A DNA stretch of 64,000 bases from Methanococcoides alaskense (GTDB lineage: Archaea; Halobacteriota; Methanosarcinia; Methanosarcinales; Methanosarcinaceae), in assembly GCF_027594145.1 (NCBI RefSeq), contig NZ_JAQFFK010000001.1, positions 434,001-498,000 of the forward strand, given 5' to 3'. Shown here piece after piece: positions 1 through 64,000 of the stretch (the first letter of the stretch is position 1; the number at the start of each line of letters is the position of its first letter). The translations under genes were made by a program, and so were the position numbers. The notes under the pieces are model-generated. The model was not told where the DNA came from. It saw only the letters and a program-made list of their open reading frames with translations, and did no database searches.

Positions 1-1
1 G

Positions 2-112
2 AGACGCTTTGGTGGACAACAGGTCAATTTTGGAAGGTATAAGAAGGTGCATGGGAAGTTGAGGAATAGGATGGCTGAAGTTGGGTATGGGGTTTATAGG
101 AGATTGAAGTGA
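2..112 (+). CDS. C-terminal fragment of a FemAB-like acyltransferase (cut by window edge)
   Basis: The window opens inside this gene. The frame from base 2 reads 36 codons to a TGA at 110-112. The peptide (RRFGGQQVNFGRYKKVHGKL and a short tail ending in VYRRLK) lines up with the C-terminus of the intact FemAB-like protein at 1186-2193, which has FKNQFGGSVENYGKYTKIHN and ends in DVYRKIF. This marks it as a paralogue. The family transfers aminoacyl groups onto sugars or lipids in bacterial wall synthesis; in archaeal glycan clusters the substrate is not known. It ends 37 bases before the DUF354 gene and is probably co-transcribed with it. Confidence 0.7.
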   Translation, partial: RRFGGQQVNFGRYKKVHGKLRNRMAEVGYGVYRRLK

Positions 113-149
113 GCTTTATTTATGGTTACGAGAGTACGGTGGTGCTAAT

Positions 150-1184
150 ATGAGAATTATGCTTGATATCGGTCATCCTAAAGACGTTAATGTCTTTAAG
201 AATGTCATTCTCTCTCTACAGGAAATGGGCCATACGGTAAAGATCTTTGTTCGTGCAAAAGAAAGCACTAAAAGAATGCTTGATGATGCAGGTTTTGAGT
301 ATGAGGTCTGTCCTTACTATAAGAGTATGGCTGGAAAAGCTTTTGGCATTCTTGCGAACGATCTTCGCCTTTATATGATTGCCAGAAAGTTCAAACCGGA
401 TGTGTTTGTTAGTCCAGGTTCTCCATATTCCGCACATGTAAGCAGTTTGATGAGAAAGCCCCATCTGGCATTTTCTGATACTGAGATTGCCGGTCTTGTC
501 ACCATGTTGACATTACCTTTTACGGATAAAATATACACTTCAACATCATTTTATCTTGACCTTGGTCCTAAACAGGAACGCTTTAAGGGTTATTACGAAT
601 TGGCTTATCTTCATCCAAAATATTTCAAACCGAACAAAAGTGTCTTAGATAAATATGGTCTGGAAGAAGGCTATATTCTATTGAGATTATCTGCATTATC
701 TTCTCATCATGATCTTCATGCAAGTGGATTTGATTTTGAGACCGAGGATGAATTAAGGGACTATATCTCTTCTTTAGAAAAATATGGTAGAGTCATTATC
801 TCGTCTGAAAAGTTGGATTGGGATACAATAAAAGAATATCAGTTAGATCTGGATCCCGATGATCTGCATGATATTATTAATTATGCATCTATATGTTTAA
901 GCGAAGGCGCTACAATGGCCTCAGAAGCTGCAGTTTTAGGTATTCCTTCCATTTATGTTTCAAATACGGAAAGGGGCTATTTGAATGAGTTGGAAACTGA
1001 ATATGATCTGGTTTACAACATTCCTGATAGGGGAGAAGCTTTGGAAAAAACCATTTCGTTTTTGCAAAATAAAAATACGAAAGATGAATGGCAATCAAAA
1101 AAAGTTGTTATGCTAAATCATAATATTGATGTTTGTAATTTTATTATTGATCGTATAATTAATATTGATAAGAGAGGACTTTGA
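150..1184 (+). CDS. DUF354 family protein (glycosyltransferase / UDP-GlcNAc epimerase fold)
   Basis: A 344-residue protein opening with MRIMLDIGHPKDVNVFKNVI, the typical N-terminus of DUF354 proteins, which share the two-Rossmann GT-B-like fold of UDP-GlcNAc 2-epimerases and glycosyltransferases. Other family-like stretches are PDVFVSPGSPYSAH near residue 85 and LSEGATMASEAAVLGIPSIY near 250, a GT-B-type donor-binding loop. It has no signal peptide or membrane segment, so it should be cytoplasmic. It lies between two FemAB-like genes at the head of a surface-glycan cluster, and its TGA ends one base before the next ATG, so the two are likely co-translated. The actual substrate is unknown. Start ATG at 150 follows a weak GGTGCTAAT leader. 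Confidence 0.8.
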   Translation: MRIMLDIGHPKDVNVFKNVILSLQEMGHTVKIFVRAKESTKRMLDDAGFEYEVCPYYKSMAGKAFGILANDLRLYMIARKFKPDVFVSPGSPYSAHVSSLMRKPHLAFSDTEIAGLVTMLTLPFTDKIYTSTSFYLDLGPKQERFKGYYELAYLHPKYFKPNKSVLDKYGLEEGYILLRLSALSSHHDLHASGFDFETEDELRDYISSLEKYGRVIISSEKLDWDTIKEYQLDLDPDDLHDIINYASICLSEGATMASEAAVLGIPSIYVSNTERGYLNELETEYDLVYNIPDRGEALEKTISFLQNKNTKDEWQSKKVVMLNHNIDVCNFIIDRIINIDKRGL

Positions 1185-1185
1185 G

Positions 1186-2193
1186 ATGCACTTTAGTATT
1201 GTGGAACCAGATAGGGTTAAACTGAATGATTTTGCCATTAAAAATGAATATGGAACAATTTTTCAATCAGGCCATATACTCGACGTTTATCAGGATGTTC
1301 CTAATTGTTATGCATCTTCTTTAGCTGTGATCGATGAATCTGATAATATAATTGCATCTATAGTAAGTGTAAAATTTGTTGAAAAAAAGAAACTTGGGTA
1401 TTTCTCATCTCATTCAACAATTAGGGGAGGTCCTCTCTGGGAGGATTCTGAAAGAGGCGAAAAAGCAGTTTTATTATTGCTGAATGAGTATAACAATATT
1501 TCTAAAAAGAAATCACTTTATTCTCGTATTTATCCTAATTTTAATCCCCATATGCGTGACATTTTGACTACATGTGGATTTGAATTCGAAGATGATCTGA
1601 ATATTTTCATTGATCTAACTCTCTCTGAAGATGAACTATGGGCCAATTTACATAAGAATCGACGTACTGGTGTCAGGAAAGCGAAAAAGAATGGTGTCAT
1701 AATAAAAGAAGTCGAATCAATGGTAGAAATTGATGATTTTTATAATATGCTTGTTGAAACTTCGAATGTAAATCATATATCAGTTAGGGATCTAAAGTTA
1801 TTCCATAATATATATTCACATCTTGTTCCTGAAGGTCTGGCAAAAATTTATCTTGCACTGTATGATGAAAAACCTATTGCAGGATTATTATCACTTAATT
1901 ACAAAGATACTCTTTATGATTGGTATGCCTGTTCTACAAAAAATAGGGATTATTTACGATTAAATCCTAATGAATATCTTGTTTGGAATACTCTTTATTG
2001 GGGATTAAATAATGGCTATTCATTGTTTGATTTTGGTGGTGCTGGCAATCCTAAAGAAGAATATAGTGTAAGGGACTTTAAAAATCAATTTGGTGGATCA
2101 GTTGAAAATTACGGGAAATATACAAAAATTCATAATTCTATGGTATATAATATATGTGAAAAAGGGTATGATGTATACCGTAAGATATTTTAA
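1186..2193 (+). CDS. FemAB-like (GNAT-fold) aminoacyl/acyl transferase
   Basis: A 335-residue protein with the double-GNAT layout of FemAB/peptidoglycan-bridge proteins. There is an N-terminal half with the GGPLWEDSERGEKA segment, a central NLHKNRRTGVRKAKKNGV basic motif typical of the family, and a C-terminal half with AGLLSLNYKDTLYDWYACS and LFDFGGAGNPKEEYSVRDFK. It is cytoplasmic. ATG 1186 was chosen over the upstream TTG at 1165 because AGAGAGGA lies just ahead of it and it begins directly after the upstream stop. Archaea lack murein, so a role in modifying a surface sugar or lipid carrier with an aminoacyl group is inferred from the cluster. It is paralogous to the truncated gene at the left edge. 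Confidence 0.75.
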   Translation: MHFSIVEPDRVKLNDFAIKNEYGTIFQSGHILDVYQDVPNCYASSLAVIDESDNIIASIVSVKFVEKKKLGYFSSHSTIRGGPLWEDSERGEKAVLLLLNEYNNISKKKSLYSRIYPNFNPHMRDILTTCGFEFEDDLNIFIDLTLSEDELWANLHKNRRTGVRKAKKNGVIIKEVESMVEIDDFYNMLVETSNVNHISVRDLKLFHNIYSHLVPEGLAKIYLALYDEKPIAGLLSLNYKDTLYDWYACSTKNRDYLRLNPNEYLVWNTLYWGLNNGYSLFDFGGAGNPKEEYSVRDFKNQFGGSVENYGKYTKIHNSMVYNICEKGYDVYRKIF

Positions 2194-2304
2194 ATATTCT
2201 TGCTCCACAAATGACGAATCTATGAAATTTATCTACTTTAATATAGTATATCTCAATTTTGATAAATATATTTATGCTACTTCCAATAACTTCATGTGGT
2301 TAAT

Positions 2305-3195
2305 ATGATCTCAACTAATTATATTATAGTGACACCGTGCCGCAACGAAGCTGAGAATTTGCCTCAATTAGCGGAGTCTATCATCAATAATACGATAACG
2401 CCTATTTTGTGGGTTATTTTTAATGACGGTAGTACTGATGGTACTGCACAAGTAGCTCATGAATTGCAAAGAAAGTATGATTGGATCGATGTAATCGATG
2501 GCGAAATTGCAAGTCGCGATCTTGGTTTTCATTATGCAAAAATTGTAGATCGTACAATAAAAAACACTCTTGATAAATGTAAATCCAATAATATTTCAAT
2601 TGAGTATATTGGTTTAATTGATGCAGACATGGTTCTTGATTTTGATTTTTTTGAAAAAATAATTAGAAGATTTGAAGAAAATCCTAATATGGGTGTTAGT
2701 AGTGGCACAGTTGCCTATCTAATCAATGGGGTGAAAAAACTGGAACAAGGTCGCTCTAATCATCCAATTGGCGGGTTGAGGGTATGGAGAACTAAATGTT
2801 TTGAAGATACAGGAGGTTTTCCTCAAAGTTACTCCGCAGATTCTGTATCGAATGTGTTAGCAATGCTGCACGGTTGGGACACAATAAAATACGATGATAT
2901 CGTAGGAGTAGAACTCCGAAAAACAAGCAGTGCTGAAGGGTTTTGGAAAGGGTTTATGACACGAGGGGAGTCGGATTATTATAGAGATTATCATCCAATA
3001 TATGTAATTTTCAAATCTGTTAAATATAGTTTAACAAAACCCTATTATAGGGGTATTGCATATATTTATGCCTATATTAGGAGCGCTCTTACTAGAATGG
3101 ATAAAATAGATCTGTTAGAGGTAAGAAAGTATTACAGAAAGAAACATCGTGAGATTATCGATGATTATGTGCAAAAAGTCAAATCAAGGTTCTAA
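2305..3195 (+). CDS. Glycosyltransferase family 2
   Basis: A GT-A fold inverting glycosyltransferase of about 296 residues. Visible motifs are IIVTPCRNEAENLPQL at the N-terminus (nucleotide-sugar binding), FNDGSTDGT near residue 40, and the metal-binding LIDADMVLDFDFF near 105. GGLRVWRTKCFEDTGGFP follows, where the acceptor loop sits in this family. No membrane segment is evident. It should transfer a sugar to a lipid-linked or protein-linked glycan; the donor cannot be read from sequence. Either GTG 2296 or ATG 2305 could start it; ATG is preferred. Its stop is one base before the next gene, which points to translational coupling with the membrane protein that follows. Confidence 0.85.
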   Translation: MISTNYIIVTPCRNEAENLPQLAESIINNTITPILWVIFNDGSTDGTAQVAHELQRKYDWIDVIDGEIASRDLGFHYAKIVDRTIKNTLDKCKSNNISIEYIGLIDADMVLDFDFFEKIIRRFEENPNMGVSSGTVAYLINGVKKLEQGRSNHPIGGLRVWRTKCFEDTGGFPQSYSADSVSNVLAMLHGWDTIKYDDIVGVELRKTSSAEGFWKGFMTRGESDYYRDYHPIYVIFKSVKYSLTKPYYRGIAYIYAYIRSALTRMDKIDLLEVRKYYRKKHREIIDDYVQKVKSRF

Positions 3196-3196
3196 T

Positions 3197-4738
3197 ATGC
3201 AATACGTATCGAAGAAAAGCAAAGTAACATTAATGATTTTACTCTTGTTGTTAAACCTGGTTATAAGGATACCTTCCATTCCTCATGAAAAAGGTTGGGA
3301 TTCTTATTTTATACATGCTCTTGCTAATTCGATTACAACTTTTGGAACGGCAAATTGGTGGCATAATTGGCTATCAGTTTTTGGATTATATCCTTATTCA
3401 TATGCTAGTGCGATCCCTTTTTCTCTATCTGGACTCGCGAACCTTACTGGACTTACTTCCTTAGACATGGAAATAACAATACTAATATTTTCTATAATAC
3501 TTGGTTTGTTCAGTATATTCACAGCATATGTATTTGCAGGAATTTTTTATAATGATTTTCTATTCAAATATTTTATGGCTTTTTTCTTCTCAGTTTCACA
3601 GGGAATATTGACGTTCAGCACTTGGGAAGTCAGTGCAAGAGGGCCATTCATAATATTTCTTCCATTATTTATTTTTATATTATTAAAAAAAATGCATTAT
3701 ACTAGATCATTACCTCTTCTGCTGAGTATTGGATTTTTTTTAATGGCAACACATCATTATTTTTATTTCTTAATCCCATTAGTAGGGATGTTCATTTTTT
3801 TAAAAATCATATCAAGATTTAATTTTAAGTGGGAAAATCGCAATTACTTAAATTATATTTATGTATTTGGTATTCTCTCGGTTTTCATGATTCCTTTCTT
3901 TACAAGGAGCATGATAAGTGCTGGTTCTAGATATGACTGGCTAGTTTATGTTTTGTTTATTAGTGTTAGGAATATTGGTCCACCGCTAATCTTTGCCTTT
4001 GGTGGCTATTTATACTTGATACTGAAAGACGATAAAACCTTTGAAGACCGGTACTTTCTCGGCATGGTGCTCATATTTCTCCCTTTCCTCTATGAGCAAA
4101 AATATGGGATCTATCTTCTGATTCTATTTATTACACTTGCTATAGCAATTGCATTGAGAAACATGGTGGATTTTCGCATAAAAGCTAGCAAGTTTACTGC
4201 TATATTTTTAATAGCAATTCTACTTTCAAGTGTTGCGTTTTCAACATATTATAATCATGGACGTACAGAGCGTACTGATAACTATTGGTATATGGAAGAT
4301 GTTACCTATAAAGCATCAGTGTGGACAAATAAATACATTCCAGATGGTTCACATGGGATTGGAACTGGGGGGGAAACTTGGAGGCTATTTCCAACCTCAG
4401 ATGCTCATCCTGCGATTCCAACTGGAGGTGCAGTGATTGCAGCTTATGGACTGATAAACATATCTGAGGCTGAAGTTCTGAAAAGTAGTCCAAAGTCATC
4501 AGATTATTATTTTGAGGGCCCTTATTCCCTCAAAGCGGGAACTAGTGTGTGGGGACTTACTAATTGGATGTTAGAATTAAATGATATAGATGATGTACGT
4601 GCGATTTCTTACATCAATAAATTCAATATGACATATATTATAGAAGATGTCCGATCTTATAGAATAATAATGAATTCAGTAAGAAATAAGAAGGCTAATA
4701 TTTTTGATAATGGTAGGATTAGATTATGGCTCATCTAA
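3197..4738 (+). CDS. Polytopic membrane protein, GT-C / oligosaccharyltransferase-like
   Basis: A 513-residue protein with roughly ten hydrophobic segments followed by a soluble C-terminal part of about 140 residues. The first loop after TM1 carries EKGWDSYFIHALANSI, with an acidic residue where GT-C enzymes and STT3/AglB place a catalytic Asp, and then a tryptophan-rich stretch (WWHNWL). The C-terminal region from about residue 355 (NHGRTERTDNYWYMEDVTYK, then KYIPDGSHGIGTGGETWR) resembles the extracytoplasmic end of archaeal membrane glycosyltransferases. Start 3197 was preferred over 3149 because AAGG precedes it and the longer form would overlap the upstream gene. Function as a lipid-phosphosugar-dependent transferase is inferred. 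Exact family assignment is uncertain. Confidence 0.6.
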   Translation: MQYVSKKSKVTLMILLLLLNLVIRIPSIPHEKGWDSYFIHALANSITTFGTANWWHNWLSVFGLYPYSYASAIPFSLSGLANLTGLTSLDMEITILIFSIILGLFSIFTAYVFAGIFYNDFLFKYFMAFFFSVSQGILTFSTWEVSARGPFIIFLPLFIFILLKKMHYTRSLPLLLSIGFFLMATHHYFYFLIPLVGMFIFLKIISRFNFKWENRNYLNYIYVFGILSVFMIPFFTRSMISAGSRYDWLVYVLFISVRNIGPPLIFAFGGYLYLILKDDKTFEDRYFLGMVLIFLPFLYEQKYGIYLLILFITLAIAIALRNMVDFRIKASKFTAIFLIAILLSSVAFSTYYNHGRTERTDNYWYMEDVTYKASVWTNKYIPDGSHGIGTGGETWRLFPTSDAHPAIPTGGAVIAAYGLINISEAEVLKSSPKSSDYYFEGPYSLKAGTSVWGLTNWMLELNDIDDVRAISYINKFNMTYIIEDVRSYRIIMNSVRNKKANIFDNGRIRLWLI

Positions 4739-5231
4739 CGGTGCTCATACAAACACAAGTATCATATTCAAATTTTAATGAGAAAAATTAATCGAAACAA
4801 CTTTAAAAATGTGGTGGCAAAAAGTTATAATGATTTATGATTATTTATCTAGACGAAATCTTTATGGATCAAATTCTATTAAGTTATTGTGGCAGAAAAG
4901 TCAAGTCCTTCGAAATTTCGAAATATGGGTTATAAGGAGTATAAAGGTGATTTTTATAGTAAATGTTATGTCGATTCCAAATGAGGAGTTTATACTTTGA
5001 AGGAGTGTTACATGCAGTAGCTTTGGTATGTTTTCAAATCCTCTATTTTGTCAAAAATATATTTAATACTGTAAAAGGGGATATCACAAAAGATGCTATT
5101 GATTAACTTCATACTGTATATTTTGTAGATTGGTGTGAATGTTATTAAGTGGGTTGGATTGATGTTATATCTTCTGGACAAAAAGGAAAGTAGATTGGAT
5201 AATTTCACATTTATAGGGAGATGAAGAAAGT
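4739..5231. other. AT-rich gap without a convincing gene
   Basis: About 490 bases between the membrane protein and the next glycosyltransferase. Short ORFs exist on both strands (63 codons from 4809 on plus, 66 codons at 5008-5208 on minus), but neither has a recognisable motif, a good ribosome site or a sensible composition. The stretch may be the remains of a lost gene in the cluster. The last bases (GGGAGATGAAGAAAG) provide the ribosome binding site for the gene at 5232. Confidence 0.5.
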
Positions 5232-6371
5232 ATGGAGTTGGTTTATTTCTATTCTACTCACGAGGATGCTCCTGCAAGAGTTGGAAAATCAATACTTAAA
5301 GAATTAATTAATCATATGGATGATTTACCGTTTGAAGATATATTATTATTTACTGACGATGAAGAAAATATTGATCATTTGATCTATGGTTACAAGTTTA
5401 AAAGCATTACGTTTTCAGAACTTATTCGCAGTCGTAATAAATACGTGGTGCATATTCCAATTAGTCCAAATATATTTCCAAATTTAAAGTTTTTGATCAA
5501 TCTGTTATCAATATTAAAAAAATTTCCTTTAATATTGCATTATCATGGTGATGTACGAAATGAATTTTATATGAGACTTAAGTATGAAAAACATTTGGAC
5601 ATAATGTGCATACCATCTGTTATATTTATTCCATTTCTTTTACGTTATGCAACTAGAATTGTTACGCACTCATTTATTGTACAAAACATCCTTATAGATA
5701 ATTATAATATTAAAAAAAATGTAGTAATTCCCAATGGTCTCGATGATTATTGGTATCAACCATTGGAACAAATTGAGTCCTATCGATTAAAGAATCTGAT
5801 TGATAAGAGTAAAACTTGTATATTTTACCATGGTCGTCTACCTCCCGAAAAGGGAGTAGATATGTTAATAAAAGCAGTTGGAAAATATGTCAAATTTAAC
5901 TCTCAAACAATGCTATATATTGCAGGCGATGCTCCATATAAAAAATATCTACTTGAGTTATGCACTAAATTGAATATCACTGAAAATGTTGTATTTCTTG
6001 GTAATGTAGATAGAGAAACCATTAAGTTTTTTTTGCAAAATGTCGATGTTGCAATATATCCGTCTAGATTCGATGCATTTAATTTAGCTGTCATGGAAGC
6101 TTTTGCATGCGCAAATTGTCCCGTATTTTTTTCGAGCAAAGCGGGAATATACAATTTTGTTCTTCAAGATGGTTATCAATTAAATCATTTTGAACCAACA
6201 ACTGAAAAAATAACAGATATATTATCTTTGGTCTCTTCAGGTTATAATGAAAATGATATACATATCCAAAAAGAATTTGCGAACAAATATAGGTGGGGCA
6301 AAATCATAAATTGTTATATGAACTTGTACGACGAGGTCTTAACAAATGCTAACAAATTGGACAAAATTTAA
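5232..6371 (+). CDS. Glycosyltransferase family 4 (GT-B fold)
   Basis: A 379-residue retaining glycosyltransferase. The N-terminal Rossmann half includes LILHYHGDVRNEFY near residue 100. The C-terminal half begins after VVIPNGLDDYWYQP with the family signature IFYHGRLPPEKGVDMLIKAV near residue 200, then LYIAGDAPYKKYL and VVFLGNVDRETIKFFLQNVD. The donor-binding loop AIYPSRFDAFNLAVMEAFAC near residue 275 has the expected E-x7-E spacing. Its 3' end overlaps the acyltransferase gene by 26 bases, so the pair is an operon. It is cytoplasmic, building the surface glycan; donor and acceptor are unknown. Base composition is strongly AT-rich like the rest of the cluster. Confidence 0.88.
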   Translation: MELVYFYSTHEDAPARVGKSILKELINHMDDLPFEDILLFTDDEENIDHLIYGYKFKSITFSELIRSRNKYVVHIPISPNIFPNLKFLINLLSILKKFPLILHYHGDVRNEFYMRLKYEKHLDIMCIPSVIFIPFLLRYATRIVTHSFIVQNILIDNYNIKKNVVIPNGLDDYWYQPLEQIESYRLKNLIDKSKTCIFYHGRLPPEKGVDMLIKAVGKYVKFNSQTMLYIAGDAPYKKYLLELCTKLNITENVVFLGNVDRETIKFFLQNVDVAIYPSRFDAFNLAVMEAFACANCPVFFSSKAGIYNFVLQDGYQLNHFEPTTEKITDILSLVSSGYNENDIHIQKEFANKYRWGKIINCYMNLYDEVLTNANKLDKI

Positions 6372-6945
6372 AGTTAAAATATCATTAATCAAATTTAAAG
6401 TTAAAATTATTATCAAAAATACGTTATATGGTTATAACACTAGATTTTATATTGATTCTCACACGAATGTAGAAAAAGATGTATTCTGGAGATTAGGTCC
6501 TAATTCTAATTTATCCATCGATCTAAATACACATGTTGGTAACTTTTGTAGGTTTGAATGTTCAGAAAATGCAAATATATCAATAGGAAAAAATGTTCAA
6601 TTCACAGGTAATAATTTTGTTGCATGTATGGATTCCATTGAGATAGGTGACAATACATTGATTGGAGAATTTGTGAGTATAAGGGATAATGATCATGAAT
6701 ACATTGATGTTAATAATAATATAGATTCACAAGGATACAATACATCTTCAATAAAGATTTCAGATGATGTCTGGATAGGGAGGGGTAGTGTTATACTAAA
6801 AGGGGTGTCTATTGGTAAGCATTGTGTAATTGGAGCAAATTCGGTTGTTAATAAAAACGTTGATTCTTATTCAGTAGCAGTTGGTGCTCCTGCAAAAGTC
6901 ATCAAAATATATAATTTTAAAACACAAAAATGGGAAAAAATTTGA
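6346..6945 (+). CDS. Left-handed beta-helix acyltransferase (WbbJ/maa type)
   Basis: A 199-residue hexapeptide-repeat protein. From about residue 55 it shows [LIV]-G-x4 repeats: NISIGKNVQFTGNN, IEIGDNTLIGEFVSIRDNDHEYID, then ISDDVWIGRGSVILKGVSIG and KHCVIGANSVVNKNVDSYSV, ending in the family's AVGAPAKVIK. The His in NDHEY sits where the catalytic His of O-acetyltransferases is found. It probably O- or N-acetylates a sugar of the surface polysaccharide. The ATG lies inside the end of the upstream GT4 gene, so its start could be a little later. The N-terminal 45 residues are basic and lack the repeat. Confidence 0.85.
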   Translation: MLTNWTKFKVKISLIKFKVKIIIKNTLYGYNTRFYIDSHTNVEKDVFWRLGPNSNLSIDLNTHVGNFCRFECSENANISIGKNVQFTGNNFVACMDSIEIGDNTLIGEFVSIRDNDHEYIDVNNNIDSQGYNTSSIKISDDVWIGRGSVILKGVSIGKHCVIGANSVVNKNVDSYSVAVGAPAKVIKIYNFKTQKWEKI

Positions 6946-6966
6946 AATGAATGGTTAGTGAGATTA

Positions 6967-8112
6967 ATGGCAAAAAAGTATAAAGTTCTAGGTTTGAGTT
7001 CAGGCGGCTTTAAAGGATTTTCAGGGGCTAATTATAATTTGTTTGATACTATATCAAAAAGACATGAACTAATTGGAGTTATCGACAATAAACTCTCTGG
7101 TTTTTGGAAGTACTACAATATCTTATACTGTTTTCTGAAAAAACCAAATATAAATAAATATATTCATCCCATTGAGGAAATATATCATGGAGATGTATCT
7201 TATTATCGTTTTAGGACACCATATTATGTTTTGAAGAGGACAAAGAGTGCAAATAAATCATTAAAAGATATGAAATCAAACTGTGATTTGGTACTTCAAA
7301 CGGGATGGATCCCAGCAATATTAGATATAAAAGATGTACCCCGATTTATTTATACAGATTTCACAATGAAATTAGCGGAAAGAGAGATACCTGATTGGTG
7401 TGACTTCCTGTGCGCTAAACATAAAGAAAAATGGTTAGAGTTGGAAACTAAATCTTATAACAACGCAAATGTTGTTTTTACGCTCAGTAATCATACAAGA
7501 AGATCAATTATAGACGATTATGGGGTAAGTGACGAAAAAGTTGTTACGGTGTATGCAGGTACAAATTTGGATGATGTGCCTAACGTAGAAAAGGCTTATG
7601 AAAATAAGGTAATATTGTTTGTTGGGATTGATTTTGAAAGAAAGGGGGGGTATGTACTTTTAGAAGCATTTAAACAAGTGAAGGCCGAAATAAAGGATGT
7701 ACGTTTGATTATAATAGGCTCTAGTCCAGATATCAATATGGAAGGTGTTGAGGTAAAGGGCTTTGTGTCACATAGTGAAAAGACAAATTATTATAATGTT
7801 GCATCAATGTTTGTGATGCCATCCCTTACAGAACCTTTTGGACTAGTTTTTTTAGAAGCAATGGCACATAGACTTCCCTGTATTGGAAGTACTGTAGATG
7901 CAATGCCTGAAATAATAATAAATGAAGAAACTGGTTATTTGGTTCCACCAAATAACCCAGACCAACTTGCCGAGAAAATTATATGTTTGTTGAAGGATGA
8001 AAGTTTGATGAAAAGAATGGGAAATTCTGGAAGAAAAAAGGTGGAAGAGTTTTTCACATGGGATGCAGTTGTTGAGAGGATGACTATCGAGTTTGAAAAA
8101 ATAAATGTATGA
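6967..8112 (+). CDS. Glycosyltransferase family 4 (GT-B fold)
   Basis: A 381-residue glycosyltransferase. The middle has ARVVFTLSNHTRRS-like text (NANVVFTLSNHTRRSIIDDY) and VVTVYAGTNLDDVP, followed by the donor half VILFVGIDFERKGGYVLLEA near residue 215 and VRLIIIGSSPDINMEGVEVKG. The E-x7-E loop MPSLTEPFGLVFLEAMAHRL is near residue 290. The C-terminus LMKRMGNSGRKKVEEFFTWD is typical of the family. ATG 6967 is preferred over GTG 6958. It is the last plus-strand gene of the cluster; the flippase converges on it 77 bases further on. It should be cytoplasmic, with an unknown sugar donor. Confidence 0.88.
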   Translation: MAKKYKVLGLSSGGFKGFSGANYNLFDTISKRHELIGVIDNKLSGFWKYYNILYCFLKKPNINKYIHPIEEIYHGDVSYYRFRTPYYVLKRTKSANKSLKDMKSNCDLVLQTGWIPAILDIKDVPRFIYTDFTMKLAEREIPDWCDFLCAKHKEKWLELETKSYNNANVVFTLSNHTRRSIIDDYGVSDEKVVTVYAGTNLDDVPNVEKAYENKVILFVGIDFERKGGYVLLEAFKQVKAEIKDVRLIIIGSSPDINMEGVEVKGFVSHSEKTNYYNVASMFVMPSLTEPFGLVFLEAMAHRLPCIGSTVDAMPEIIINEETGYLVPPNNPDQLAEKIICLLKDESLMKRMGNSGRKKVEEFFTWDAVVERMTIEFEKINV

Positions 8113-8189
8113 TTAATGCTAGAGCACTCGGGTTGATAAGAAAATACGATACAAATAATGACAATGGTAGTATTTGAAACACACAATAT

Positions 8190-9614
8190 TTATCTATTTC
8201 CAAACAGTTTCCTTACCATTGTCAAATCCTCTTTTGTAAATCCTTTTAGTAGTATCAGGGCAATCGTATATATGAGTACACCAATGACAATTAAAAGTAT
8301 CAGATTAAGTTCCAACAATACAAACAAAGCTAATCCCATTATGCCTGATGCTGCAATAGGCTTAATTGTTTCTTTGTTGAGAGATTGCATTGACAAATGC
8401 TTATATATAAAATAATACCCTATACTAAATAATAAAATAACTGATATTAATGTTGCTAAAGCAGCTCCTACATAACTATATTTTGGGATAAGAACTATAT
8501 TTAAAATCACATTTATTACACAACAAATCGCAACTGCTATAAGGTTTAACTTTTGTTTATTTGTTGCAGCTAATGCAGAAGTTTGGATTGAATTTATGGA
8601 GTTTGCTATTATTGTGCCAGCAAGTATTTGTAATGCAAAGATAGAGTTTGAGAACTCAACAGTATAAAGTAATAAGATTAATTTCTCCGAAATCACATAT
8701 AATCCAACCGTTGTTGGTAGCATCAACATCACTATATATTTCGATCCCATTCGATACGTCTTTTTGAGGTTTTTTCTTTCTCCAATATATTGTTTTGACA
8801 TTACTGGCATCAGCGTAGAAGCAAGCGCACCAGGCAAAAAAAGTAATGGATCTGTTAGCTTATATGCTGCAGAATATAATCCAACAGCGCTATCACCTTC
8901 GAGTATTGATAACATTAAAATATCAATTCGATAATATATTATATAAAAAGCAGATCCTAATACGAATGGTAGTGCTTCTTTTACTAAATATTTAAATGTA
9001 TGTGTATCGATTTGAAAATTAAACTTAGTAAATTTGCGGGAGTATATCGCACTTATAACAGTTCTGATACTTTCCGAAAATACGAATAATAAAATCAGTT
9101 GCATTAATGAACCATTTTTATAAATGAGTGCAACTACAAGTAACACAAAAATAGACTTAGACACAATCATGGCAATTGATGAATATTCCATTTTTAAATT
9201 TGATTGAAATAATGACTCAAAAAGGTAGCTTAATCCTTGAAATAATAATATGGTGGAAGCAATAGTTATGTACAATTTAGTATCTGTGGGGTAATCTAGC
9301 AAATTTATAAAAATAACCGATAGTGCTATTGCTATAAATGAAGTTATTGACCTAATAAAGAGTGCATTATTCATCATCTTACTAGTTACTGATGAGTTTC
9401 TTGAAATATCTCGTATAACAACTTGATCAACTCCAAAACCACTTATAAAACTAAAGAACATCAAATAAGTAATCACAAAAGTATACTTGCCAAAGCTTTC
9501 CACTCCTAAATATCTTGCTAAGGATATAGATATAATAAGAGCTAATATTTTCACAAATATATTGCCTACAATCATTGCGGTAGTGTTCTTAGCAATTTTA
9601 CGCAAAGTGCTCAT
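8190..9614 (-). CDS. Polysaccharide/lipid-linked oligosaccharide flippase (Wzx/MATE-like)
   Basis: A 474-residue membrane protein with about 14 predicted helices. It opens with MSTLRKIAKNTTAMIVGNIF and ISLARYLGVESFGKYTFVIT, the classical start of Wzx/RfbX-type exporters of the MOP superfamily. Further family-like segments are YRIDILMLSILEGDSAVGLYSAAYKL around residue 230 and ALAATNKQKLNLIAVAICCV around 360. It would flip the lipid-linked glycan made by neighbouring transferases across the membrane. Its ATG overlaps the stop of the upstream GT2 by four bases (ATGA), so these two are co-translated. Stop is TAA. Confidence 0.88.
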   Translation of the reverse strand: MSTLRKIAKNTTAMIVGNIFVKILALIISISLARYLGVESFGKYTFVITYLMFFSFISGFGVDQVVIRDISRNSSVTSKMMNNALFIRSITSFIAIALSVIFINLLDYPTDTKLYITIASTILLFQGLSYLFESLFQSNLKMEYSSIAMIVSKSIFVLLVVALIYKNGSLMQLILLFVFSESIRTVISAIYSRKFTKFNFQIDTHTFKYLVKEALPFVLGSAFYIIYYRIDILMLSILEGDSAVGLYSAAYKLTDPLLFLPGALASTLMPVMSKQYIGERKNLKKTYRMGSKYIVMLMLPTTVGLYVISEKLILLLYTVEFSNSIFALQILAGTIIANSINSIQTSALAATNKQKLNLIAVAICCVINVILNIVLIPKYSYVGAALATLISVILLFSIGYYFIYKHLSMQSLNKETIKPIAASGIMGLALFVLLELNLILLIVIGVLIYTIALILLKGFTKEDLTMVRKLFGNR

Positions 9615-10603
9615 ATTATGTATCTCTCATTGATATATTCAATGTCTAAATGTTTTATTTTTGAAATATGTCTTAGGCAAATATAATATGCACTTAAACT
9701 ATACATAAGTCGAAATAAGTAGTATTTTTTCATGTTTCTTATATGTATAAAAAGATATATTATATCTCTCGTGAATGCACCGATTTCACTCCAGAAAAAT
9801 AAAATATAGTTAGTAGTCTTCCCCAGATTTTTAGCCATGAAATACATATTGTAAGTTTTTTCCATTATAACTGCGGCTTTCACTGGGGAATTTTTATTGA
9901 ATGAACCCTTATGAATTAACTTTGCATTTGGGGCGAGATATATTGATTCTGAGTCATTTTTATAAATTCGGTATGATAAATCTGCGTCTTCACAATAACT
10001 ATATTTAACTAATTTATTGTCAAATCTGTAATGACTAAACACTTCACTCTTTATGCTTAAACAACAACCACTTGCCCACTGGCAATTCAAAAATTCATCT
10101 CGTATTAATGGGGCAGTATTTTTACCAGAAGGAAGAATATTCATTTTTTTATTAGTAAAATGAAATAAATAAAATACTTGAGCATATCTATTCCATATAA
10201 TGTTCCATAATCGCCGTGATTTAGTTATAGTATTTTTAGCTTCTATATTCCCTTGTACTATTGATGCATTGGGATAAGTTTCATATGCCTCAAGTATTTC
10301 TTTAATGAAGTGTTCATATAATATGACATCATCGTCCAAAAATAAGAGTATATCACCTTTTGCAGCATCAGCACCAACGTTTTTAGCGATACTTGTGCTG
10401 TCCACAGGGTTATGGATGTATCGAGTTTGAATCCCTTTATCATTATCAGAATATATTGTTAGAAGTTGTTTTGTGTAAATGTCATTGGCACTATCTACCA
10501 CAATTATTTCTTTTGGAATAGTTGATTGTTTTAATATGGAATCGATTGCAATCTTTAAGTCTTCATGCCGTTTGTATGTGGATATAATTATTGATATGTT
10601 CAT
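9611..10603 (-). CDS. Glycosyltransferase family 2
   Basis: A 330-residue GT-A enzyme. MNISIIISTYKRHEDLKIAI is the nucleotide-binding start, EIIVVDSAND follows near residue 35, and KGDILLFLDDDVILYEHFIK near residue 85 gives the metal-binding DDD. CQWASGCCLSIKSEVF and YCEDADLSYRIYKN near residue 210 (an ED-x-D acidic pair) complete the active-site layout. The last third has a hydrophobic stretch (NYILFFWSEIGAFTRDIIYLFIHI) that may lie at the membrane. It pairs with the flippase through an ATGA overlap. A plausible role is a sugar transfer late in building the lipid-linked glycan. Confidence 0.85.
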   Translation of the reverse strand: MNISIIISTYKRHEDLKIAIDSILKQSTIPKEIIVVDSANDIYTKQLLTIYSDNDKGIQTRYIHNPVDSTSIAKNVGADAAKGDILLFLDDDVILYEHFIKEILEAYETYPNASIVQGNIEAKNTITKSRRLWNIIWNRYAQVFYLFHFTNKKMNILPSGKNTAPLIRDEFLNCQWASGCCLSIKSEVFSHYRFDNKLVKYSYCEDADLSYRIYKNDSESIYLAPNAKLIHKGSFNKNSPVKAAVIMEKTYNMYFMAKNLGKTTNYILFFWSEIGAFTRDIIYLFIHIRNMKKYYLFRLMYSLSAYYICLRHISKIKHLDIEYINERYII

Positions 10604-11161
10604 ATGTTACCTTCGTCAATAATACTTCTATCGATTCTGCAGAGATCTATGTTGAATACTTATTATTTCAAAACAATATTAATTTTGATGAGCTTATTTC
10701 GAGTGTAAGCAATACAAAACGGTTATCTACATTAAGTTTTTGGTTTGTTGTAACTGTCAAATTCACTGGGTTATATTTTGTCTTTAGCTATATAAATATG
10801 TGAATTCGAGATCTGTAAAAAACAACAGCATATCCCTGCGTGATTAATGCTTATATGTTGTTTATAATAATGTGCATAAGGCAGATTCTTCCCATTTCAA
10901 AGTTTTGACAGCTCCCTTGTAGGCGAAATGGTTATATATTATATTGGGGTGGATGATTAGTTGTGCTGTATTATATCTTGGGACTTAATTACTTATGTTC
11001 AAATTCAGTGTACTTATAATGGCGACATTTTCATATCATTATTGATTGTATGTTCAAAAAAAACGAATGTGGTGCCATGGGATATATATTAATGAGCATT
11101 ATTATTGAATTCATGGTGATATAAAATGTTTCAAGATTATTCTAAAATATGGAGATTCAAC
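10604..11161. other. AT-rich upstream region of the cohesin/dockerin gene
   Basis: About 560 bases between divergent genes. A 70-codon plus-strand ORF at 10591-10803 overlaps the start of the glycosyltransferase and has no motif, so it is not called. TATA-like sequences occur, for example GTTATATATTATATTGG near 10930. The region must hold the promoters of both flanking genes, but neither can be assigned firmly. Confidence 0.4.
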
Positions 11162-14100
11162 ATGTGCTCTAAAAAAATTAATTTTCCTCTCAATATACGT
11201 TGCTTACTTTTATTTTTGTTTTCAGTCTTTATTCTAGTTCCAAACGTTTCAGCCAATATTGATTATGTTGCTGCTTATAATGTTATATATGTTGAAGATG
11301 AACAATACGTAAATCTTGTTGATATTTATAATGACATAAATGATAAATCTCTTATTAATGTAATGAATGGTGATATTTGGACAATCAATGCTGCAATTTA
11401 TTCAAAAAATTCTACGGTTTCTATTACTGATTCGGAAGCTTCAGAAGTTCGGCTGACAGGTAACAGTGACCAAACTAAACTATTATATGGATGGGATGAT
11501 AGTGATGTATTTCGTATAAAAAATGTTCATTTAACGGGATGGAATCTCACATCGTCTATGCCAGAAGTTAGAGGGGGACTAATACTCCATAATCCCGAGT
11601 TTAACAATGTAACTGTGCGCAATACCACTGCAATACAAATATATGGACATCCTATTGGAAATCTTTCAAACATTACAACCATAAATACTCGTACTCTCTG
11701 GTTAGATAATGTCAATGATACATATGTTTATAATATACAAATAGAAGATCTTCAATCTGCTAGTGGGGATGGGTTATACATCTTTAATTCAGACAATTTA
11801 ACAATGTATAATATTTCTGTAGTGAATCTGCCTAAATCAACAGAGAGTGGTATCTTATTAGATACGGTATCAAACAGTGAATTATATGATGTTTTTGTGG
11901 AGCATATTGGGGATAGTTTGGATGAAGGTTCTGCAGGGTTAGGGGTTTCATTGACTAAGGGGTACAATAATTATATTCACGATATTTATATTAATGACAC
12001 TGGTTGGAGTGGTTTAGGTATTTCTGGTGGTGAACGTTTTATACGTGCTGAAAATATAGTAGTGCGTAATTATGGGCATAATGGTCTCGATATTCATCCT
12101 TGTAATGATGCTATAATTAATAATATTAGTATATATGATAGTGTGAGGGGTAACAATATTTTGATAACGGCAGGTTATCACGATAATCCTTCTGCATCAA
12201 ACATTACAATTAATAATATTTATTCAGAGGGTGCGGGGGTCATCATACAGAATAATGTATCCGATGTAACAATAACCAATCTTACACAGATAGATGGGGG
12301 TATTGGTATGGGTGATGCTAAAAATATAACTGTAATAAATGCAACTTTTACAAACACCACAAACTTTGCTAACCCTTGGTTTAATAAAATTTCACTTTAT
12401 GAGTTAGATGGTGTAATTGTCAAAAAAAGCACTATAATTGATGCATCAATTAACTGTCTTGATTCTGATAAGGCGATTGATCCTAAATTTATAAATGTTG
12501 AATATGATGTACTATGGGGTTCAGATAACATCTCTGTTTATAAGTACCCTGATATCATTGTACAAAATTCAACAGGCTCTGCGATTGCAAATGCAGATGT
12601 TTTATTTGTCAATGATTTAGTTCAAACAGTAGATGGGTATGGGAATTATAAAAATATATTTTCTACAATCCATACGGGTAGATTGCCATTGCCTGAAGAT
12701 GATCGCTTTAGTTCACCAGCAATAGTGGAGTTCTATAGGAGTTCCGACAGTTTGCAATATCCTCAATATGATGTAGTCGTCACAACTCAGGTCAGTGATT
12801 CCTTGTCACTTACAGGAGTAATACCTGACTCCACCTGGTATCGCTCTGACCCAAATATTCCAACATATACCATAACAGCAATAATCCTTGACGATTCAAC
12901 TGGTCCACAAGTAACCGGTTTTGCTCCAGCTGAGTTCAATCCCTTCAACATGGGTGATACCAAGAAATTCCAGGTATGGACAGATGAAGATCTGACAACA
13001 ATGAAATGGTTTGTTGATGGTGAACTCGTTTCACAAAACTCTTTAGAGTACACATGGACAGTGCCGGATGAGGATGGTCATACGATCACATTCGAAGGCA
13101 CCAACTCTAGTGGCACAATAACTAAAACTTGGGACATTAACAGCGGGTCAGGAAATGTGATGCCAGCTATTTCCAGCATATTTCCGGGAACTTCTACACT
13201 ATCTCAGGAGTTTGGCACTTCCACAGATTTCAGTGTAATTGCTGACCAATCCATGACTTCTATGGTTTGGTACAAAAATGATGAGATCATTGCAGAAGGT
13301 GCTATGGCAACTACGGTTGACTGGGAAGAATCAGGTGTCTATGATATCAGATTTACAGCTTCTAATGATAATGGATTCATTTCTCGATTATGGGAAGTGC
13401 TTGTTGATTCCAATGATGGAGCTACTTCGATAATGATATCCTCTTCAACCCAAGTAGTCGCTCCAAACCAGCCTTTCACCATAGATATTTCAATTGACCC
13501 ATCAGAGCCGATAACAGGTGCTCAATTTGACCTTCTCTTCGATGGCCAGCTGGTAACCGTAGACAGTGTAATAGAAGGTGACCTGTTCAGTCAGGATGGA
13601 GCATCTACCCTGTTCAATATCGGTACGACTAACAACCTGGATGGAATTATTACAGATGTCTACTGCTCTATCTTGGGTGCATCACCTGTATCTTCAGAGG
13701 GTGCCATGGCAAGTATAACTTTTACTGCAGGTAGCACTGCAGGCATTGCGGAGCTTGGTTTGTCTGATGTGGTGATCAGTAATGCAAATTCAGAGCAGGC
13801 ACCTCGCACTGTATCCGGTACAACAGTTGTGATCGATACAGCACCTGTACTGACCTCAATCGGTGATCGAACAGTGGATGGAGAAAGTAGTTTGAGCTTT
13901 GTGACCAGTGGTTCTGATGCAGATGGTGACAGTCTTACATACTCAGTTACAGGTCTGCCCAGCGGTGCAAGCTTTGATACTGTATCAGGTATATTCAGCT
14001 GGACACCATCAGTGGGTCAGGCAGGAACCTATACCATTACCTTTGAAGTGACTGATGGGTATATTGCTGATTCTGAATCCATCAGCATAATCGTTGAGTC

Positions 14101-14278
14101 ACATCCAAGGTGGGATGTGAATAGGGACGGTATGGTGAATATTCTGGATGTTACTCTGGTGGGGCAGAATATGGGTACTGAAAACATAAATCCAAATTCG
14201 GATGTATATCAGGATGGTGAAGTGAACGTCCAGGACGTTACCCTCGTAGCACAGTACTTTGGTGAAACAGTAAAGTGA
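11162..14278 (+). CDS. Secreted modular protein: beta-helix, Ig-like, cohesin, cadherin-like and dockerin domains
   Basis: A 1038-residue exported protein. The signal peptide (KKINFPLNIRCLLLFLFSV, cut after NVSA) fits ATG 11162 better than ATG 11126. Residues about 60-460 form a right-handed parallel beta-helix of NosD/pectate-lyase type, rich in N-x-T/S (NNITINNIYSEG-like turns). Two Ig-like stretches follow. A cohesin-like domain lies at about 760-895 (PNQPFTIDISIDPSEPITGA, FDLLFDGQLVTVDSV, VYCSILGA). A cadherin-like/He_PIG module (VTGLPSGASFDTVSGIFSWT) runs about 895-980. A type-I dockerin ends the protein, with two Ca-binding loops (WDVNRDGMVNILDVTLVGQN and SDVYQDGEVNVQDVTLVAQY). It could act as both partner and scaffold in a surface complex. 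The 5' half is visibly more AT-rich than the 3' half, suggesting domain shuffling. Confidence 0.85.
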   Translation: MCSKKINFPLNIRCLLLFLFSVFILVPNVSANIDYVAAYNVIYVEDEQYVNLVDIYNDINDKSLINVMNGDIWTINAAIYSKNSTVSITDSEASEVRLTGNSDQTKLLYGWDDSDVFRIKNVHLTGWNLTSSMPEVRGGLILHNPEFNNVTVRNTTAIQIYGHPIGNLSNITTINTRTLWLDNVNDTYVYNIQIEDLQSASGDGLYIFNSDNLTMYNISVVNLPKSTESGILLDTVSNSELYDVFVEHIGDSLDEGSAGLGVSLTKGYNNYIHDIYINDTGWSGLGISGGERFIRAENIVVRNYGHNGLDIHPCNDAIINNISIYDSVRGNNILITAGYHDNPSASNITINNIYSEGAGVIIQNNVSDVTITNLTQIDGGIGMGDAKNITVINATFTNTTNFANPWFNKISLYELDGVIVKKSTIIDASINCLDSDKAIDPKFINVEYDVLWGSDNISVYKYPDIIVQNSTGSAIANADVLFVNDLVQTVDGYGNYKNIFSTIHTGRLPLPEDDRFSSPAIVEFYRSSDSLQYPQYDVVVTTQVSDSLSLTGVIPDSTWYRSDPNIPTYTITAIILDDSTGPQVTGFAPAEFNPFNMGDTKKFQVWTDEDLTTMKWFVDGELVSQNSLEYTWTVPDEDGHTITFEGTNSSGTITKTWDINSGSGNVMPAISSIFPGTSTLSQEFGTSTDFSVIADQSMTSMVWYKNDEIIAEGAMATTVDWEESGVYDIRFTASNDNGFISRLWEVLVDSNDGATSIMISSSTQVVAPNQPFTIDISIDPSEPITGAQFDLLFDGQLVTVDSVIEGDLFSQDGASTLFNIGTTNNLDGIITDVYCSILGASPVSSEGAMASITFTAGSTAGIAELGLSDVVISNANSEQAPRTVSGTTVVIDTAPVLTSIGDRTVDGESSLSFVTSGSDADGDSLTYSVTGLPSGASFDTVSGIFSWTPSVGQAGTYTITFEVTDGYIADSESISIIVESHPRWDVNRDGMVNILDVTLVGQNMGTENINPNSDVYQDGEVNVQDVTLVAQYFGETVK

Positions 14279-14297
14279 GATGTAGATTCTGCATCTC
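14277..14297 (+). terminator. Hairpin plus T-run terminator of the cohesin/dockerin gene
   Basis: GAGATGTAG and CTGCATCTC form a nine-pair stem (one G-T pair) with a three-base loop, overlapping the TGA stop and followed directly by a run of eight or more T. Confidence 0.75.
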
Positions 14298-14366
14298 CTT
14301 TTTTTTCTTTTTAATATCTGAATATTCGACTTCTGGGATTTTCATACCTTTTTTTATTTTAATAAA

Positions 14367-14413
14367 AATGTAATTACCATTATGTAAAAGGATGTTACTT
14401 TTGTAATTACATT
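14367..14413. repeat. 11-bp perfect inverted repeat in the intergenic region
   Basis: AATGTAATTAC at 14367-14377 is repeated in inverse at 14403-14413, with 25 bases between that also contain ATTATGTAAAAGGATGTTAC. It lies between the two cohesin genes, in a 315-base gap with no ORF of note. It could be a regulator-binding pair or a stem of a small RNA. No further support is visible. Confidence 0.5.
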
Positions 14414-14612
14414 AGTATCAACTAGTTACAATTTCCTTCTCTAGTATTGAAGATCAATCGAATTTGAGGCAGTATATAATAATGATGATACTCATAACAT
14501 ATTCGATTTTTTCACAATGTTTATATAGCAACAACACAATGGTAAATTGGGGATTTTAAATTTAGTTGATTAGATAAAAGTCCTCTAATATATTTCAAAT
14601 GAGGGGTAAAAT

Positions 14613-15182
14613 ATGATTTGCATAAAAAACGTCTTTAAAATAGTTGCTATAATTACATTGTTGGCGGTTCTAAGTAACGTTTCTGCAGCTGCTACAGATG
14701 TAATTTTACAACCATCGTCACAGATCCTTGAACCTGGCGAGACTTTCACAATCGATGTCTTCGTTTCTCCGGATGTTGATATTGCAGGAATGCAATTTGA
14801 TCTACTTTACGATAGTTCAAAGTTCCAGGTCGAAGGTGTGAACGAAGGCAATCTGTTCAAACAAAGTGGTATGGGAACATTTTTTGTTGGTGCTCCTATG
14901 AATTCAGGTTTACTCGGTGATACATATGGGTGTATTCTAGGTGCTGCAGATGTCTCAACGCCAGCAACTTTTGCAAGCATCACAGTAACAGTAAATGAAC
15001 AAGCAAGTGGGAGATCAGCTTTCATATTAAAAGATACTGTGATCAGTAGTCCAACTGGTAATGCTGTGGACATCGGAATAATAAACACAGAGGTTTCTAT
15101 TCTAGTTTTCGATATTGATCAGGGTCATATGGTTGACAACGGTTATAATATGGGAGCAGCTCCATATCCATCTGGGACATGA
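14613..15182 (+). CDS. Secreted cohesin-domain protein, C-terminus truncated by frameshift
   Basis: A 189-residue exported protein. It has a signal peptide (KNVFKIVAIITLLAVLSNVS then AA) and one cohesin-like domain from about residue 27 to 165: EPGETFTIDVFVSPDVDIAG, FDLLYDSSKFQVEGVNEGNL, YGCILGAADVSTPATFASIT. This is closely parallel to the cohesin of the upstream gene. The last 24 residues (FDIDQGHMVDNGYNMG onward) are the first half of a dockerin. The reading frame is then lost at TCTGGGAC, and the protein ends early at TGA 15180-15182. ATG 14613 is preceded by GAGGGGTAAAAT, a good ribosome site. Whether the shortened protein is still made is unknown; the cohesin itself is intact. Confidence 0.75.
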   Translation: MICIKNVFKIVAIITLLAVLSNVSAAATDVILQPSSQILEPGETFTIDVFVSPDVDIAGMQFDLLYDSSKFQVEGVNEGNLFKQSGMGTFFVGAPMNSGLLGDTYGCILGAADVSTPATFASITVTVNEQASGRSAFILKDTVISSPTGNAVDIGIINTEVSILVFDIDQGHMVDNGYNMGAAPYPSGT

Positions 15183-15241
15183 ATCCGGGTGATCTTGTAA
15201 ATTTTCTTGATGTAATACTGATTCTATAGTATATGGGCTAA
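15112..15241 (+). pseudogene. Decayed dockerin tail of the cohesin gene (frameshift plus TAG)
   Basis: Compared with the intact dockerin at 14107-14275, the first loop (FDIDQGHMVDN) has lost about eight residues. Next a T appears to be missing in TCTGGGAC at 15171-15178. Restoring it would read PSWDMNPGDLVNFLDVILIL. A TAG then stands at 15227-15229, exactly where the intact copy has the Gln of AQYFG, followed by YMG and TAA at 15239-15241. This reading is done by eye from the two local copies. Confidence 0.7.
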
Positions 15242-15545
15242 TAATGGTAAGAAAGCCCAATGAAAAAGTATATTTTCCATCACCTATCTTTTTTTTCTTT
15301 ATTTTTTGTTACTTTGTTAATGTAATTGCTAACACACAACAATCACGGGAATTAGCATTATAGCAGACCTCATCAATAGAAAAAAGATCGAAATTTGTCG
15401 TGTATATCTCTACTTTTGTTACAATTCCAATCTATTCACCTGCACATGTAAATTAATTCTAAAAATTCAATCGGAAAGCATTTTTACTTCTTAACTCTAT
15501 AAATATTAAATATTGCACATAGACATTCCAAAGGTGACCCTCAAC
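15242..15545. other. AT-rich intergenic region
   Basis: About 300 bases. A T-rich stretch (TATCTTTTTTTTCTTTATTTTTTG) near 15286-15310 may terminate the cohesin transcript. TATA-like CTCTATAAATATTAAAT near 15495 and the ribosome site AAGGTGA at 15531-15537 belong to the next gene. No ORF is supported. Confidence 0.5.
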
Positions 15546-15950
15546 ATGCTATCCCGCCTGATCCCCCAACAAAGATCAACATCCACTCGTCTTGGCGGTC
15601 TCCTCATTCTCGTAGGCGAGACCATGTTCCTCTTTTCCCTCCTGAATTTCATCATGATAACCCGCATCCAGTATTACAGTTCGAACGACACATTGTTCAG
15701 GACACTATTTCCAGAATACATATTATTCCTTGGAGGAATGATCGTTGTAGCCCTTATTGGCATGTGGTTAACCTATGTCTATATATTTCCAAGCAAGCAA
15801 AAGTTCTCACAGGAGCAGGCCATCAAGGATGGTAGAAGTCCTATGTATGACCGGCTTGTGCAGATGCATGGAGAAATGCATGAAATGCAATCCATGATAA
15901 AACAACTTCAGGAACAGGTCGAAAGTTTAAGCAAAGAAAGGAAAACATGA
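15546..15950 (+). CDS. Small membrane protein with two helices and a coiled-coil tail
   Basis: A 134-residue protein starting at ATG 15546, chosen because AAGGTGA stands nine bases ahead; an upstream TTG in frame at 15513 has no site. Two membrane segments are visible: GGLLILVGETMFLFSLLNFI and YILFLGGMIVVALIGMWLTY. A basic loop and a heptad-like tail follow (MHGEMHEMQSMIKQLQEQVE). No family is recognised. Its stop overlaps the start of the metallophosphoesterase by four bases (ATGA), so it is the first gene of an operon with the phosphoesterase and the Lhr helicase. It might anchor or regulate them, but that is only inferred from position. Confidence 0.7.
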   Translation: MLSRLIPQQRSTSTRLGGLLILVGETMFLFSLLNFIMITRIQYYSSNDTLFRTLFPEYILFLGGMIVVALIGMWLTYVYIFPSKQKFSQEQAIKDGRSPMYDRLVQMHGEMHEMQSMIKQLQEQVESLSKERKT

Positions 15951-16816
15951 AAATGGAGATCTCAGTAGACCCTATCATTGATGAACCTGCACTTGTGGTA
16001 TCTGGAGAGTTCACATCTCTTGTCCTGGCAGACATCCATCTGGGGATCGAGTGGGATCTTTATAAGAGTGGCTTTTCCATACCCAGTCAGATAGAGCAAC
16101 GCCTTGAACGCATAATGGGACTTGTTGAGCAGACATCTCCTGATCACATAATTCTTCTCGGTGACATCAAGCACAACGTTCCGCAGGTCTCGTGGCAGGA
16201 GAGGGATGAGATCCCCTACTTCATTAGTACCCTTGCAGAGCAAGCAACGGTTGATATCTTTCCTGGCAATCACGATGGAGGTCTCGAATTCTTACTTCCC
16301 AAAGGGTGTGACATAAAGCTTCATTCTCCAAGAGGTACCATCATCGATGGCGTGGGCTATTTCCATGGCCACACATGGCCAGCGGTCGAGATCCTCTCTG
16401 CAGAAAAGATCATTGTGGCTCACAATCACCCGACGGTAAGGTTTACGGATGCACTGGGCTATTCAGTGGTCGAACAGGTTTGGCTAAAGACACACTTCAA
16501 AAAGGAAGTATTCGTGGAGCACTTCAAAAGTTCTTCCTTTGATCAGGATAGCGCGAATTGGGCTGATCCTGAGGTTCTGGTAGTGCCTGCATTCAACGAG
16601 CTTTGTGGCGGTGTGGCGTTTAATGAATCCGTCCGTGATGATCTCTTAGGTCCCATCTTTTCCTCAGGGGCGGTCGAGCTAGACAATTCCGAAATATACT
16701 TACTTGATGGGACATTTCTTGGAATTTTGAAGAATATTCGGAAACTTGAGGAAACAAAGCCACGTACCGGCAAAAGAAGGTCAAGGAAAAACCGTTCTGT
16801 GGAGGTTGGTAAATGA
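15947..16816 (+). CDS. Archaeal SbcD/Mre11-related metallophosphoesterase
   Basis: A 289-residue calcineurin-type phosphoesterase of the archaeal SbcD-related group. All metal-binding motifs are present: [13 protein letters not shown] near residue 28 (D-x-H), [12 protein letters not shown] near 70 (GD), IFPGNHDGG near 105 (GNHD), GYFHGHTWP near 140, and [10 protein letters not shown] near 160. It has a basic C-terminal tail ([14 protein letters not shown]) that could bind nucleic acid. The start and stop both overlap neighbours by four bases (ATGA), tying it to the small membrane protein upstream and to the Lhr helicase downstream. This points to a DNA or RNA processing unit; the substrate is unknown. 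Confidence 0.85.
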
Positions 16817-19647
16817 AATTCGATAACATGTTCGACAACTTCCACCCTGCAATTTTAAAGGCTCTCGAAAAACAGGGATTCAAAGCACCCACGCAACCTC
16901 AGGAAATGTCCTTCCCTCACATCCTTGCAGGGGAACACACATTCCTTATAGCTCCTACCGGGTCAGGAAAGACCGAATCAGCAGTGTTGCCGATGTTCGA
17001 TCACATTCTTAGCAAGAGCGAAGAGGACCGGGTCGGCATGTCCGCCCTTTACATAACACCGCTGCGTGCTCTCAACCGTGACATGCTATCACGTATTCAG
17101 TGGTGGGGAAAAGAACTGGGTATTGATGTTCAGGTACGTCATGGGGACACTACTCCATATCAGAGACAAAAACAATCCAAAAATCCGCCTGATCTTTTGA
17201 TAACCACACCTGAAACCCTCCAGGCAATGTTCACAGGTTCGCGTTTGAGAAAGAATCTCGAATGTGTCAGTTATGTCGTTGTCGATGAGATACACGAGCT
17301 TGCTTCATCCAAGCGTGGTGCTCAGCTATCGGTGGGACTTGAGCGCCTTGTTGAGCTATCCGGGGAGTTCCAGAGGGTCGGCCTGTCGGCCACAGTGGGC
17401 AATCCCGATGTTGTCGCTCATTTCCTTGCAGGTGCAAAACGGGCCGTATCCATCGTACAGGTTTCCATGTTAAGCCTTCTTGAGTTCAACATCATATATC
17501 CGCAAGTCACAGATGAAGACCTCGAGATTGGAAGAAAGATAGGGTGTGAACCGGAATTCTCATCCCACCTTCGTTGCATCAGGGAGATAGTTGAAACTCA
17601 TATCTCGACCCTCATCTTTGTGAACACACGACAAAGCGCCGAAGCTCTCGCATCAGGATTCAAATTGCTCGGAGCATCAATTGGTGTCCATCACGGCTCT
17701 CTTTCAGTGGATGCCCGTGTCGAAGCCGAGGAATCCTTTAAAGCAGGTGACCTTCCGGGACTCATATGCACTTCATCAATGGAGCTGGGAATTGATATAG
17801 GTAAAGTTGACCACGTTGTCCAGTATGGCTCTCCCAGACAGGTATCCCGACTGTTGCAACGTGTAGGGCGTGCAGGTCACAGGATACACGAAATATCCCG
17901 GGGTACTATCCTCACAATGGGAGCCGATGATATTGCGGAAAGCATGGCTATAGCCAAAGCAGCTCTACGGGGAGAAGTTGAGGACATAATACCTCATACG
18001 GGCTCCCTTGATGTTGTCGCAAACCAGATATCAGGAATGGTCATCGATTTCGGGGATGTGGATATCGAAAAGATACATTCCATTCTGGCACGGGCATATC
18101 CTTTCCGTAACCTTTCCCTTGAACAGTTAAAACGTGTCATCGAACAGATTACCGAATACCGTATGGTATGGCGTGAGGAAGGTTCTAACACTATCAGCAG
18201 GAGAAAGAAAAGCTGGCAGTATTACTATGCCAACCTTTCCATGATACCGGACGAAAGGAAGTTCGAGATATTCGATATTGTCTCCGGCAGGTCTGTAGGG
18301 GTGCTGGATGAGGCATTTGTAGTGAACTTCGCATCTCCCGGTGCGGTCTTCATCACTAAAGGTGAAATGTGGCGTGTTATCGAGATGAACACTGAAAAGG
18401 ACAGGATAAAGGTCGAACCGATAAAGGCAATGGGCGAGATCCCAAGCTGGGTTGGCGAGGAGATCCCTGTTCCGTTCGATGTTGCACAGGAAGTAGGTCG
18501 TATCCGTTTCAGGATCTCGTTCCTTATCCACGATGGAAAAGAAGATAATGAGATCGTTGAAGACCTAATGAAAGACTATCCTGTGGATGTTCCCAGTGCA
18601 CTTACCATCATCGAGCTGGTGCGTGAACACATCTCTAAAGGTTGTCCTCTTCCCGATAATGATACAATTGTGATCGAAGATGAAGGCGAGGCCGTAATAA
18701 TCAATTCCTGCTTCGGACACAATGTTAATGAGACCCTTGGAAAGGTGATAACTTCTCTTCTGGCTGCTCGGTTTGGGGGCAGTGTAGGTCAGGAGGTCGA
18801 TCCGTACAGGATAAGATTGCAGCTTCCAAGGCGGATGAAAGCCTTGCATATTCAGGAGATGATCTATGATATACAGCCTGAACACATCGAGCCGATAATC
18901 GAGATGACCCTTAAGAACACCTCGGTCATGAAATGGAAGATGGTTCATGTGGCACGAAAGTTCGGTGCGTTGAGCCGTGAGATCGATTATGATCGTATCA
19001 GTATGAAGAAGCTCCTCGAGATCTACAAGGGCACGCCCATGTATGAGGAGGTCATACGTGAGATATTCCACAACATGCTCGATGTGGACAAAGCTTCTGA
19101 GGTATTGGGGCTGATAGCTTCCGAGGAAATTATCATCCTTTCAAGTCCTGTACCAACTCCTATAGGAGGTGCGGGATTTGCAATGAAACGTGATCTTGTG
19201 GCGCCGGAAAAAGCGGACCGATCCATCGTCCTTGCATTAAAGGACAGGATAATGCATGATCGTATCATCCTTTTCTGTGTCAATTGCAAGAAATGGGTGT
19301 CCCGAAGGAAAGTGATGAACGTACCTGACGAGATAATATGTCCTGTGTGTGATTCAAAAATGATAGCCGCTCTCAAACCTTGGGAAGAGGATGAGATAAA
19401 GCTTGTCAGGAAACAGGATAAAGTGACCGCAAAAGAGGATGTGAAACGTATCCAGAAGGTCTATCGTAATTCCCATATTGTAATGGCCAGTGGAAAACTT
19501 GCTGTTATTGCTCTTGCAAGCAGGGGTGTTGGTCCCGAGACAGCTTCAAGGGTCATTGAGAAGATGCGGGTGGATGAGGAAACCTTTTACAGGGATATCA
19601 TGGCAGCTGAAAGGAATTATGCCAAGAACAAGCAGTTCTGGAAATGA
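16813..19647 (+). CDS. lhr: Lhr-type large ATP-dependent helicase
   Basis: A 944-residue superfamily 2 helicase of the archaeal Lhr family. Visible motifs are the Q-motif region [20 protein letters not shown], Walker A ([14 protein letters not shown], about residue 50), [13 protein letters not shown], Walker B DEIH (about 160), SATVG (about 195), [13 protein letters not shown] (Ia/IV, about 265) and [11 protein letters not shown]-like [14 protein letters not shown] (VI, about 355). The large C-terminal half matches the Lhr core, with winged helix and beta-barrel regions, and contains a zinc-binding pattern [15 protein letters not shown] with ICPVCDSKM (about 815-850). The family unwinds DNA and RNA-DNA hybrids in repair. 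It is coupled to the phosphoesterase by ATGA. Confidence 0.92.
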
Positions 19648-19712
19648 AATGCTTGCTCTGTTTTCATTTTCGCCGCAATATCCTTATACTTTGCAAATCC
19701 ATGAATTTTGTT

Positions 19713-21455
19713 ATGGATATAAGGGACAAGGTCTTTGCGGCCACCGGTAAGGTCAAGGCAGATACTATCTTTTTCGGCGGTCTTCTGATCAATGTCAACA
19801 CAAAAGAGATACTGTCTAGGGACATTGCGGTAAAGGGTGGCTATATAGTTGGCATCGGGGATGTTTCTTCCCTTAAAGGCCATGATACTGAGATGATAGA
19901 TGTGACCGGCAAGCATCTCTGTCCCGGGCTAATGGATGGTCATGTTCACTTTGAATCCAGTATGGTGACCTTAAGCCAGTTTGCAGTACCGGCACTGGCA
20001 CATGGAACTACTTCTGTCGTGATCGACCCTCATGAGATCGCGAATGTTCTTGGCAAGGCTGGTATCGAACTTGTCCTCGACGAAGCAGCTACCCTTCCTC
20101 TTAATGCTTTTGTTGCTGTCTCTTCCTGCGTCCCTGCAACTTCCTTTGAGACTGCTGGAGCTTCCATAAATGTTGATGACATTGTATCCCTGATATCCAA
20201 TGAGAACGTTGTCGGACTTGGTGAGATGATGGACTATCCCGGAGTTATCTTTTGTGATGAGGCAAAGCTTTCAATGATACAGGCAGCGCTCAAGGAAAGG
20301 TTGGTCGTTGACGGTCACTGCCCTGCACTTTCCAGGGAGCAGTTGTTCGGCTACATGTGTGCCGGAATATCCACTGACCATGAATCCATCGAATATGAAG
20401 AAGCTCTTGAAAAGCTGCGTCTTGGGATGAAACTAATGATACGGGAAGGTTCGGCTGCAAGATCACTTGATAAATTCCTTCCCCGCCTGATCGAGGATGG
20501 TATTTCCCTTGAAAATGTTTTCTTTGTGACGGATGACAAGCACCCATCTGACCTGTTGAAAGGTTATATGGATGTGATCGTCAGAAGGGCGATAGAACTG
20601 GGACTTTCACCTCTGGATGCTATTTCCATGTGTACGATCAATGCTGCGAAACATTATCGTGTGGACCATATTGTCGGTTCGCTTTCCATGGGAAGAAAGG
20701 CTGACATTATCGTATTGGATGACCTTGATATATTCCTTATAGATTCGGTTTATGCATCTGGCAAACCAGTGGAAAATTTTGTGCCTTCGTACGAATATCC
20801 GGATACAGTGTTCAATACTGTGGAATTCGATACAGTAACTGCCACAGACCTTCAAATAAGATCTAATGCGGACAAGGATCACAGGGTGTGGGTCATTAAA
20901 GTAGTTCCTGACCTTATCGTGACTGAGAAAGAGACCTTTGTATTGCATTCAGAAAAAGATGGCATATTGATGCCTGATGTTGAGAATGATGTGCTTTCTG
21001 TCGCTGTCATTGAAAGGCATGGAAGGAATGGGAACATTGGTGCAGGTTTCATCAAGGGGATGGGCATCAGGAACGGTGCCATCGGGCAAAGCATAGGTCA
21101 TGACAGTCACAATATTGTCGTTACAGGTACCGATCATTCGGATATGGCATTGTGTGCCAATACAATACGCAGCATGAACGGTGGGATATGTGTGGTCAAT
21201 AATGGCAAGGTCGTGGAAAAGCTTGAACTTCCATTTGCAGGTATTTTGAGCACATTGCCTGCGGATGATGTTGAAAAGAAGCTCAATGATCTTCATAAAG
21301 CAGTAAAAGAAACAGGTTGTATCCTTCCTGCTCCATTTATCACACATTCTTTCATAGCGCTTCCGGTAATACCTTCTTTGCGGCTTACCGACATGGGGCT
21401 CTTTGATGTGGATGAGTTCAGTCTTATATCTCCAATAGATGAAATAATGGATTGA
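19713..21455 (+). CDS. ade: Adenine deaminase
   Basis: An amidohydrolase of about 580 residues that converts adenine to hypoxanthine and ammonia in purine salvage. Metal and active-site motifs are GLMDGHVHFESSMVTLSQF, DPHEIANVLG, VVDGHCPALSREQL, GISTDHESIEYEEA and FVTDDKHPSDLLKGYMD, in the order found in Ade. The C-terminal part carries NIVVTGTDHSDMALCANTI and a MNGGICVVNNGKV motif, as in the family. The ORF is open from ATG 19644, which overlaps lhr, but its first 23 residues look unlike protein. A TATA-like CTTATACTT near 19680-19688 would start transcription almost at ATG 19713, suggesting a leaderless message; ATG 19701 is also possible. Confidence 0.9.
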   Translation: MDIRDKVFAATGKVKADTIFFGGLLINVNTKEILSRDIAVKGGYIVGIGDVSSLKGHDTEMIDVTGKHLCPGLMDGHVHFESSMVTLSQFAVPALAHGTTSVVIDPHEIANVLGKAGIELVLDEAATLPLNAFVAVSSCVPATSFETAGASINVDDIVSLISNENVVGLGEMMDYPGVIFCDEAKLSMIQAALKERLVVDGHCPALSREQLFGYMCAGISTDHESIEYEEALEKLRLGMKLMIREGSAARSLDKFLPRLIEDGISLENVFFVTDDKHPSDLLKGYMDVIVRRAIELGLSPLDAISMCTINAAKHYRVDHIVGSLSMGRKADIIVLDDLDIFLIDSVYASGKPVENFVPSYEYPDTVFNTVEFDTVTATDLQIRSNADKDHRVWVIKVVPDLIVTEKETFVLHSEKDGILMPDVENDVLSVAVIERHGRNGNIGAGFIKGMGIRNGAIGQSIGHDSHNIVVTGTDHSDMALCANTIRSMNGGICVVNNGKVVEKLELPFAGILSTLPADDVEKKLNDLHKAVKETGCILPAPFITHSFIALPVIPSLRLTDMGLFDVDEFSLISPIDEIMD

Positions 21456-21608
21456 ACTTTTTCTTATTATCTGTAAACATTTGGGCAATATGAAGGTTGC
21501 AGAGAGGTCCGACCAAATAGACCTTTAAGACAATATAAAAGAGAAAAACAGTGGTATGCAAGGCCTTACCTGACAAAGATGATGTCTGCATGCCCTTATT
21601 AAAATGTC

Positions 21609-22841
21609 TTATCCGAATTTTTCAATGTAGTCTTTGTATGCTCTGATATATTCTGCATGTGGCCAGATAAGGGGAATGGTCACATATGCCATACCATCCT
21701 TCCATTTTGGATGGTTGCGTACATTCTCTATCATGGTCAGCTTACTATCTCTCAGTATCTTCGCATTGGTATAATCCTCTAGCCACATCTCGAAACGTTC
21801 TATGGTTGAAATGTGTTCGGGCAGGAGATAGTTGTGAGCCATATCGACCACCCAGCCAAGATACATTTCTGCCATGTCCTGGTCATCAATGGCAGTGTAA
21901 TGGCTTGCCAGTTGACAGGTAAAATGACACCATGGTCCATATCCGCCATTGTTCCTGCCCCACATCTCAGGGTAGCGGTTCAATCCGCCTATTTCTTTAT
22001 CCCAGAGATTTTCATGGATCCTTCTGACAGTATAACGGTTCTTAATATCCTGTTGTTCAATGATACCAAAGTAGGCAGGAGCATATTCGACAACATCTAC
22101 ATCAATGACACTGGATGCAAAAGCATCGTAACCAATGGGGTTGCTGTTCTTTTCTTTTACACGTATGCACTTGATGAACGATCGCCTTCTGGGACTGTAC
22201 ATTCGGGTAAGGATCGCCTCTTTTATCTTTTCAGCTTCCATTTCCCATGTGGTAACATCCTTTCCTAACGCAGCTCCCATTTTCACCGCAGCTTGTATTC
22301 CGGCACAGCAGGCACAATTTGCATATATCTCAAATCCATGCTCGTATGCCGGATATTCGTGAATACTGTTTATAGTATGTACAAGATCGACCTCTTCATT
22401 CTTGTTCATGAGAATGAATTCGACTGCTTTTGAAACGGTCTCCCAGTGCTTTTCAACAAAATCCTTGTCTGCCAGTTTTTCAAAGAACATCCCACCAGTA
22501 GCTTCAAAATATTTTCCCATGGAATAAAGGACCAAACCATTTCCATCTATCTGAAGGTCTTTATAACTGGCATCATTTCCATCGACATCATATCTCTGAG
22601 AAAATTCTCCAAGAGGCTTTTGGGAATTAAGTACAAATTCAAGTCCTTTCTTTGCTTCATCCATCATGTCTGCTGCAATACATCCCAGAATATCTATAGA
22701 GTGATCTCTGGGGTAAATGAAAGGGTAACGTGTTCCCGGGGGACTTGCATAGAATCCTCCTTTCTCATGCTGGTTGTCTTTCAGTATCTTCACACTGTTC
22801 TCGTAAAGCCTTTCTGCTTCGATCAGATTCAATGGTCTCAC
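21609..22841 (-). CDS. GH15-like glycoside hydrolase (alpha/alpha-barrel)
   Basis: A 410-residue cytoplasmic protein with the (alpha/alpha)6-barrel sequence character of GH15 and related glucosidases. Visible pieces are GTRYPFIYPRDHSIDILGCI near residue 35, LQIDGNGLVLYSMGKYFEAT near 95 and LNRYPEMWGRNNGGYGPWCH near 285. The acidic residues in the PRD and PE motifs are candidates for catalysis. It overlaps the preceding small gene by GTGA. A TTG at 22830-22832 with AAGGAGTGA five bases ahead may be the true start. It sits in the gpgP operon, so hydrolysis or remodelling of glucosylglycerate or another glucoside is a reasonable guess. It could also be an unrelated trehalase- or glucoamylase-like enzyme. 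Confidence 0.7.
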   Translation of the reverse strand: MRPLNLIEAERLYENSVKILKDNQHEKGGFYASPPGTRYPFIYPRDHSIDILGCIAADMMDEAKKGLEFVLNSQKPLGEFSQRYDVDGNDASYKDLQIDGNGLVLYSMGKYFEATGGMFFEKLADKDFVEKHWETVSKAVEFILMNKNEEVDLVHTINSIHEYPAYEHGFEIYANCACCAGIQAAVKMGAALGKDVTTWEMEAEKIKEAILTRMYSPRRRSFIKCIRVKEKNSNPIGYDAFASSVIDVDVVEYAPAYFGIIEQQDIKNRYTVRRIHENLWDKEIGGLNRYPEMWGRNNGGYGPWCHFTCQLASHYTAIDDQDMAEMYLGWVVDMAHNYLLPEHISTIERFEMWLEDYTNAKILRDSKLTMIENVRNHPKWKDGMAYVTIPLIWPHAEYIRAYKDYIEKFG

Positions 22842-23368
22842 TCCTTGTCAGGATGCTGGATCTTGCTAACGTAATACGATCTTTCGAGGTATTTGTCCAC
22901 TTCTTCTTTATTCATCCCAGCCCTTTCAATGGCTTTTTCGTTATACACATTATTATGTGTCCGAGGGCATTTTGCGCCTACATTGAGAAGTTCGACACCA
23001 GCGAGCTCAGCACGCTTTCTGGTATAACTGTGATAAAGGATTCCGGTAACGGTTGTAAGTGCCGGATATTTCCATCCATCCTCAGCTTCCGCCATTTTTC
23101 TGTTGGAGATATTTACAAGTTCGGTGAACTGTGAAGGACGCTCGCCGTACATCTGGATGAAATCCAAGATCATGTTGGAGAACGGGCAGAGTGGTACGTA
23201 ATTGATATCATTTTCACGTGCACCTTCAAATCCTGGTCCTTCGATCTCTGCAAGTTTAATCCCTATCTTTTGGAGCCAGTCAGTTGTCTCTTCCAGTCCG
23301 TCTTTGTCCACCATCTCGATTATGCCCAATAAAAAGGCCTTTGAGATCATATTTTCAACGCGTATCAA
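22838..23368 (-). CDS. Conserved protein of unknown function in the glucosylglycerate operon
   Basis: A 176-residue soluble protein starting at TTG 23366-23368, with AGGGGGT six bases ahead. No family is recognised. It contains two cysteines in proline-bearing contexts (YVPLCPFSNMILDF near residue 60 and VGAKCPRTHNNVYNEKA near 130) and a helical N-terminus (MISKAFLLGIIEMVDKDGLE). These could bind a metal or act in redox, but nothing decisive is seen. It lies between gpgP and the GH15-like gene on the same strand, with a four-base overlap to the latter, so it is very likely part of the same pathway or of its regulation. Confidence 0.65.
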   Translation of the reverse strand: MIRVENMISKAFLLGIIEMVDKDGLEETTDWLQKIGIKLAEIEGPGFEGARENDINYVPLCPFSNMILDFIQMYGERPSQFTELVNISNRKMAEAEDGWKYPALTTVTGILYHSYTRKRAELAGVELLNVGAKCPRTHNNVYNEKAIERAGMNKEEVDKYLERSYYVSKIQHPDKE

Positions 23369-23397
23369 TTAATTACCCCCTTTATTCTCAAGTATGC

Positions 23398-24216
23398 TCA
23401 AATGCTATCGTTTTTTCCGATAAGGTTCATTATCGCATTGTTCCAGCCGACAGGCCCAATACCTTCAGCATGTCTTATCTCTGTAAGTATTATCGATGGA
23501 TCATATTTACCATCCGGCTTTTGCACAAGGAATGGGATATCAACGGCTTTTAGCATTGGAAGATCGTTCAGGCTATCTCCTAATGCTATTGTGATGATCT
23601 CTGTGAATTGTTGCCTGTATATCTCAGTCAAAGCCCTGACAGCTTTTCCTTTGTCATTGTCTCCCATAATATGCCAGTAGCGTCCCCCTTTTGTATAGTT
23701 CAGTCCGGCAGCGTGTATCAGTTCGATGACCTTTGCAGTTGCATTCTCATCTTCTTCAATCCTGAATGCTTCATCATATTCTCGCATTTTGGCAAGCTTT
23801 GCAGATCGGATGTCAAGGCCTGTGTCCTTGCTCACACCCTCAGCATCGAGGTCGCCAAATCCTGTTATCTTAAAACTGGTCTTCTTGCGGATATCTTCAA
23901 GAACTTCCCTGATCCTGGTATAAGATGTTCCAAATTCTATAACTTTATAATTACCGATCTCACGTGCTTCTTTCAGCTCAATGCTGAAATGATCCTTTGG
24001 TATGAAGATAGCTCCTCCGTTCTCTGATATGAACGGATGGTGGCATTCAAGTTCATCAACATATACTTCAAGTTCTGCACGTGTCTTGCTTGTGCAGAAT
24101 ATCAATGGTATCTCTTTCTCTTTTAAGAGCTCAAGTGCTGGCCTTGCAGCATCATATGAGTATGTTTCATGGTCTATCAGCGTGCCATCAAGATCTGTAA
24201 AGATGATGTGTTTCAA
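23398..24216 (-). CDS. gpgP: Glucosyl-3-phosphoglycerate phosphatase (MpgP/GpgP, HAD type IIB)
   Basis: A 272-residue HAD-superfamily phosphatase. Motif I is FTDLDGTLIDHETYSYD at the N-terminus (nucleophile and acid Asp), motif II is IFCTSKTRAE near residue 40, then HPFISENGGAIFIP. Motifs III/IV are GDNDKGKAVRAL near 185 and ALGDSLNDLPML near 215. This arrangement is that of mannosyl/glucosyl-3-phosphoglycerate phosphatases. It removes phosphate from glucosyl-3-phosphoglycerate to give the compatible solute glucosylglycerate; the pair GpgS/GpgP is known from Methanococcoides burtonii. Start is TTG with a G-rich ribosome site. It is divergent from gpgS with 237 bases between, and heads a three-gene minus-strand operon. 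Confidence 0.88.
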   Translation of the reverse strand: MKHIIFTDLDGTLIDHETYSYDAARPALELLKEKEIPLIFCTSKTRAELEVYVDELECHHPFISENGGAIFIPKDHFSIELKEAREIGNYKVIEFGTSYTRIREVLEDIRKKTSFKITGFGDLDAEGVSKDTGLDIRSAKLAKMREYDEAFRIEEDENATAKVIELIHAAGLNYTKGGRYWHIMGDNDKGKAVRALTEIYRQQFTEIITIALGDSLNDLPMLKAVDIPFLVQKPDGKYDPSIILTEIRHAEGIGPVGWNNAIMNLIGKNDSI

Positions 24217-24387
24217 AATACGCCCCCCGGCAAATATTCTGTGTGCAGTGTCTGTTGCTGCTGCTTATACTGAATACTATAATTTGTTATTTTCTTTATT
24301 ATAAAAGCTTATATTGTATGTCCTATATATAGGTACTCTAGTCATTAACATTATATTCCTTAATATCGTCAATCTGGGGGTTGGCAT

Positions 24388-24419
24388 CTTTATAAAGAGT
24401 TACATGGGAGTTAACTCTT
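24388..24419 (+). promoter_or_regulatory. gpgS promoter: TATA box with overlapping inverted repeat
   Basis: CTTTATAAAG at about 24389-24397 is a clear archaeal TATA box, placed to start transcription near 24415-24420, about 35 bases before gpgS. Overlapping its 3' edge is an inverted repeat, AAGAGTTA at 24395-24402 and TAACTCTT at 24412-24419. This is where a repressor could block TBP/TFB or polymerase. Recognition by a particular regulator is not known. Confidence 0.55.
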
Positions 24420-24453
24420 GAATTATGGATGCTTTCGCTATTCGGGGAGTTAA

Positions 24454-25668
24454 ATGGATTTTTATCAAGAATACATTACAACGATTCATGATTTTTGTAT
24501 CGACAAAGAACAGCTTGTTAAAAGAATAGAGGGGCTAAAGGAAAGCAGACCTGCTTCACTTATCATTCCTATTCTTTACAAAGAGGTTGAAAACCCTCCT
24601 CTTAAAAAGATAATCACAGATCTTAATGAATGTACTTACCTAAGTCAGGTCGTGATCGCTCTGGCGGCTGAATCTACTGAACAGTACGTGCATGTGGTCG
24701 AATATTTTAAAGACCTTAAACTTCCCCATATTATCGTATGGTGCGATGGTCCGCGGATAAAACAGATCATTTTCGATATGAAAAAGAAAGGTATCGATCT
24801 TACATCTTTTAAGGGAAAGGGAAAGGATGTATGGATAGCTACTGGCATAGCAACTCTTGATTCGTATGCTATTGCTTACCACGATGCGGACATTGTGACA
24901 TATTCGGTGGATTTTCCGGCAAAGCTCCTTTATCCTATTGTCGAGACCGAACTTAATTTCTTTTTCAATAAAGGCTACTACGCAAGGATCGATATGGATG
25001 GTATGGCCATGCATGGGCGTGTTTTTCGGCTTTTTGTCCGGCCTTTGCTCGATACTTTGCAATCCGAGTCTAAAGCAGATATTTTGAGATATTTCCTTGC
25101 TTTCAGGTATACTCTTGCAGGGGAGTTCGCTATGACCAGTGACCTTGCCATGAACATACGCATTCCTGCTGACTGGGGGCTTGAAGTTGGTCTTCTCGCA
25201 GAGGTTTACAGGAACGCTACAACAAAAAAGATCTGTCAGATCGATCTGGGTTATTATGACCACAAACATCAGGACATAGGTGCAAATAGATCCGAAGGTC
25301 TTTGCAAGATGGTGGGTGATATTTTCACAACATTTATGCGCGTTGTGACGGAGTCTACGGATAATCGCATTTCAGAAGCATACCTCCATGGGATACATGT
25401 CAGGTATAAACGATTAGGTCAGGACCTTATCCGAAGATATCATGCGGATGCTCTTTGCAATGGGCTTTATTATAACAGGCATGAGGAAGAGACGTATGTG
25501 GATATGTTCGCACGTGTGATAAGAAATGCTGGTGATGATTATAGGCATGATCCTTCTGATGTGCTGATGCCGGACTGGACCCGGGCTCTTTCTGCTGTAC
25601 CTGACCTCAGGGAAAAATTATACGAGGCATGCATTGCTGATGTCAAGGAGTATTGTGAAGAGGGGTGA
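24454..25668 (+). CDS. gpgS: Glucosyl-3-phosphoglycerate synthase (GT81)
   Basis: A 404-residue GT-A retaining glucosyltransferase making glucosyl-3-phosphoglycerate from NDP-glucose and 3-phosphoglycerate, the first step to the osmolyte glucosylglycerate. The N-terminal nucleotide-binding part includes ASLIIPILYKEVENPPLKKI. A donor-binding segment GKGKDVWIATGIATLD near residue 125 is followed by AIAYHDADIVTYS (the D-x-D metal motif). MNIRIPADWGLEVGLLAEVY near 235 matches the IPADWGLE-type motif of GpgS/MpgS-like enzymes. ATG is preceded by GGGGAGTTAA. Length and layout agree with the characterised M. burtonii type. It is transcribed away from gpgP, sharing a promoter region with it. Confidence 0.9.
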   Translation: MDFYQEYITTIHDFCIDKEQLVKRIEGLKESRPASLIIPILYKEVENPPLKKIITDLNECTYLSQVVIALAAESTEQYVHVVEYFKDLKLPHIIVWCDGPRIKQIIFDMKKKGIDLTSFKGKGKDVWIATGIATLDSYAIAYHDADIVTYSVDFPAKLLYPIVETELNFFFNKGYYARIDMDGMAMHGRVFRLFVRPLLDTLQSESKADILRYFLAFRYTLAGEFAMTSDLAMNIRIPADWGLEVGLLAEVYRNATTKKICQIDLGYYDHKHQDIGANRSEGLCKMVGDIFTTFMRVVTESTDNRISEAYLHGIHVRYKRLGQDLIRRYHADALCNGLYYNRHEEETYVDMFARVIRNAGDDYRHDPSDVLMPDWTRALSAVPDLREKLYEACIADVKEYCEEG

Positions 25669-25780
25669 TATCCTTCTCCTTGATATATTGTCTTTTTCGA
25701 ATGGATGACATAAAGACATCCTTAAATATCATCTCACCAGCAATACATTATTCTTTTTAGTATCAGGAGACTTTGTTAAT

Positions 25781-26935
25781 ATGAGCCCTTTATCATTATC
25801 CAAAAGATCGGTCAATATTCCTCCGTTCTATGTGATGGAAGTTCTTGAAAGTGCACAGAAATTGGAACATGAAGGCAAAGATGTGGTGCATCTTGAGATC
25901 GGGGAGCCGGATTTTCCAACAGCACCTCACATATGTGAGGCTGCTCATCAGGCTTTGACCTCATGCAAGACACGATATACTCACAGTCTGGGCATTTACG
26001 AGCTCAGAACTGCGATAGTCGATGATTATAATAACCGGTTCGGACTCGACCTGGTTCCCGAACAAGTGCTTGTAACTTCCGGCACAAGTCCGGCTCTTAT
26101 GCTAAGTTTCATGGCCCTTCTGGATCAGGGCGATAAGGTGCTGCTTCCGAACCCCCATTATGCGTGTTATCCGAATTTTGCAACCGCTCTTGGCTCTGTT
26201 CCCAGTTTTGCATATACTTCTGAGGAGAACGGGTTCGGGCTGACACCGGAACTTGTTTCCGAGAATATGGAAGAAGATACGAAAGCCATCCTTGTGAACA
26301 GTCCTTCAAATCCCACGGGTTATGTCATGTCTTCAAGAGAGATGCAGGGTATCGCTGAGGTGGCTGGTGATGTTCCTATCATTTCGGATGAGATCTATCA
26401 GGGACTTGTGTATGAGGGCGAGGACCACAGTATCCTTGAATATACTGATAATGCGTTCGTTCTGAACGGTTTTTCAAAGAAGTACTGTATGACAGGCTGG
26501 CGACTTGGTTATTTGATAGCTCCGCCTGATTGTATGAGGGTGTTGCAGAAATTACAGCAGAACTTCTTCATCTGTGCCAATAGTTTCGTTCAGGAAGCGG
26601 GTATTGCTGCCCTTGAAGGTCCACAGGACCATGTGGATAAGATGGTGGCCACCTATGATGAGCGCAGGAAGTATCTTCTGAAACGCCTGAAGGATATAGG
26701 GTTCAATATAGGGTACGAGCCAAAAGGAGCTTTCTATGTTCTTGCTGATGCACGGGAGTTCGGTTCAGATTCTCTGGAGATGAGCCGCAGGATATTAAAC
26801 GAAGCAGGGGTAGCTGTGACTCCGGGAATTGACTTTGGCAGCGGTGCGGAAGGTTATATCAGATTCTCGTATGCGAACAGTCTTGAGAATATCGAGGAAG
26901 GTATTAGAAGGCTCGATGGTTTTTTGAATGGATGA
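25781..26935 (+). CDS. Class I/II aminotransferase (aspartate-aminotransferase-like)
   Basis: A 384-residue fold-type-I PLP enzyme. Motifs are VVHLEIGEPDFPTAP near residue 35, RYTHSLGIYELRTAI near 65, LVTSGTSPALMLSF near 95, AILVNSPSNPTGYVMS near 170, and ISDEIYQGLVYEGE (Asp and Tyr contacting PLP). NGFSKKYCMTGWRLGYLIAP near 235 holds the PLP lysine, and GYIRFSYANSLENIEEG the carboxylate-binding Arg near the end. Such proteins act in aspartate, alanine or aromatic amino acid metabolism; specificity cannot be fixed here. An AGGAGA site stands eleven bases before ATG. It appears to be a single-gene unit between gpgS and the TRAM gene. Confidence 0.9.
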   Translation: MSPLSLSKRSVNIPPFYVMEVLESAQKLEHEGKDVVHLEIGEPDFPTAPHICEAAHQALTSCKTRYTHSLGIYELRTAIVDDYNNRFGLDLVPEQVLVTSGTSPALMLSFMALLDQGDKVLLPNPHYACYPNFATALGSVPSFAYTSEENGFGLTPELVSENMEEDTKAILVNSPSNPTGYVMSSREMQGIAEVAGDVPIISDEIYQGLVYEGEDHSILEYTDNAFVLNGFSKKYCMTGWRLGYLIAPPDCMRVLQKLQQNFFICANSFVQEAGIAALEGPQDHVDKMVATYDERRKYLLKRLKDIGFNIGYEPKGAFYVLADAREFGSDSLEMSRRILNEAGVAVTPGIDFGSGAEGYIRFSYANSLENIEEGIRRLDGFLNG

Positions 26936-27319
26936 TTGCTGAAGGTCTAATAATTAACGTAAAATAATCTAGTATAATTTGGAATGTGCCTGGAAATGCT
27001 GGAAATTGGGATCTATCACGCCATTAAAATTATATGACTGTAAATATATTTAAATTAATAGAAGATGGGTTTTTCTAAGGGTACTTTACATTACATGAAA
27101 CAGAATGCCAAGAATGATAAACCGTTTACTCTCAATTCTTATGTAAGGGGGAGGTTGGAATAACTATCTACATAGATGGAAGGAATGATCCAGATATGTT
27201 TAAGAAGAAAAAGAAAACAATTCTTCAAAACCAATTATTGTTTCAAATTTTTAAGTGTCGTGAAAATATAAACCTGTTTAGTTTTTTTGTATTAAATTGA
27301 AACGCTTATGGACAAAAAG
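26936..27319. other. AT-rich gap before the TRAM gene
   Basis: About 380 bases without a supported gene. Two short plus-strand open stretches occur, one from ATG 27095 and one running to 27299 with a lysine-rich peptide, but neither has a convincing ribosome site or motif. Confidence 0.45.
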
Positions 27320-27485
27320 CTATATATAGTATTTAATCATTGTAAGTGTGCTTTTAGAGTTTAAAACTACTTTGATAAATTATAAGTCTAGATGGTATTG
27401 CCTTAATCGTATTTACTATTTTTTCGTATATTTAACCAAACGGTTGTATTTCTTTTTAAGCAAATACTTAAAGGACGTGAAATAT
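27320..27485 (+). promoter_or_regulatory. Promoter and long 5' leader of the TRAM gene
   Basis: CTATATATAG at 27320-27329 is a strong TATA box. Transcription should start about 25 bases on, near 27350, which leaves a leader of roughly 135 bases before the TTG start at 27486. The leader is AT-rich and contains GGACGTGA (27473-27480) as ribosome site. An unusually long leader on a presumed cold-responsive RNA chaperone gene suggests control at the RNA level, though this is inference. Confidence 0.55.
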
Positions 27486-27692
27486 TTGTTTAACAATAAT
27501 AATGATGAAAGTGCTCCAGTAGAAGCTGGCGAAAGCTATGACGTAACGATCGAAGATATTGCAAGAGAGGGAGATGGCATCGCAAGAGTAAATGGGTTTG
27601 TGATTTTTGTACCAAACGCATCAGTTGGCGATGAAGTGACTATCAAGGTCACCAAAGTAGCTCGTAAATTCGCATTTGGCGAATTAGTTTAA
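27486..27692 (+). CDS. TRAM-domain protein (small RNA chaperone, Ctr-like)
   Basis: A 68-residue protein that is essentially one TRAM domain: AGESYDVTIEDIAREGDGIA, FVIFVPNASVGDEV, then TIKVTKVARKFAFGELV. The frame is open further upstream, but the extra residues are unlike protein. TTG 27486, giving MFNNNNDESAPVEAGE, has GGACGTGA about six bases ahead and matches the size of stand-alone archaeal TRAM proteins. In Methanococcoides burtonii such proteins (Ctr1-3) are cold-responsive and act as RNA chaperones replacing CspA-type proteins. A hairpin terminator follows, so it is a single gene. Confidence 0.9.
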   Translation: MFNNNNDESAPVEAGESYDVTIEDIAREGDGIARVNGFVIFVPNASVGDEVTIKVTKVARKFAFGELV

Positions 27693-27724
27693 TTACTACA
27701 CTTAATAGTTAATTAAGCGTGATT

Positions 27725-27747
27725 GGAAGACCAAGTTTTGGTTTTCC
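27725..27747 (+). terminator. Terminator of the TRAM gene
   Basis: GGAAGACC and GGTTTTCC pair over eight positions (one G-T pair) around a seven-base loop, followed by a T-rich stretch (ATTCTTACTTTTTATTC). Confidence 0.65.
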
Positions 27748-28029
27748 ATTCTTACTTTTTATTCTCTCAAAAATTAATAGATTATTTGAAAAGAATTCGG
27801 TTCTTTAGGGATTGTAACTATCACAATTTATCTTTCCTAAATAATGATCATTAATTGCTTGTGAGAATTTGCTTTAATGTAATTTGATACAAACCACATT
27901 AAAGATGGAGTACACCATATACAATAAACCTTTTTTCAAGGTTTATGGTAATTGGTAAAGATTTCTTATTCATTTTGTATAGATGAACAAATGTTCATTC
28001 GTTTTATTATATTTGTTGTAGGATCTATA

Positions 28030-28233
28030 ATGTGTGATAAACCAAAATGTACTTTTTACGGTGCCACTAATGACATCAATGCCTTGATTGGTTGTGTTAT
28101 TAGAACATTAGATAAAGCTGATATGGGTAAAGAGAAACTCGAATACATCAGGAAGATCAATCGTGATGGAAACATGTTCGATTCAGCTATTAAAATTTCA
28201 AGTAATTATGTAGAATTTGTGGAAATTGAATAA
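28030..28233 (+). CDS. Small hypothetical protein
   Basis: A 67-residue soluble protein from ATG 28030, which has AGGA eight bases ahead; the frame is open upstream to 27952 but without a site. The N-terminus has two Cys (MCDKPKCTFYGATND), followed by helical text (LIGCVIRTLDKADMGKEKLE). No family is recognised. It stands alone between the TRAM gene and a pseudogene. Codon content looks real, and the weak upstream context leaves moderate confidence. Confidence 0.5.
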   Translation: MCDKPKCTFYGATNDINALIGCVIRTLDKADMGKEKLEYIRKINRDGNMFDSAIKISSNYVEFVEIE

Positions 28234-28256
28234 ATTTTCATAAATAACTTTTATAA

Positions 28257-29001
28257 AATACTACCATATTATTAAACAATCAAAAAATTGGACTTGGACA
28301 TTTAACTAATCCATTTCCAAAAGATGTTGAGTATTGGCAGGCTGAGATCTGGGAAGATATTCTCAAATTGCATTATGGGAATATTTCTGAATTAGATATT
28401 GAAGAGAAGTATTCAGGTTTGTATGCTATCTCAAGGCTTACTGTTTCAACTGCAAATGTTTTGCATCGATTTGATACGATTAACAAAGGCAAGGAATGGA
28501 AGGATATGATTAATTCTTTCAATTTCTATCATGTTGGATTTCAGGTAGCAGAAGATGATGGCAAGGCAGTCAAGCCTTTATCCCTTCTCAAATAATCCTC
28601 AGAGTACTGTTTATGATCCATTTATTGATTATGCAACAGGAGAGATTAAGGAAGGATCTCATTATTTCAAACCATTGAGTAGGACAATAATGCAGTATGT
28701 GGAACATCTTGAGCATAAGTTTGATGGTGAGATTGGAGTTCTTGAAAGAAAGCATGTTCATGCTGATGGGGTTGTTTACATTGGGAAAGAAGCTAACAAT
28801 ATTGATGAACAGGAATTAGATGTGAAGAAGGTTCAAGAGTTTATTGATGTAGAAGAGATCAAGAGGAAGATTCTTGGAATACCTCAGAAAGAAGCTGAGA
28901 GGCTTGGAGTAGGAAGGAGTACATTTCAGGATATTAAGAAGAGGATATTTGAGCATGGTTATTTAATATACAATACCCCTGCAGCAAAAAAGGCTGCTTG
29001 A
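28257..29001 (+). pseudogene. Frameshifted, 5'-truncated gene of unknown family
   Basis: An open frame with no proper start begins after a stop at 28254-28256 (IGLGHLTNPFPKDVEYWQAE onward) and runs to DDGKAVKP. It then shifts by one base near 28578-28581, in CCTTTATCCC. Removing one T joins it to YPFSNNPQSTVYDPFIDYAT in the next frame, which continues to TGA 28999-29001. The C-terminus (IPQKEAERLGVGRSTFQDIK) looks like a small helix-turn-helix tail. I do not recognise the family. The smooth join of the two halves and the missing N-terminus argue for decay, although a sequencing error at the T-run cannot be excluded. Confidence 0.65.
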
Positions 29002-29058
29002 AGTTTTGTGACCGAATTTAATTTTTAAAAATAGAAATGAGAGAAAATTAGTTCCTCT

Positions 29059-29838
29059 TCAATCAAGGCCCCTTTTGCCGGGAGTTATACTTTCTTCCAC
29101 TGATTTCCCGTAGGGGCATACCAGGTTGCATATTGTACATTCCATGAATCCCCTTTCTGTTATACGACGTATGTACTTCTCATTTTGAGGAGAAATATCT
29201 TTATCAAATTCATGGGAAACTACACATTTATCGTAAATGACTTTCTTCCCGGGTTCTACTCCTTGGGAAGGGCCGGGAATGATCGCCTGATATGGACAAC
29301 TTTTAACACACAAAGACTGTTCCTGACAAAGTGGTTGTTCTGCACACAGATCCCGTTCAAAAGGTTCATCGGGCTCAAGTTCTGCATTTGTCAATACTGT
29401 TACCCATCTGACTCTTGGCCCGTATTCAGGAGTTATAACCTGAGTATTGTGTCCTATAAATCCCAATCCTGCAAGATATGCGGCTACCTTTTCATGAACT
29501 GCATGAGATGGAACCCCTTTGTATCCCTTTTCATTTAACCAGGAAATCAAACGCCATGCACGGGTTTCGGTTACTTCATAGTACAGATTGTAATAGTCAG
29601 CTTCCCCTCCAGAGAAATCCCCCGTACTTACAGATGATATCGCGGCATTTAGACCTTCATCCCAGAGAACTAAACCCATTACAAATGCAGATTTAGCTTC
29701 AGGCATTACTTCAGATGGTCGCATCATTCCTCTATCAGTTGGGAAATCAACCTTTTCCAGTTTTTCGATATCTGAAACACCAAAAAGCTGGAAACCTTCT
29801 TGGAAAGCCCTTTCTTGAATCTCTTCTTTTAAGCTCAT
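29059..29838 (-). CDS. QueG-like 4Fe-4S protein (epoxyqueuosine reductase-related)
   Basis: A 259-residue iron-sulfur protein. The N-terminal part (FQLFGVSDIEKLEKVDFPTD) and the AVHEKVAAYLAGLGFIGHNT segment near residue 110 resemble the cobalamin-binding half of QueG-type proteins. The C-terminal part has CAEQPLCQEQSLCVKSCPYQ near 170 and ECTICNLVCPYGKSVEESIT near 235, fitting two [4Fe-4S] clusters. Similar proteins in methanogens are of unproven function; queuosine precursor reduction is not expected in archaea, which make archaeosine. A strong AAGGAGGGG site precedes ATG. It is flanked by the pseudogene and a gene-free stretch. Confidence 0.75.
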   Translation of the reverse strand: MSLKEEIQERAFQEGFQLFGVSDIEKLEKVDFPTDRGMMRPSEVMPEAKSAFVMGLVLWDEGLNAAISSVSTGDFSGGEADYYNLYYEVTETRAWRLISWLNEKGYKGVPSHAVHEKVAAYLAGLGFIGHNTQVITPEYGPRVRWVTVLTNAELEPDEPFERDLCAEQPLCQEQSLCVKSCPYQAIIPGPSQGVEPGKKVIYDKCVVSHEFDKDISPQNEKYIRRITERGFMECTICNLVCPYGKSVEESITPGKRGLD

Positions 29839-30275
29839 CTTCCCCTCCTTAGCAATAAATTAAATAAATTGCTGAAGTGATATTATTTTTGCTACAATAA
29901 ATATAGCCATGAAGAAGTATAAAATGATATGCTTAATTGAGTATTCTTCTTGGGACTAAAGGTTATGAACAAGCATTTGATTTATGTAATTAAACCAAAT
30001 ACTCTATAAATTAAATTAATAATTCACTTTTTGAAATGATTTAACTTAAGTTCGCATCAGCAGTAAATTTTGGGAGTTCGGTTTTTTCTACTTACCTATA
30101 TCCCCTTCTTTTAGTGCGAGGGATAGATTCGAACCCTTATATTTTGTTTAGTACGACACCCCATGCCTCACGATTTGGGGTATGTTTTTACCGAATAGAT
30201 TAAACAGCAGGAATGGTCTTGGATTAAATTTAGAACGATCCGAATCAAATTAAGAGAAAAAAGAAACAAGAAGTT
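29839..30275. other. Gene-free region between the QueG-like gene and argG
   Basis: About 440 bases, AT-rich on the left. It includes the promoter of the minus-strand Fe-S gene and the tRNA-like fragment at 30113-30171. No ORF is supported. Confidence 0.5.
30113..30171 (-). other. tRNA-like 3' end fragment (degenerate)
   Basis: Read on the minus strand, GGGTTCGAATC lies before CCTCGC, like a T-loop followed by an acceptor 3' strand. GTGAGG at 30166-30171 could pair with CCTCGC at 30116-30121. The T-stem does not pair well, no CCA or full cloverleaf is present, and the whole is only about 60 bases. It looks like a decayed tRNA remnant, possibly an old integration site, but chance cannot be excluded. 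Confidence 0.3.
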
Positions 30276-30296
30276 CGTATGCGAGATCCGCATACG
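30276..30296 (-). terminator. Terminator of the carA-carB-argG operon
   Basis: CGTATGCG and CGCATACG form a perfect eight-pair stem with a five-base loop. On the minus strand it follows the argG stop by ten bases and is followed by a T-rich run (TTCTTGTTTCTTTTTTCTC). Confidence 0.8.
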
Positions 30297-30306
30297 TGCA
30301 ATATGA

Positions 30307-31491
30307 TCAGTTCTTGACTACGAATTTTCTGTACAGGCGTGCCTGGAATCCGTGATATTTGGCAAACCCTTCTGCATCTTTCTGGTCGATGCTTGTGCCG
30401 TCAAAGGATACGAGCTCTTCTGAGTAAAGGGCATACGGGGATGTTCTTGCAAGAACGAGGACGCTACCTTTGTAGAGCTTCATTGTTACTGTACCTGCGA
30501 CACGTTCCTGTGTCTTGTCAATGAACGCATTGAGGTCATCGTAGAGTGGTTCGTCCACGAGGCCGTAGTATGCAAGCTCAGACCACTGGGCGTCAACTGT
30601 TGCCTTGAACTTGAGCTCTGCACGGGTAAGCACGAGCTTTTCGAGGTCTTTGTGTGCTGCAAGCAGAACTGTTGCTGCAGGGTGTTCGTAGTTCTCACGT
30701 GCCTTGAGTCCAAGGACACGGTCCTCGATCATGTCGGTACGACCTACGCCGTGTGTTCCTGCAATGACGTTCATTTTCTCGATAAGTTCGACACCGCCGA
30801 GCTTCTGGCCATCGAGGGATATCGGTACACCGTTCTCGAATCCGATCTCAATGATCTGTGCATTGGGTGCATCTTCCGGAGCTGTTGTCCATTTGTATAT
30901 CTCTTCAGGAGGGATATATCCCGGGTCTTCGAGCTTTCCGCCTTCGATGCTTCTGCTCCAGATGTTCTCATCAACGCTCCATGGCTTTGCAGTGGTGACT
31001 CCCACAGGTATGCCATGTTCTTTAGCGTATTCGATCTCCCATTCACGGGTGAGGTTCATCTCTCTCATGGGTGCGATGACATCCATGTCGGTGAGTCTGA
31101 ACACTGCCTCAAAACGAAGCTGGTCGTTGCCTTTGCCTGTGCAACCGTGTGCAAGTGCAACTGCGCCTTCCTGTTCAGCGATCTCAACTACCTTCTTGGC
31201 GATGAGCGGGCGTGCAATGGATGTTCCCATGACATAGCCTTCGTAGTCGCCGTTAGCTCTGATAAGCGGGAAGATATAGTTGTTCACGAACTCTTCGCGA
31301 ACATCAAGCGTGAAATGCTTGTCACTGATCTTCTGTGCTTTCTCTTCTGCCTGTGCGACATCTTCCTTTGGCTGTCCCACATCGACTGCCACTGTAATTA
31401 CTTCATCGTATCCGTATTCTTCCTTGAGAAGAGGGATACAGATAGATGTGTCCAGTCCTCCGGAGTACGCAAGTGCTACTTTCTTTGACAT
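30307..31491 (-). CDS. argG: Argininosuccinate synthase
   Basis: A 394-residue enzyme joining citrulline and aspartate with ATP in arginine synthesis. The N-terminal PP-loop is [20 protein letters not shown]. Other family signatures are [20 protein letters not shown] near residue 85, [17 protein letters not shown] near 115 and [12 protein letters not shown] near 160, then [13 protein letters not shown] near 185. ATG 31489-31491 was chosen because the family begins here and ACAAGGAAA stands ahead; the longer frame to 31545 would overlap carB. It is the last gene of a minus-strand operon with carA and carB, so carbamoyl phosphate and arginine steps are made together. Confidence 0.95.
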
Positions 31492-31516
31492 GATATTGTT
31501 TCCTTGTAATTGATGA

Positions 31517-34500
31517 TCAGTTCTTGATCTCTTTGTGATATTCATTGATGGACTTGATGGTTATCTCACCTGTTTTCATGGATGTGATAGCATCAGCGGC
31601 TGCTTTTGCTGCCTGTATCGTGGTGATGTATGGCACCTTGAAGTCCACTGCAGCACGGCGGATATTGAATCCGTCCTTTCGTGACTGGCTTCCTGTTGGA
31701 GTGTTCACGATAAGTCCGACCTCATCCCTGCGCAACATGTCTATGACGTTAGGACTGCCTTCGTGCAACTTCATGACCGCTTCCATGTTGATACCTTTCT
31801 CTGCCAGGTAGTTCGCGGTCCCTTTGGTACCTATGAGCTTAAGGCCAGCATCCTGCATCTTCTTTGCGATATCGACAAATGCTTCCCTGTCTGCTTCTTT
31901 TATGGACATGAAAACATATCCGCTAAGTGGCAACAGGTTATCTGCACTGAGCTGTGCCTTGAAGAACGCACGTCCGAAATCATAGTCTATGCCCATTACC
32001 TCTCCGGTACTCTTCATCTCCGGACCAAGAACAGGATCTGCTCCAGGCAATTTGTCGAATGGCAAGAGTACTTCCTTGACGGAATAGTGCTCGACATGTA
32101 ACTCGTCCTGCTGTGCATATCCCATGTCTTCAAGGGAGTGGCCGATGATGACCTGTGCAGCGATCTTGGCAAGTGGAAGTCCCACTGCTTTTGATACGAA
32201 TGGAATGGTTCGGCTGGAACGAGGGTTCGCTTCAAGCACGTAGACCTTTCCATTCTGTTCTGCCATCTGAATATTGATAAGTCCTATAACGTTGAGTGAT
32301 AGTGCTATCTTGCGTGTGTAATCACGTACTGTCTGAAGGGTCTCTTCTGACAAATAACGTGGTGGGATGACACAAGCTGAGTCTCCGGAGTGTATGCCGG
32401 CTTCTTCGATGTGCTCCATGATCGCACCGATGAGCACGTCCTTGCCATCACAGACCGCATCCACATCTATCTCGACCGCACCTTCAAGGAAGTCGTCGAT
32501 AAGTACGGGCTGTTCAGGGGATACACGTACTGCTTCTCTCATGTAGCGTTCGAGATCATTTTGCTCATAGACGATCTCCATTGCACGTCCGCCGAGTACG
32601 TATGATGGCCTGACGAGTACCGGATATCCAATACGGTTGGCTATCTCGATGGCATCTTCCTGTGAGGTCGCATAGCCGGCTTCAGGTTGTGCAACACCGA
32701 TTTCGCTCATCATCAGGTTGAACTTTTCCCTGTTCTCTGCCATATCGATGTCCTCAGGGGATGTTCCCATGATGATGGTGTCGAGGTCAGTACGGCGTGC
32801 GAGTTCCTTCTGGAGGGGTAGTGCAAGATTGACAGAGGTCTGTCCACCGAATTGCACCAGTACACCATATGGTCTCTCGCGCTCGATTATGTTCATGACA
32901 TCCTCTAGTGTAAGCGGTTCAAAGAACAGCTTGTCAGAGGTGTCGTAATCGGTTGAAACGGTCTCAGGGTTGTTGTTCACGATGTGTGCTTCGATCCCAT
33001 CTTCACGGATAGCTGTCACAGCATGGACAGTACAGTAATCGAACTCGATACCCTGTCCGATCCTTATAGGACCTGCACCGAGGATGAGGACCTTCTTCCT
33101 GTCGGTTGGTACATCCTCGCACATCGTTTCGTAGCATGAATAATAGTAAGGTGTCTCTGCAGCGAATTCCGCAGCACAGGTATCGACCATCTTGTATGTA
33201 GAAATAAGGTCGTTAGCACGGCGCAGATCGTTGATCTCTTCACGGCTCTTTCCTGTCAGTTCTCCGATGCGTTCATCTGTGAATCCCAGGCGTTTCGCTT
33301 CTGTTAAGAGAGCGATGTCAGGCTCGCCTGCGAAGAGTTTTGCTGCAAGCTTCTGTTCCATCTTGACGATGTTGTCTATCTTCTCGATGAAGAAGACATC
33401 AATGCCGCTGAGCTCGGAAACTTCCTCTATGCTCATTCCGGTATTGAGGGCATGGAAGATAACGAACAGCCTTTCACTTGTAGGGGTCTTCAAAAGGGTG
33501 ATGACCTCTGCCTGCTCCCATGTCTTGTTGCCGAACTTCATATCGATATCAAGGGACCTGACCGCCTTCTGAAGGGATTCCTCGATGGTACGTCCGATGG
33601 ACATTACTTCACCGGTACTCTTCATAGCGGTGGTGAGTGTCTTGTCAGCGGTGACGAACTTGTCGAATGGCCATCTTGGGATCTTTGTGACAATGTAGTC
33701 GATGGTAGGCTCAAAGGATGCAGGTGTCTTCTTGGTGACATCATTGAGTATCTCGTCAAGTGTCATTCCAATTGCGATCTTCGCTGTGACCCTTGCTATA
33801 GGATATCCGGTCGCTTTTGAAGCAAGAGCGGATGATCTTGAGATACGTGGATTCACTTCTACGATCCTGTATTCGCCATCCTTAGCAGCGAACTGGATGT
33901 TACATCCACCTTCAATGTCGAGAGCACGTATGATCTTTATAGCTGCTGTACGAAGCATCTGGTGTTCGATATCGTTAAGCGTCTGGGAAGGTGTGACTAC
34001 AATGGACTCACCGGTGTGAACTCCCATCGGGTCAAGGTTCTCCATGTTACAGATAACGATACAGGTATCGTTGGAGTCACGCATGACCTCGTATTCGAAT
34101 TCTTTCCATCCAAGAACGCTTTCCTCTATGAGGACCTGATTGATCCTGCTGCGGCGCAGACCTCTTTCGGTTATCTCGAGAAGCTGTTCTCTTGTGTATG
34201 CGATACCGCCGCCGGCACCTCCAAGGGTGTATGCAGGGCGTATGATAAGGGGTAATCCGAGTTCATCGATGATCTTTTCAGCTTCTTGAAGTGTGGAAAT
34301 CGCCACACTTCTGGGCACTTTCTCACCGATAGCTTCCATCTTGTTCTTGAAGAGCTCACGGTCCTCGGTGTTCTTGATAGCATCAAGGGATGTGCCAAGC
34401 AGTTCCACATTGAACTTCTCGAACACACCCATCTCAGCAAGCTCACTTGTAAGGTTAAGGCCTGTCTGACCGCCGATACCTGCAATGATGCTGTCAGGTC

Positions 34501-34744
34501 TTTCCTTCTCGATGATCTTGGCGATTATCTTTGCTTCAAGCGGCTCGATGTAAACAGCATCTGCCATTTCCGGATCTGTCATGATGGTTGCCGGATTGGA
34601 GTTTACAAGGACTACCTTGTATCCTTCTTCTCTCAATGACCTGCAAGCCTGAGTTCCGGAGAAATCGAATTCTGCTGCCTGCCCGATCATTATCGGACCG
34701 GAGCCTATGAGCAGGATCTTCTTAATATCGTTTCGTTTTGCCAT
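31517..34744 (-). CDS. carB: Carbamoyl-phosphate synthase large subunit
   Basis: A 1075-residue full-length CarB with both ATP-grasp halves. The first half has [20 protein letters not shown] and [20 protein letters not shown]; the second repeats the pattern with [20 protein letters not shown] and [20 protein letters not shown]. The C-terminal MGS-like allosteric domain begins about residue 940 ([20 protein letters not shown]). It makes carbamoyl phosphate from bicarbonate, ATP and ammonia delivered by CarA, for arginine and pyrimidines. Its ATG shares one base with the carA stop (TAATG), so the subunits are translated together. Stop is TGA, 26 bases before argG. Confidence 0.97.
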
Positions 34745-35841
34745 TATACCCTGCCTCCCATAGCTTTCATTACTTTGCCAAAGAAGATCTTCTCTGTATC
34801 TCTTGGGCCAGCATGTGCTTCTGGATGATACTGAACACTGAATATATCGAGGTCCTTCTGCTCGATACCTTCCACGGTCCTGTCATTGGTGTTGACCTGT
34901 GTGACAGTTACATCGGTGTCATCGAAGGACTCTCCTTCCACAGCGAATCCGTGATTTTGGGACGTGATATGTACAATTCCTGTCTCGAGGTCCTTGACCG
35001 GTTGGTTTGCTCCACGGTGCCCGAACTTGAGCTTGTATGTGTCAGCTCCAAGTGCCCTTGCAATTATCTGATGACCAAGGCATATTCCTGCAATAGGAAC
35101 AGTTCCTGCCATTTCTTTTACTGCGTCTATGGCTGCATTTGCATTCTGTGGGTCACCTGGTCCGTTGGACAGGAATAAAAGATCAGGATCAAATTCCTGA
35201 ATTACAGAAGCGGGTGTGGTAGCTGGTACCACTGTAACATCAATACCTCTGTTCAAAAGACTTGTAGAAATGTTCTTCTTCATTCCGAGGTCGATAAGTA
35301 CTACATTTTTCTTGTCACCGGTATTGACCTGACTTTTTATGGTGTAGGGCTCTTTACAGGTAACCCTTGAGATCAGGTCGAGACTGGATATATCCGGCTG
35401 CGCTCTTGCCAGCCTTACAGCCTCTTCACCATCGTCACTGCCATTGATAAGTGCAGCACGCATGGTACCATGCTCTCTAGTACCGATGGTAAGCATACGG
35501 GTATCGACACCGGATATTCCGGGCTTTCCCTCATCTTCCATCAGCTTGTAGATATTACGCATGGATTGGTGGTGACTTGGAGACGGACATGCTTCCCTTA
35601 CAACAAGGCCCTCGGCCTTTACACCGTCGGACTGGAAGGTCTCATCATTGACCCCATAATTTCCGATAAGAGGGTATGTGAACATCAAGATCTGACCGCT
35701 ATATGAAGGGTCTGTCAGTGATTCCTCATAACCAGTGTACTGAGTAGTGAAAACAAGCTCTCCGCAAACGATACCTTCAGCACCGAAACCGGTACCTTTT
35801 AAAAACGTTCCATCTTCTAATCCTATTACCGCATTCATCAT
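34744..35841 (-). CDS. carA: Carbamoyl-phosphate synthase small (glutaminase) subunit
   Basis: A 365-residue class-I glutamine amidotransferase subunit. The N-terminal CPSase_sm domain opens with [20 protein letters not shown], including [20 protein letters not shown]. The GATase domain has [19 protein letters not shown] near residue 210, the nucleophile Cys in [16 protein letters not shown] near 245, and the catalytic His/Glu in YHPEAHAGP near 340. It releases ammonia from glutamine for CarB. Two ATGs in a row occur at the start (MMNAV); either may be used. It is the first gene of the carA-carB-argG operon, with a TATA box just upstream. Confidence 0.96.
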
Positions 35842-35870
35842 CTGAACCTGCGATTAGATATCATGAATGG

Positions 35871-35878
35871 TTTATAAG
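35871..35878 (-). promoter_or_regulatory. TATA box of the carA operon
   Basis: CTTATAAA on the minus strand, about 30 bases before the carA ATG, which would give a very short leader. A second TATA-like CTATAAATAG lies at 35896-35905 and could serve instead. Confidence 0.5.
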
Positions 35879-36103
35879 GGTTATGATGAATTTGTCTATT
35901 TATAGGTGGGTCGTAGGAAATATTGGTGTGGGTGCGGGACAGGTGAAATATATATGTGTCTCGATGATCTTCGAGTCGTATCTTTGATCAAGTTAATATA
36001 TTTTTAAAAAATAGAATGTGAGAGCGAAACTGCTATATTTCAAGAGTTCAAATTAATTTTGGGGGTAGAGTATACCCACTTCACGAACGGGGGGTGAAAT
36101 GGA

Positions 36104-36343
36104 ATGACAAGATATATCGATCAACATAAAATGGGCTCTATGACACCAGAGATGCTTCGCAAAATGCAGAATGAGCCGAGGGATGAATTCGGGGTATTGC
36201 ACCATGAAATATTTTTTAATAAGGAAGATGATAAGGTTTGGTGCGTTGTTGATGCGCCAGATAAAGAAGCCGTCAAGAAACACCATTCAAATGCGGGAGT
36301 TGAGGTAGAGTGGGTTCACGAGATCGAATCAACTTTAGATTGA
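36104..36343 (+). CDS. DUF4242 family small protein
   Basis: A 79-residue protein of the DUF4242 type (ferredoxin-like fold; a Streptomyces member binds nickel). Characteristic parts are TRYIDQHKMGSMTPEMLRKM at the start, a central EFGVLHHEIFFNKEDDKVWC with the DDKVWCVVDAP strand, and KEAVKKHHSNAGVEVEWVHE with the histidines. A very strong ribosome site (GGGGGGTGA) precedes ATG, suggesting high expression. It is a single-gene unit with its own hairpin terminator. The role in this archaeon is unknown. Confidence 0.8.
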   Translation: MTRYIDQHKMGSMTPEMLRKMQNEPRDEFGVLHHEIFFNKEDDKVWCVVDAPDKEAVKKHHSNAGVEVEWVHEIESTLD

Positions 36344-36364
36344 ATCTCATTTGAATTGACTTTA

Positions 36365-36399
36365 AGAGGAGCGACACCTTTCCATATTCTCGCTCTTCT
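36365..36399 (+). terminator. Terminator of the DUF4242 gene
   Basis: AGAGGAGCGA and TCGCTCTTCT pair over ten positions (one G-T pair), followed by CATTTATTTTTCTCC. Confidence 0.65.
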
Positions 36400-36753
36400 C
36401 ATTTATTTTTCTCCTGCTGATCATTAATCTTTTTTCTTTGTATCAGAGGTTGTAATGGTGTATGATATTCCTGCAGATGAAATTAGGGCTCTGTAGAAAC
36501 CCTATTCTCAAAAGGATTCATATTAATCCTTTTAAAAATTTATCTAAAGGATGATAAAGCAATTTAATTCAAAATAAAGTATTAAATGATTTATTTTGCC
36601 TGAAAGTATACATAAAAGTTTCATGAAATAAAGTATGTTTATATTTTCCCCTGATAATATGGAAATTGCAGGTTCAGGCCGGATATACCACCAGAAAAAC
36701 GAGAAGCCAGAACCTTGAGATATGCAAATAGGAATATATAAAGAGGTAAAATC
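36400..36753. other. Intergenic region before the small secreted protein
   Basis: About 350 bases, AT-rich, with no supported ORF. AATATATAAAG at about 36731-36741, just before the start, is TATA-like but very close to the ATG; AGAGGT serves as ribosome site. Confidence 0.4.
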
Positions 36754-37053
36754 ATGAAAATAAGAACATTTAGTGCGATTGCTGTGGCATTCATGTTGGT
36801 CAGTCTTTTAGCAGTATCTGCCATGGCTGTAGGCCAGGAAAGGGGAGCAGGCATGAATTCTTTCATAGACGCAGATGGCGATGGTGTATGTGACAATTTA
36901 ATAGATGCAGACGGCGACGATGTATGTGATAACTTCATAGACGAAGATGGTGATGGTATCAATGACAACTCCCTTGGACTTGGACATGGATCTAGAGATG
37001 GCAACGGAGACAAGAAGCAGGAAAGAAGAGGAGACAGGACGTGTATTGAGTAA
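36754..37053 (+). CDS. Small secreted protein with DxDxDG calcium-type repeats
   Basis: A 99-residue exported protein. The signal peptide (MKIRTFSAIAVAFMLVSLLA, cut near AMA) is followed by three close repeats of about 12 residues: FIDADGDGVCDN, LIDADGDDVCDN and FIDEDGDGINDN. Each has the D-x-D-G-D pattern of EF-hand or thrombospondin-3-like calcium loops, and two contain a Cys. The tail is basic (KKQERRGDRTCIE). Three Cys are present in total. It may bind Ca or another metal outside the cell. No family name is certain. AAGAGGTAAAATC precedes ATG. Confidence 0.75.
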   Translation: MKIRTFSAIAVAFMLVSLLAVSAMAVGQERGAGMNSFIDADGDGVCDNLIDADGDDVCDNFIDEDGDGINDNSLGLGHGSRDGNGDKKQERRGDRTCIE

Positions 37054-37380
37054 GGACACAATGAAATAAGTGAAACAAAAAACCGCATCGAACAATTAAA
37101 AGTAGGGGTCAGTCAATAATCTGGACCTCTACATAGTCTATTTTTGATCGAATAAACATAACTAAGTTAATTATGATCCTCGAACTGAACATATTAAGTA
37201 ATGGATCTGTATAATTCTTTTTCCTAATTTTAAGTTTGACAAAAAGAGAAAATGTTATATTTAAACGACATCCGGTTAAATATAAGCTAAAAATGAAGAT
37301 AAACGACAGCTATAGAACCACTATTAACTTTAACACTTCTGCATTAGGAATGTAAAAATTAAGTACCTTTCACGATTCAA
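37054..37380. other. Gene-free region with a 10-bp inverted repeat
   Basis: About 330 bases with no supported ORF. TTATATTTAA at 37255-37264 is inverted perfectly at 37276-37285 with eleven bases between (ACGACATCCGG). It could be an operator or a hairpin at the 3' side of the KTSC gene's messenger. Confidence 0.45.
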
Positions 37381-37611
37381 TTATTTTTTGATGCAACTGT
37401 TTTTGTACTTATATCTTATCTTGTTTTTCATAAATCTTCCTTTTGAAGAATCATTCATTAGCCGATTATAAAGCTTAAGAGGAACCCCATGGTAGTGATA
37501 AATAGAACTGTTGTTGAACTCTACTTCCAATATACAAGTATCTTCATCATATCCTATTGATTTTACCTTTGAGGATTTAACCGATTTTCTTTCCAAAAAT
37601 ATTTCCTCCAT
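37381..37611 (-). CDS. KTSC domain protein
   Basis: A 76-residue protein that is one KTSC domain: VKSSKVKSIGYDEDTCILEV, then EFNNSSIYHYHGVPLKLYNR and NDSSKGRFMKNKIRYKYKNS. The family name comes from lysyl-tRNA synthetase C-terminal fusions; stand-alone members have no proven role. The ORF can begin at 37629, but MEEIFLERK from 37611 is the more usual start. The gene is alone on the minus strand, and its downstream region holds an inverted repeat. Confidence 0.75.
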   Translation of the reverse strand: MEEIFLERKSVKSSKVKSIGYDEDTCILEVEFNNSSIYHYHGVPLKLYNRLMNDSSKGRFMKNKIRYKYKNSCIKK

Positions 37612-37746
37612 TGTAAAAAAAGACATCAATATCTTTTAGATTGTATCCCCTCATTTTATTTCCTATTATTTACACTTAATGCACAATTTGAAATCTCTAA
37701 TATTTGAGACTTTTAGAAGGAATGTAAAAATTAAAAAAAGGATATC

Positions 37747-38013
37747 TCAGCAACATCGAGATTGTTTAAGCGATTCAAGATCCGCCTCAAAACGACTAAG
37801 AATGTAACTCACCAATTTTGCAGAATAGCCATTATCGGACAACCACTTTTTCAAAGCGCCAAGCGGCAAGTCTTCTCGTTTGTCCACCACACTAATCAAG
37901 AAATTGTTCCACCGGTTGAGTCCAGATCGACTAGTTGGTCCAGATGTATCTGAACAGAACAAACTTAACAGGGTTAGACTTTCGCCCGAGAGATATTGTG
38001 ATAAATCTATCAT
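37747..38013 (-). CDS. Small hypothetical protein
   Basis: An 88-residue protein starting at ATG 38011-38013, because GGAGGTGA stands five bases ahead; the frame is open a further eight codons. It is helical (IDLSQYLSGESLTLLSLFCS, then LGALKKWLSDNGYSAKLVSY), with two adjacent Cys at the end. No family is recognised. The excellent ribosome site supports expression. Confidence 0.6.
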   Translation of the reverse strand: MIDLSQYLSGESLTLLSLFCSDTSGPTSRSGLNRWNNFLISVVDKREDLPLGALKKWLSDNGYSAKLVSYILSRFEADLESLKQSRCC

Positions 38014-38266
38014 ACTTTTCACCTCCATGCCACCCACATCATAAACATATAAAAGACTTATTATTTATTTTTGAATTTTATCCAATGTTATCCAACTATT
38101 CAATTTCCCACTTAAGCTGTTTAATTTTACATTTCATTCAATTTTGCCAGATTTAAGAATAAAATAAAACTAACCAAAAAACAAAATCATTATACTATAT
38201 CATCTTATAATTTAGCGTAAATATTATTAGTATTCAAACAAATTAAATATCGGGGGATACATAATT

Positions 38267-39472
38267 TTGAAACTAACAATGGTCATTCCCAGTTACTGGG
38301 GAAGGGAATGTAGCGTAGGCTGGCTTGAAGGTGATGCTGTATATGATCATGCCACGCCTTTGAACTCTGAGGGTACGCTTGGGAGGGCTATCGAGAGTCT
38401 GGCAATACTTGAAGATACGGAGTTTGAACTGGTGGTGCTGGTGGCTCCAAATAATATGGAGATCGTGGAGCAGGTCGAGCAGAAGGTAAGGGATATCATC
38501 AGATCCTCTTCGAATGCTGACGTGAAGGTTCGCATGTTCGGGCCATCACATCTGGAAAAGTTACATGAGGACCTGAAAAAGGATGGCATGGGGGAATACT
38601 GTGATCTACTTTCTCTCACGGGATATTCCAACATAAGGAACATGTGTCTTTTTGTTCCACACATAATGGGCTCAGATGTTGCACTTCTTATCGATGACGA
38701 TGAGGTTTTCGAAGACCCGCAATTCATATCCAAGGCAAAGGAATTCATAGGGAAGTTCCATGAGGGTAAGTTCATCAATGCTGTTGCAGGGTACTATCTC
38801 CAGCCCAATGGGGATTATCATGTAGGAGTCCCTGAAAACACCTGGACCCGATACTGGGATAAGAATATCTGCATGAACGAAGCCTTTGATAAGGTCATAG
38901 GCAAATCCCCAAGGCTCAAGGAGACTCCTTTCGTCTTTGGAGGGAATATGGTAATTCATCGGGACCTGTTCATGAAAGTTCCTTTCGATCCGATGGTGCC
39001 ACGGGGTGAGGACATCGATTATCTTATCAATGCAAGAATATTCGGATATTCCTTCCTCCTTGACAACGAACTTGCCATAAAGCACCTGCCTCCTGCCAAA
39101 TCCCATCCAACGTGGAAAAGGGTGAGGGAAGACATTTACAGGTTTGCCTATGAGCGGGCAAAGCTCATGAGCCAGAAAGAAACCGAGGGAATGAGTACAC
39201 TGGCTGTGGAAGATCTGAGTTGCTATCCCGGAAGTTTCCTTGGTAACGATCTTGAAGAAAAGATCGGTAAATCCTGCAGGTTGCTGTCTGAAGAATATCT
39301 GAGTAAAGGAGATACTGTGGGAAGCGAAGAAGCTCTCAGGAACATCGAACTCATAATTACTGGTGCAATTCCCGACATTGATCCCTTTGAGCATCTATGT
39401 AATTTGCAAAAGAGGTGGAATGAACTTATGGTATACTCGGCTGACAAGAACTTTTCTATCTTTATTTTTTGA
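38267..39472 (+). CDS. GT2-like glycosyltransferase
   Basis: A 401-residue protein with a GT-A fold. LTMVIPSYWGRECSVGWLEG is the nucleotide-binding start, DVALLIDDDEVFEDPQFIS near residue 145 holds the metal-binding Asp residues, TPFVFGGNMVIHRDLF near 225 the acceptor loop, and VPRGEDIDYLINARIFGYSF near 245 the catalytic ED pair. No membrane segment is seen. Start is TTG 38267 with CGGGGGATA ahead. Neighbours give no pathway context, and the long C-terminal helical part (about 300-401) is unlike usual GT2 enzymes. Sugar and acceptor are unknown. Confidence 0.7.
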   Translation: MKLTMVIPSYWGRECSVGWLEGDAVYDHATPLNSEGTLGRAIESLAILEDTEFELVVLVAPNNMEIVEQVEQKVRDIIRSSSNADVKVRMFGPSHLEKLHEDLKKDGMGEYCDLLSLTGYSNIRNMCLFVPHIMGSDVALLIDDDEVFEDPQFISKAKEFIGKFHEGKFINAVAGYYLQPNGDYHVGVPENTWTRYWDKNICMNEAFDKVIGKSPRLKETPFVFGGNMVIHRDLFMKVPFDPMVPRGEDIDYLINARIFGYSFLLDNELAIKHLPPAKSHPTWKRVREDIYRFAYERAKLMSQKETEGMSTLAVEDLSCYPGSFLGNDLEEKIGKSCRLLSEEYLSKGDTVGSEEALRNIELIITGAIPDIDPFEHLCNLQKRWNELMVYSADKNFSIFIF

Positions 39473-39615
39473 GATGAGACCAAGCGAGGTGTAGTGAGTG
39501 ATGTGTGATCAAGCGTTATGATGTGAGGTCATATCTATCATTTTTTACTCCAAAATAAGTAAAATATAACGAACCTCTCAACACATCCTTATAGGCTCAT
39601 GTTGTAAAACATGTA

Positions 39616-40380
39616 ATGGCAAGTTACAAGTTGATGGTAAAGGATGTCATAAAGCAGGCTGATATTCTTCTTGAGGTAGTGGATGCTCGTTTTCCGGATG
39701 AGACTCGAAACCTTGAGGTCGAGCGTGATGTTAGACGTTCAGGTAAGCCACTGATAATAGTTCTCAGCAAATGTGATCTTGTATCAAAGGAAACTCTTCA
39801 AAAAGCTAAATCCCGATTATCGAAGGTCGCACCAACGGTCTTTATTTCCAGTAAGGAACGGTATGGTACGACCATGTTGAGGCACAAGATCCTTGAGATC
39901 GCTGACATTCAGGGACGCAATATTTTGATCGGTTCCCTCGGTTACCCAAACACCGGTAAATCTTCGGTCATCAATGGAGTGGCCGGGAAGAACAAAGCTG
40001 GTACGTCTTCAATATCCGGACACACAAAGGGAGTACAAATTGTGAAGGCCGGTTCCCGAATAGTTTTCATTGACACACCTGGAGTCATACCCTTTGGCGA
40101 TAACGATGAGTACAGACAGGGTCTTCTTGGTGTCAAAGATTCTAGTCACCTGAAAGATCCCATCGGAGTGGCCATGAAGATCGTTGCGCACATCTGTGAT
40201 AATAATAAGTCTGTACTTGAAGAGTTTTACAATATAGAGATAAAAGAAACTAGTCCCGAAAAGGTCTTAGAGCTCATAGGTCTAAAGGGTAATTGCCTCA
40301 AACAGAAAGGGGAAGTGGACGAAATGAGGATCGCTATCAAGATCATTAATGACTGGCAAAGAGGGAAGATGCTGATATAA
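39616..40380 (+). CDS. Circularly permuted GTPase (YlqF/YawG type)
   Basis: A 254-residue GTPase with permuted G motifs. G4 SKCDLV comes first near residue 55, then G1 GSLGYPNTGKSSVINGVAG near 110, G2 around SISGHTKGVQ and G3 FIDTPGVIPF near 155. The family helps ribosome subunit assembly, and archaeal members are taken to be ribosome-biogenesis factors. A TATA-like CCTTATAG at about 39587-39594 lies some 25 bases before ATG with no ribosome site, suggesting a leaderless message. A palindrome, CATGTT-GTAA-AACATG at 39598-39613, sits between them. Single-gene unit. Confidence 0.85.
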   Translation: MASYKLMVKDVIKQADILLEVVDARFPDETRNLEVERDVRRSGKPLIIVLSKCDLVSKETLQKAKSRLSKVAPTVFISSKERYGTTMLRHKILEIADIQGRNILIGSLGYPNTGKSSVINGVAGKNKAGTSSISGHTKGVQIVKAGSRIVFIDTPGVIPFGDNDEYRQGLLGVKDSSHLKDPIGVAMKIVAHICDNNKSVLEEFYNIEIKETSPEKVLELIGLKGNCLKQKGEVDEMRIAIKIINDWQRGKMLI

Positions 40381-40530
40381 TCTTAGAATACGACCCAATT
40401 TGTTTTGGTCTATCTATATCAGTTGCGAAGTTCTTCAAAAGATGGTAAGACTTGAAGATAGAGGGATATCATTCATCCCTTAACTTTCCATCTCTTATCA
40501 TTATTTCTTCCCTGATATCTATCTCTTGCT

Positions 40531-40728
40531 TTAAGAACGAATCTCTTTTACTCTTCCGACCTGACCATCTTCCAGTTGAACCTTTATTCCGTGAGGGTGA
40601 GTTGAAGATTTGGTCAGAATTCTCTTTACAGCGCCTTGAGTTATTTTGCCGGACCTTTGATCGTTCTTCAAGACGATGCCTACATTCGCTCCAACTTTGA
40701 TATTTGCTCTGGTATTACCTGCACTCAT
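40531..40728 (-). CDS. YwbE family protein
   Basis: A 65-residue protein matching the YwbE family (DUF2196): NIKVGANVGIVLKNDQRSGK, ITQGAVKRILTKSSTHPHGI, then KVQLEDGQVGRVKEI. It forms a small beta-barrel like an SH3 or KOW module, so RNA or protein binding is plausible, but no role is proven. The gene is convergent with the GTPase gene on the plus strand. Confidence 0.85.
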   Translation of the reverse strand: MSAGNTRANIKVGANVGIVLKNDQRSGKITQGAVKRILTKSSTHPHGIKVQLEDGQVGRVKEIRS

Positions 40729-40941
40729 GGTGGGATGAAAGTTCCTAAAGATATAAACATTTACTTTTCTTAAAAGTTCGAACTGCTTGAAATGACTTTG
40801 CTGAATAATAATAGTGATAAAATAAGAAAAGAGGTCTTCCGATCAGACCATAATTATCGAACTGACATAATCCTGGTCGAAAGACCAAATTTGAATTTAA
40901 CTTTAGTATAGTGTGGGTAAACTCAGTCTACCCACCACTTC

Positions 40942-42480
40942 TTATCCCAGTATATCGGAAGGCACTTTATAATTCGGATCTTCCCAGTGATTGACGTCAA
41001 TTATGGCAGATGCATTGTCCAACAGTACCCTGCAATCTTCGCTCAAATGTCTCAGATGGACCGTTTTGCCAACCTTGGCGTAGCGTTCAGTGATCTTGTT
41101 CAATGCTTCGATGGCAGAATGGTCAACAACCCTTGATTCTTTAAGATCGATGATTATCTCGTCGGGATCGTTCAGCACATCGAACTTACTTTGGAACTCA
41201 GCAACTGAACCAAAGAACAGCGGGCCAAAGAATTCGTAATGCTTGATCCCATTGTCATCGACTATTTCTCTCGCACGCACAAGTTTGGCATTTTCCCAGG
41301 CAAAGGCCAATGCAGAAATGATGACTCCTGCGATCACTGCTGCTGCAAGATTGTGGTAGATCACGGTTATACCTGCAACGACCAACATAACCAAGAAATC
41401 TGTTATGGGCACTTTTCTGAATATCTTTAATGATGCCCATTCAAATGTTCCTATGGCAACCACGAACATCACACCGACCAATGCTGCCATTGGTATCTTT
41501 TCGATAAGAGTTGAACCTACTAACACGAAAAGCAACAGACCCACGGCTGCAACTATACCTGATATCCTGTTCCTTGCACCTGAATTTATGTTGATGAGAC
41601 TCTGTCCGATCATTGCACAGCCGCCCATGCCTCCAAAGAACCCGCAAACGAGATTGGCAACACCCTGTGCAACACTTTCTTTATTTCCCCGGCTTCTGGT
41701 CTCGGTCATCTCATCGATAACTGTTAGTGTCAACAGACTTTCGATCAATCCTACCAACGCCATTATGAGTGAATAGGGGAAAATGATCTTTATGGTCTCC
41801 AAGTTCAGTGGTACACTTGGTAAATGGAACTCTGGAAATCCGCCTGCAATGGATGCAATATCTCCAACAGTTCTTGTCTGGATCTGGAAATAGATCACAA
41901 TGGTCGAAACAACTATGATCGCAGCCAGTGAAGCAGGAACTGCCTTTGTGAACCGTGGCAACAAATAGATGATGGCCATGGTCAATCCTACAAAGCCTAA
42001 CATGACCAGAAGTGCCTGTCCACCTAACCAGTGCTCTATTCCATTGATGTCAGCGACCTTGAACTGGGCAAGCTGTGCCATGAAGATCACGATAGCCAGT
42101 CCATTCACGAATCCGAACATTACTGCATGGGGTACAAGCCGAATGAATTTACCCAGTTTTAAGGCTCCAATGGTCATTTGAATGATTCCCATTAGAACTA
42201 CAGCAGCAAAAAGATACTCAACTCCATGTTGGAGAACCAGAGCCACAACTACAACTGCTATTGCGCCTGTAGCACCCGAGATCATTCCCGGTCTGCCACC
42301 GAATATTGCGGTTATTAATCCAATGATGAATGCAGAGTATAGTCCGACCAATGGACTGACATTCGCTATAATTGAGAAAGCTACGGCTTCAGGCACCAGG
42401 GCCAATGAAACCGTCAGTCCGGATAGGACCTCGTTTTTGAAATTTACTTTATCGTTATTTAATTTTTCTATAAATGCCAT
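40942..42480 (-). CDS. SulP family inorganic anion transporter
   Basis: A 512-residue SulP/SLC26-type transporter. The N-terminal membrane part starts KNEVLSGLTVSLALVPEAVA, followed by PLVGLYSAFIIGLITAIFGG with the ISGATGAIAVV motif near residue 70 and about ten more helices, including NLVCGFFGGMGGCAMIGQSL near 265. The C-terminal STAS domain runs from about 405 (EIIIDLKESRVVDHSAIEAL). It probably moves sulfate, bicarbonate or another anion into the cell. ATG 42480 is preferred; the frame open to 42663 adds 61 residues foreign to the family. It is apparently monocistronic. Confidence 0.9.
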   Translation of the reverse strand: MAFIEKLNNDKVNFKNEVLSGLTVSLALVPEAVAFSIIANVSPLVGLYSAFIIGLITAIFGGRPGMISGATGAIAVVVVALVLQHGVEYLFAAVVLMGIIQMTIGALKLGKFIRLVPHAVMFGFVNGLAIVIFMAQLAQFKVADINGIEHWLGGQALLVMLGFVGLTMAIIYLLPRFTKAVPASLAAIIVVSTIVIYFQIQTRTVGDIASIAGGFPEFHLPSVPLNLETIKIIFPYSLIMALVGLIESLLTLTVIDEMTETRSRGNKESVAQGVANLVCGFFGGMGGCAMIGQSLININSGARNRISGIVAAVGLLLFVLVGSTLIEKIPMAALVGVMFVVAIGTFEWASLKIFRKVPITDFLVMLVVAGITVIYHNLAAAVIAGVIISALAFAWENAKLVRAREIVDDNGIKHYEFFGPLFFGSVAEFQSKFDVLNDPDEIIIDLKESRVVDHSAIEALNKITERYAKVGKTVHLRHLSEDCRVLLDNASAIIDVNHWEDPNYKVPSDILG

Positions 42481-43011
42481 AATTATCCCATTTTTAAAAT
42501 TACTATGTACCTGTAATTTCCACCAACTTTCAAAATTGAAGAGCCAATTACATAAATTGGATGGAATTTTACGAAAAACGTAGATCCGGATGGTGAAAAC
42601 TTGTGAATATTCATGTGAAATGAAATACTTTGAATTATCAATGAAAAACAAGCATACATCCAATCATAGTCTTATAAAAGCCTATCAACGTTTTCAATCC
42701 AGGAGCCATTACAAAGACAATTGGAAGTACTACGATTGCTACAAAACCTGCTTTAGATCACTTGGAACTGGTCCTTTAAAGTGATCTATGGTATTGTTCT
42801 CTAATTCCATTAGATACATCCTTTAGACATATCTTGTTAATGTTAGCAGAGCTTCGTAAAGAAACTGTCAGTATATAAATGTACTTGTGTTTTTGTCCTG
42901 TAGTTATCTCCAAACGAATTAAAACACTATTTAGGCATATCTGCTAAAGTTGTGTATCAATACTAATAAACATCAACGAGGGCATTAATCACAGAATGAA
43001 ATGAGTTGTCC
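42481..43011. other. Gene-free region upstream of the SulP gene
   Basis: About 530 bases. TAGATCACTT at 42754-42763 is inverted perfectly at 42779-42788 around a 15-base spacer that itself contains GGA and TCC. On the minus strand near 42640-42770 a short hydrophobic frame (VAIVVLPIVFVMAPGLKTLI) has no start and may be a membrane-gene relic. A 64-codon plus-strand ORF from 42590 looks like noise. Confidence 0.45.
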
Positions 43012-44079
43012 TCAAAACCTTTTCAGGAAATACATAGTGATCATGATAACTATTGTGACAGCCAGAATAAAAGCCAGAATAATTAGTCTTAATGGTGATG
43101 ATCTTCCAAAGTCTTCCAGTTTTTCAATGATGGGATTTTTTTCCTCTACTATGTCTCCCTCTTCGATATATTCAGGTTCGTGAGGAATGGTTTGCTCGGT
43201 CATTAAAAGTTCCATTTTCCATATATTGAACTCACCAGCTTTATTTGACGAATATGCTATACTTTTCCCATCAGGACTCCATGCAGGGTCCATCTCATCC
43301 GAACCTGAAAAAGTAAGTTGCTTCGTTCTTTTTCCATCAGCGTTCATCACGTAGATATCCTTTGCACCATTCGTTTCTAAAACAAAAGCTACCATAGTTC
43401 CTTCAGGATTGAATACGGGATCGTAGCTATTATAGTAGTTCTCTTTCAGAATGGACGGAACCTTCGATCCTGTGTCGACTTTCCAGATATTTCCTTCAAG
43501 TGAATATACTATCTGTTCTCCATCAGGAGTCCAGGCAGGTACACCTTCATCGATATTAGAGTCTGTTATCTGCGTTTGATTGCTTCCATCGATATCCATT
43601 ACCCAGATATCGTAGTTACCGGAAAGTTTTGAAAGATAAGCGAGCTGTTTTCCGTCAGGACTCACAGCTGGTGCTCTCATATCAGCATTTTTAGTGATCT
43701 GTGTGCGTTTCATTCCGTCAATGTCTATGACATGGATACCGATGAATTTAGGGGTGTATGGGTTGACATGCTCCGATGCAAAATAAAGGTGCTTGCCATC
43801 GGTACTGTAAATAGGTTCGCCATCCCAGACGATACTGTCATATGTCTCTTTCTTATCCGTACCATCGGCATTCATTGTCCAGATGGTCTGCTCAGAAGAA
43901 TATACTATCCTATCGCCATTAGGGCTCCATGCAGGAGCTACCTGATTGGTACCTTCGGTAAGCTGGTACTGATCAGTTACGGTGATCGCTCCTGCAAGAG
44001 GAAGTGACAATAATACCACAAAAAGTATCACTGCAGATATGATAATCAAATTTCTTTGATTGTATATACACTTCACCAT
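43012..44079 (-). CDS. Membrane-anchored PD40/TolB-like beta-propeller protein
   Basis: A 355-residue protein. A signal-like N-terminus (NLIIISAVILFVVLLSLPLA) is followed by six PD40-type blades, each with PAWSPDGKSIAYSS-like text (PAWSPNGDRIVYSS, PAVSPDGKQLAYLS, PAWTPDGEQIVYSL and others), and a C-terminal membrane helix (RLIILAFILAVTIVIMITMY) ending KRF. The propeller would face outside. Surface propellers of this kind are common in Methanosarcinales, with unknown partners. ATG 44079 was chosen; the longer start at 44106 overlaps gatE. It directly follows gatE on the same strand. Confidence 0.82.
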   Translation of the reverse strand: MVKCIYNQRNLIIISAVILFVVLLSLPLAGAITVTDQYQLTEGTNQVAPAWSPNGDRIVYSSEQTIWTMNADGTDKKETYDSIVWDGEPIYSTDGKHLYFASEHVNPYTPKFIGIHVIDIDGMKRTQITKNADMRAPAVSPDGKQLAYLSKLSGNYDIWVMDIDGSNQTQITDSNIDEGVPAWTPDGEQIVYSLEGNIWKVDTGSKVPSILKENYYNSYDPVFNPEGTMVAFVLETNGAKDIYVMNADGKRTKQLTFSGSDEMDPAWSPDGKSIAYSSNKAGEFNIWKMELLMTEQTIPHEPEYIEEGDIVEEKNPIIEKLEDFGRSSPLRLIILAFILAVTIVIMITMYFLKRF

Positions 44080-44086
44080 AGTGATA

Positions 44087-45988
44087 TTATGTATTAAGGA
44101 ATTCATTAATCTTTTGTTTCAATAGTTCGCTGAGAACCTTGCCGTCCACTTTACCGCGGAATTCTCCCATGACGAGTCCCATGAGTGGTCCGACTGCTCC
44201 TGCACCCTTTTCAGTAATGAAATCTTTTCTTTCTTCCACAAGCTTTTCAATGAATGCTTCGATCTCGGCGGTATCACTGCCTGTCAGTCCAAGCTCTTCC
44301 AGTGAATCCCTTACAATTGTATTCGGCTTTTGAGCAACATGGCGGAGAATCTTCTCAATTGCCTCTTTAGCAACTTCTCCTGAAGCTATGACCTCGAACA
44401 TCTGTTTAAAGTGTTCATCTGTGATCTTCTCGACATCAACACCATCACGTTTAAGCTCGGAAACCGTGCCTGTGATCGTGCGAACGATCAGAGTAGCTGT
44501 AATTATCTTGTCACCACTGAATTTGGCGATTAGTTCTTCGAACAGCGGCAGGTCTTGTGAATATACGATCTTTTCCGCAAGCTCTTCGTTAAGTCCATAT
44601 TCCTTGCTGAAACGTTTTGCTCTCTCAGTAAGCAGTTCTGGTACAGGGATAGACTCGAAATATTCCCTGCTTATCTCCACCTGCGGTACATCCGTTTCAG
44701 GATACATCCTTGAAGCACCTGGGAGTGGTCTCATATAAGCGCTGTTTCCGTCAGGTAATCCCTTCCGGGTCTCTTCGGGAATGAATTCAAGTGCCTCAGC
44801 GGCACGGATAAGTACGCTCTCCATTGCACCCCTTGCACGCTTTTCTTTATCTGCCACCATTATAACTGCATCATTTTCACCGGCACCAACGAATTCGCGC
44901 AGTGCTGTGACCTCGTCCTCAGTAATGCCGTAGTTGGGCAGTTCATCGGTATGGAATATGCCTCCGACACCGGATGTTTTTGCACGGTCGGAGAACTCAG
45001 TGCCAAGACGTCTTCCTGGCTGTACTTCCATTCCGACATGTCCGGCAAAACCAGGCAATAGAACAGCAAATACCTTCCCTTTCTTGATGCTTCTCTTGAT
45101 GACCTTCGACTCTGTGCCTTTGAAGAGTTCGGTCACATCGAAGATCTCATCATGAACACTGGCCTTCCTTTCATTGAGGGACCTGCATATCTCGAGAAGG
45201 TTGGCCTGTCTTTCAACTTCTCTTTCCACGATTGTCTCGATGAGGTCGAGTGCCTGCACACCTTTGATCTCTACCCTTGCTCCTTCTGCAATGGAGATGT
45301 TAACATCCTGTCTGATGGTTCCAATTCCTCTCTTGACCTTTCCTGTGGAACGAAGTAGCATGCCAATCTTAGCTGCAGTTTCTCTGGCGTGGGAAGGGGA
45401 GATTATGTCTGGATTGGTGGCTATCTCTACAAGAGGGATACCAAGTCGGTCAAGTGAATAAATGATGGAATCGCCAGCATCTTCTATCTTCTGTGCAGCT
45501 TCTTCTTCTACACAGATCACATCGATGCCCACCGTACCTTCGGAAGTATCCAGATTCCCGCCATTTGCCAGGAATGCTGTCCTCTGGAATCCGGACGTGT
45601 TCGACCCATCCACAACTATCTTCCTCATCATGTGGAGTTGTTCCACTGGTACCATGTGCAGGAGTTTTGAGATGGACAGGGCAATATCAAGTACTTCTTT
45701 GTTCAGTTTCCTTGGCGGTTCCTCATCATTTTCAATAAGACATGTGGTATCGTAGGCCTTGTAAATGTATTTCCTGTTAACCTTTGTCTGCTCAAGTGCT
45801 GCTTTGTCTGTCTCACCCATCTCGCTTGCAGTCGGTCTCAAATAACGGAAGAACTCAAAGTTCGACTCATCCGTGTTGCGGATCGTAGTGGGGCATTTAC
45901 AGAACATTTTTTCCTTAGAGTCAAGTTGCTGATGAATTTCAAGTCCGCATTTTAAGCCAAGTTCACGGTAGTCGATCTTTCTGCTCAT
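44087..45988 (-). CDS. gatE: Glu-tRNA(Gln) amidotransferase subunit E
   Basis: A 633-residue archaeal GatE, which with GatD converts Glu-tRNA(Gln) to Gln-tRNA(Gln). Signatures are [20 protein letters not shown] at the start, [37 protein letters not shown] near residue 120, and the tail domain of YqeY type ([20 protein letters not shown], then [17 protein letters not shown]). The ATG at 45986-45988 has GGTGATAC ahead; a longer frame to 46009 is less likely. GatD is not in this window. GatE is specific to archaea and helps identify the organism's domain. Confidence 0.95.
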
Positions 45989-46098
45989 AAAAGTATCACC
46001 AATGATCATGTAATAACAATGTAATAATGATGTAATAATCTAGACAACAAAACGTGTAAGGCGTTATAAAAGTATTGTTTCGACAATAAAGTTAAGGA

Positions 46099-47409
46099 TT
46101 AGAGTTTCCCTTTATCCTTCATTTTCTTCATAGCCTTGTGAATGTCATCGCCTTCCCCTTTATTAAGTGTCCTTCTGGTCCTGGGGTCACTAAGAGCATC
46201 CTTTGCGAGCTTCATTTTTATCGAGACCGCTTCCATCATCTTTTTATCGACCTCGGGGAACTCGATGTCCACATGCTCCTTCATGGGCTCGTTCTCGACC
46301 TCAATGGTCCTTGAGAGGTCAGGGTGTTTTCTTTCCTCTGTCAACAGGGAACCGATTGCATCTTTCCATTCATTTGCCCAGGGACTTTCAGGGATCTCTG
46401 TATGGTTTACTTTTGTGCGGAAGACCTTCATAACATCTTCAGGGCATGCATTAATGCATGCTCCACAGTAGGTACACAGTTCATCTACAGCCGCGATGTT
46501 CTTTCCGTCATCAGGCACGTACCACAGATGGGACGGGCAGATGTTGAAGCAGGCATGACAGCCTTGCGCATCGCATTTTTGGATGTGGCTCTCGACAAGC
46601 ATAAGCTCACCTTCGAAGGGTTTGAGCATGTCCACTGCATCATAGGGACATACAACATCACACCAGCCACAACGGGTACATTTAGCATCATCCACAGTGA
46701 CCTTTCCTGATACTTCAGGGGCTTCACATGGCTTCTCCCCTTTGACCTTGATAGCATCCTCGGGACAGATATCCTGGCAGAGCGTACAATAATCACAGTT
46801 GTCCTCATCTATTATAAGTTGTTCAAAAGGCATGGGGTCGGTTGCTGTCGGGTCCTTTTCGAGCATCAGGAACGCATCACAGAAACGAGCACATATCCCG
46901 CAGAGATTACATTTATCGGTATCTATCTCTATTTCGCCTTCCGCATTTTCTTTCAGAGGTGCGATATCCTCTTTCTTCGGGAATGTATATTCCAGCTCGA
47001 TGGCATCTTCGGGACAAGTTGCTTCACAAAGCGAGCATGGTACACACTTCTCGTTCATTCTGACGAACTGTTCCAGGCGTGGATATTGGTCCTCTTTAGG
47101 AAAGTCCCCCTCGCTTCTCATCTCCAGTGCGTTCACCGGACAGAAGTTTACACACATCGAACAGAATGTACATTTCTCAAGGTCCATCATCACCGGCGGT
47201 GCATCAAGGCCTGTTGCTATCTCTTTCATCGGCCCAAGTTCAAGGGCCTTGGTGGGACATATCCTTACGCAGATACCACAACCAACACAGCGTTTGTAAT
47301 CATAATCGAGTGTCTTTGAGGACCTGTCGGATATCAGTTTGTAGAGTACATGAGTTCCTTCGATGTCCATTTCCTTTGAAACGGTCATGGACTTTTCTTC
47401 ATCACTCAT
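46099..47409 (-). CDS. Polyferredoxin associated with HdrA
   Basis: A 436-residue protein with eight ferredoxin-type cysteine groups, including CVGCGICVRICP, CTFCSMCVNFCP, CVPCSLCEATCP, CNLCGICARFCD, CDYCTLCQDICP, CTRCGWCDVVCP and CTYCGACINACP. The fourth ends in Asp rather than Pro, and one (CDAQGCHACFNICP) is spaced differently. It should carry electrons along a chain of [4Fe-4S] clusters. Its start overlaps the end of hdrA by eight bases, so the two are made together. An adjacent polyferredoxin is also known in Methanosarcina hdrA2 operons. The C-terminal 80 residues are charged and helical. Confidence 0.9.
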   Translation of the reverse strand: MSDEEKSMTVSKEMDIEGTHVLYKLISDRSSKTLDYDYKRCVGCGICVRICPTKALELGPMKEIATGLDAPPVMMDLEKCTFCSMCVNFCPVNALEMRSEGDFPKEDQYPRLEQFVRMNEKCVPCSLCEATCPEDAIELEYTFPKKEDIAPLKENAEGEIEIDTDKCNLCGICARFCDAFLMLEKDPTATDPMPFEQLIIDEDNCDYCTLCQDICPEDAIKVKGEKPCEAPEVSGKVTVDDAKCTRCGWCDVVCPYDAVDMLKPFEGELMLVESHIQKCDAQGCHACFNICPSHLWYVPDDGKNIAAVDELCTYCGACINACPEDVMKVFRTKVNHTEIPESPWANEWKDAIGSLLTEERKHPDLSRTIEVENEPMKEHVDIEFPEVDKKMMEAVSIKMKLAKDALSDPRTRRTLNKGEGDDIHKAMKKMKDKGKL

Positions 47410-49762
47410 CCGTATCTCCTCCTGGAAGCTCTGAACCCACCGGTCCGAGTTCTGTCAGCTCATCCACGTAATCCTCTATGGTCTTTGCAAACCTCTCGCC
47501 TTCGGCGGCTGATATCCACTCGACACGAAGTCTTCTCTGGTCGAGTCCGATCTCTTCCAGTACTTCCTTGAGATTGTCCATCCTGTGCTTTGCATCATAG
47601 TTCCCAATGATGTAATGGCATTCATCAAGACGGCATCCTGCAACGATGACACCGTCAGCACCTCCCTGCAATGCCTCCAGTACGAAGTCGGGATCAACAC
47701 GACCTGCACACATCACTTTGATTATCCTCACGTTGGTGGGGTATTGTATCCTTGATGTTCCTGCAAGGTCAGCTGATGCGTAACTGCACCAGTTGCAAAG
47801 GAAGGCGATGATGAGCGGGAATTCGTCCTTTACTTCAAGGGCTGCCCTTATCTGTGCTTTTATCTGGGCATCGGTGCTGTGTGGCATGTCGATGGCATCT
47901 ACCGGACACGAGGCACTGCAGGAGCCACAGGTCTGGCATGAGATCTCATCTACAACTGCTTTTCCATCAATGACCCTGATGGTGTTGAAATTACAGGTGT
48001 CTTCACAAATACGGCATCCGATACATTTTTCTGTATCCACGTGTGCACTGAAAGGGTCGTTCTCGAGTTCACCTCTTGCAAGCAGGCGTGTGGAACGTGC
48101 TGCAGAGGCACTTCCCTGTGCAATGGATACCTGTATCTCTTTTGGTCCTGAGGCACAGCCGGCGATGAACACTCCATTTATGTGTGCATCCACAGGTCGC
48201 ATCTTCGGGTGTGCGATGGAAAGGAACCTGTCAGTTCGTTTTGTGAGGTTCAATGTTCTGGCTATGGGTTCAGTTGAGTTGCTGGGTTCCATTCCGGTTG
48301 CGAGTATCACAAGGTCATAGTTCTCTTCACAGACAGCGCATTCGAGGGTATTCTCATACCTCAGTAACATTTGTCCGTGTGTGTCTATCTGTATCTCTGC
48401 TACTTTTCCGCGAATGAAGTCGATCCCCATCATCTGTGAACGGACGTAGTATTCTTCGTACATTTCACCGGCGGCACGTATGTCGATATAGTGAATGGTG
48501 ACCTCGGAGTCAGGATAGCGCTCTTTGATCATCTGTGCGTTCTTCATGGAGGACATGCAGCAGACGCGTGAACAGTAAGGATTTCCAACGGTCTCGTCCC
48601 TTGAGCCTACACATTGTATGAATGCGACTTTTGTAGGGGTCTCCTTTGTCGAGGGCACGACCACTTTTCCACGGGTTGGACCGGAAGCATTGAGCAATCT
48701 TTCCAGTTCCATGTTGGTGAGGACATCGGGGAACACTCCATAGCCGTACTCTTCTTTGCGTTTTGCATCGAATCCCTGATAACCGGTTGCGACTATGACC
48801 GCTCCCACGGTGAAGGTGAATTTTTCTGCTTTCATGTTAAAGTCAATTGCATCTGCAGGGCAGGCCTGTTTGCAAAGCCCACAACCCACACAGTAATCGC
48901 TGTTGATAAATGCTGTTTGGGGTATGGCCTGCGGTATGGGCATGTTGATGGCCTTTGTTTTCCCCAGACCGCTGTCGAAGGGGTTGGAGATGTCCACGGG
49001 GCATACCCTTGAACATTCATCGATACAGCCTTTGCAGTTGTCGATAATTACATATCTTGGATTTTGAACGCCCTTTACTGTGAAGTTGCCAACTGATCCT
49101 GAGATGTCTTTGATATCGGAGTAGGTGAAAAGGTCGATGTTCGGATGGTTCTGCACATCGGTCATCTTTGGTGCGAGGACGCATATGGAACAGTCATTAG
49201 TGGGGAACACTTCATTGAGCAATGCCATTTTGCCGCCAATGGTAGGCTCCTTTTCGACCATATAGACATGAGTGCCGGAATCCGCCAGCGTGAGGGCAGC
49301 TTCTATCCCGGCGACACCGCCACCTATGACGAGAACGTCCTTGTTCGCTTTTGTCTTTCTTATCTGCAATGGTTCAAAGAGGCTGAGCTTGGCAACTCCC
49401 ATTTTGATGAGGTCGAAGGCTTTCTGGGTTGCCATGTCATGATGGTCCATGTGTACCCATGAGCACTGCTCCCTGATGTTTACGATTTCAAGAAGATATG
49501 TATTAAGTCCCGCCCGTTCCAACACTTTCTTGAACGTGTTCTCGTGAAGCTTTGGAGTACATGCGGCAACGAGTACCCTGTCGATGTCGTGCTCTTCAAT
49601 ATCGTCCATAAGCGCATCCTGTCCGACATCGGAACACATGAACTGTATGTCCTTGACAAGTTCGACACCCTTCATCTGTTCTACTTTTTCGTGTAGTGCA
49701 TCCATGTTTATGACACTTGCGATATTTAGTCCGCAGTGACAGATGTAAACTCCTATCCGCAT
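47402..49762 (-). CDS. hdrA: Heterodisulfide reductase subunit A with fused MvhD domain (HdrA2 type)
   Basis: A 786-residue flavoprotein. The N-terminal HdrA segment is RIGVYICHCGLNIASVINMD. The FAD-binding Rossmann motif is VLVIGGGVAGIEAALTLADS near residue 145. Inserted ferredoxin clusters appear at CKGCIDECSRVCP and CVGCGLCKQACP near 240-285, and others at CIGCRICEDTC and CQTCGSCSASCP near 580-615. The C-terminus from about 650 (FLCNWCSYASADLAG, GADGVIVAGCRLDECHYIIG) is an MvhD/FrhD-type [2Fe-2S] domain, fused as in the M. acetivorans HdrA2, which bifurcates electrons from F420H2 to ferredoxin and heterodisulfide. HdrB and HdrC are not in this window. Confidence 0.93.
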   Translation of the reverse strand: MRIGVYICHCGLNIASVINMDALHEKVEQMKGVELVKDIQFMCSDVGQDALMDDIEEHDIDRVLVAACTPKLHENTFKKVLERAGLNTYLLEIVNIREQCSWVHMDHHDMATQKAFDLIKMGVAKLSLFEPLQIRKTKANKDVLVIGGGVAGIEAALTLADSGTHVYMVEKEPTIGGKMALLNEVFPTNDCSICVLAPKMTDVQNHPNIDLFTYSDIKDISGSVGNFTVKGVQNPRYVIIDNCKGCIDECSRVCPVDISNPFDSGLGKTKAINMPIPQAIPQTAFINSDYCVGCGLCKQACPADAIDFNMKAEKFTFTVGAVIVATGYQGFDAKRKEEYGYGVFPDVLTNMELERLLNASGPTRGKVVVPSTKETPTKVAFIQCVGSRDETVGNPYCSRVCCMSSMKNAQMIKERYPDSEVTIHYIDIRAAGEMYEEYYVRSQMMGIDFIRGKVAEIQIDTHGQMLLRYENTLECAVCEENYDLVILATGMEPSNSTEPIARTLNLTKRTDRFLSIAHPKMRPVDAHINGVFIAGCASGPKEIQVSIAQGSASAARSTRLLARGELENDPFSAHVDTEKCIGCRICEDTCNFNTIRVIDGKAVVDEISCQTCGSCSASCPVDAIDMPHSTDAQIKAQIRAALEVKDEFPLIIAFLCNWCSYASADLAGTSRIQYPTNVRIIKVMCAGRVDPDFVLEALQGGADGVIVAGCRLDECHYIIGNYDAKHRMDNLKEVLEEIGLDQRRLRVEWISAAEGERFAKTIEDYVDELTELGPVGSELPGGDTDE

Positions 49763-49862
49763 ATGAGATACTCCCTCGTTGACTTTTGAATTTAATTAAA
49801 ATATAGCTAATAAGTTAATCTGTAGTAGTGATCGGTTGTGATTTAAGATATTAAGTTGAGAT

Positions 49863-50153
49863 TTATTTGCAGATCTTCCCAAAGCCCGTTCTGGTGAACA
49901 GGTCCTTTATCTTCTGGGCATCGTCAAGTTTGTCATAGGCCTCTCTACCCTCTTCAACATTATGGTGCATCTCGACAAAAACACATTCAAGGGAATTGTC
50001 CTTATCCTTTGCGACAACCCTCATCTCATGTCCTCCCTCAGGCATCCAGATAGCGAGCTGCCCCATCTTTGAATTGTAGTTGAGATCTACCTTGAATTCT
50101 TCTATCTGCTTGCTCAGAGTGCTTATCTCATCTGTTCCCTTGTCATCTGTCAT
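49863..50153 (-). CDS. Conserved small protein of unknown function
   Basis: A 96-residue soluble protein. It has an acidic N-terminus and an alpha/beta middle (LAIWMPEGGHEMRVVAKDKD, CVFVEMHHNVEEGREAYDKL), ending in FTRTGFGKICK with one terminal Cys. No family is recognised. It lies 100 bases upstream of hdrA on the same strand, so it may share regulation with it. Its promoter faces the tRNA-Val promoter region. Confidence 0.65.
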   Translation of the reverse strand: MTDDKGTDEISTLSKQIEEFKVDLNYNSKMGQLAIWMPEGGHEMRVVAKDKDNSLECVFVEMHHNVEEGREAYDKLDDAQKIKDLFTRTGFGKICK

Positions 50154-50228
50154 ATTTCATCATAATACTCTACTATTTATTAATCGTTGGGATTAATTTA
50201 TGCGCATCCCTGCTTGTTCACGAAAAGA

Positions 50229-50235
50229 TTATATA
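50229..50235 (+). promoter_or_regulatory. TATA box upstream of tRNA-Val
   Basis: TTATATA at 50229-50235 would start transcription near 50258, some 57 bases before the mature tRNA 5' end. It is the best TATA match in the stretch. Confidence 0.45.
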
Positions 50236-50314
50236 CTGCTAATGACATTAAGGAGTTGCACGTCCCCTTTACTGCTTACATGCGAAGGGAGAATGATGTG
50301 TTAATTGCACAAAT

Positions 50315-50391
50315 GGGCCCGTGGTCTAGTTGGTTATGACATCGCCTTTACACGGCGAGGATCATGAGTTCGAATCTCATCGGGCCCACCA
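50315..50391 (+). tRNA. tRNA-Val (anticodon TAC)
   Basis: A full cloverleaf can be drawn. The acceptor stem is GGGCCCG (50315-50321) with CGGGCCC (50381-50387). The anticodon stem is TCGCC/GGCGA around TTTACAC, with anticodon TAC at 50349-50351. The T arm is ATGAG/CTCAT around TTCGAAT. The discriminator is A, and CCA is encoded (50389-50391). The 3' half is repeated in decayed form at 59200-59253, suggesting an integration target. Confidence 0.95.
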
Positions 50392-50396
50392 CACTT

Positions 50397-50675
50397 CTAT
50401 TCTTTTGGTTTTCGAGTTGAAGAGCTTTGGTTTTGATTTTCGAAAAGTGATTTTTCTAGTGATTCTATGCGAGATTCAAGGTAGTTTAATCTGTATTCAG
50501 TGTTAGAATTGGTGTTTTGTTGTATAACTTTTATATTGCTATCAAAGTCTTCGTCTAAAGATATCACAAACAAAGGTTTGCCGTTGTTATCGATTTCAAA
50601 GATGTGAGCGGTTTCACCAGCAAGATGTGCACTGCCAGTAGTAGCTGGATCACACCTAAGTGGTACAGGTGATGT
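50397..50675 (-). pseudogene. 5'-truncated gene remnant with coiled-coil end
   Basis: An open minus-strand frame of 92 codons between a TAA at 50676-50678 and a TAG at 50397-50399, with no usable start. The peptide reads like a real protein C-terminus: RCDPATTGSAHLAGETAHIF, then EIDNNGKPLFVISLDEDFDS and the heptad-like YRLNYLESRIESLEKSL. It begins six bases beyond the tRNA-Val CCA. I do not recognise the family. Missing N-terminus and position next to a tRNA suggest a fragment of an integrated element. A TAG stop here would be unusual for this genome. Confidence 0.5.
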
Positions 50676-50924
50676 TTAGGTATTCTTGAAGTCAATATGG
50701 CACTTCCTGTACCCACCTAGTAGATACACATTCTTTTCTTTCCTAGAGAACGATGAAGTCGAAGATTGAGAACGAAATAGTGATATTTTGTTTTGTATAA
50801 CTCAAGTATTGTGCATACTCGCCTGAATGAGACTCTTTTTGAACATGTTCAAATCTCATTATAGCTGATTTCAGATATCTCATCACTTGTGTTTATTCTT
50901 ATTTCGATTATCTTTAAAATATCT
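50676..50924. other. No gene seen between two remnants
   Basis: About 250 bases of AT-rich sequence with several stops in all frames; no motif recognised. Confidence 0.4.
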
Positions 50925-51059
50925 TTAAAAATTATTCCCCGAGTTATCTGACGAACGTTTATCAATTTCAAATAATTTAATTGCCTCAACTAGGTCACCA
51001 AGTTTTTTGTATCCATAAATTCGGGAATCAAAATCTGTAGCTTGTAGTCGAAGCTGGTA
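50925..51059 (-). pseudogene. Remnant of an OST-HTH/LOTUS domain (NYN/DUF88-type protein)
   Basis: A minus-strand frame of 45 codons between stops, without a start, reads LRLQATDFDSRIYGYKKLGD then LVEAIKLFEIDKRS. The F-x-x-R-x-YGYKKLxDLxE-x-x-x-LFEI pattern is the core of the OST-HTH/LOTUS RNA-binding module. It is commonly found at the C-terminus of NYN-domain (LabA/DUF88) nuclease-like proteins. The rest of the gene is not visible. It is likely a relic inside the island next to tRNA-Val. Confidence 0.5.
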
Positions 51060-51205
51060 TTATTTTGTATATTTTATATCAAATCCTTGATTTTTCTATC
51101 TCCTATCAACAGGAATTAAAAAAGGTTAAATAAATATATATGGTCTGCTATAATCTTACATATATAATATTTATGCAGATATATAACAAATTATAAGGGA
51201 ATACT

Positions 51206-54200
51206 ATGGAAAAAATAAATATAAATATAAAACGAATCGCTTTTTGTTCATTATTGTTATTAATTGCTATGTCGATGTCCTTTCCCGCAAATGCAACTCC
51301 ATTTGCAGGCGGAGATGGTACTGCCGGGGACCCCTATCAGATATCAACAGTTGAGCAACTTCAGAACATGAATTCTGGCCCATCAGCCAATTACATTCTG
51401 ATCAACGATATTGATGCCAGTGTCACTAGCGGCTGGAACTCGGGTGCGGGATTTAAGCCAATTGGCAATTATACAAACAAATTCACAGGTAATTTTGAGG
51501 GGCAGGATCATGAGATTACTGGACTGTACATTAATAGACCAACTACAGAATTTGTTGGACTTTTTGGATGGATTGATGTTGGTTCGGAAATTAATAATGT
51601 TGGGTTAACAGATATCAATATTACTGGTAAAAATGATGTAGGTGGCCTTGCTGGTGGAATTCAGGGGAATATCACTCTGAGTTATGCCCTTGGTGATGTA
51701 TCTGGTACTTTCGATAGGGTGGGTGGCCTTGTTGGAAATATTTATTTTGGATATGTTGATCAGAGTTATTCTACCGGTAATGTAACTGGTACTGTTGATT
51801 ATGTAGGTGGTCTTGTTGGATGGAATGAAGGTTCCGTTACTCAAAGTTATTCCACCAGCAACGTAATAAATAGTGGTGTGTGTACAGGTGGTCTTGTTGG
51901 ATTAAATCAAAATTCTATTAATGATAGCTATTCTACCGGTAATGTGAATGTTACTGGTTATTATGCAGGTAGCCTTGTTGGAGCTAATATAGGTTCTCTC
52001 AATCAAAGTTATTCCACTGGTAATGTGACCAGCAATACCTATTATGTAGGTGGTCTTACTGGTTATAGTGAGGGTTCTGTTGACCAGAGCTATTCTACCG
52101 GCAGTGTTACTGGGTTTGTAGATATAGGTGGTCTCGTTGGATGGAACTATTATGGTTCTGTTACTCAGAGTTATTCAACCAGCAGCGTTGTTGGGGGTGG
52201 AACTGACAGCAGAGCCGGAGGGCTTGTTGGAGAAAACGCTGGTCCCGTTGATTCTAGTTATTCCACCGGCAGCGTAGTTGGTAATGGTGCAAATGTAGGC
52301 GGTCTTATTGGGCAAAATTATGATTCGGTTACCAAAAGTCACTGGGATACTGAAACCTCTGGTTTAAGTACAAGTGCAGGCGGTACAGGTAATACGACGG
52401 CTGAAATGAATCTTCAGGCTACATATGTTGGTTGGGATTTCACTTCTTTATGGGCTATCGCAAGTGCTAATAATGGTGGTTATCCATGCCTTTTGAGCAA
52501 TCCCGCAGAAGTTGTTACTGCAGAGCCAAAAACCTCCCTTCTCGCAGTTCCACTCAACACTATCGACTTCGATTTCGCCAGCTCGACCTATGTTGAAGGC
52601 ATCAATGTGGAGTTCAACACATCTACGTCGGATGTCAATCTTACACTGATGAGCACCATGAACATTGTGAAGCTTACAGGTGCAAAGAACAATGATGTAT
52701 GGGTCAATGTACTCGTCGATGGGGATAGTGTGCTTGAAGAGAAAATGAGGACTCTCAGCAAAGATAGGCGTAGTTACGATGAAGGGTCCACAGGTACAAA
52801 ACCTGTCAGTATTTCGATTGCATCATCTGGTACCCACACCATTATATACGAGTTCCGCAGGACTGGAAACGGTGCTGTAGGGGTCAATGATATTGATATA
52901 AGCCTTGTAAAGTTCACCACAGCAGAAGGGAATATGGTAAGGAAGCAGCTTACAGAGGTTGATTATACTCATTCATCTTCTACATTTAGTGATTCTTTCA
53001 ACTGGTCTGTTAACAAAACAGTTGAGTCCGGAACATTTGTGATTGGAAAGTTCACTCTGGAATCAATACAGGAAGCATCTCTTCAGTACTACTATAAAGA
53101 AATGAACTCTGCTATAGCGTCCCCATCATGGGCAAGGTATATGGAGAATAGCGATGATGTGGGTTCGGTCGCCGGTATCGTTGTAGATTCAAATGAGACC
53201 ACAGCTGCAAATTACAGTATCTTCTCACAAAGCAATTCTGTTGATACTGATGTTGATGGAACAATTCTCGATTTCGATCTGAAAGATGCAAATGGTAGTG
53301 AAATTAGCAGTTTCTCAGTTTCAAACGATTCCACTGATACTACTTCAGACATCACTCTTTTATCAGGAACCCATCTCCTGGCAACCAAGAATGTTACCTT
53401 GTACAATGGCAGTGGATATTTCCTCTCAATGACCAGTTCTTTCAGTTCAGAATCTGAAAAACAAACACCTACCTATTTCATTGACTGTACTGAAGTGCCT
53501 GCAGTTTATTCAAAGAAAGAAAGGTATCTGAATTCAAACACCGATATTGGTAACTCCTACATCTACTTCACTACTGATGGTCTGACACAAGGCGAATCAT
53601 ACAACTTCAACCTCTGGGTCACAGTGGAAGATGGTGAGAGCCTCGTACAAATAGACGAGAACTTTGCTGGTTTTGAGATAAGTGAATTCGATATAACCTC
53701 CATCAATACAGCACCCATGGTGGCTATCATTGCACCTGAGCCGGATGCCAATATCTCTGGTAGTTTCTACGTGAATGCATCTATTACTGACAACAATGGT
53801 GATGTTTACATTTCCAATTTTAGTTTAAGCAATACCACAGGTGAAGTTCTTTCCTATGATGGTCTCTTCCAGGGCAACCTTTCTGTTGTAATTGTCAGCA
53901 CTCAGTTTACAGATGGTAACTACAATATTACCTGGAAAGCATGCGAGAATGAATCAACTGAACTTCTCTCTGCGGACAATGTGATTGAGATAACAATAGA
54001 CAACACTGTCCCTTTCATATCCTTCAATGATGAGACTACGGATGCAGGTAATTTCAGTCAGGACTGGATTCTTGGTAACCTCAGTTTCAGTGATTCCTGG
54101 ATCAACAGCTCTGCTATCGACCTGTACAATTCAAGTGGGTTGGTCGGTTCCAGTACTTCAGGAGTATCACCTCATTCCTACAACTTTACCTCACTTGCTG

Positions 54201-57200
54201 ATGGTTCCTATCAGATGAATGCAAGTGTTTGGGACTTTGCAGGTAATATCAATTACACCGAGACACGAGGGATACTGCTGGATACTGCTGAACCATCAAT
54301 CGATCATGGTGTAGGAACTCCATCAGGCAACTTTAGTCAGGACTGGATCCTTGGTAATGTGACTGCAATGGACAGTTATGGAGTTAGCCATCTGACGATA
54401 TCACTGTACAACAACAGTGGATTGGTAGATTCCAATACCACAGAAGTTAGTAACAGTCTGACCTCTAATTTCACAGGTCTTTCTGATGGTACCTACTACC
54501 TGAACTCTACAGTAGAGGATCTTGCAGGAAATATCAACACCACTTCAACATTGACTATTATACTGGATACCACAATGCCAGTGATAGATTTCAATGATGA
54601 GACTACGGATGCAGGTAATTTCAGTCAGGACTGGATTCTTGGTAACCTCATTTTCAGTGATGCCTGGATCAACAGCTCTGCTATCTACCTGTACAATTCA
54701 AGTGGTCTGGTCGGTTCCAGTACTTCAGGAGTATCACCTCATTCCTACAACTTTACCTCACTTGCTGATGGTTCCTATCAGATGAATGCAAGTGTTTGGG
54801 ACTTTGCAGGTAATATCAATTACACCGAGACACGAGGGATACTACTGGATACTGCTGAACCATCAATCGATCATGGCGTAGGAACTCCATCAGGCAACTT
54901 TAGTCAGGACTGGATCTTTGGTAATGTAACTGCAATAGACAGTTATGGTCTTAGCAGTCTGACGATATCACTTTACAACAACAGTGGATTGGTAGAGTCT
55001 AACGCTACAGAAGTTAGTAACAGTCTTGTCTATAATTTCACAGGTCTTTCTGATGATACCTACTACCTGAACTCTACAGTAGAGGATCTTGCAGGAAATG
55101 TCAACACCACTTCAACATTGGCTATTACACTGGATTCCACAATGCCAGTTATAGACTTCAATGATGAGACTACGGATGCAGGTAATTTCAGTCAGTTTTG
55201 GATTCTTGGTAACCTCAGTTTCAGTGATTCCTGGATCAACAGCTCTGCTATCTACCTGTACAATTCAAGTGGTCTGGTCGGTTCCAGTACTTCAGGAGTA
55301 TCACCTCATTCCTACAACTTTACCTCACTTGCTGATGGTTCCTATCAGATGAATGCAAGTGTTTGGGACTTTGCAGGCAATGTGAACAAAACGGAGACCA
55401 GACACATACTACTGGATACTGCTGAACCATCAATCGATCATGGCGTAGGAACTCCATCAGGCAACTTTAGTCAGGACTGGATCCTTGGTAATGTAACCGC
55501 AATGGACAGTTATGGTCTTAGCAGTCTGACGATATCACTGTACAACATTAGTGGATTGGTAGATTCCAATACCACAGAAGTTAGTAACAGTCTGACCTAT
55601 AATTTCATAGGTCTTTCTGATGGTACCTACTACCTGAACTCTACAGTAGAGGATCTTGCAGGAAATGTCAACACCACTTCAACATTGACTATTACACTGG
55701 ATTCCACAATGCCAGTGATAGACTTCAATGATGGTGCAACAGATGCAGGTAATTTCAGTCAGGACTGGATCCTTGGTAACCTTAGTTTCAGTGATTCCTG
55801 GATCAACAGCTCTGCTATCTACCTGTACAATTCAAGTGGGTTGGTCGGTTCCAGTACTTCAGGAGTATCACCTCATTCCTACAACTTCACCTCACTTGCT
55901 GATGGTTCCTATCAGATGAATGCAAGTGTTTGGGACTTTGCAGGTAATATCAATTACACCGAGACACGAGGGATACTGCTGGATACTGCTGAACCATCAA
56001 TCGATCATGGCGTAGGAACTCCATCAGGCAACTTTAGTCAGGATTGGATATTTGGTAATGTAACTGCAATAGACAGTTATGGTCTTAGCAGTCTGACGAT
56101 ATCACTTTACAACAACAGTGGATTGGTAGAGTCTAACGCTACAGAAGTTAGTAACAGTCTTGTCTATAATTTCACAGGTCTTTCTGATGATACCTACTAC
56201 CTGAACTCTACAGTAGAGGATCTTGCAGGAAATGTCAACACCACTTCAACATTGGCTATTACACTGGATTCCACAATGCCAGTTATAGACTTCAATGATG
56301 AGACTACGGATGCAGGTAATTTCAGTCAGTTTTGGATTCTTGGTAACCTCAGTTTCAGTGATTCCTGGATTAACAGCTCTGCTATCTACCTGTACAATTC
56401 AAGTGGTCTGGTCGGTTCCAGTACTTCAGGAGTATCACCTCATTCCTACAACTTCACCTCACTTGCTGATGGTTCCTATCAGATGAATGCAAGCGTTTGG
56501 GACTTTGCAGGCAATGTTAACAAAACGGAGACCAGACACATACTACTGGATACTGCTGAACCAGCAATCGATCATGGCGTAGGAACTCCATCAGGTAATT
56601 TCAGTCAGGACTGGATCCTTGGTAACCTCAGTTTCAGTGATTCCTGGATCAACAGCTCTGCTATCTACCTGTACAATTCAAGTGGGTTGGTCGGTTCCAG
56701 TACTTCAGGAGTATCTCCTCATTCCTACAACTTTACCTCACTTGCTGATGGTTCCTATCAGATGAATGCAAGTGTTTGGGACTTTGCAGGTAATATCAAT
56801 TACACCGAGACACGAGGGATACTACTGGATACTGCTGAACCATCAATCGATCATGGCGTAGGAACTCCATCAGGCAACTTTAGTCAGGACTGGATCCTTG
56901 GTAATGTGACTGCAATGGACAGTTATGGAGTTAGCCATCTGACGATATCACTGTACAACAACAGTGGATTGGTAGATTCCAATACCACAGAAGTTAGTAA
57001 CAGTCTGACCTCTAATTTCACAGGTCTTTCTGATGGTACCTACTACCTGAACTCTACAGTAGAGGATCTTGCAGGAAATGTCAACACCACTTCAACATTG
57101 ACTATTACACTGGATTCCACAATGCCGGTTATAGATTTCAATGATGAGACTACGGATGCAGGTAATTTCAGTCAGGACTGGATCCTTGGTAACCTCAGTT

Positions 57201-58993
57201 TCAGTGATTTCTGGATCAACAGCTCTGCTATCTACCTGTACAATTCAAGTGGGTTGGTCGGTTCCAGTACTTCAGGAGTATCTCCTCATTCCTACAACTT
57301 TACCTCACTTGCTGATGGTTCCTATCAGATGAATGCAAGCGTTTGGGACTTTGCAGGCAATGTGAACAAAACGGAGACCAGACACATACTACTGGATACT
57401 GCTGAACCAGCAATCGATCATGGCGTAGGAACTCCATCAGGTAATTTCAGTCAGGACTGGATCCTTGGTAACCTCAGTTTCAGTGATTCCTGGATCAACA
57501 GCTCTGCTATCTACCTGTACAATTCAAGTGGTCTGGTCGGTTCCAGTACTTCAGGAGTATCTCCTCATTCCTACAACTTTACCTCACTTGCTGATGGTTC
57601 CTATCAGATGAATGCAAGTGTTTGGGACTTTGCAGGCAATATCAATTACACCGAGACACGTGGGATACTGCTGGATATTAATGATCCTGAAATAACATTT
57701 GATGCCTCCACACTGGAAATTGGTAATCATTCACAGGACTGGATATTTGGTAATGTCACAGCATCAGACAATCTCGGAATAGCAAACATCACATTTTATC
57801 TGTACAACAGTACAGGCCTGTTCAATTCCACATCTTATTCAGGAAATGACATGTCAATGAACTTCACATCATTGCCATCAGGAATTTACTACCTGAATGT
57901 GAGCGTTGAAGACCTTGCAGGGAATATTGTGATGACAGATACGAAGATGTATGGTATCGATGCTATTGATATGGAAATAACCAATGTAGGCGTAGCATCC
58001 CTATCTGATAATTCTGCAATTATTACATGGGATACGAACGAGAATGCAAACTCAACAGTTTACTATGGACTGGATGCAAATCTAACCATGAATGTTTCAA
58101 AAACATTATTTATAGTGGACCATAGAATCACACTCGATAACCTCGGGCAAAATACATTGTATTACTACAAGGTCGAAAGCTACGATATGTTCGGATTCAA
58201 TAATTCATCTAAGATCGGCACTTTCACCACAGATATTAAAAAATCCACTGGTGGAGGTAGTGGCGGTAGCGGTGGTTTCAACTATTACTCCGATGAACCT
58301 TTGGAAAACCCGGAGGGAGATAATGAACCATGCGGCTCTGTCTCCGAAGGTACAAAAGCAGTAAATGTCGGAAGCGTTCAGGCAGGCGATACGGTAAAGG
58401 TCAGTACAACAGAATATGTAGATGTAGGGGACTGTATGGTCACAGGACTGGACATCGATATGAAAAATAATGTCGATGACATGGGAGTGATTATAACGCA
58501 AAGTTCCTCCTCCTCCTAGGAAAATTCATCCGATGTAACGTTGCTCATTGGTAATGGTGCACAGACCTATGGTTTCTTCACCATCGATACCAACAGTCCC
58601 GGAAGTACTGAAAGTGCTTTGGTACACATTCGTGTCCCATTTGCATGGTATGAGCAGAACGAGCTTGACCTGACCACAACCATCGCGACCCATTGCGGCG
58701 ATAATTCAACCGTTTGGGAAGTACTTGATGTTGTTTCTTCTTCAGAAGATGGGGGATATTACTACTTCACAGTGATGACACCTGGATTCTCTGAATTCTC
58801 AGTGGCAGCATTGCCATTTGAAATGGCAGTGGAATTCCCTGTGGATGAGGAAGCTATAGCAGATGTAGATCATACAGATGAAGTTGTAGAAAGCCGGATA
58901 AAAAGTTCGATGTGGTTTATTCCTGTGATCGCAGGAATACTGGGTATTTTGTTCATCATCATTTGGAAGAGAAGGAAAGATGAAGATGAATAA
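51206..58993 (+). CDS. Giant surface protein: GLUG repeats, 14 Ig-like modules, FN3, PGF-pre-PGF domain with in-frame TAG
   Basis: The frame runs 2437 residues to TAG 58517-58519 and then continues in the same frame for 157 more codons to TAA. A signal peptide (FCSLLLLIAMSMSFPANA) comes first. GLUG-type repeats (VGGLVGWNEGSVTQSYSTSN) fill about residues 115-400. A beta-domain follows (about 440-930), then 14 Ig-like modules (about 936-2250). An FN3-like module (SAIITWDTNENANSTVYYGL) and a Gly/Ser linker come next. The PGF-pre-PGF domain (GTKAVNVGSVQAGDTVKVST ... YYYFTVMTPGFSEFSVAALP) is split by the TAG in SSSSS-TAG-ENSSDV. A membrane helix (FIPVIAGILGILFIIIW) and a KRRKDEDE tail end the protein. 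Sequons are dense. A pyrrolysine or suppressed UAG is inferred; premature termination would lose the anchor. Confidence 0.85.
54023..57680 (+). repeat. 567-bp tandem DNA repeats encoding paired Ig-like modules
   Basis: The phrase FNDETTDAGNFSQDWILGNL (or a near variant) recurs at 54023, 54590, 55157, 55724 and 56291, exactly 567 bases apart, and again at 57137, 846 bases later. Each unit is two modules of about 94 residues: type A (FNDETTDAGNFSQ) and type B (IDHGVGTPSGNFSQ). Copies are nearly identical in DNA. Two modules (from about 56560 and 57410) start as B and switch to A after NFSQDWILGN, as expected from unequal crossing-over. A diverged last module ends the series near 57960. Confidence 0.9.
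58517..58519 (+). other. In-frame TAG within the PGF-pre-PGF domain (candidate pyrrolysine codon)
   Basis: TAG separates SSSSS from ENSSDVTLLIGNGAQTYG without a frame change. The following 157 codons complete the conserved domain and add a membrane anchor. A hairpin terminator lies just after the downstream TAA, not after the TAG. Confidence 0.75.
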
Positions 58994-58997
58994 ATGA

Positions 58998-59019
58998 AGT
59001 AAGGGCATCTATCCTTACT
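58998..59019 (+). terminator. Terminator after the giant surface-protein gene
   Basis: AGTAAGG and CCTTACT form a perfect seven-pair stem around GCATCTAT, followed by ACTCTTTTTTTATTT. It lies five bases after the TAA at 58991-58993, supporting that codon as the real end of the gene. Confidence 0.75.
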
Positions 59020-59199
59020 ACTCTTTTTTTATTTATATGAGTGCTATCATAAAAACTCTTTTTACTTTCTTGGTGCGGTGATATTCCTGAGATGTGACCG
59101 CGTATTGACTTCTTCTTTATGTTTTATCCAAAAATCGTTGAGATTGACATGTTGATCTGGTTTCGTAATAATAATTTTGTTCCGAAATAGCTATTGGGA

Positions 59200-59253
59200 G
59201 CCTTTAAACAGCGAAGATAATTACTTCGAATCTCATCGAGCCCACAACACTTC
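59200..59253 (+). repeat. Decayed direct repeat of the tRNA-Val 3' half (putative att site)
   Basis: Aligned without gaps to 50344-50397 (anticodon arm to just past CCA), 46 of 54 positions agree, including TTCGAATCTCATCG unbroken. Similarity seems to run on weakly (TTTTCGAG) into the flank. The acceptor pairs and CCA are damaged, so it is not a working tRNA. Together with the intact gene it frames an 8.9-kb segment. Confidence 0.75.
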
Positions 59254-59371
59254 CTTTTTGTTTTTCGAGCTTTACGAGAGGGTATTCAATACTCATAATG
59301 ACAATTATGATTATTATATATGCAAATACATATAATTATATATAGTCCGCTCTAACTTTATTTTGTTAGTT

Positions 59372-59807
59372 ATGTATGGACACGTAAGATCATCTACTTT
59401 TTTTTGGGATATCCGATATATTGTACTATTTATATTATCGGAGTCTGTGTCACAACTGTATTTGCACTGCCATATGGATATGAAGGTAATATTTTTTTAA
59501 TGCAGACAATGTCTGAATATGGAATATTGGGATTGTTCCTTTTGAAAATATTATTTCTTGCAGTTCTTCTTTTTAATCATTGTGTGCTTATTAATTTCGA
59601 ACACGAATTGTCACCGGTTCGATTGGATGGATTAAAGCGTTCTGTAGGTGTATTTGGAATCCTTTTAGTGATCAGGTAATTTACTTCCAATGGGGACTCT
59701 TTCAGTTCATTGTGCATGTTTTCCTGTGGGCATTATTCTTGATCAAAACCAATGTAAATAAATATGCAGTTGGGGTTGCAAAGCCGTATATTCCGTTTTC
59801 ATTCTAA
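59372..59807 (+). pseudogene. Frameshifted membrane-protein gene (DUF5658-like?)
   Basis: Three frames join to one plausible protein. MYGHVRSSTFFWDIRYIVLF runs from ATG 59372. A shift near 59440-59450 leads to VTTVFALPYGYEGNIFLMQT and helices (EYGILGLFLLKILFLAVLLF). A second shift near 59680 leads to VIYFQWGLFQFIVHVFLWAL and a tail ending PYIPFSF at TAA 59805-59807. The TT-x-FAL-x-x-GYEGN-x-x-M pattern recalls small DUF5658-type proteins. Two shifts make decay more likely than sequencing error. It stands just beyond the tRNA-derived repeat. Confidence 0.55.
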
Positions 59808-60086
59808 TTCAAACGTATTCAACCATTTACGCTTATATGGAAGCATTATGGTCTCCTAATTAAACTCACCACATGTGCTCGATCAAATGCCTTTCAATAT
59901 TCAATATCTTCCTGCATAACACTCAGTATTAGTCACTGTACAGCTCGGATTCGATCAAAATGAATAGGTTCCATCGATATTATGGATCTGATAAATGCTG
60001 TATCTCATCTTGAAAGCGACACCAAAACGGTATGTTTTAAGATGTAGGGATCCTTTGAAGAAAACTAAAATAGATAGGGGGAATAT

Positions 60087-60731
60087 TCAAACTGGCAATG
60101 AGGCCATGCTCACATAAAGTCCCCAAATGCCGCTGGCGATCATATCTACTGAAATTGCACCCAGGAACAGACCGAATAGCCTGGTAAGTACCAGCATCCC
60201 ATTATATCCCATTTTTTTGTGTATTCTCCTGGAAAAGAGAAATGTTACCATGGCTATTGAATATGTTATTACTGCTGCGAGTACGATGAGCATTTTTTGC
60301 TGAACCACTTCAGCAGTTTCTGTAAGAATTATGGCTGTTGTTATGGTGGCAGGACCTGCCAGGATAGGCATTGCAATTGGAAATATCCAGATATCATCAC
60401 GTTCATAGGATGCATCTATCTCTTTATCGGTAATGCTTTGTCTTGATATCTTGGCATGCATCATATCAAAAGCTACCATTAAAAGTAATAGTCCGCCAGC
60501 AACTTTTACTGAATCAAGACTTATCCCAAGAACATCTAGGATAATGGTTCCTGTGAAAATGAAAAATAAGGAAATGAAAAATGCCAATGTAACTGATTTT
60601 TTTGCAATTACGTTCTTTTCACTTAAGCTCAGGCCATTGGTTAGCGTTATAAATGTGATTGCTCCGGTAATAGGGCTTACAATAACAAATAATGTGATAA
60701 ATGAATAAATGAAATAACCGACATAATCCAT
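60087..60731 (-). CDS. MarC family integral membrane protein
   Basis: A 214-residue protein with six membrane segments and family motifs: FITLFVIVSPITGAITFITL near the start, VAGGLLLLMVAFDMMHAKIS near residue 75, IWIFPIAMPILAGPATITTA near 115 and LTRLFGLFLGAISVDMIASG near 180. MarC proteins are widespread transporters of unproven substrate; the original link to antibiotic resistance has not held up. Single gene, divergent from the histidine kinase. Confidence 0.9.
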   Translation of the reverse strand: MDYVGYFIYSFITLFVIVSPITGAITFITLTNGLSLSEKNVIAKKSVTLAFFISLFFIFTGTIILDVLGISLDSVKVAGGLLLLMVAFDMMHAKISRQSITDKEIDASYERDDIWIFPIAMPILAGPATITTAIILTETAEVVQQKMLIVLAAVITYSIAMVTFLFSRRIHKKMGYNGMLVLTRLFGLFLGAISVDMIASGIWGLYVSMASLPV

Positions 60732-60963
60732 TCGTCAATAAAAGTATACTTTAGTTATAAAGAAGGCGATTGGAACATCTTTTTTACAGAAATGTAAACT
60801 GGGCAGGTGCTAAAGCCAATTATATTCTTGATCATGATCACTTTGCTTGAAGCGAAATATTTGGAAGTAATTAATTCAGTTTTTGCTCTAGTAAAAGAAA
60901 TAGAACCCCTTTAACATATTATTATAAGTATAATAATTGTTATATACGAGACTGGGAAATTAA

Positions 60964-62304
60964 ATGGGTACACATAACAATCCACAAATCGTTGTTCGTG
61001 ATATATTAATTATTTTAGTTTTAACCATTATTGTTGGGATTATCTCTACAACTTTTAATTTATTTGAAAAAATCTTTTTTAAACTAAATGTATATGATCA
61101 GTATGGGATATATGAATTATCTTTAGCAGGCATATTTTTAATAGCTTCTCTCTTTGTTTTTTCCTATCTCCTTTATCTTGAGATAAAAAGTGCATCTTTC
61201 AAATTAGCTGAATCTAGTACTAATTTTCAGGATATTTTTGACAATTCCAATGGTTCAATAGTCATTTTTGAAGAGGATGGATCGATCATAAATGCAAACA
61301 TGACAACTTCATTAACACTGGGTTATAGCAAGGATGGGCTATTGAACATGTCTATTCATGATCTGTATGTTTCTCCTCTAAAAATAAAAGATCTCAATAA
61401 TGAAAATGTTCAATCACATAACACATCTTTTATATTGGATACAGAGGCCATTCACAAAGACGGATCTAGGATCCCTGTGGAAATGAGTAGTAGGTCATTC
61501 ATCTATGATGGTCATCCCTGTGTGATTATCGATGCCAAGGACATTACCGAACGTAAGAATACTCAAATTGCGATAAATGCAAGGATACAAGCCGAAGAAG
61601 CTAACCAGATTAAATCAGATTTCATTGCAAAAATGAGCCATGAGCTACGTACACCTCTTAATTCGATCATCGGCTTCTCACAGTTTCTAAATACTAATCC
61701 TTTTGGTAATCTGAATGAAAAAGAGATCAAATATTCAAAAAATATCTTGAACAGTGGAAGGCACTTATTGGAACTGATGGATGAAATTCTTGATCTCGCT
61801 AAGATCGAAAATGGGAAAACTTATCTTCAATCTGAAAAGATAAGCTTGCCGATATTCTTTTTGGAAATTGAAGAGATGGTAAAACATCTGGCATACAAAA
61901 AGAACATTCAAATCTGTAATCAAGCTCGTTATGAAAGAATTGAAATGTATGCTGATAGATTAAGGATGAGGCAAATATTATATAATCTACTAAGCAATTC
62001 TTTGAAGTTCACACCTGAAAATGGCAGCATATAGATTAACGCGATTGATTATGATAATATGATGGAGATATCTGTATCTGATAATGGCATTGGTATTCCC
62101 AAAAATATGCATGATGAGATTTTTGAGAGTTTCAAACAGGCTGATCCTTCAATTACGAATAAATATGGTGGCACAGGCTTAGGATTGACCCTGGTTAAGC
62201 AATATGTTGAGATGCATGGCGGAAATATATGGGTTGATAGTGAAGAGGGTGCAGGGAGCACTTTTACTTTCACAATACCTTCAAATTCTGACTTACAGCA
62301 ATGA
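60964..62304 (+). CDS. PAS-domain sensor histidine kinase with in-frame TAG in the ATPase domain
   Basis: Two N-terminal helices (IIVGIISTTFNLF region and LAGIFLIASLFVFSYLLYLE) frame a short outer loop. A PAS domain follows at about 90-195 (FQDIFDNSNGSIVIFEEDGS). HisKA has FIAKMSHELRTPLNSIIGFS near 220, the His being the phosphorylation site. The N-box is RQILYNLLSNSLKFTPENGS near 345. TAG at 62032-62034 comes two codons later, and the frame goes on with MMEISVSDNGIGIPKN (G1), ADPSITNKYGGTGLGLTLVK (F and G2 boxes) to TGA 62302-62304. The ATPase domain is complete only across the TAG, so pyrrolysine or a misread codon is likely. TATA-like GTTATATAC lies near 60937. No response regulator is adjacent. 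Confidence 0.82.
62032..62034 (+). other. In-frame TAG in the histidine kinase (candidate pyrrolysine codon)
   Basis: It falls between PENGSI and INAIDYDNMMEISVSDN with no frame change, on the strand after the N-box where other kinases usually have a variable polar residue. All later ATP-binding motifs are intact. Confidence 0.75.
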
Positions 62305-62946
62305 ATGGTTTTGATTTGTTTTAAAATATCTTCTACTACGAATTTCTCAAAATTATCTATATAAGTTATGTTTTTTGGAGCAGCCTATGGCTCTCAATCT
62401 GATATATGTGGTAGAAAAGCAATATAAATGGCAGTGATCAGGGGCCGATATGCCGACCTCATCGGGCAATCATTGGGCGACCCTACCCCATTATATTATC
62501 CCCATCTCAGGTCGACCTTAAGGATTTACAAATGCCAAATAAACTTTGAATATTTATGGGCTTTCATACCCAATGGCGTTCTACCTTCTGATTCACTGCC
62601 TCACCGTACTATTTATGGTACGGTAATGGATAATATGTTTTAAAACTATTAATTGATTTTGATACACAACCTGGTAACAAAAAAGAATCTGACTATGTCT
62701 AGATCTTCTTTCCTATGACCGAATGATCCTATATATATTTAATCATAATAAGGTCCATGTGTATGTTTCCAACAAAAAACACAAGGATATGAATATATTC
62801 TGGTTAACAAGTACTTAAGATATTTTGATGTAGCATGGAAGTAGCTAAAAGCAATGCTAGCTTTTAATGATCAAATAAGAGATGTTTTCACGCGACAAAA
62901 AAAGAAAGGACCTTACATAGAAATGTTCTAATTATTAAGAGGCTCA
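62305..62946. other. Gene-free region with a GC-rich block and a hairpin
   Basis: About 640 bases. A block at roughly 62430-62530 is clearly GC-richer than its surroundings (GGGGCCGATATGCCGACC, GGGCGACCCTACCCC) and can pair with itself locally (CCGAT with ATCGG). ACCGTAC at 62603-62609 is inverted at 62618-62624 (GTACGGT). A 71-codon ORF covers this block but has no motif. A structured RNA is possible, but nothing is established. Confidence 0.4.
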
Positions 62947-63573
62947 ATGCAGGCAAAAAATGAAACACAGGTTCCACCAAAAAGAGATGATCATGAAATT
63001 GGGACGTTTCTTCACCATGTTGGTAATAGGAATATCCTGATCCTTGGGCTAATTGTTCTATTCATAGTTTCATGGTCAATTCTACTTTTTTACTATCCTC
63101 CAGGAGAAATAGTCGAAAGGCTGGGAGTACGCAACGTTTACATTTTTGTCTTCCTGCTGGCCATGATAGGTGGAGTTTCCACATTAACCTCCACTACATT
63201 CTACACGGCTCTGATCGCAATATCCCTGGGAGGGGTAAATTCGATCGGGATCGCATTGGTTGCAAGCCTGGGTCTTACCTTTGGAGATCTGGTATTCTAC
63301 TATCTGGGCACAAAAAGCAAGCAATGTATTAAGGGAAAATATGCAGGTAATGTTTTTCGCCTGACAAAATGGATGGAACGGATCGATGACAGGTTGACCA
63401 TGGTGCTGATCTTCTTTTACTCATTGACCCCTCTTCCAAGTGATGTGATTGCAATAGCACTTGCAATAGTGGGATTTCCATTCCGTAAAATGATCGTTCC
63501 GTTGGTTGTGGGTAATTTTACCCTTATCTTTATGCTCGTGGAGATCTCAAAATTGGGATATAGTTTGATCTGA
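62947..63573 (+). CDS. VTT/DedA-like membrane protein
   Basis: A 208-residue protein with about five membrane segments: ILILGLIVLFIVSWSILLFY, VYIFVFLLAMIGGVSTLTST, and the pair around ISLGGVNSIGIALVASLGLT. The G-x-x-x-G and FGDLVFYYLG stretch near residue 125 and LTPLPSDVIAIALAIVGFPF near 165 resemble the VTT (SNARE-associated/DedA) domain, whose bacterial and eukaryotic members include lipid transporters or scramblases. Function here is inferred from the family only. AGAGG precedes ATG 62947. Confidence 0.7.
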   Translation: MQAKNETQVPPKRDDHEIGTFLHHVGNRNILILGLIVLFIVSWSILLFYYPPGEIVERLGVRNVYIFVFLLAMIGGVSTLTSTTFYTALIAISLGGVNSIGIALVASLGLTFGDLVFYYLGTKSKQCIKGKYAGNVFRLTKWMERIDDRLTMVLIFFYSLTPLPSDVIAIALAIVGFPFRKMIVPLVVGNFTLIFMLVEISKLGYSLI

Positions 63574-63613
63574 AAGGGGTTGAAAGTACTGGCAAACCAT
63601 TCATTCGGAATGC

Positions 63614-64000
63614 TCATGTGAGGAAGTTTCCGGGGAAGAGGTCTGAATGTCCTTGGATCCAGAAAAAAATATGTTCACAGTAGCTGCACAGGGTCTTAAG
63701 ATCCGACCCTTCAATAATCACCTTATCTACTTCTTTCTGAGGTGTTATGTACTGCGTCATTTCCTCTCCGCAGTGAGGACATTTTATTTTAAGCCATTCC
63801 AGTTTGGTTAGTTGTCTTATGTCTTTTATGACCGCTCCCAGTGCATTTTCATAGTTATCTCTGTAAAAAAGGATAGCTGGCATGTGGCTTATCAAAACTG
63901 GAAGTTTCTCTTCGTATTCTAACAAAGGGATCATCAACTGATCCGTACCCACAGCCAGGCCGATCTCCTGGTTCACTTTGGGTGATAATGATCCATCCAT
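63614..64000 (-). CDS. Zinc-ribbon protein, possibly continuing past the window edge
   Basis: At least 128 residues. The frame is open to the last base, where an ATG (63998-64000) may be the start or an internal Met. A CPHCGEEM and CSYCEHIFFWIQ pair near residues 75-107 forms a four-Cys zinc ribbon. The first 60 residues (IGLAVGTDQLMIPLLEYEEK, then MPAILFYRDNYENALGAVIK) show an alpha/beta pattern. No family is recognised. The gene is convergent with the VTT-like gene. Confidence 0.6.
   Translation of the reverse strand: MDGSLSPKVNQEIGLAVGTDQLMIPLLEYEEKLPVLISHMPAILFYRDNYENALGAVIKDIRQLTKLEWLKIKCPHCGEEMTQYITPQKEVDKVIIEGSDLKTLCSYCEHIFFWIQGHSDLFPGNFLT

Follow-up and report, generated by a model that had tools for sequence, protein, structure and literature searches.

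A putative family of pyrrolysine-containing sensor histidine kinases in the genus Methanococcoides

A sensor histidine kinase gene of Methanococcoides alaskense is interrupted by one in-frame TAG, and the same codon is TAG in all 20 kinase genes of its clade, extracted from all 11 Methanococcoides genomes and aligned to a single column. We hold with good confidence that these genes encode a family of sensor kinases containing pyrrolysine (Pyl), the rare 22nd amino acid, and that selection has kept it. Judged from the sequences, UAG of the kinase is very likely decoded as a sense codon, and Pyl is the sole candidate residue whose machinery was found in the genome. In the proposed explanation UAG would be translated as Pyl by tRNA-Pyl(CUA) and PylS, giving a full-length, membrane-bound sensor histidine kinase of the PAS type. 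Its Pyl, at residue 357, would lie in the first beta strand of the ATPase domain that follows the N box and would probably face away from the hydrophobic core. This residue would have been fixed once, ahead of the radiation of the genus, and then retained by purifying selection through gene duplication and exchange of sensor domains. We infer Pyl insertion and a full-length product, and likewise that the active kinase depends on the Pyl supply of the cell: a 356-aa product would miss the G1, F and G2 boxes, so Pyl would be needed for activity. Pyl would thus enter signalling, beyond methylamine digestion. Annotation that treats TAG as a stop would then split a whole set of sensor kinases in two.

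The kinase gene and the position of its TAG

The window, that is, the whole stretch of 64,000 nucleotides analysed here, corresponds to G000:C1:434001-498000 and comes from a 1.97-Mb assembly estimated to be 77% complete. The kinase frame lies on the forward strand, as do all features described below for this gene. It runs from ATG at 60964 to TGA at 62302-62304 and, by ORF translation and Pfam comparison, encodes a sensor histidine kinase of 446 aa when TAG is read through (60964..62304). Two N-terminal membrane helices were placed approximately, by eye, at 60997..61182 (helices 7-43 and 49-94 in the structure model). They are followed by a PAS domain (PAS_9 and PAS in Pfam; residues 88-196, 61225..61551) and by the HisKA dimerisation and phosphoacceptor domain (PF00512; residues 217-284, 61612..61815), which scored 64.3 bits against a cut-off of 26.9 (E 1.1e-17, TAG read through). 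The HATPase_c domain (PF02518; residues 331-440, 61954..62283) scored 112.1 bits against a cut-off of 26.4 (E 2.5e-32) and spans the TAG.

All motif boxes are intact in the read-through translation. These are the H box MSHELRTP with the phosphoacceptor His226 (61639..61641; invariant in alignment A1), the N box NLLSN (residues 341-345, 61984..61998), the G1 box DNGIGI (residues 373-378, 62080..62097), the F box and the G2 box GGTGLGL (residues 402-408, 62167..62187). The names and definitions of the H, N, G1, F and G2 boxes, and the phosphoacceptor role of His226, follow general usage. Across the 18 rows of alignment A1 the five boxes are invariant or nearly so. By its domains and boxes, as read from the sequence, the gene is assigned to the HisKA/HATPase_c sensor histidine kinases. 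The same domains occur in PDB entries 2c2a and 3dge (presumably both HK853), matched by profile A1 with E 2.1e-56; the related chain 4jas has Lys at the aligned place and not a UAG codon.

The TAG at 62032-62034 (62032..62034) is codon 357 and the sole in-frame stop inside the ORF; it would encode the putative Pyl, in the first strand to follow the N box. In the model of the window kinase (mean pLDDT 72, pTM 0.44) residues 355-364 form one strand. The first-pass annotation had rightly put this TAG inside the ATPase domain, between the N box and G1, but its distance of two codons after the N box has to be corrected, as the TAG sits 12 codons past N345, directly after the KFTPENGSI stretch. Its description of G1, F and G2 as intact and in the same frame downstream agrees with the translation and with alignment A1. 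Termination at the TAG would leave a 356-aa product without these three boxes.

Conservation of the TAG and selection on it

With the read-through protein as query, the 20 best matches in the 11 genomes contained one stop each, always TAG, and no genome lacked a kinase with a single TAG at the site. There is no second internal stop in any of these genes, and their own terminators are TAA (13) and TGA (7), never TAG. The matching gene of Methanococcoides sp. SMBSF09 is 95% identical to the window kinase; as locus L039 it was the sole one resembling the TAG clade among the 80 related loci listed. The TAG site is common to three architectures: the short membrane PAS kinase of the window type, HisKA_7TM-PAS-GAF-PAS and a multi-PAS form (10 of the 20 genes were domain-scanned, and the other 10 were assigned by length and alignment). 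For the kinase of genome G001 the predicted tryptic peptide that spans Pyl is FTPENGC-I-Pyl-INVVNCDDMLEISVSDNGIGIPK.

A profile made from 18 clade kinases was run against 111 genomes of the family, 11 from the genus and 100 from other genera. The 20 TAG genes scored 564-693 bits, and the best of the matches listed from the 100 genomes of other genera reached 454 bits and had no stop; in most of the 111 genomes at most 17 candidates were scored, so that weaker TAG kinases may occur in other genera. With the window protein as query in eight genomes of three other genera, four TAG-bearing kinases appeared among the matches listed, with TAG at residue equivalents 442, 368, 158 and 253 and none at 357, together with eight matches holding only TAA or TGA. 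On this evidence the kinase group with this TAG was found only in Methanococcoides.

How firmly is the codon held? It is one of nine codons, out of 232, that are identical in all 20 genes. At the amino-acid level the clade shows no variation in as many as 87 of the 232 columns, so that an invariant column is not rare by itself; the argument is carried by the contrast with outside homologues, together with the neutral estimate given below. The 15 sense homologues have eight residue types at this site (T, M, V, C, K, I, S and L), which makes the TAG column the third most variable in these homologues among the 87 clade-invariant ones. In a tree built without the TAG column and its two neighbours, and without L004 and L029 (no motif found), one branch parts the 20 TAG genes from the 15 sense homologues, consistent with one change; its support is 94/91, the value of 94 being just below the starred level of 95. 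Tree length was 4.4 for third positions and 5.95 for fourfold sites. For a freely replaceable TAG a rough estimate (3 sites x length x 7/9), derived from near-saturated sites, gives about 10-14 expected changes, while none was seen. Median dN/dS was 0.18 before the TAG and 0.13 after it by a simple counting method (162 of 190 pairs, not independent of each other; 28 pairs with infinite or tiny dS were left out). Selection thus appears, from these comparisons, to keep the TAG codon in the clade.

The view of the first-pass annotation that neutral decay hardly explains this TAG is strengthened by its presence in 20 genes that lack any other stop and are under purifying selection downstream. Comparison of orthologues, which it had proposed, found TAG at the site in 20 of 20 genes with the downstream part kept; it had named loss of that part, extra lesions and a sequence correction as grounds for doubt. 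No further stop occurs in the window copy or in any of the 20 genes, and a sequencing error is excluded because 11 assemblies carry the same TAG. Sequencing error, neutral decay and start or stop artefacts were all ruled out by the 20-gene conservation.

The codon before the TAG ends in A throughout the clade (ATA in 17 genes, GTA in 3). Context selection was considered for this wobble A and dropped, because the third base does not vary in 22 of the 232 columns and because GGT precedes the TAG in two further kinase groups, X and Y, described below.

Pyrrolysine machinery and use of TAG

A 20-kb stretch of the same genome (L149 of G000) contains tRNA-Pyl with anticodon CUA, followed by PylS, PylB, PylC and PylD; MtbA is also there. 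Against the NCBIfam cut-offs (in brackets) PylS scored 721.4 (550), PylB 583.8 (348.2), PylC 575 (248.3) and PylD 399.7 (150.05). With these proteins and the tRNA in the genome, decoding of UAG as Pyl, which the first-pass annotation had raised conditionally, is the natural reading. No stable RNA element was detected when the 100 nt after the TAG of the window copy were folded (z 0.48); according to PMC3639795, a PYLIS-like element is absent from some Pyl genes.

TAG is scarce as a terminator in the sampled stretches. The stops of 219 ORFs were TGA in 128 cases, TAA in 86 and TAG in 5, counted over mechanically called ORFs of 150 aa or more from 19 of the 21 stretches (the window and 20 others; L154 and L167 omitted for overlaps), with the clade kinases set aside. 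When both strands of the window are counted, 19% of stop triplets are TAG, so its scarcity at ORF ends is not compositional. Past the five TAG ends the frame stays open for 157, 479, 610, 51 (near a contig end) and 42 codons, the last being pylB. A 2025 paper in Science reportedly describes archaea that read all TAG codons as Pyl (the 'Pyl code'); it may list this kinase and may have widened the set of Pyl proteins past Thg1. Scarce TAG terminators in the sampled stretches fit such a code, but the code is genome-wide whereas the constraint seen in the kinase is site-specific. In M. burtonii pylB also ends in TAG (PMC2933860).

The methylamine methyltransferases served as positive controls in the 11 genomes. 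MtmB gave 42 matches, of which the best 19, in nine genomes, had one TAG each; the other 23, fragments included, had none, and G003 and G007 yielded fragments and sense-type copies only. For MtbB, one TAG was present in 24 of 25 matches, one of the 24 holding TAA as well. MttB gave 23 matches, 15 with one TAG (in all 11 genomes), two with TAA and six without a stop. Like the kinases, MtmB, MtbB and MttB have one conserved in-frame UAG per gene and sense homologues outside; in these 11 genomes the comparison was made by the number of TAGs per gene. By this shared pattern the kinase family looks like a classic Pyl family. It differs in place and role: in the methyltransferases Pyl belongs to the catalytic site for methyl transfer (PMC2933860), whereas in the kinase it would lie in a signalling ATPase domain. 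Two high-scoring matches of MttB type, G006:C99:7836-9260 and G010:C10:162034-163455, have one internal TAA instead of TAG.

Pyl outside methylamine metabolism has a precedent in Thg1, the tRNA-His guanylyltransferase of Methanosarcina acetivorans, which also has sense homologues; by 2010 it was the one protein beyond the methylamine methyltransferases in which Pyl had been physically seen (PMC2933860). The TAG of Thg1, however, occurs in one species only and its Pyl is non-essential (same source), whereas the kinase TAG is fixed in 11 genomes and in several paralogues. A predicted sensory histidine kinase with an in-frame UAG, and thus similar in kind, was described as cluster 16 in M. acetivorans, M. 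mahii and M. barkeri, with selection proposed (PMC3639795). The species given for it there do not include Methanococcoides, to which the present clade belongs. Among the matches listed, two that may or may not belong to cluster 16 have TAG at other places: L176 (G074) at residue equivalent 442, at the end of the kinase domain, and L179 (G033) at 253. A histidine kinase of marine Deltaproteobacteria is likewise predicted to contain a recoded stop, but it involves UGA and selenocysteine, is bacterial and is an unverified candidate (PMC8318568). A Pyl kinase is not described in the portions consulted of PMC13044021, PMC4928046, PMC8211752, PMC1914089, PMC9499178 and PMC11363022, and those of PMC5378194 and PMC9723798 treat kinases and Pyl apart.

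Other TAG kinases and the possible role of the residue

A census of the 11 genomes gave 440 kinase-like matches, of which 35 had TAG and 26 had only TAA or TGA. The 35 comprise the 20 clade genes, three genes of group X, three of group Y and nine scattered ones. Outside the clade, TAG is not in excess (15 matches against 26). Group X was found in G000, G006 and G008 and group Y in G006, G007 and G008 (loci L008, L170 and L171, and L172, L180 and L181); the two are 40% identical to each other. In both, TAG stands at the equivalent of residue 355, two codons ahead of the clade site, a place taken by Ser (TCA, TCG), Asn or Thr in nine sense relatives (L185, with a misframed segment, was left out). 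The TAGs of X and Y were gained separately from that of the clade. In 35 aligned kinases residues 356 and 358 are Ile, Val or Leu without exception, which does not hold for 355 and 357, and this alternation suggests that 355 and 357 face away from the core. We infer from alignment and model that they lie on the same non-core strand face in all three groups. TAG at these positions in three groups may reflect convergent use or a tolerant surface. Four of the nine scattered matches were inspected (L169, L173, L182, L183); TAG falls at residue equivalent 383 in L169 and at 185 in L173.

In our view Pyl is most likely kept because it acts in structure or in interactions, on the ATPase domain's exposed face, with Pyl supply as a secondary gate. 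A genus-wide selected Pyl in a regulatory enzyme would make the question of why Pyl is used beyond methylamines directly testable. A bolder possibility, unlikely but worth stating, is that Pyl is a working signalling residue, whose ring binds or reacts with amines, ammonium or a nucleophile or whose supply gates the kinase, so that methylamine state is coupled to the phosphorelay. If so, the electrophilic ring of a Pyl on the outside of the ATPase domain would react with or bind small amines, ammonium or a nucleophile of a partner, and three kinase groups with TAG at 355 or 357 would be a case of convergent use of Pyl at one site.

The neighbourhood says little in favour of a methylamine connection, which the first-pass annotation had suggested and which is so far weak. 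Out of 20 kinase genes, one had methylamine methyltransferase genes within about 12 kb: a G001 gene (C1:2425302-2426927), which lies about 8.6 kb after a broken mtbB (two pieces, TAA) and about 11 kb before mttB. For the other 19 the next nearest is about 50 kb away (G008) or more, or on another contig, and neither the window nor L149-L168 yielded an MtmB match. More than 300 kb of one contig separate the pyl genes of G000 from both its kinases. Several clade genes are on short contigs, and proximity is therefore no strong test. The link is an idea drawn from the way of life of the host and from Pyl chemistry (PMC2933860). Twenty neighbours of clade genes were scanned and included MarC, VTT, TrkH, catalase, EamA, a betaine-type ABC transporter and other kinases; also among them were radical SAM proteins, an FMN oxidoreductase, an integrase and a phosphatase-type enzyme, and some matched no family. 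Two small membrane-type proteins follow the 7TM-type TAG kinases in G002, G003, G005 and G010, and these (L152:10561-11557, L168:10425-11377) gave no Pfam or NCBIfam family. TAGs at codons 3 and 15 of the betaine-type ABC ATPase beside the second G000 kinase were dropped as a putative over-extended 5' end.

Could the codon itself be selected, and not the side chain, so that the kinase is active only when Pyl-tRNA is plentiful? Termination would indeed cost the protein G1, F and G2, the 356-aa form, still carrying HisKA, might serve as an inactive dimer partner, one ancestral gain accounts for the single position, and the G001 gene lies between the broken mtbB and mttB, 9-11 kb off. We nevertheless consider such a gate, as the main reason for the TAG, quite unlikely. 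Two other groups gained TAG at residue 355, two codons away, which argues that the position matters and not just the interruption; for the other 19 genes no methylamine methyltransferase gene was found close by, though some contigs are short; and TAG is scarce as a terminator, so termination at UAG may be rare.

Still more doubtful is a tolerated, functionless Pyl, inserted because UAG is a sense codon in the genus, where any residue would serve. The scattered TAGs of kinases such as L169 and L173 speak for it, as do the variable strand position that the site represents in sense homologues and the precedent of Thg1 in M. acetivorans (PMC2933860), but with free replacement the roughly 10-14 neutral changes estimated above would be expected, against none in the 20 genes. 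A terminated gene or decaying pseudogene, which follows from reading TAG as a stop in table 11, is hardly credible when 20 orthologues and paralogues share the TAG, have no other stop and show downstream dN/dS well below 1. A split protein, with translation ending at the TAG and starting again from an ATG further on (62059 in the window), deserves as little credence: such an ATG lies nine codons past the TAG in 14 of the 20 genes, but five have none within 45 codons (codon 9 is GTG or TTG in one of them), one more has ATG at codon 3 only, and re-initiation at 62059 would omit the start of the strand. Re-initiation as a general mechanism was rejected because there is no conserved Met past the TAG.

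Several other genes with TAG deserve mention. L161:2316-4619 (+) in G007 and L165:2872-5736 (-) in G008 resemble each other and have one in-frame TAG each, with 479 and 610 open codons beyond it. L166:10965-11681 (-) and L154:7620-8351 (+) belong to one neighbour cluster and have internal TAGs at codons 71 and 108. In the part of the window near the kinase another TAG, at 58517-58519, terminates a long ORF that starts at 51206. This repetitive, surface-type ORF of 2437 aa (51206-58993, +) could continue for 157 further codons to a TAA, and the extension has a C-terminal membrane-like helix, which makes it a second candidate read-through gene.
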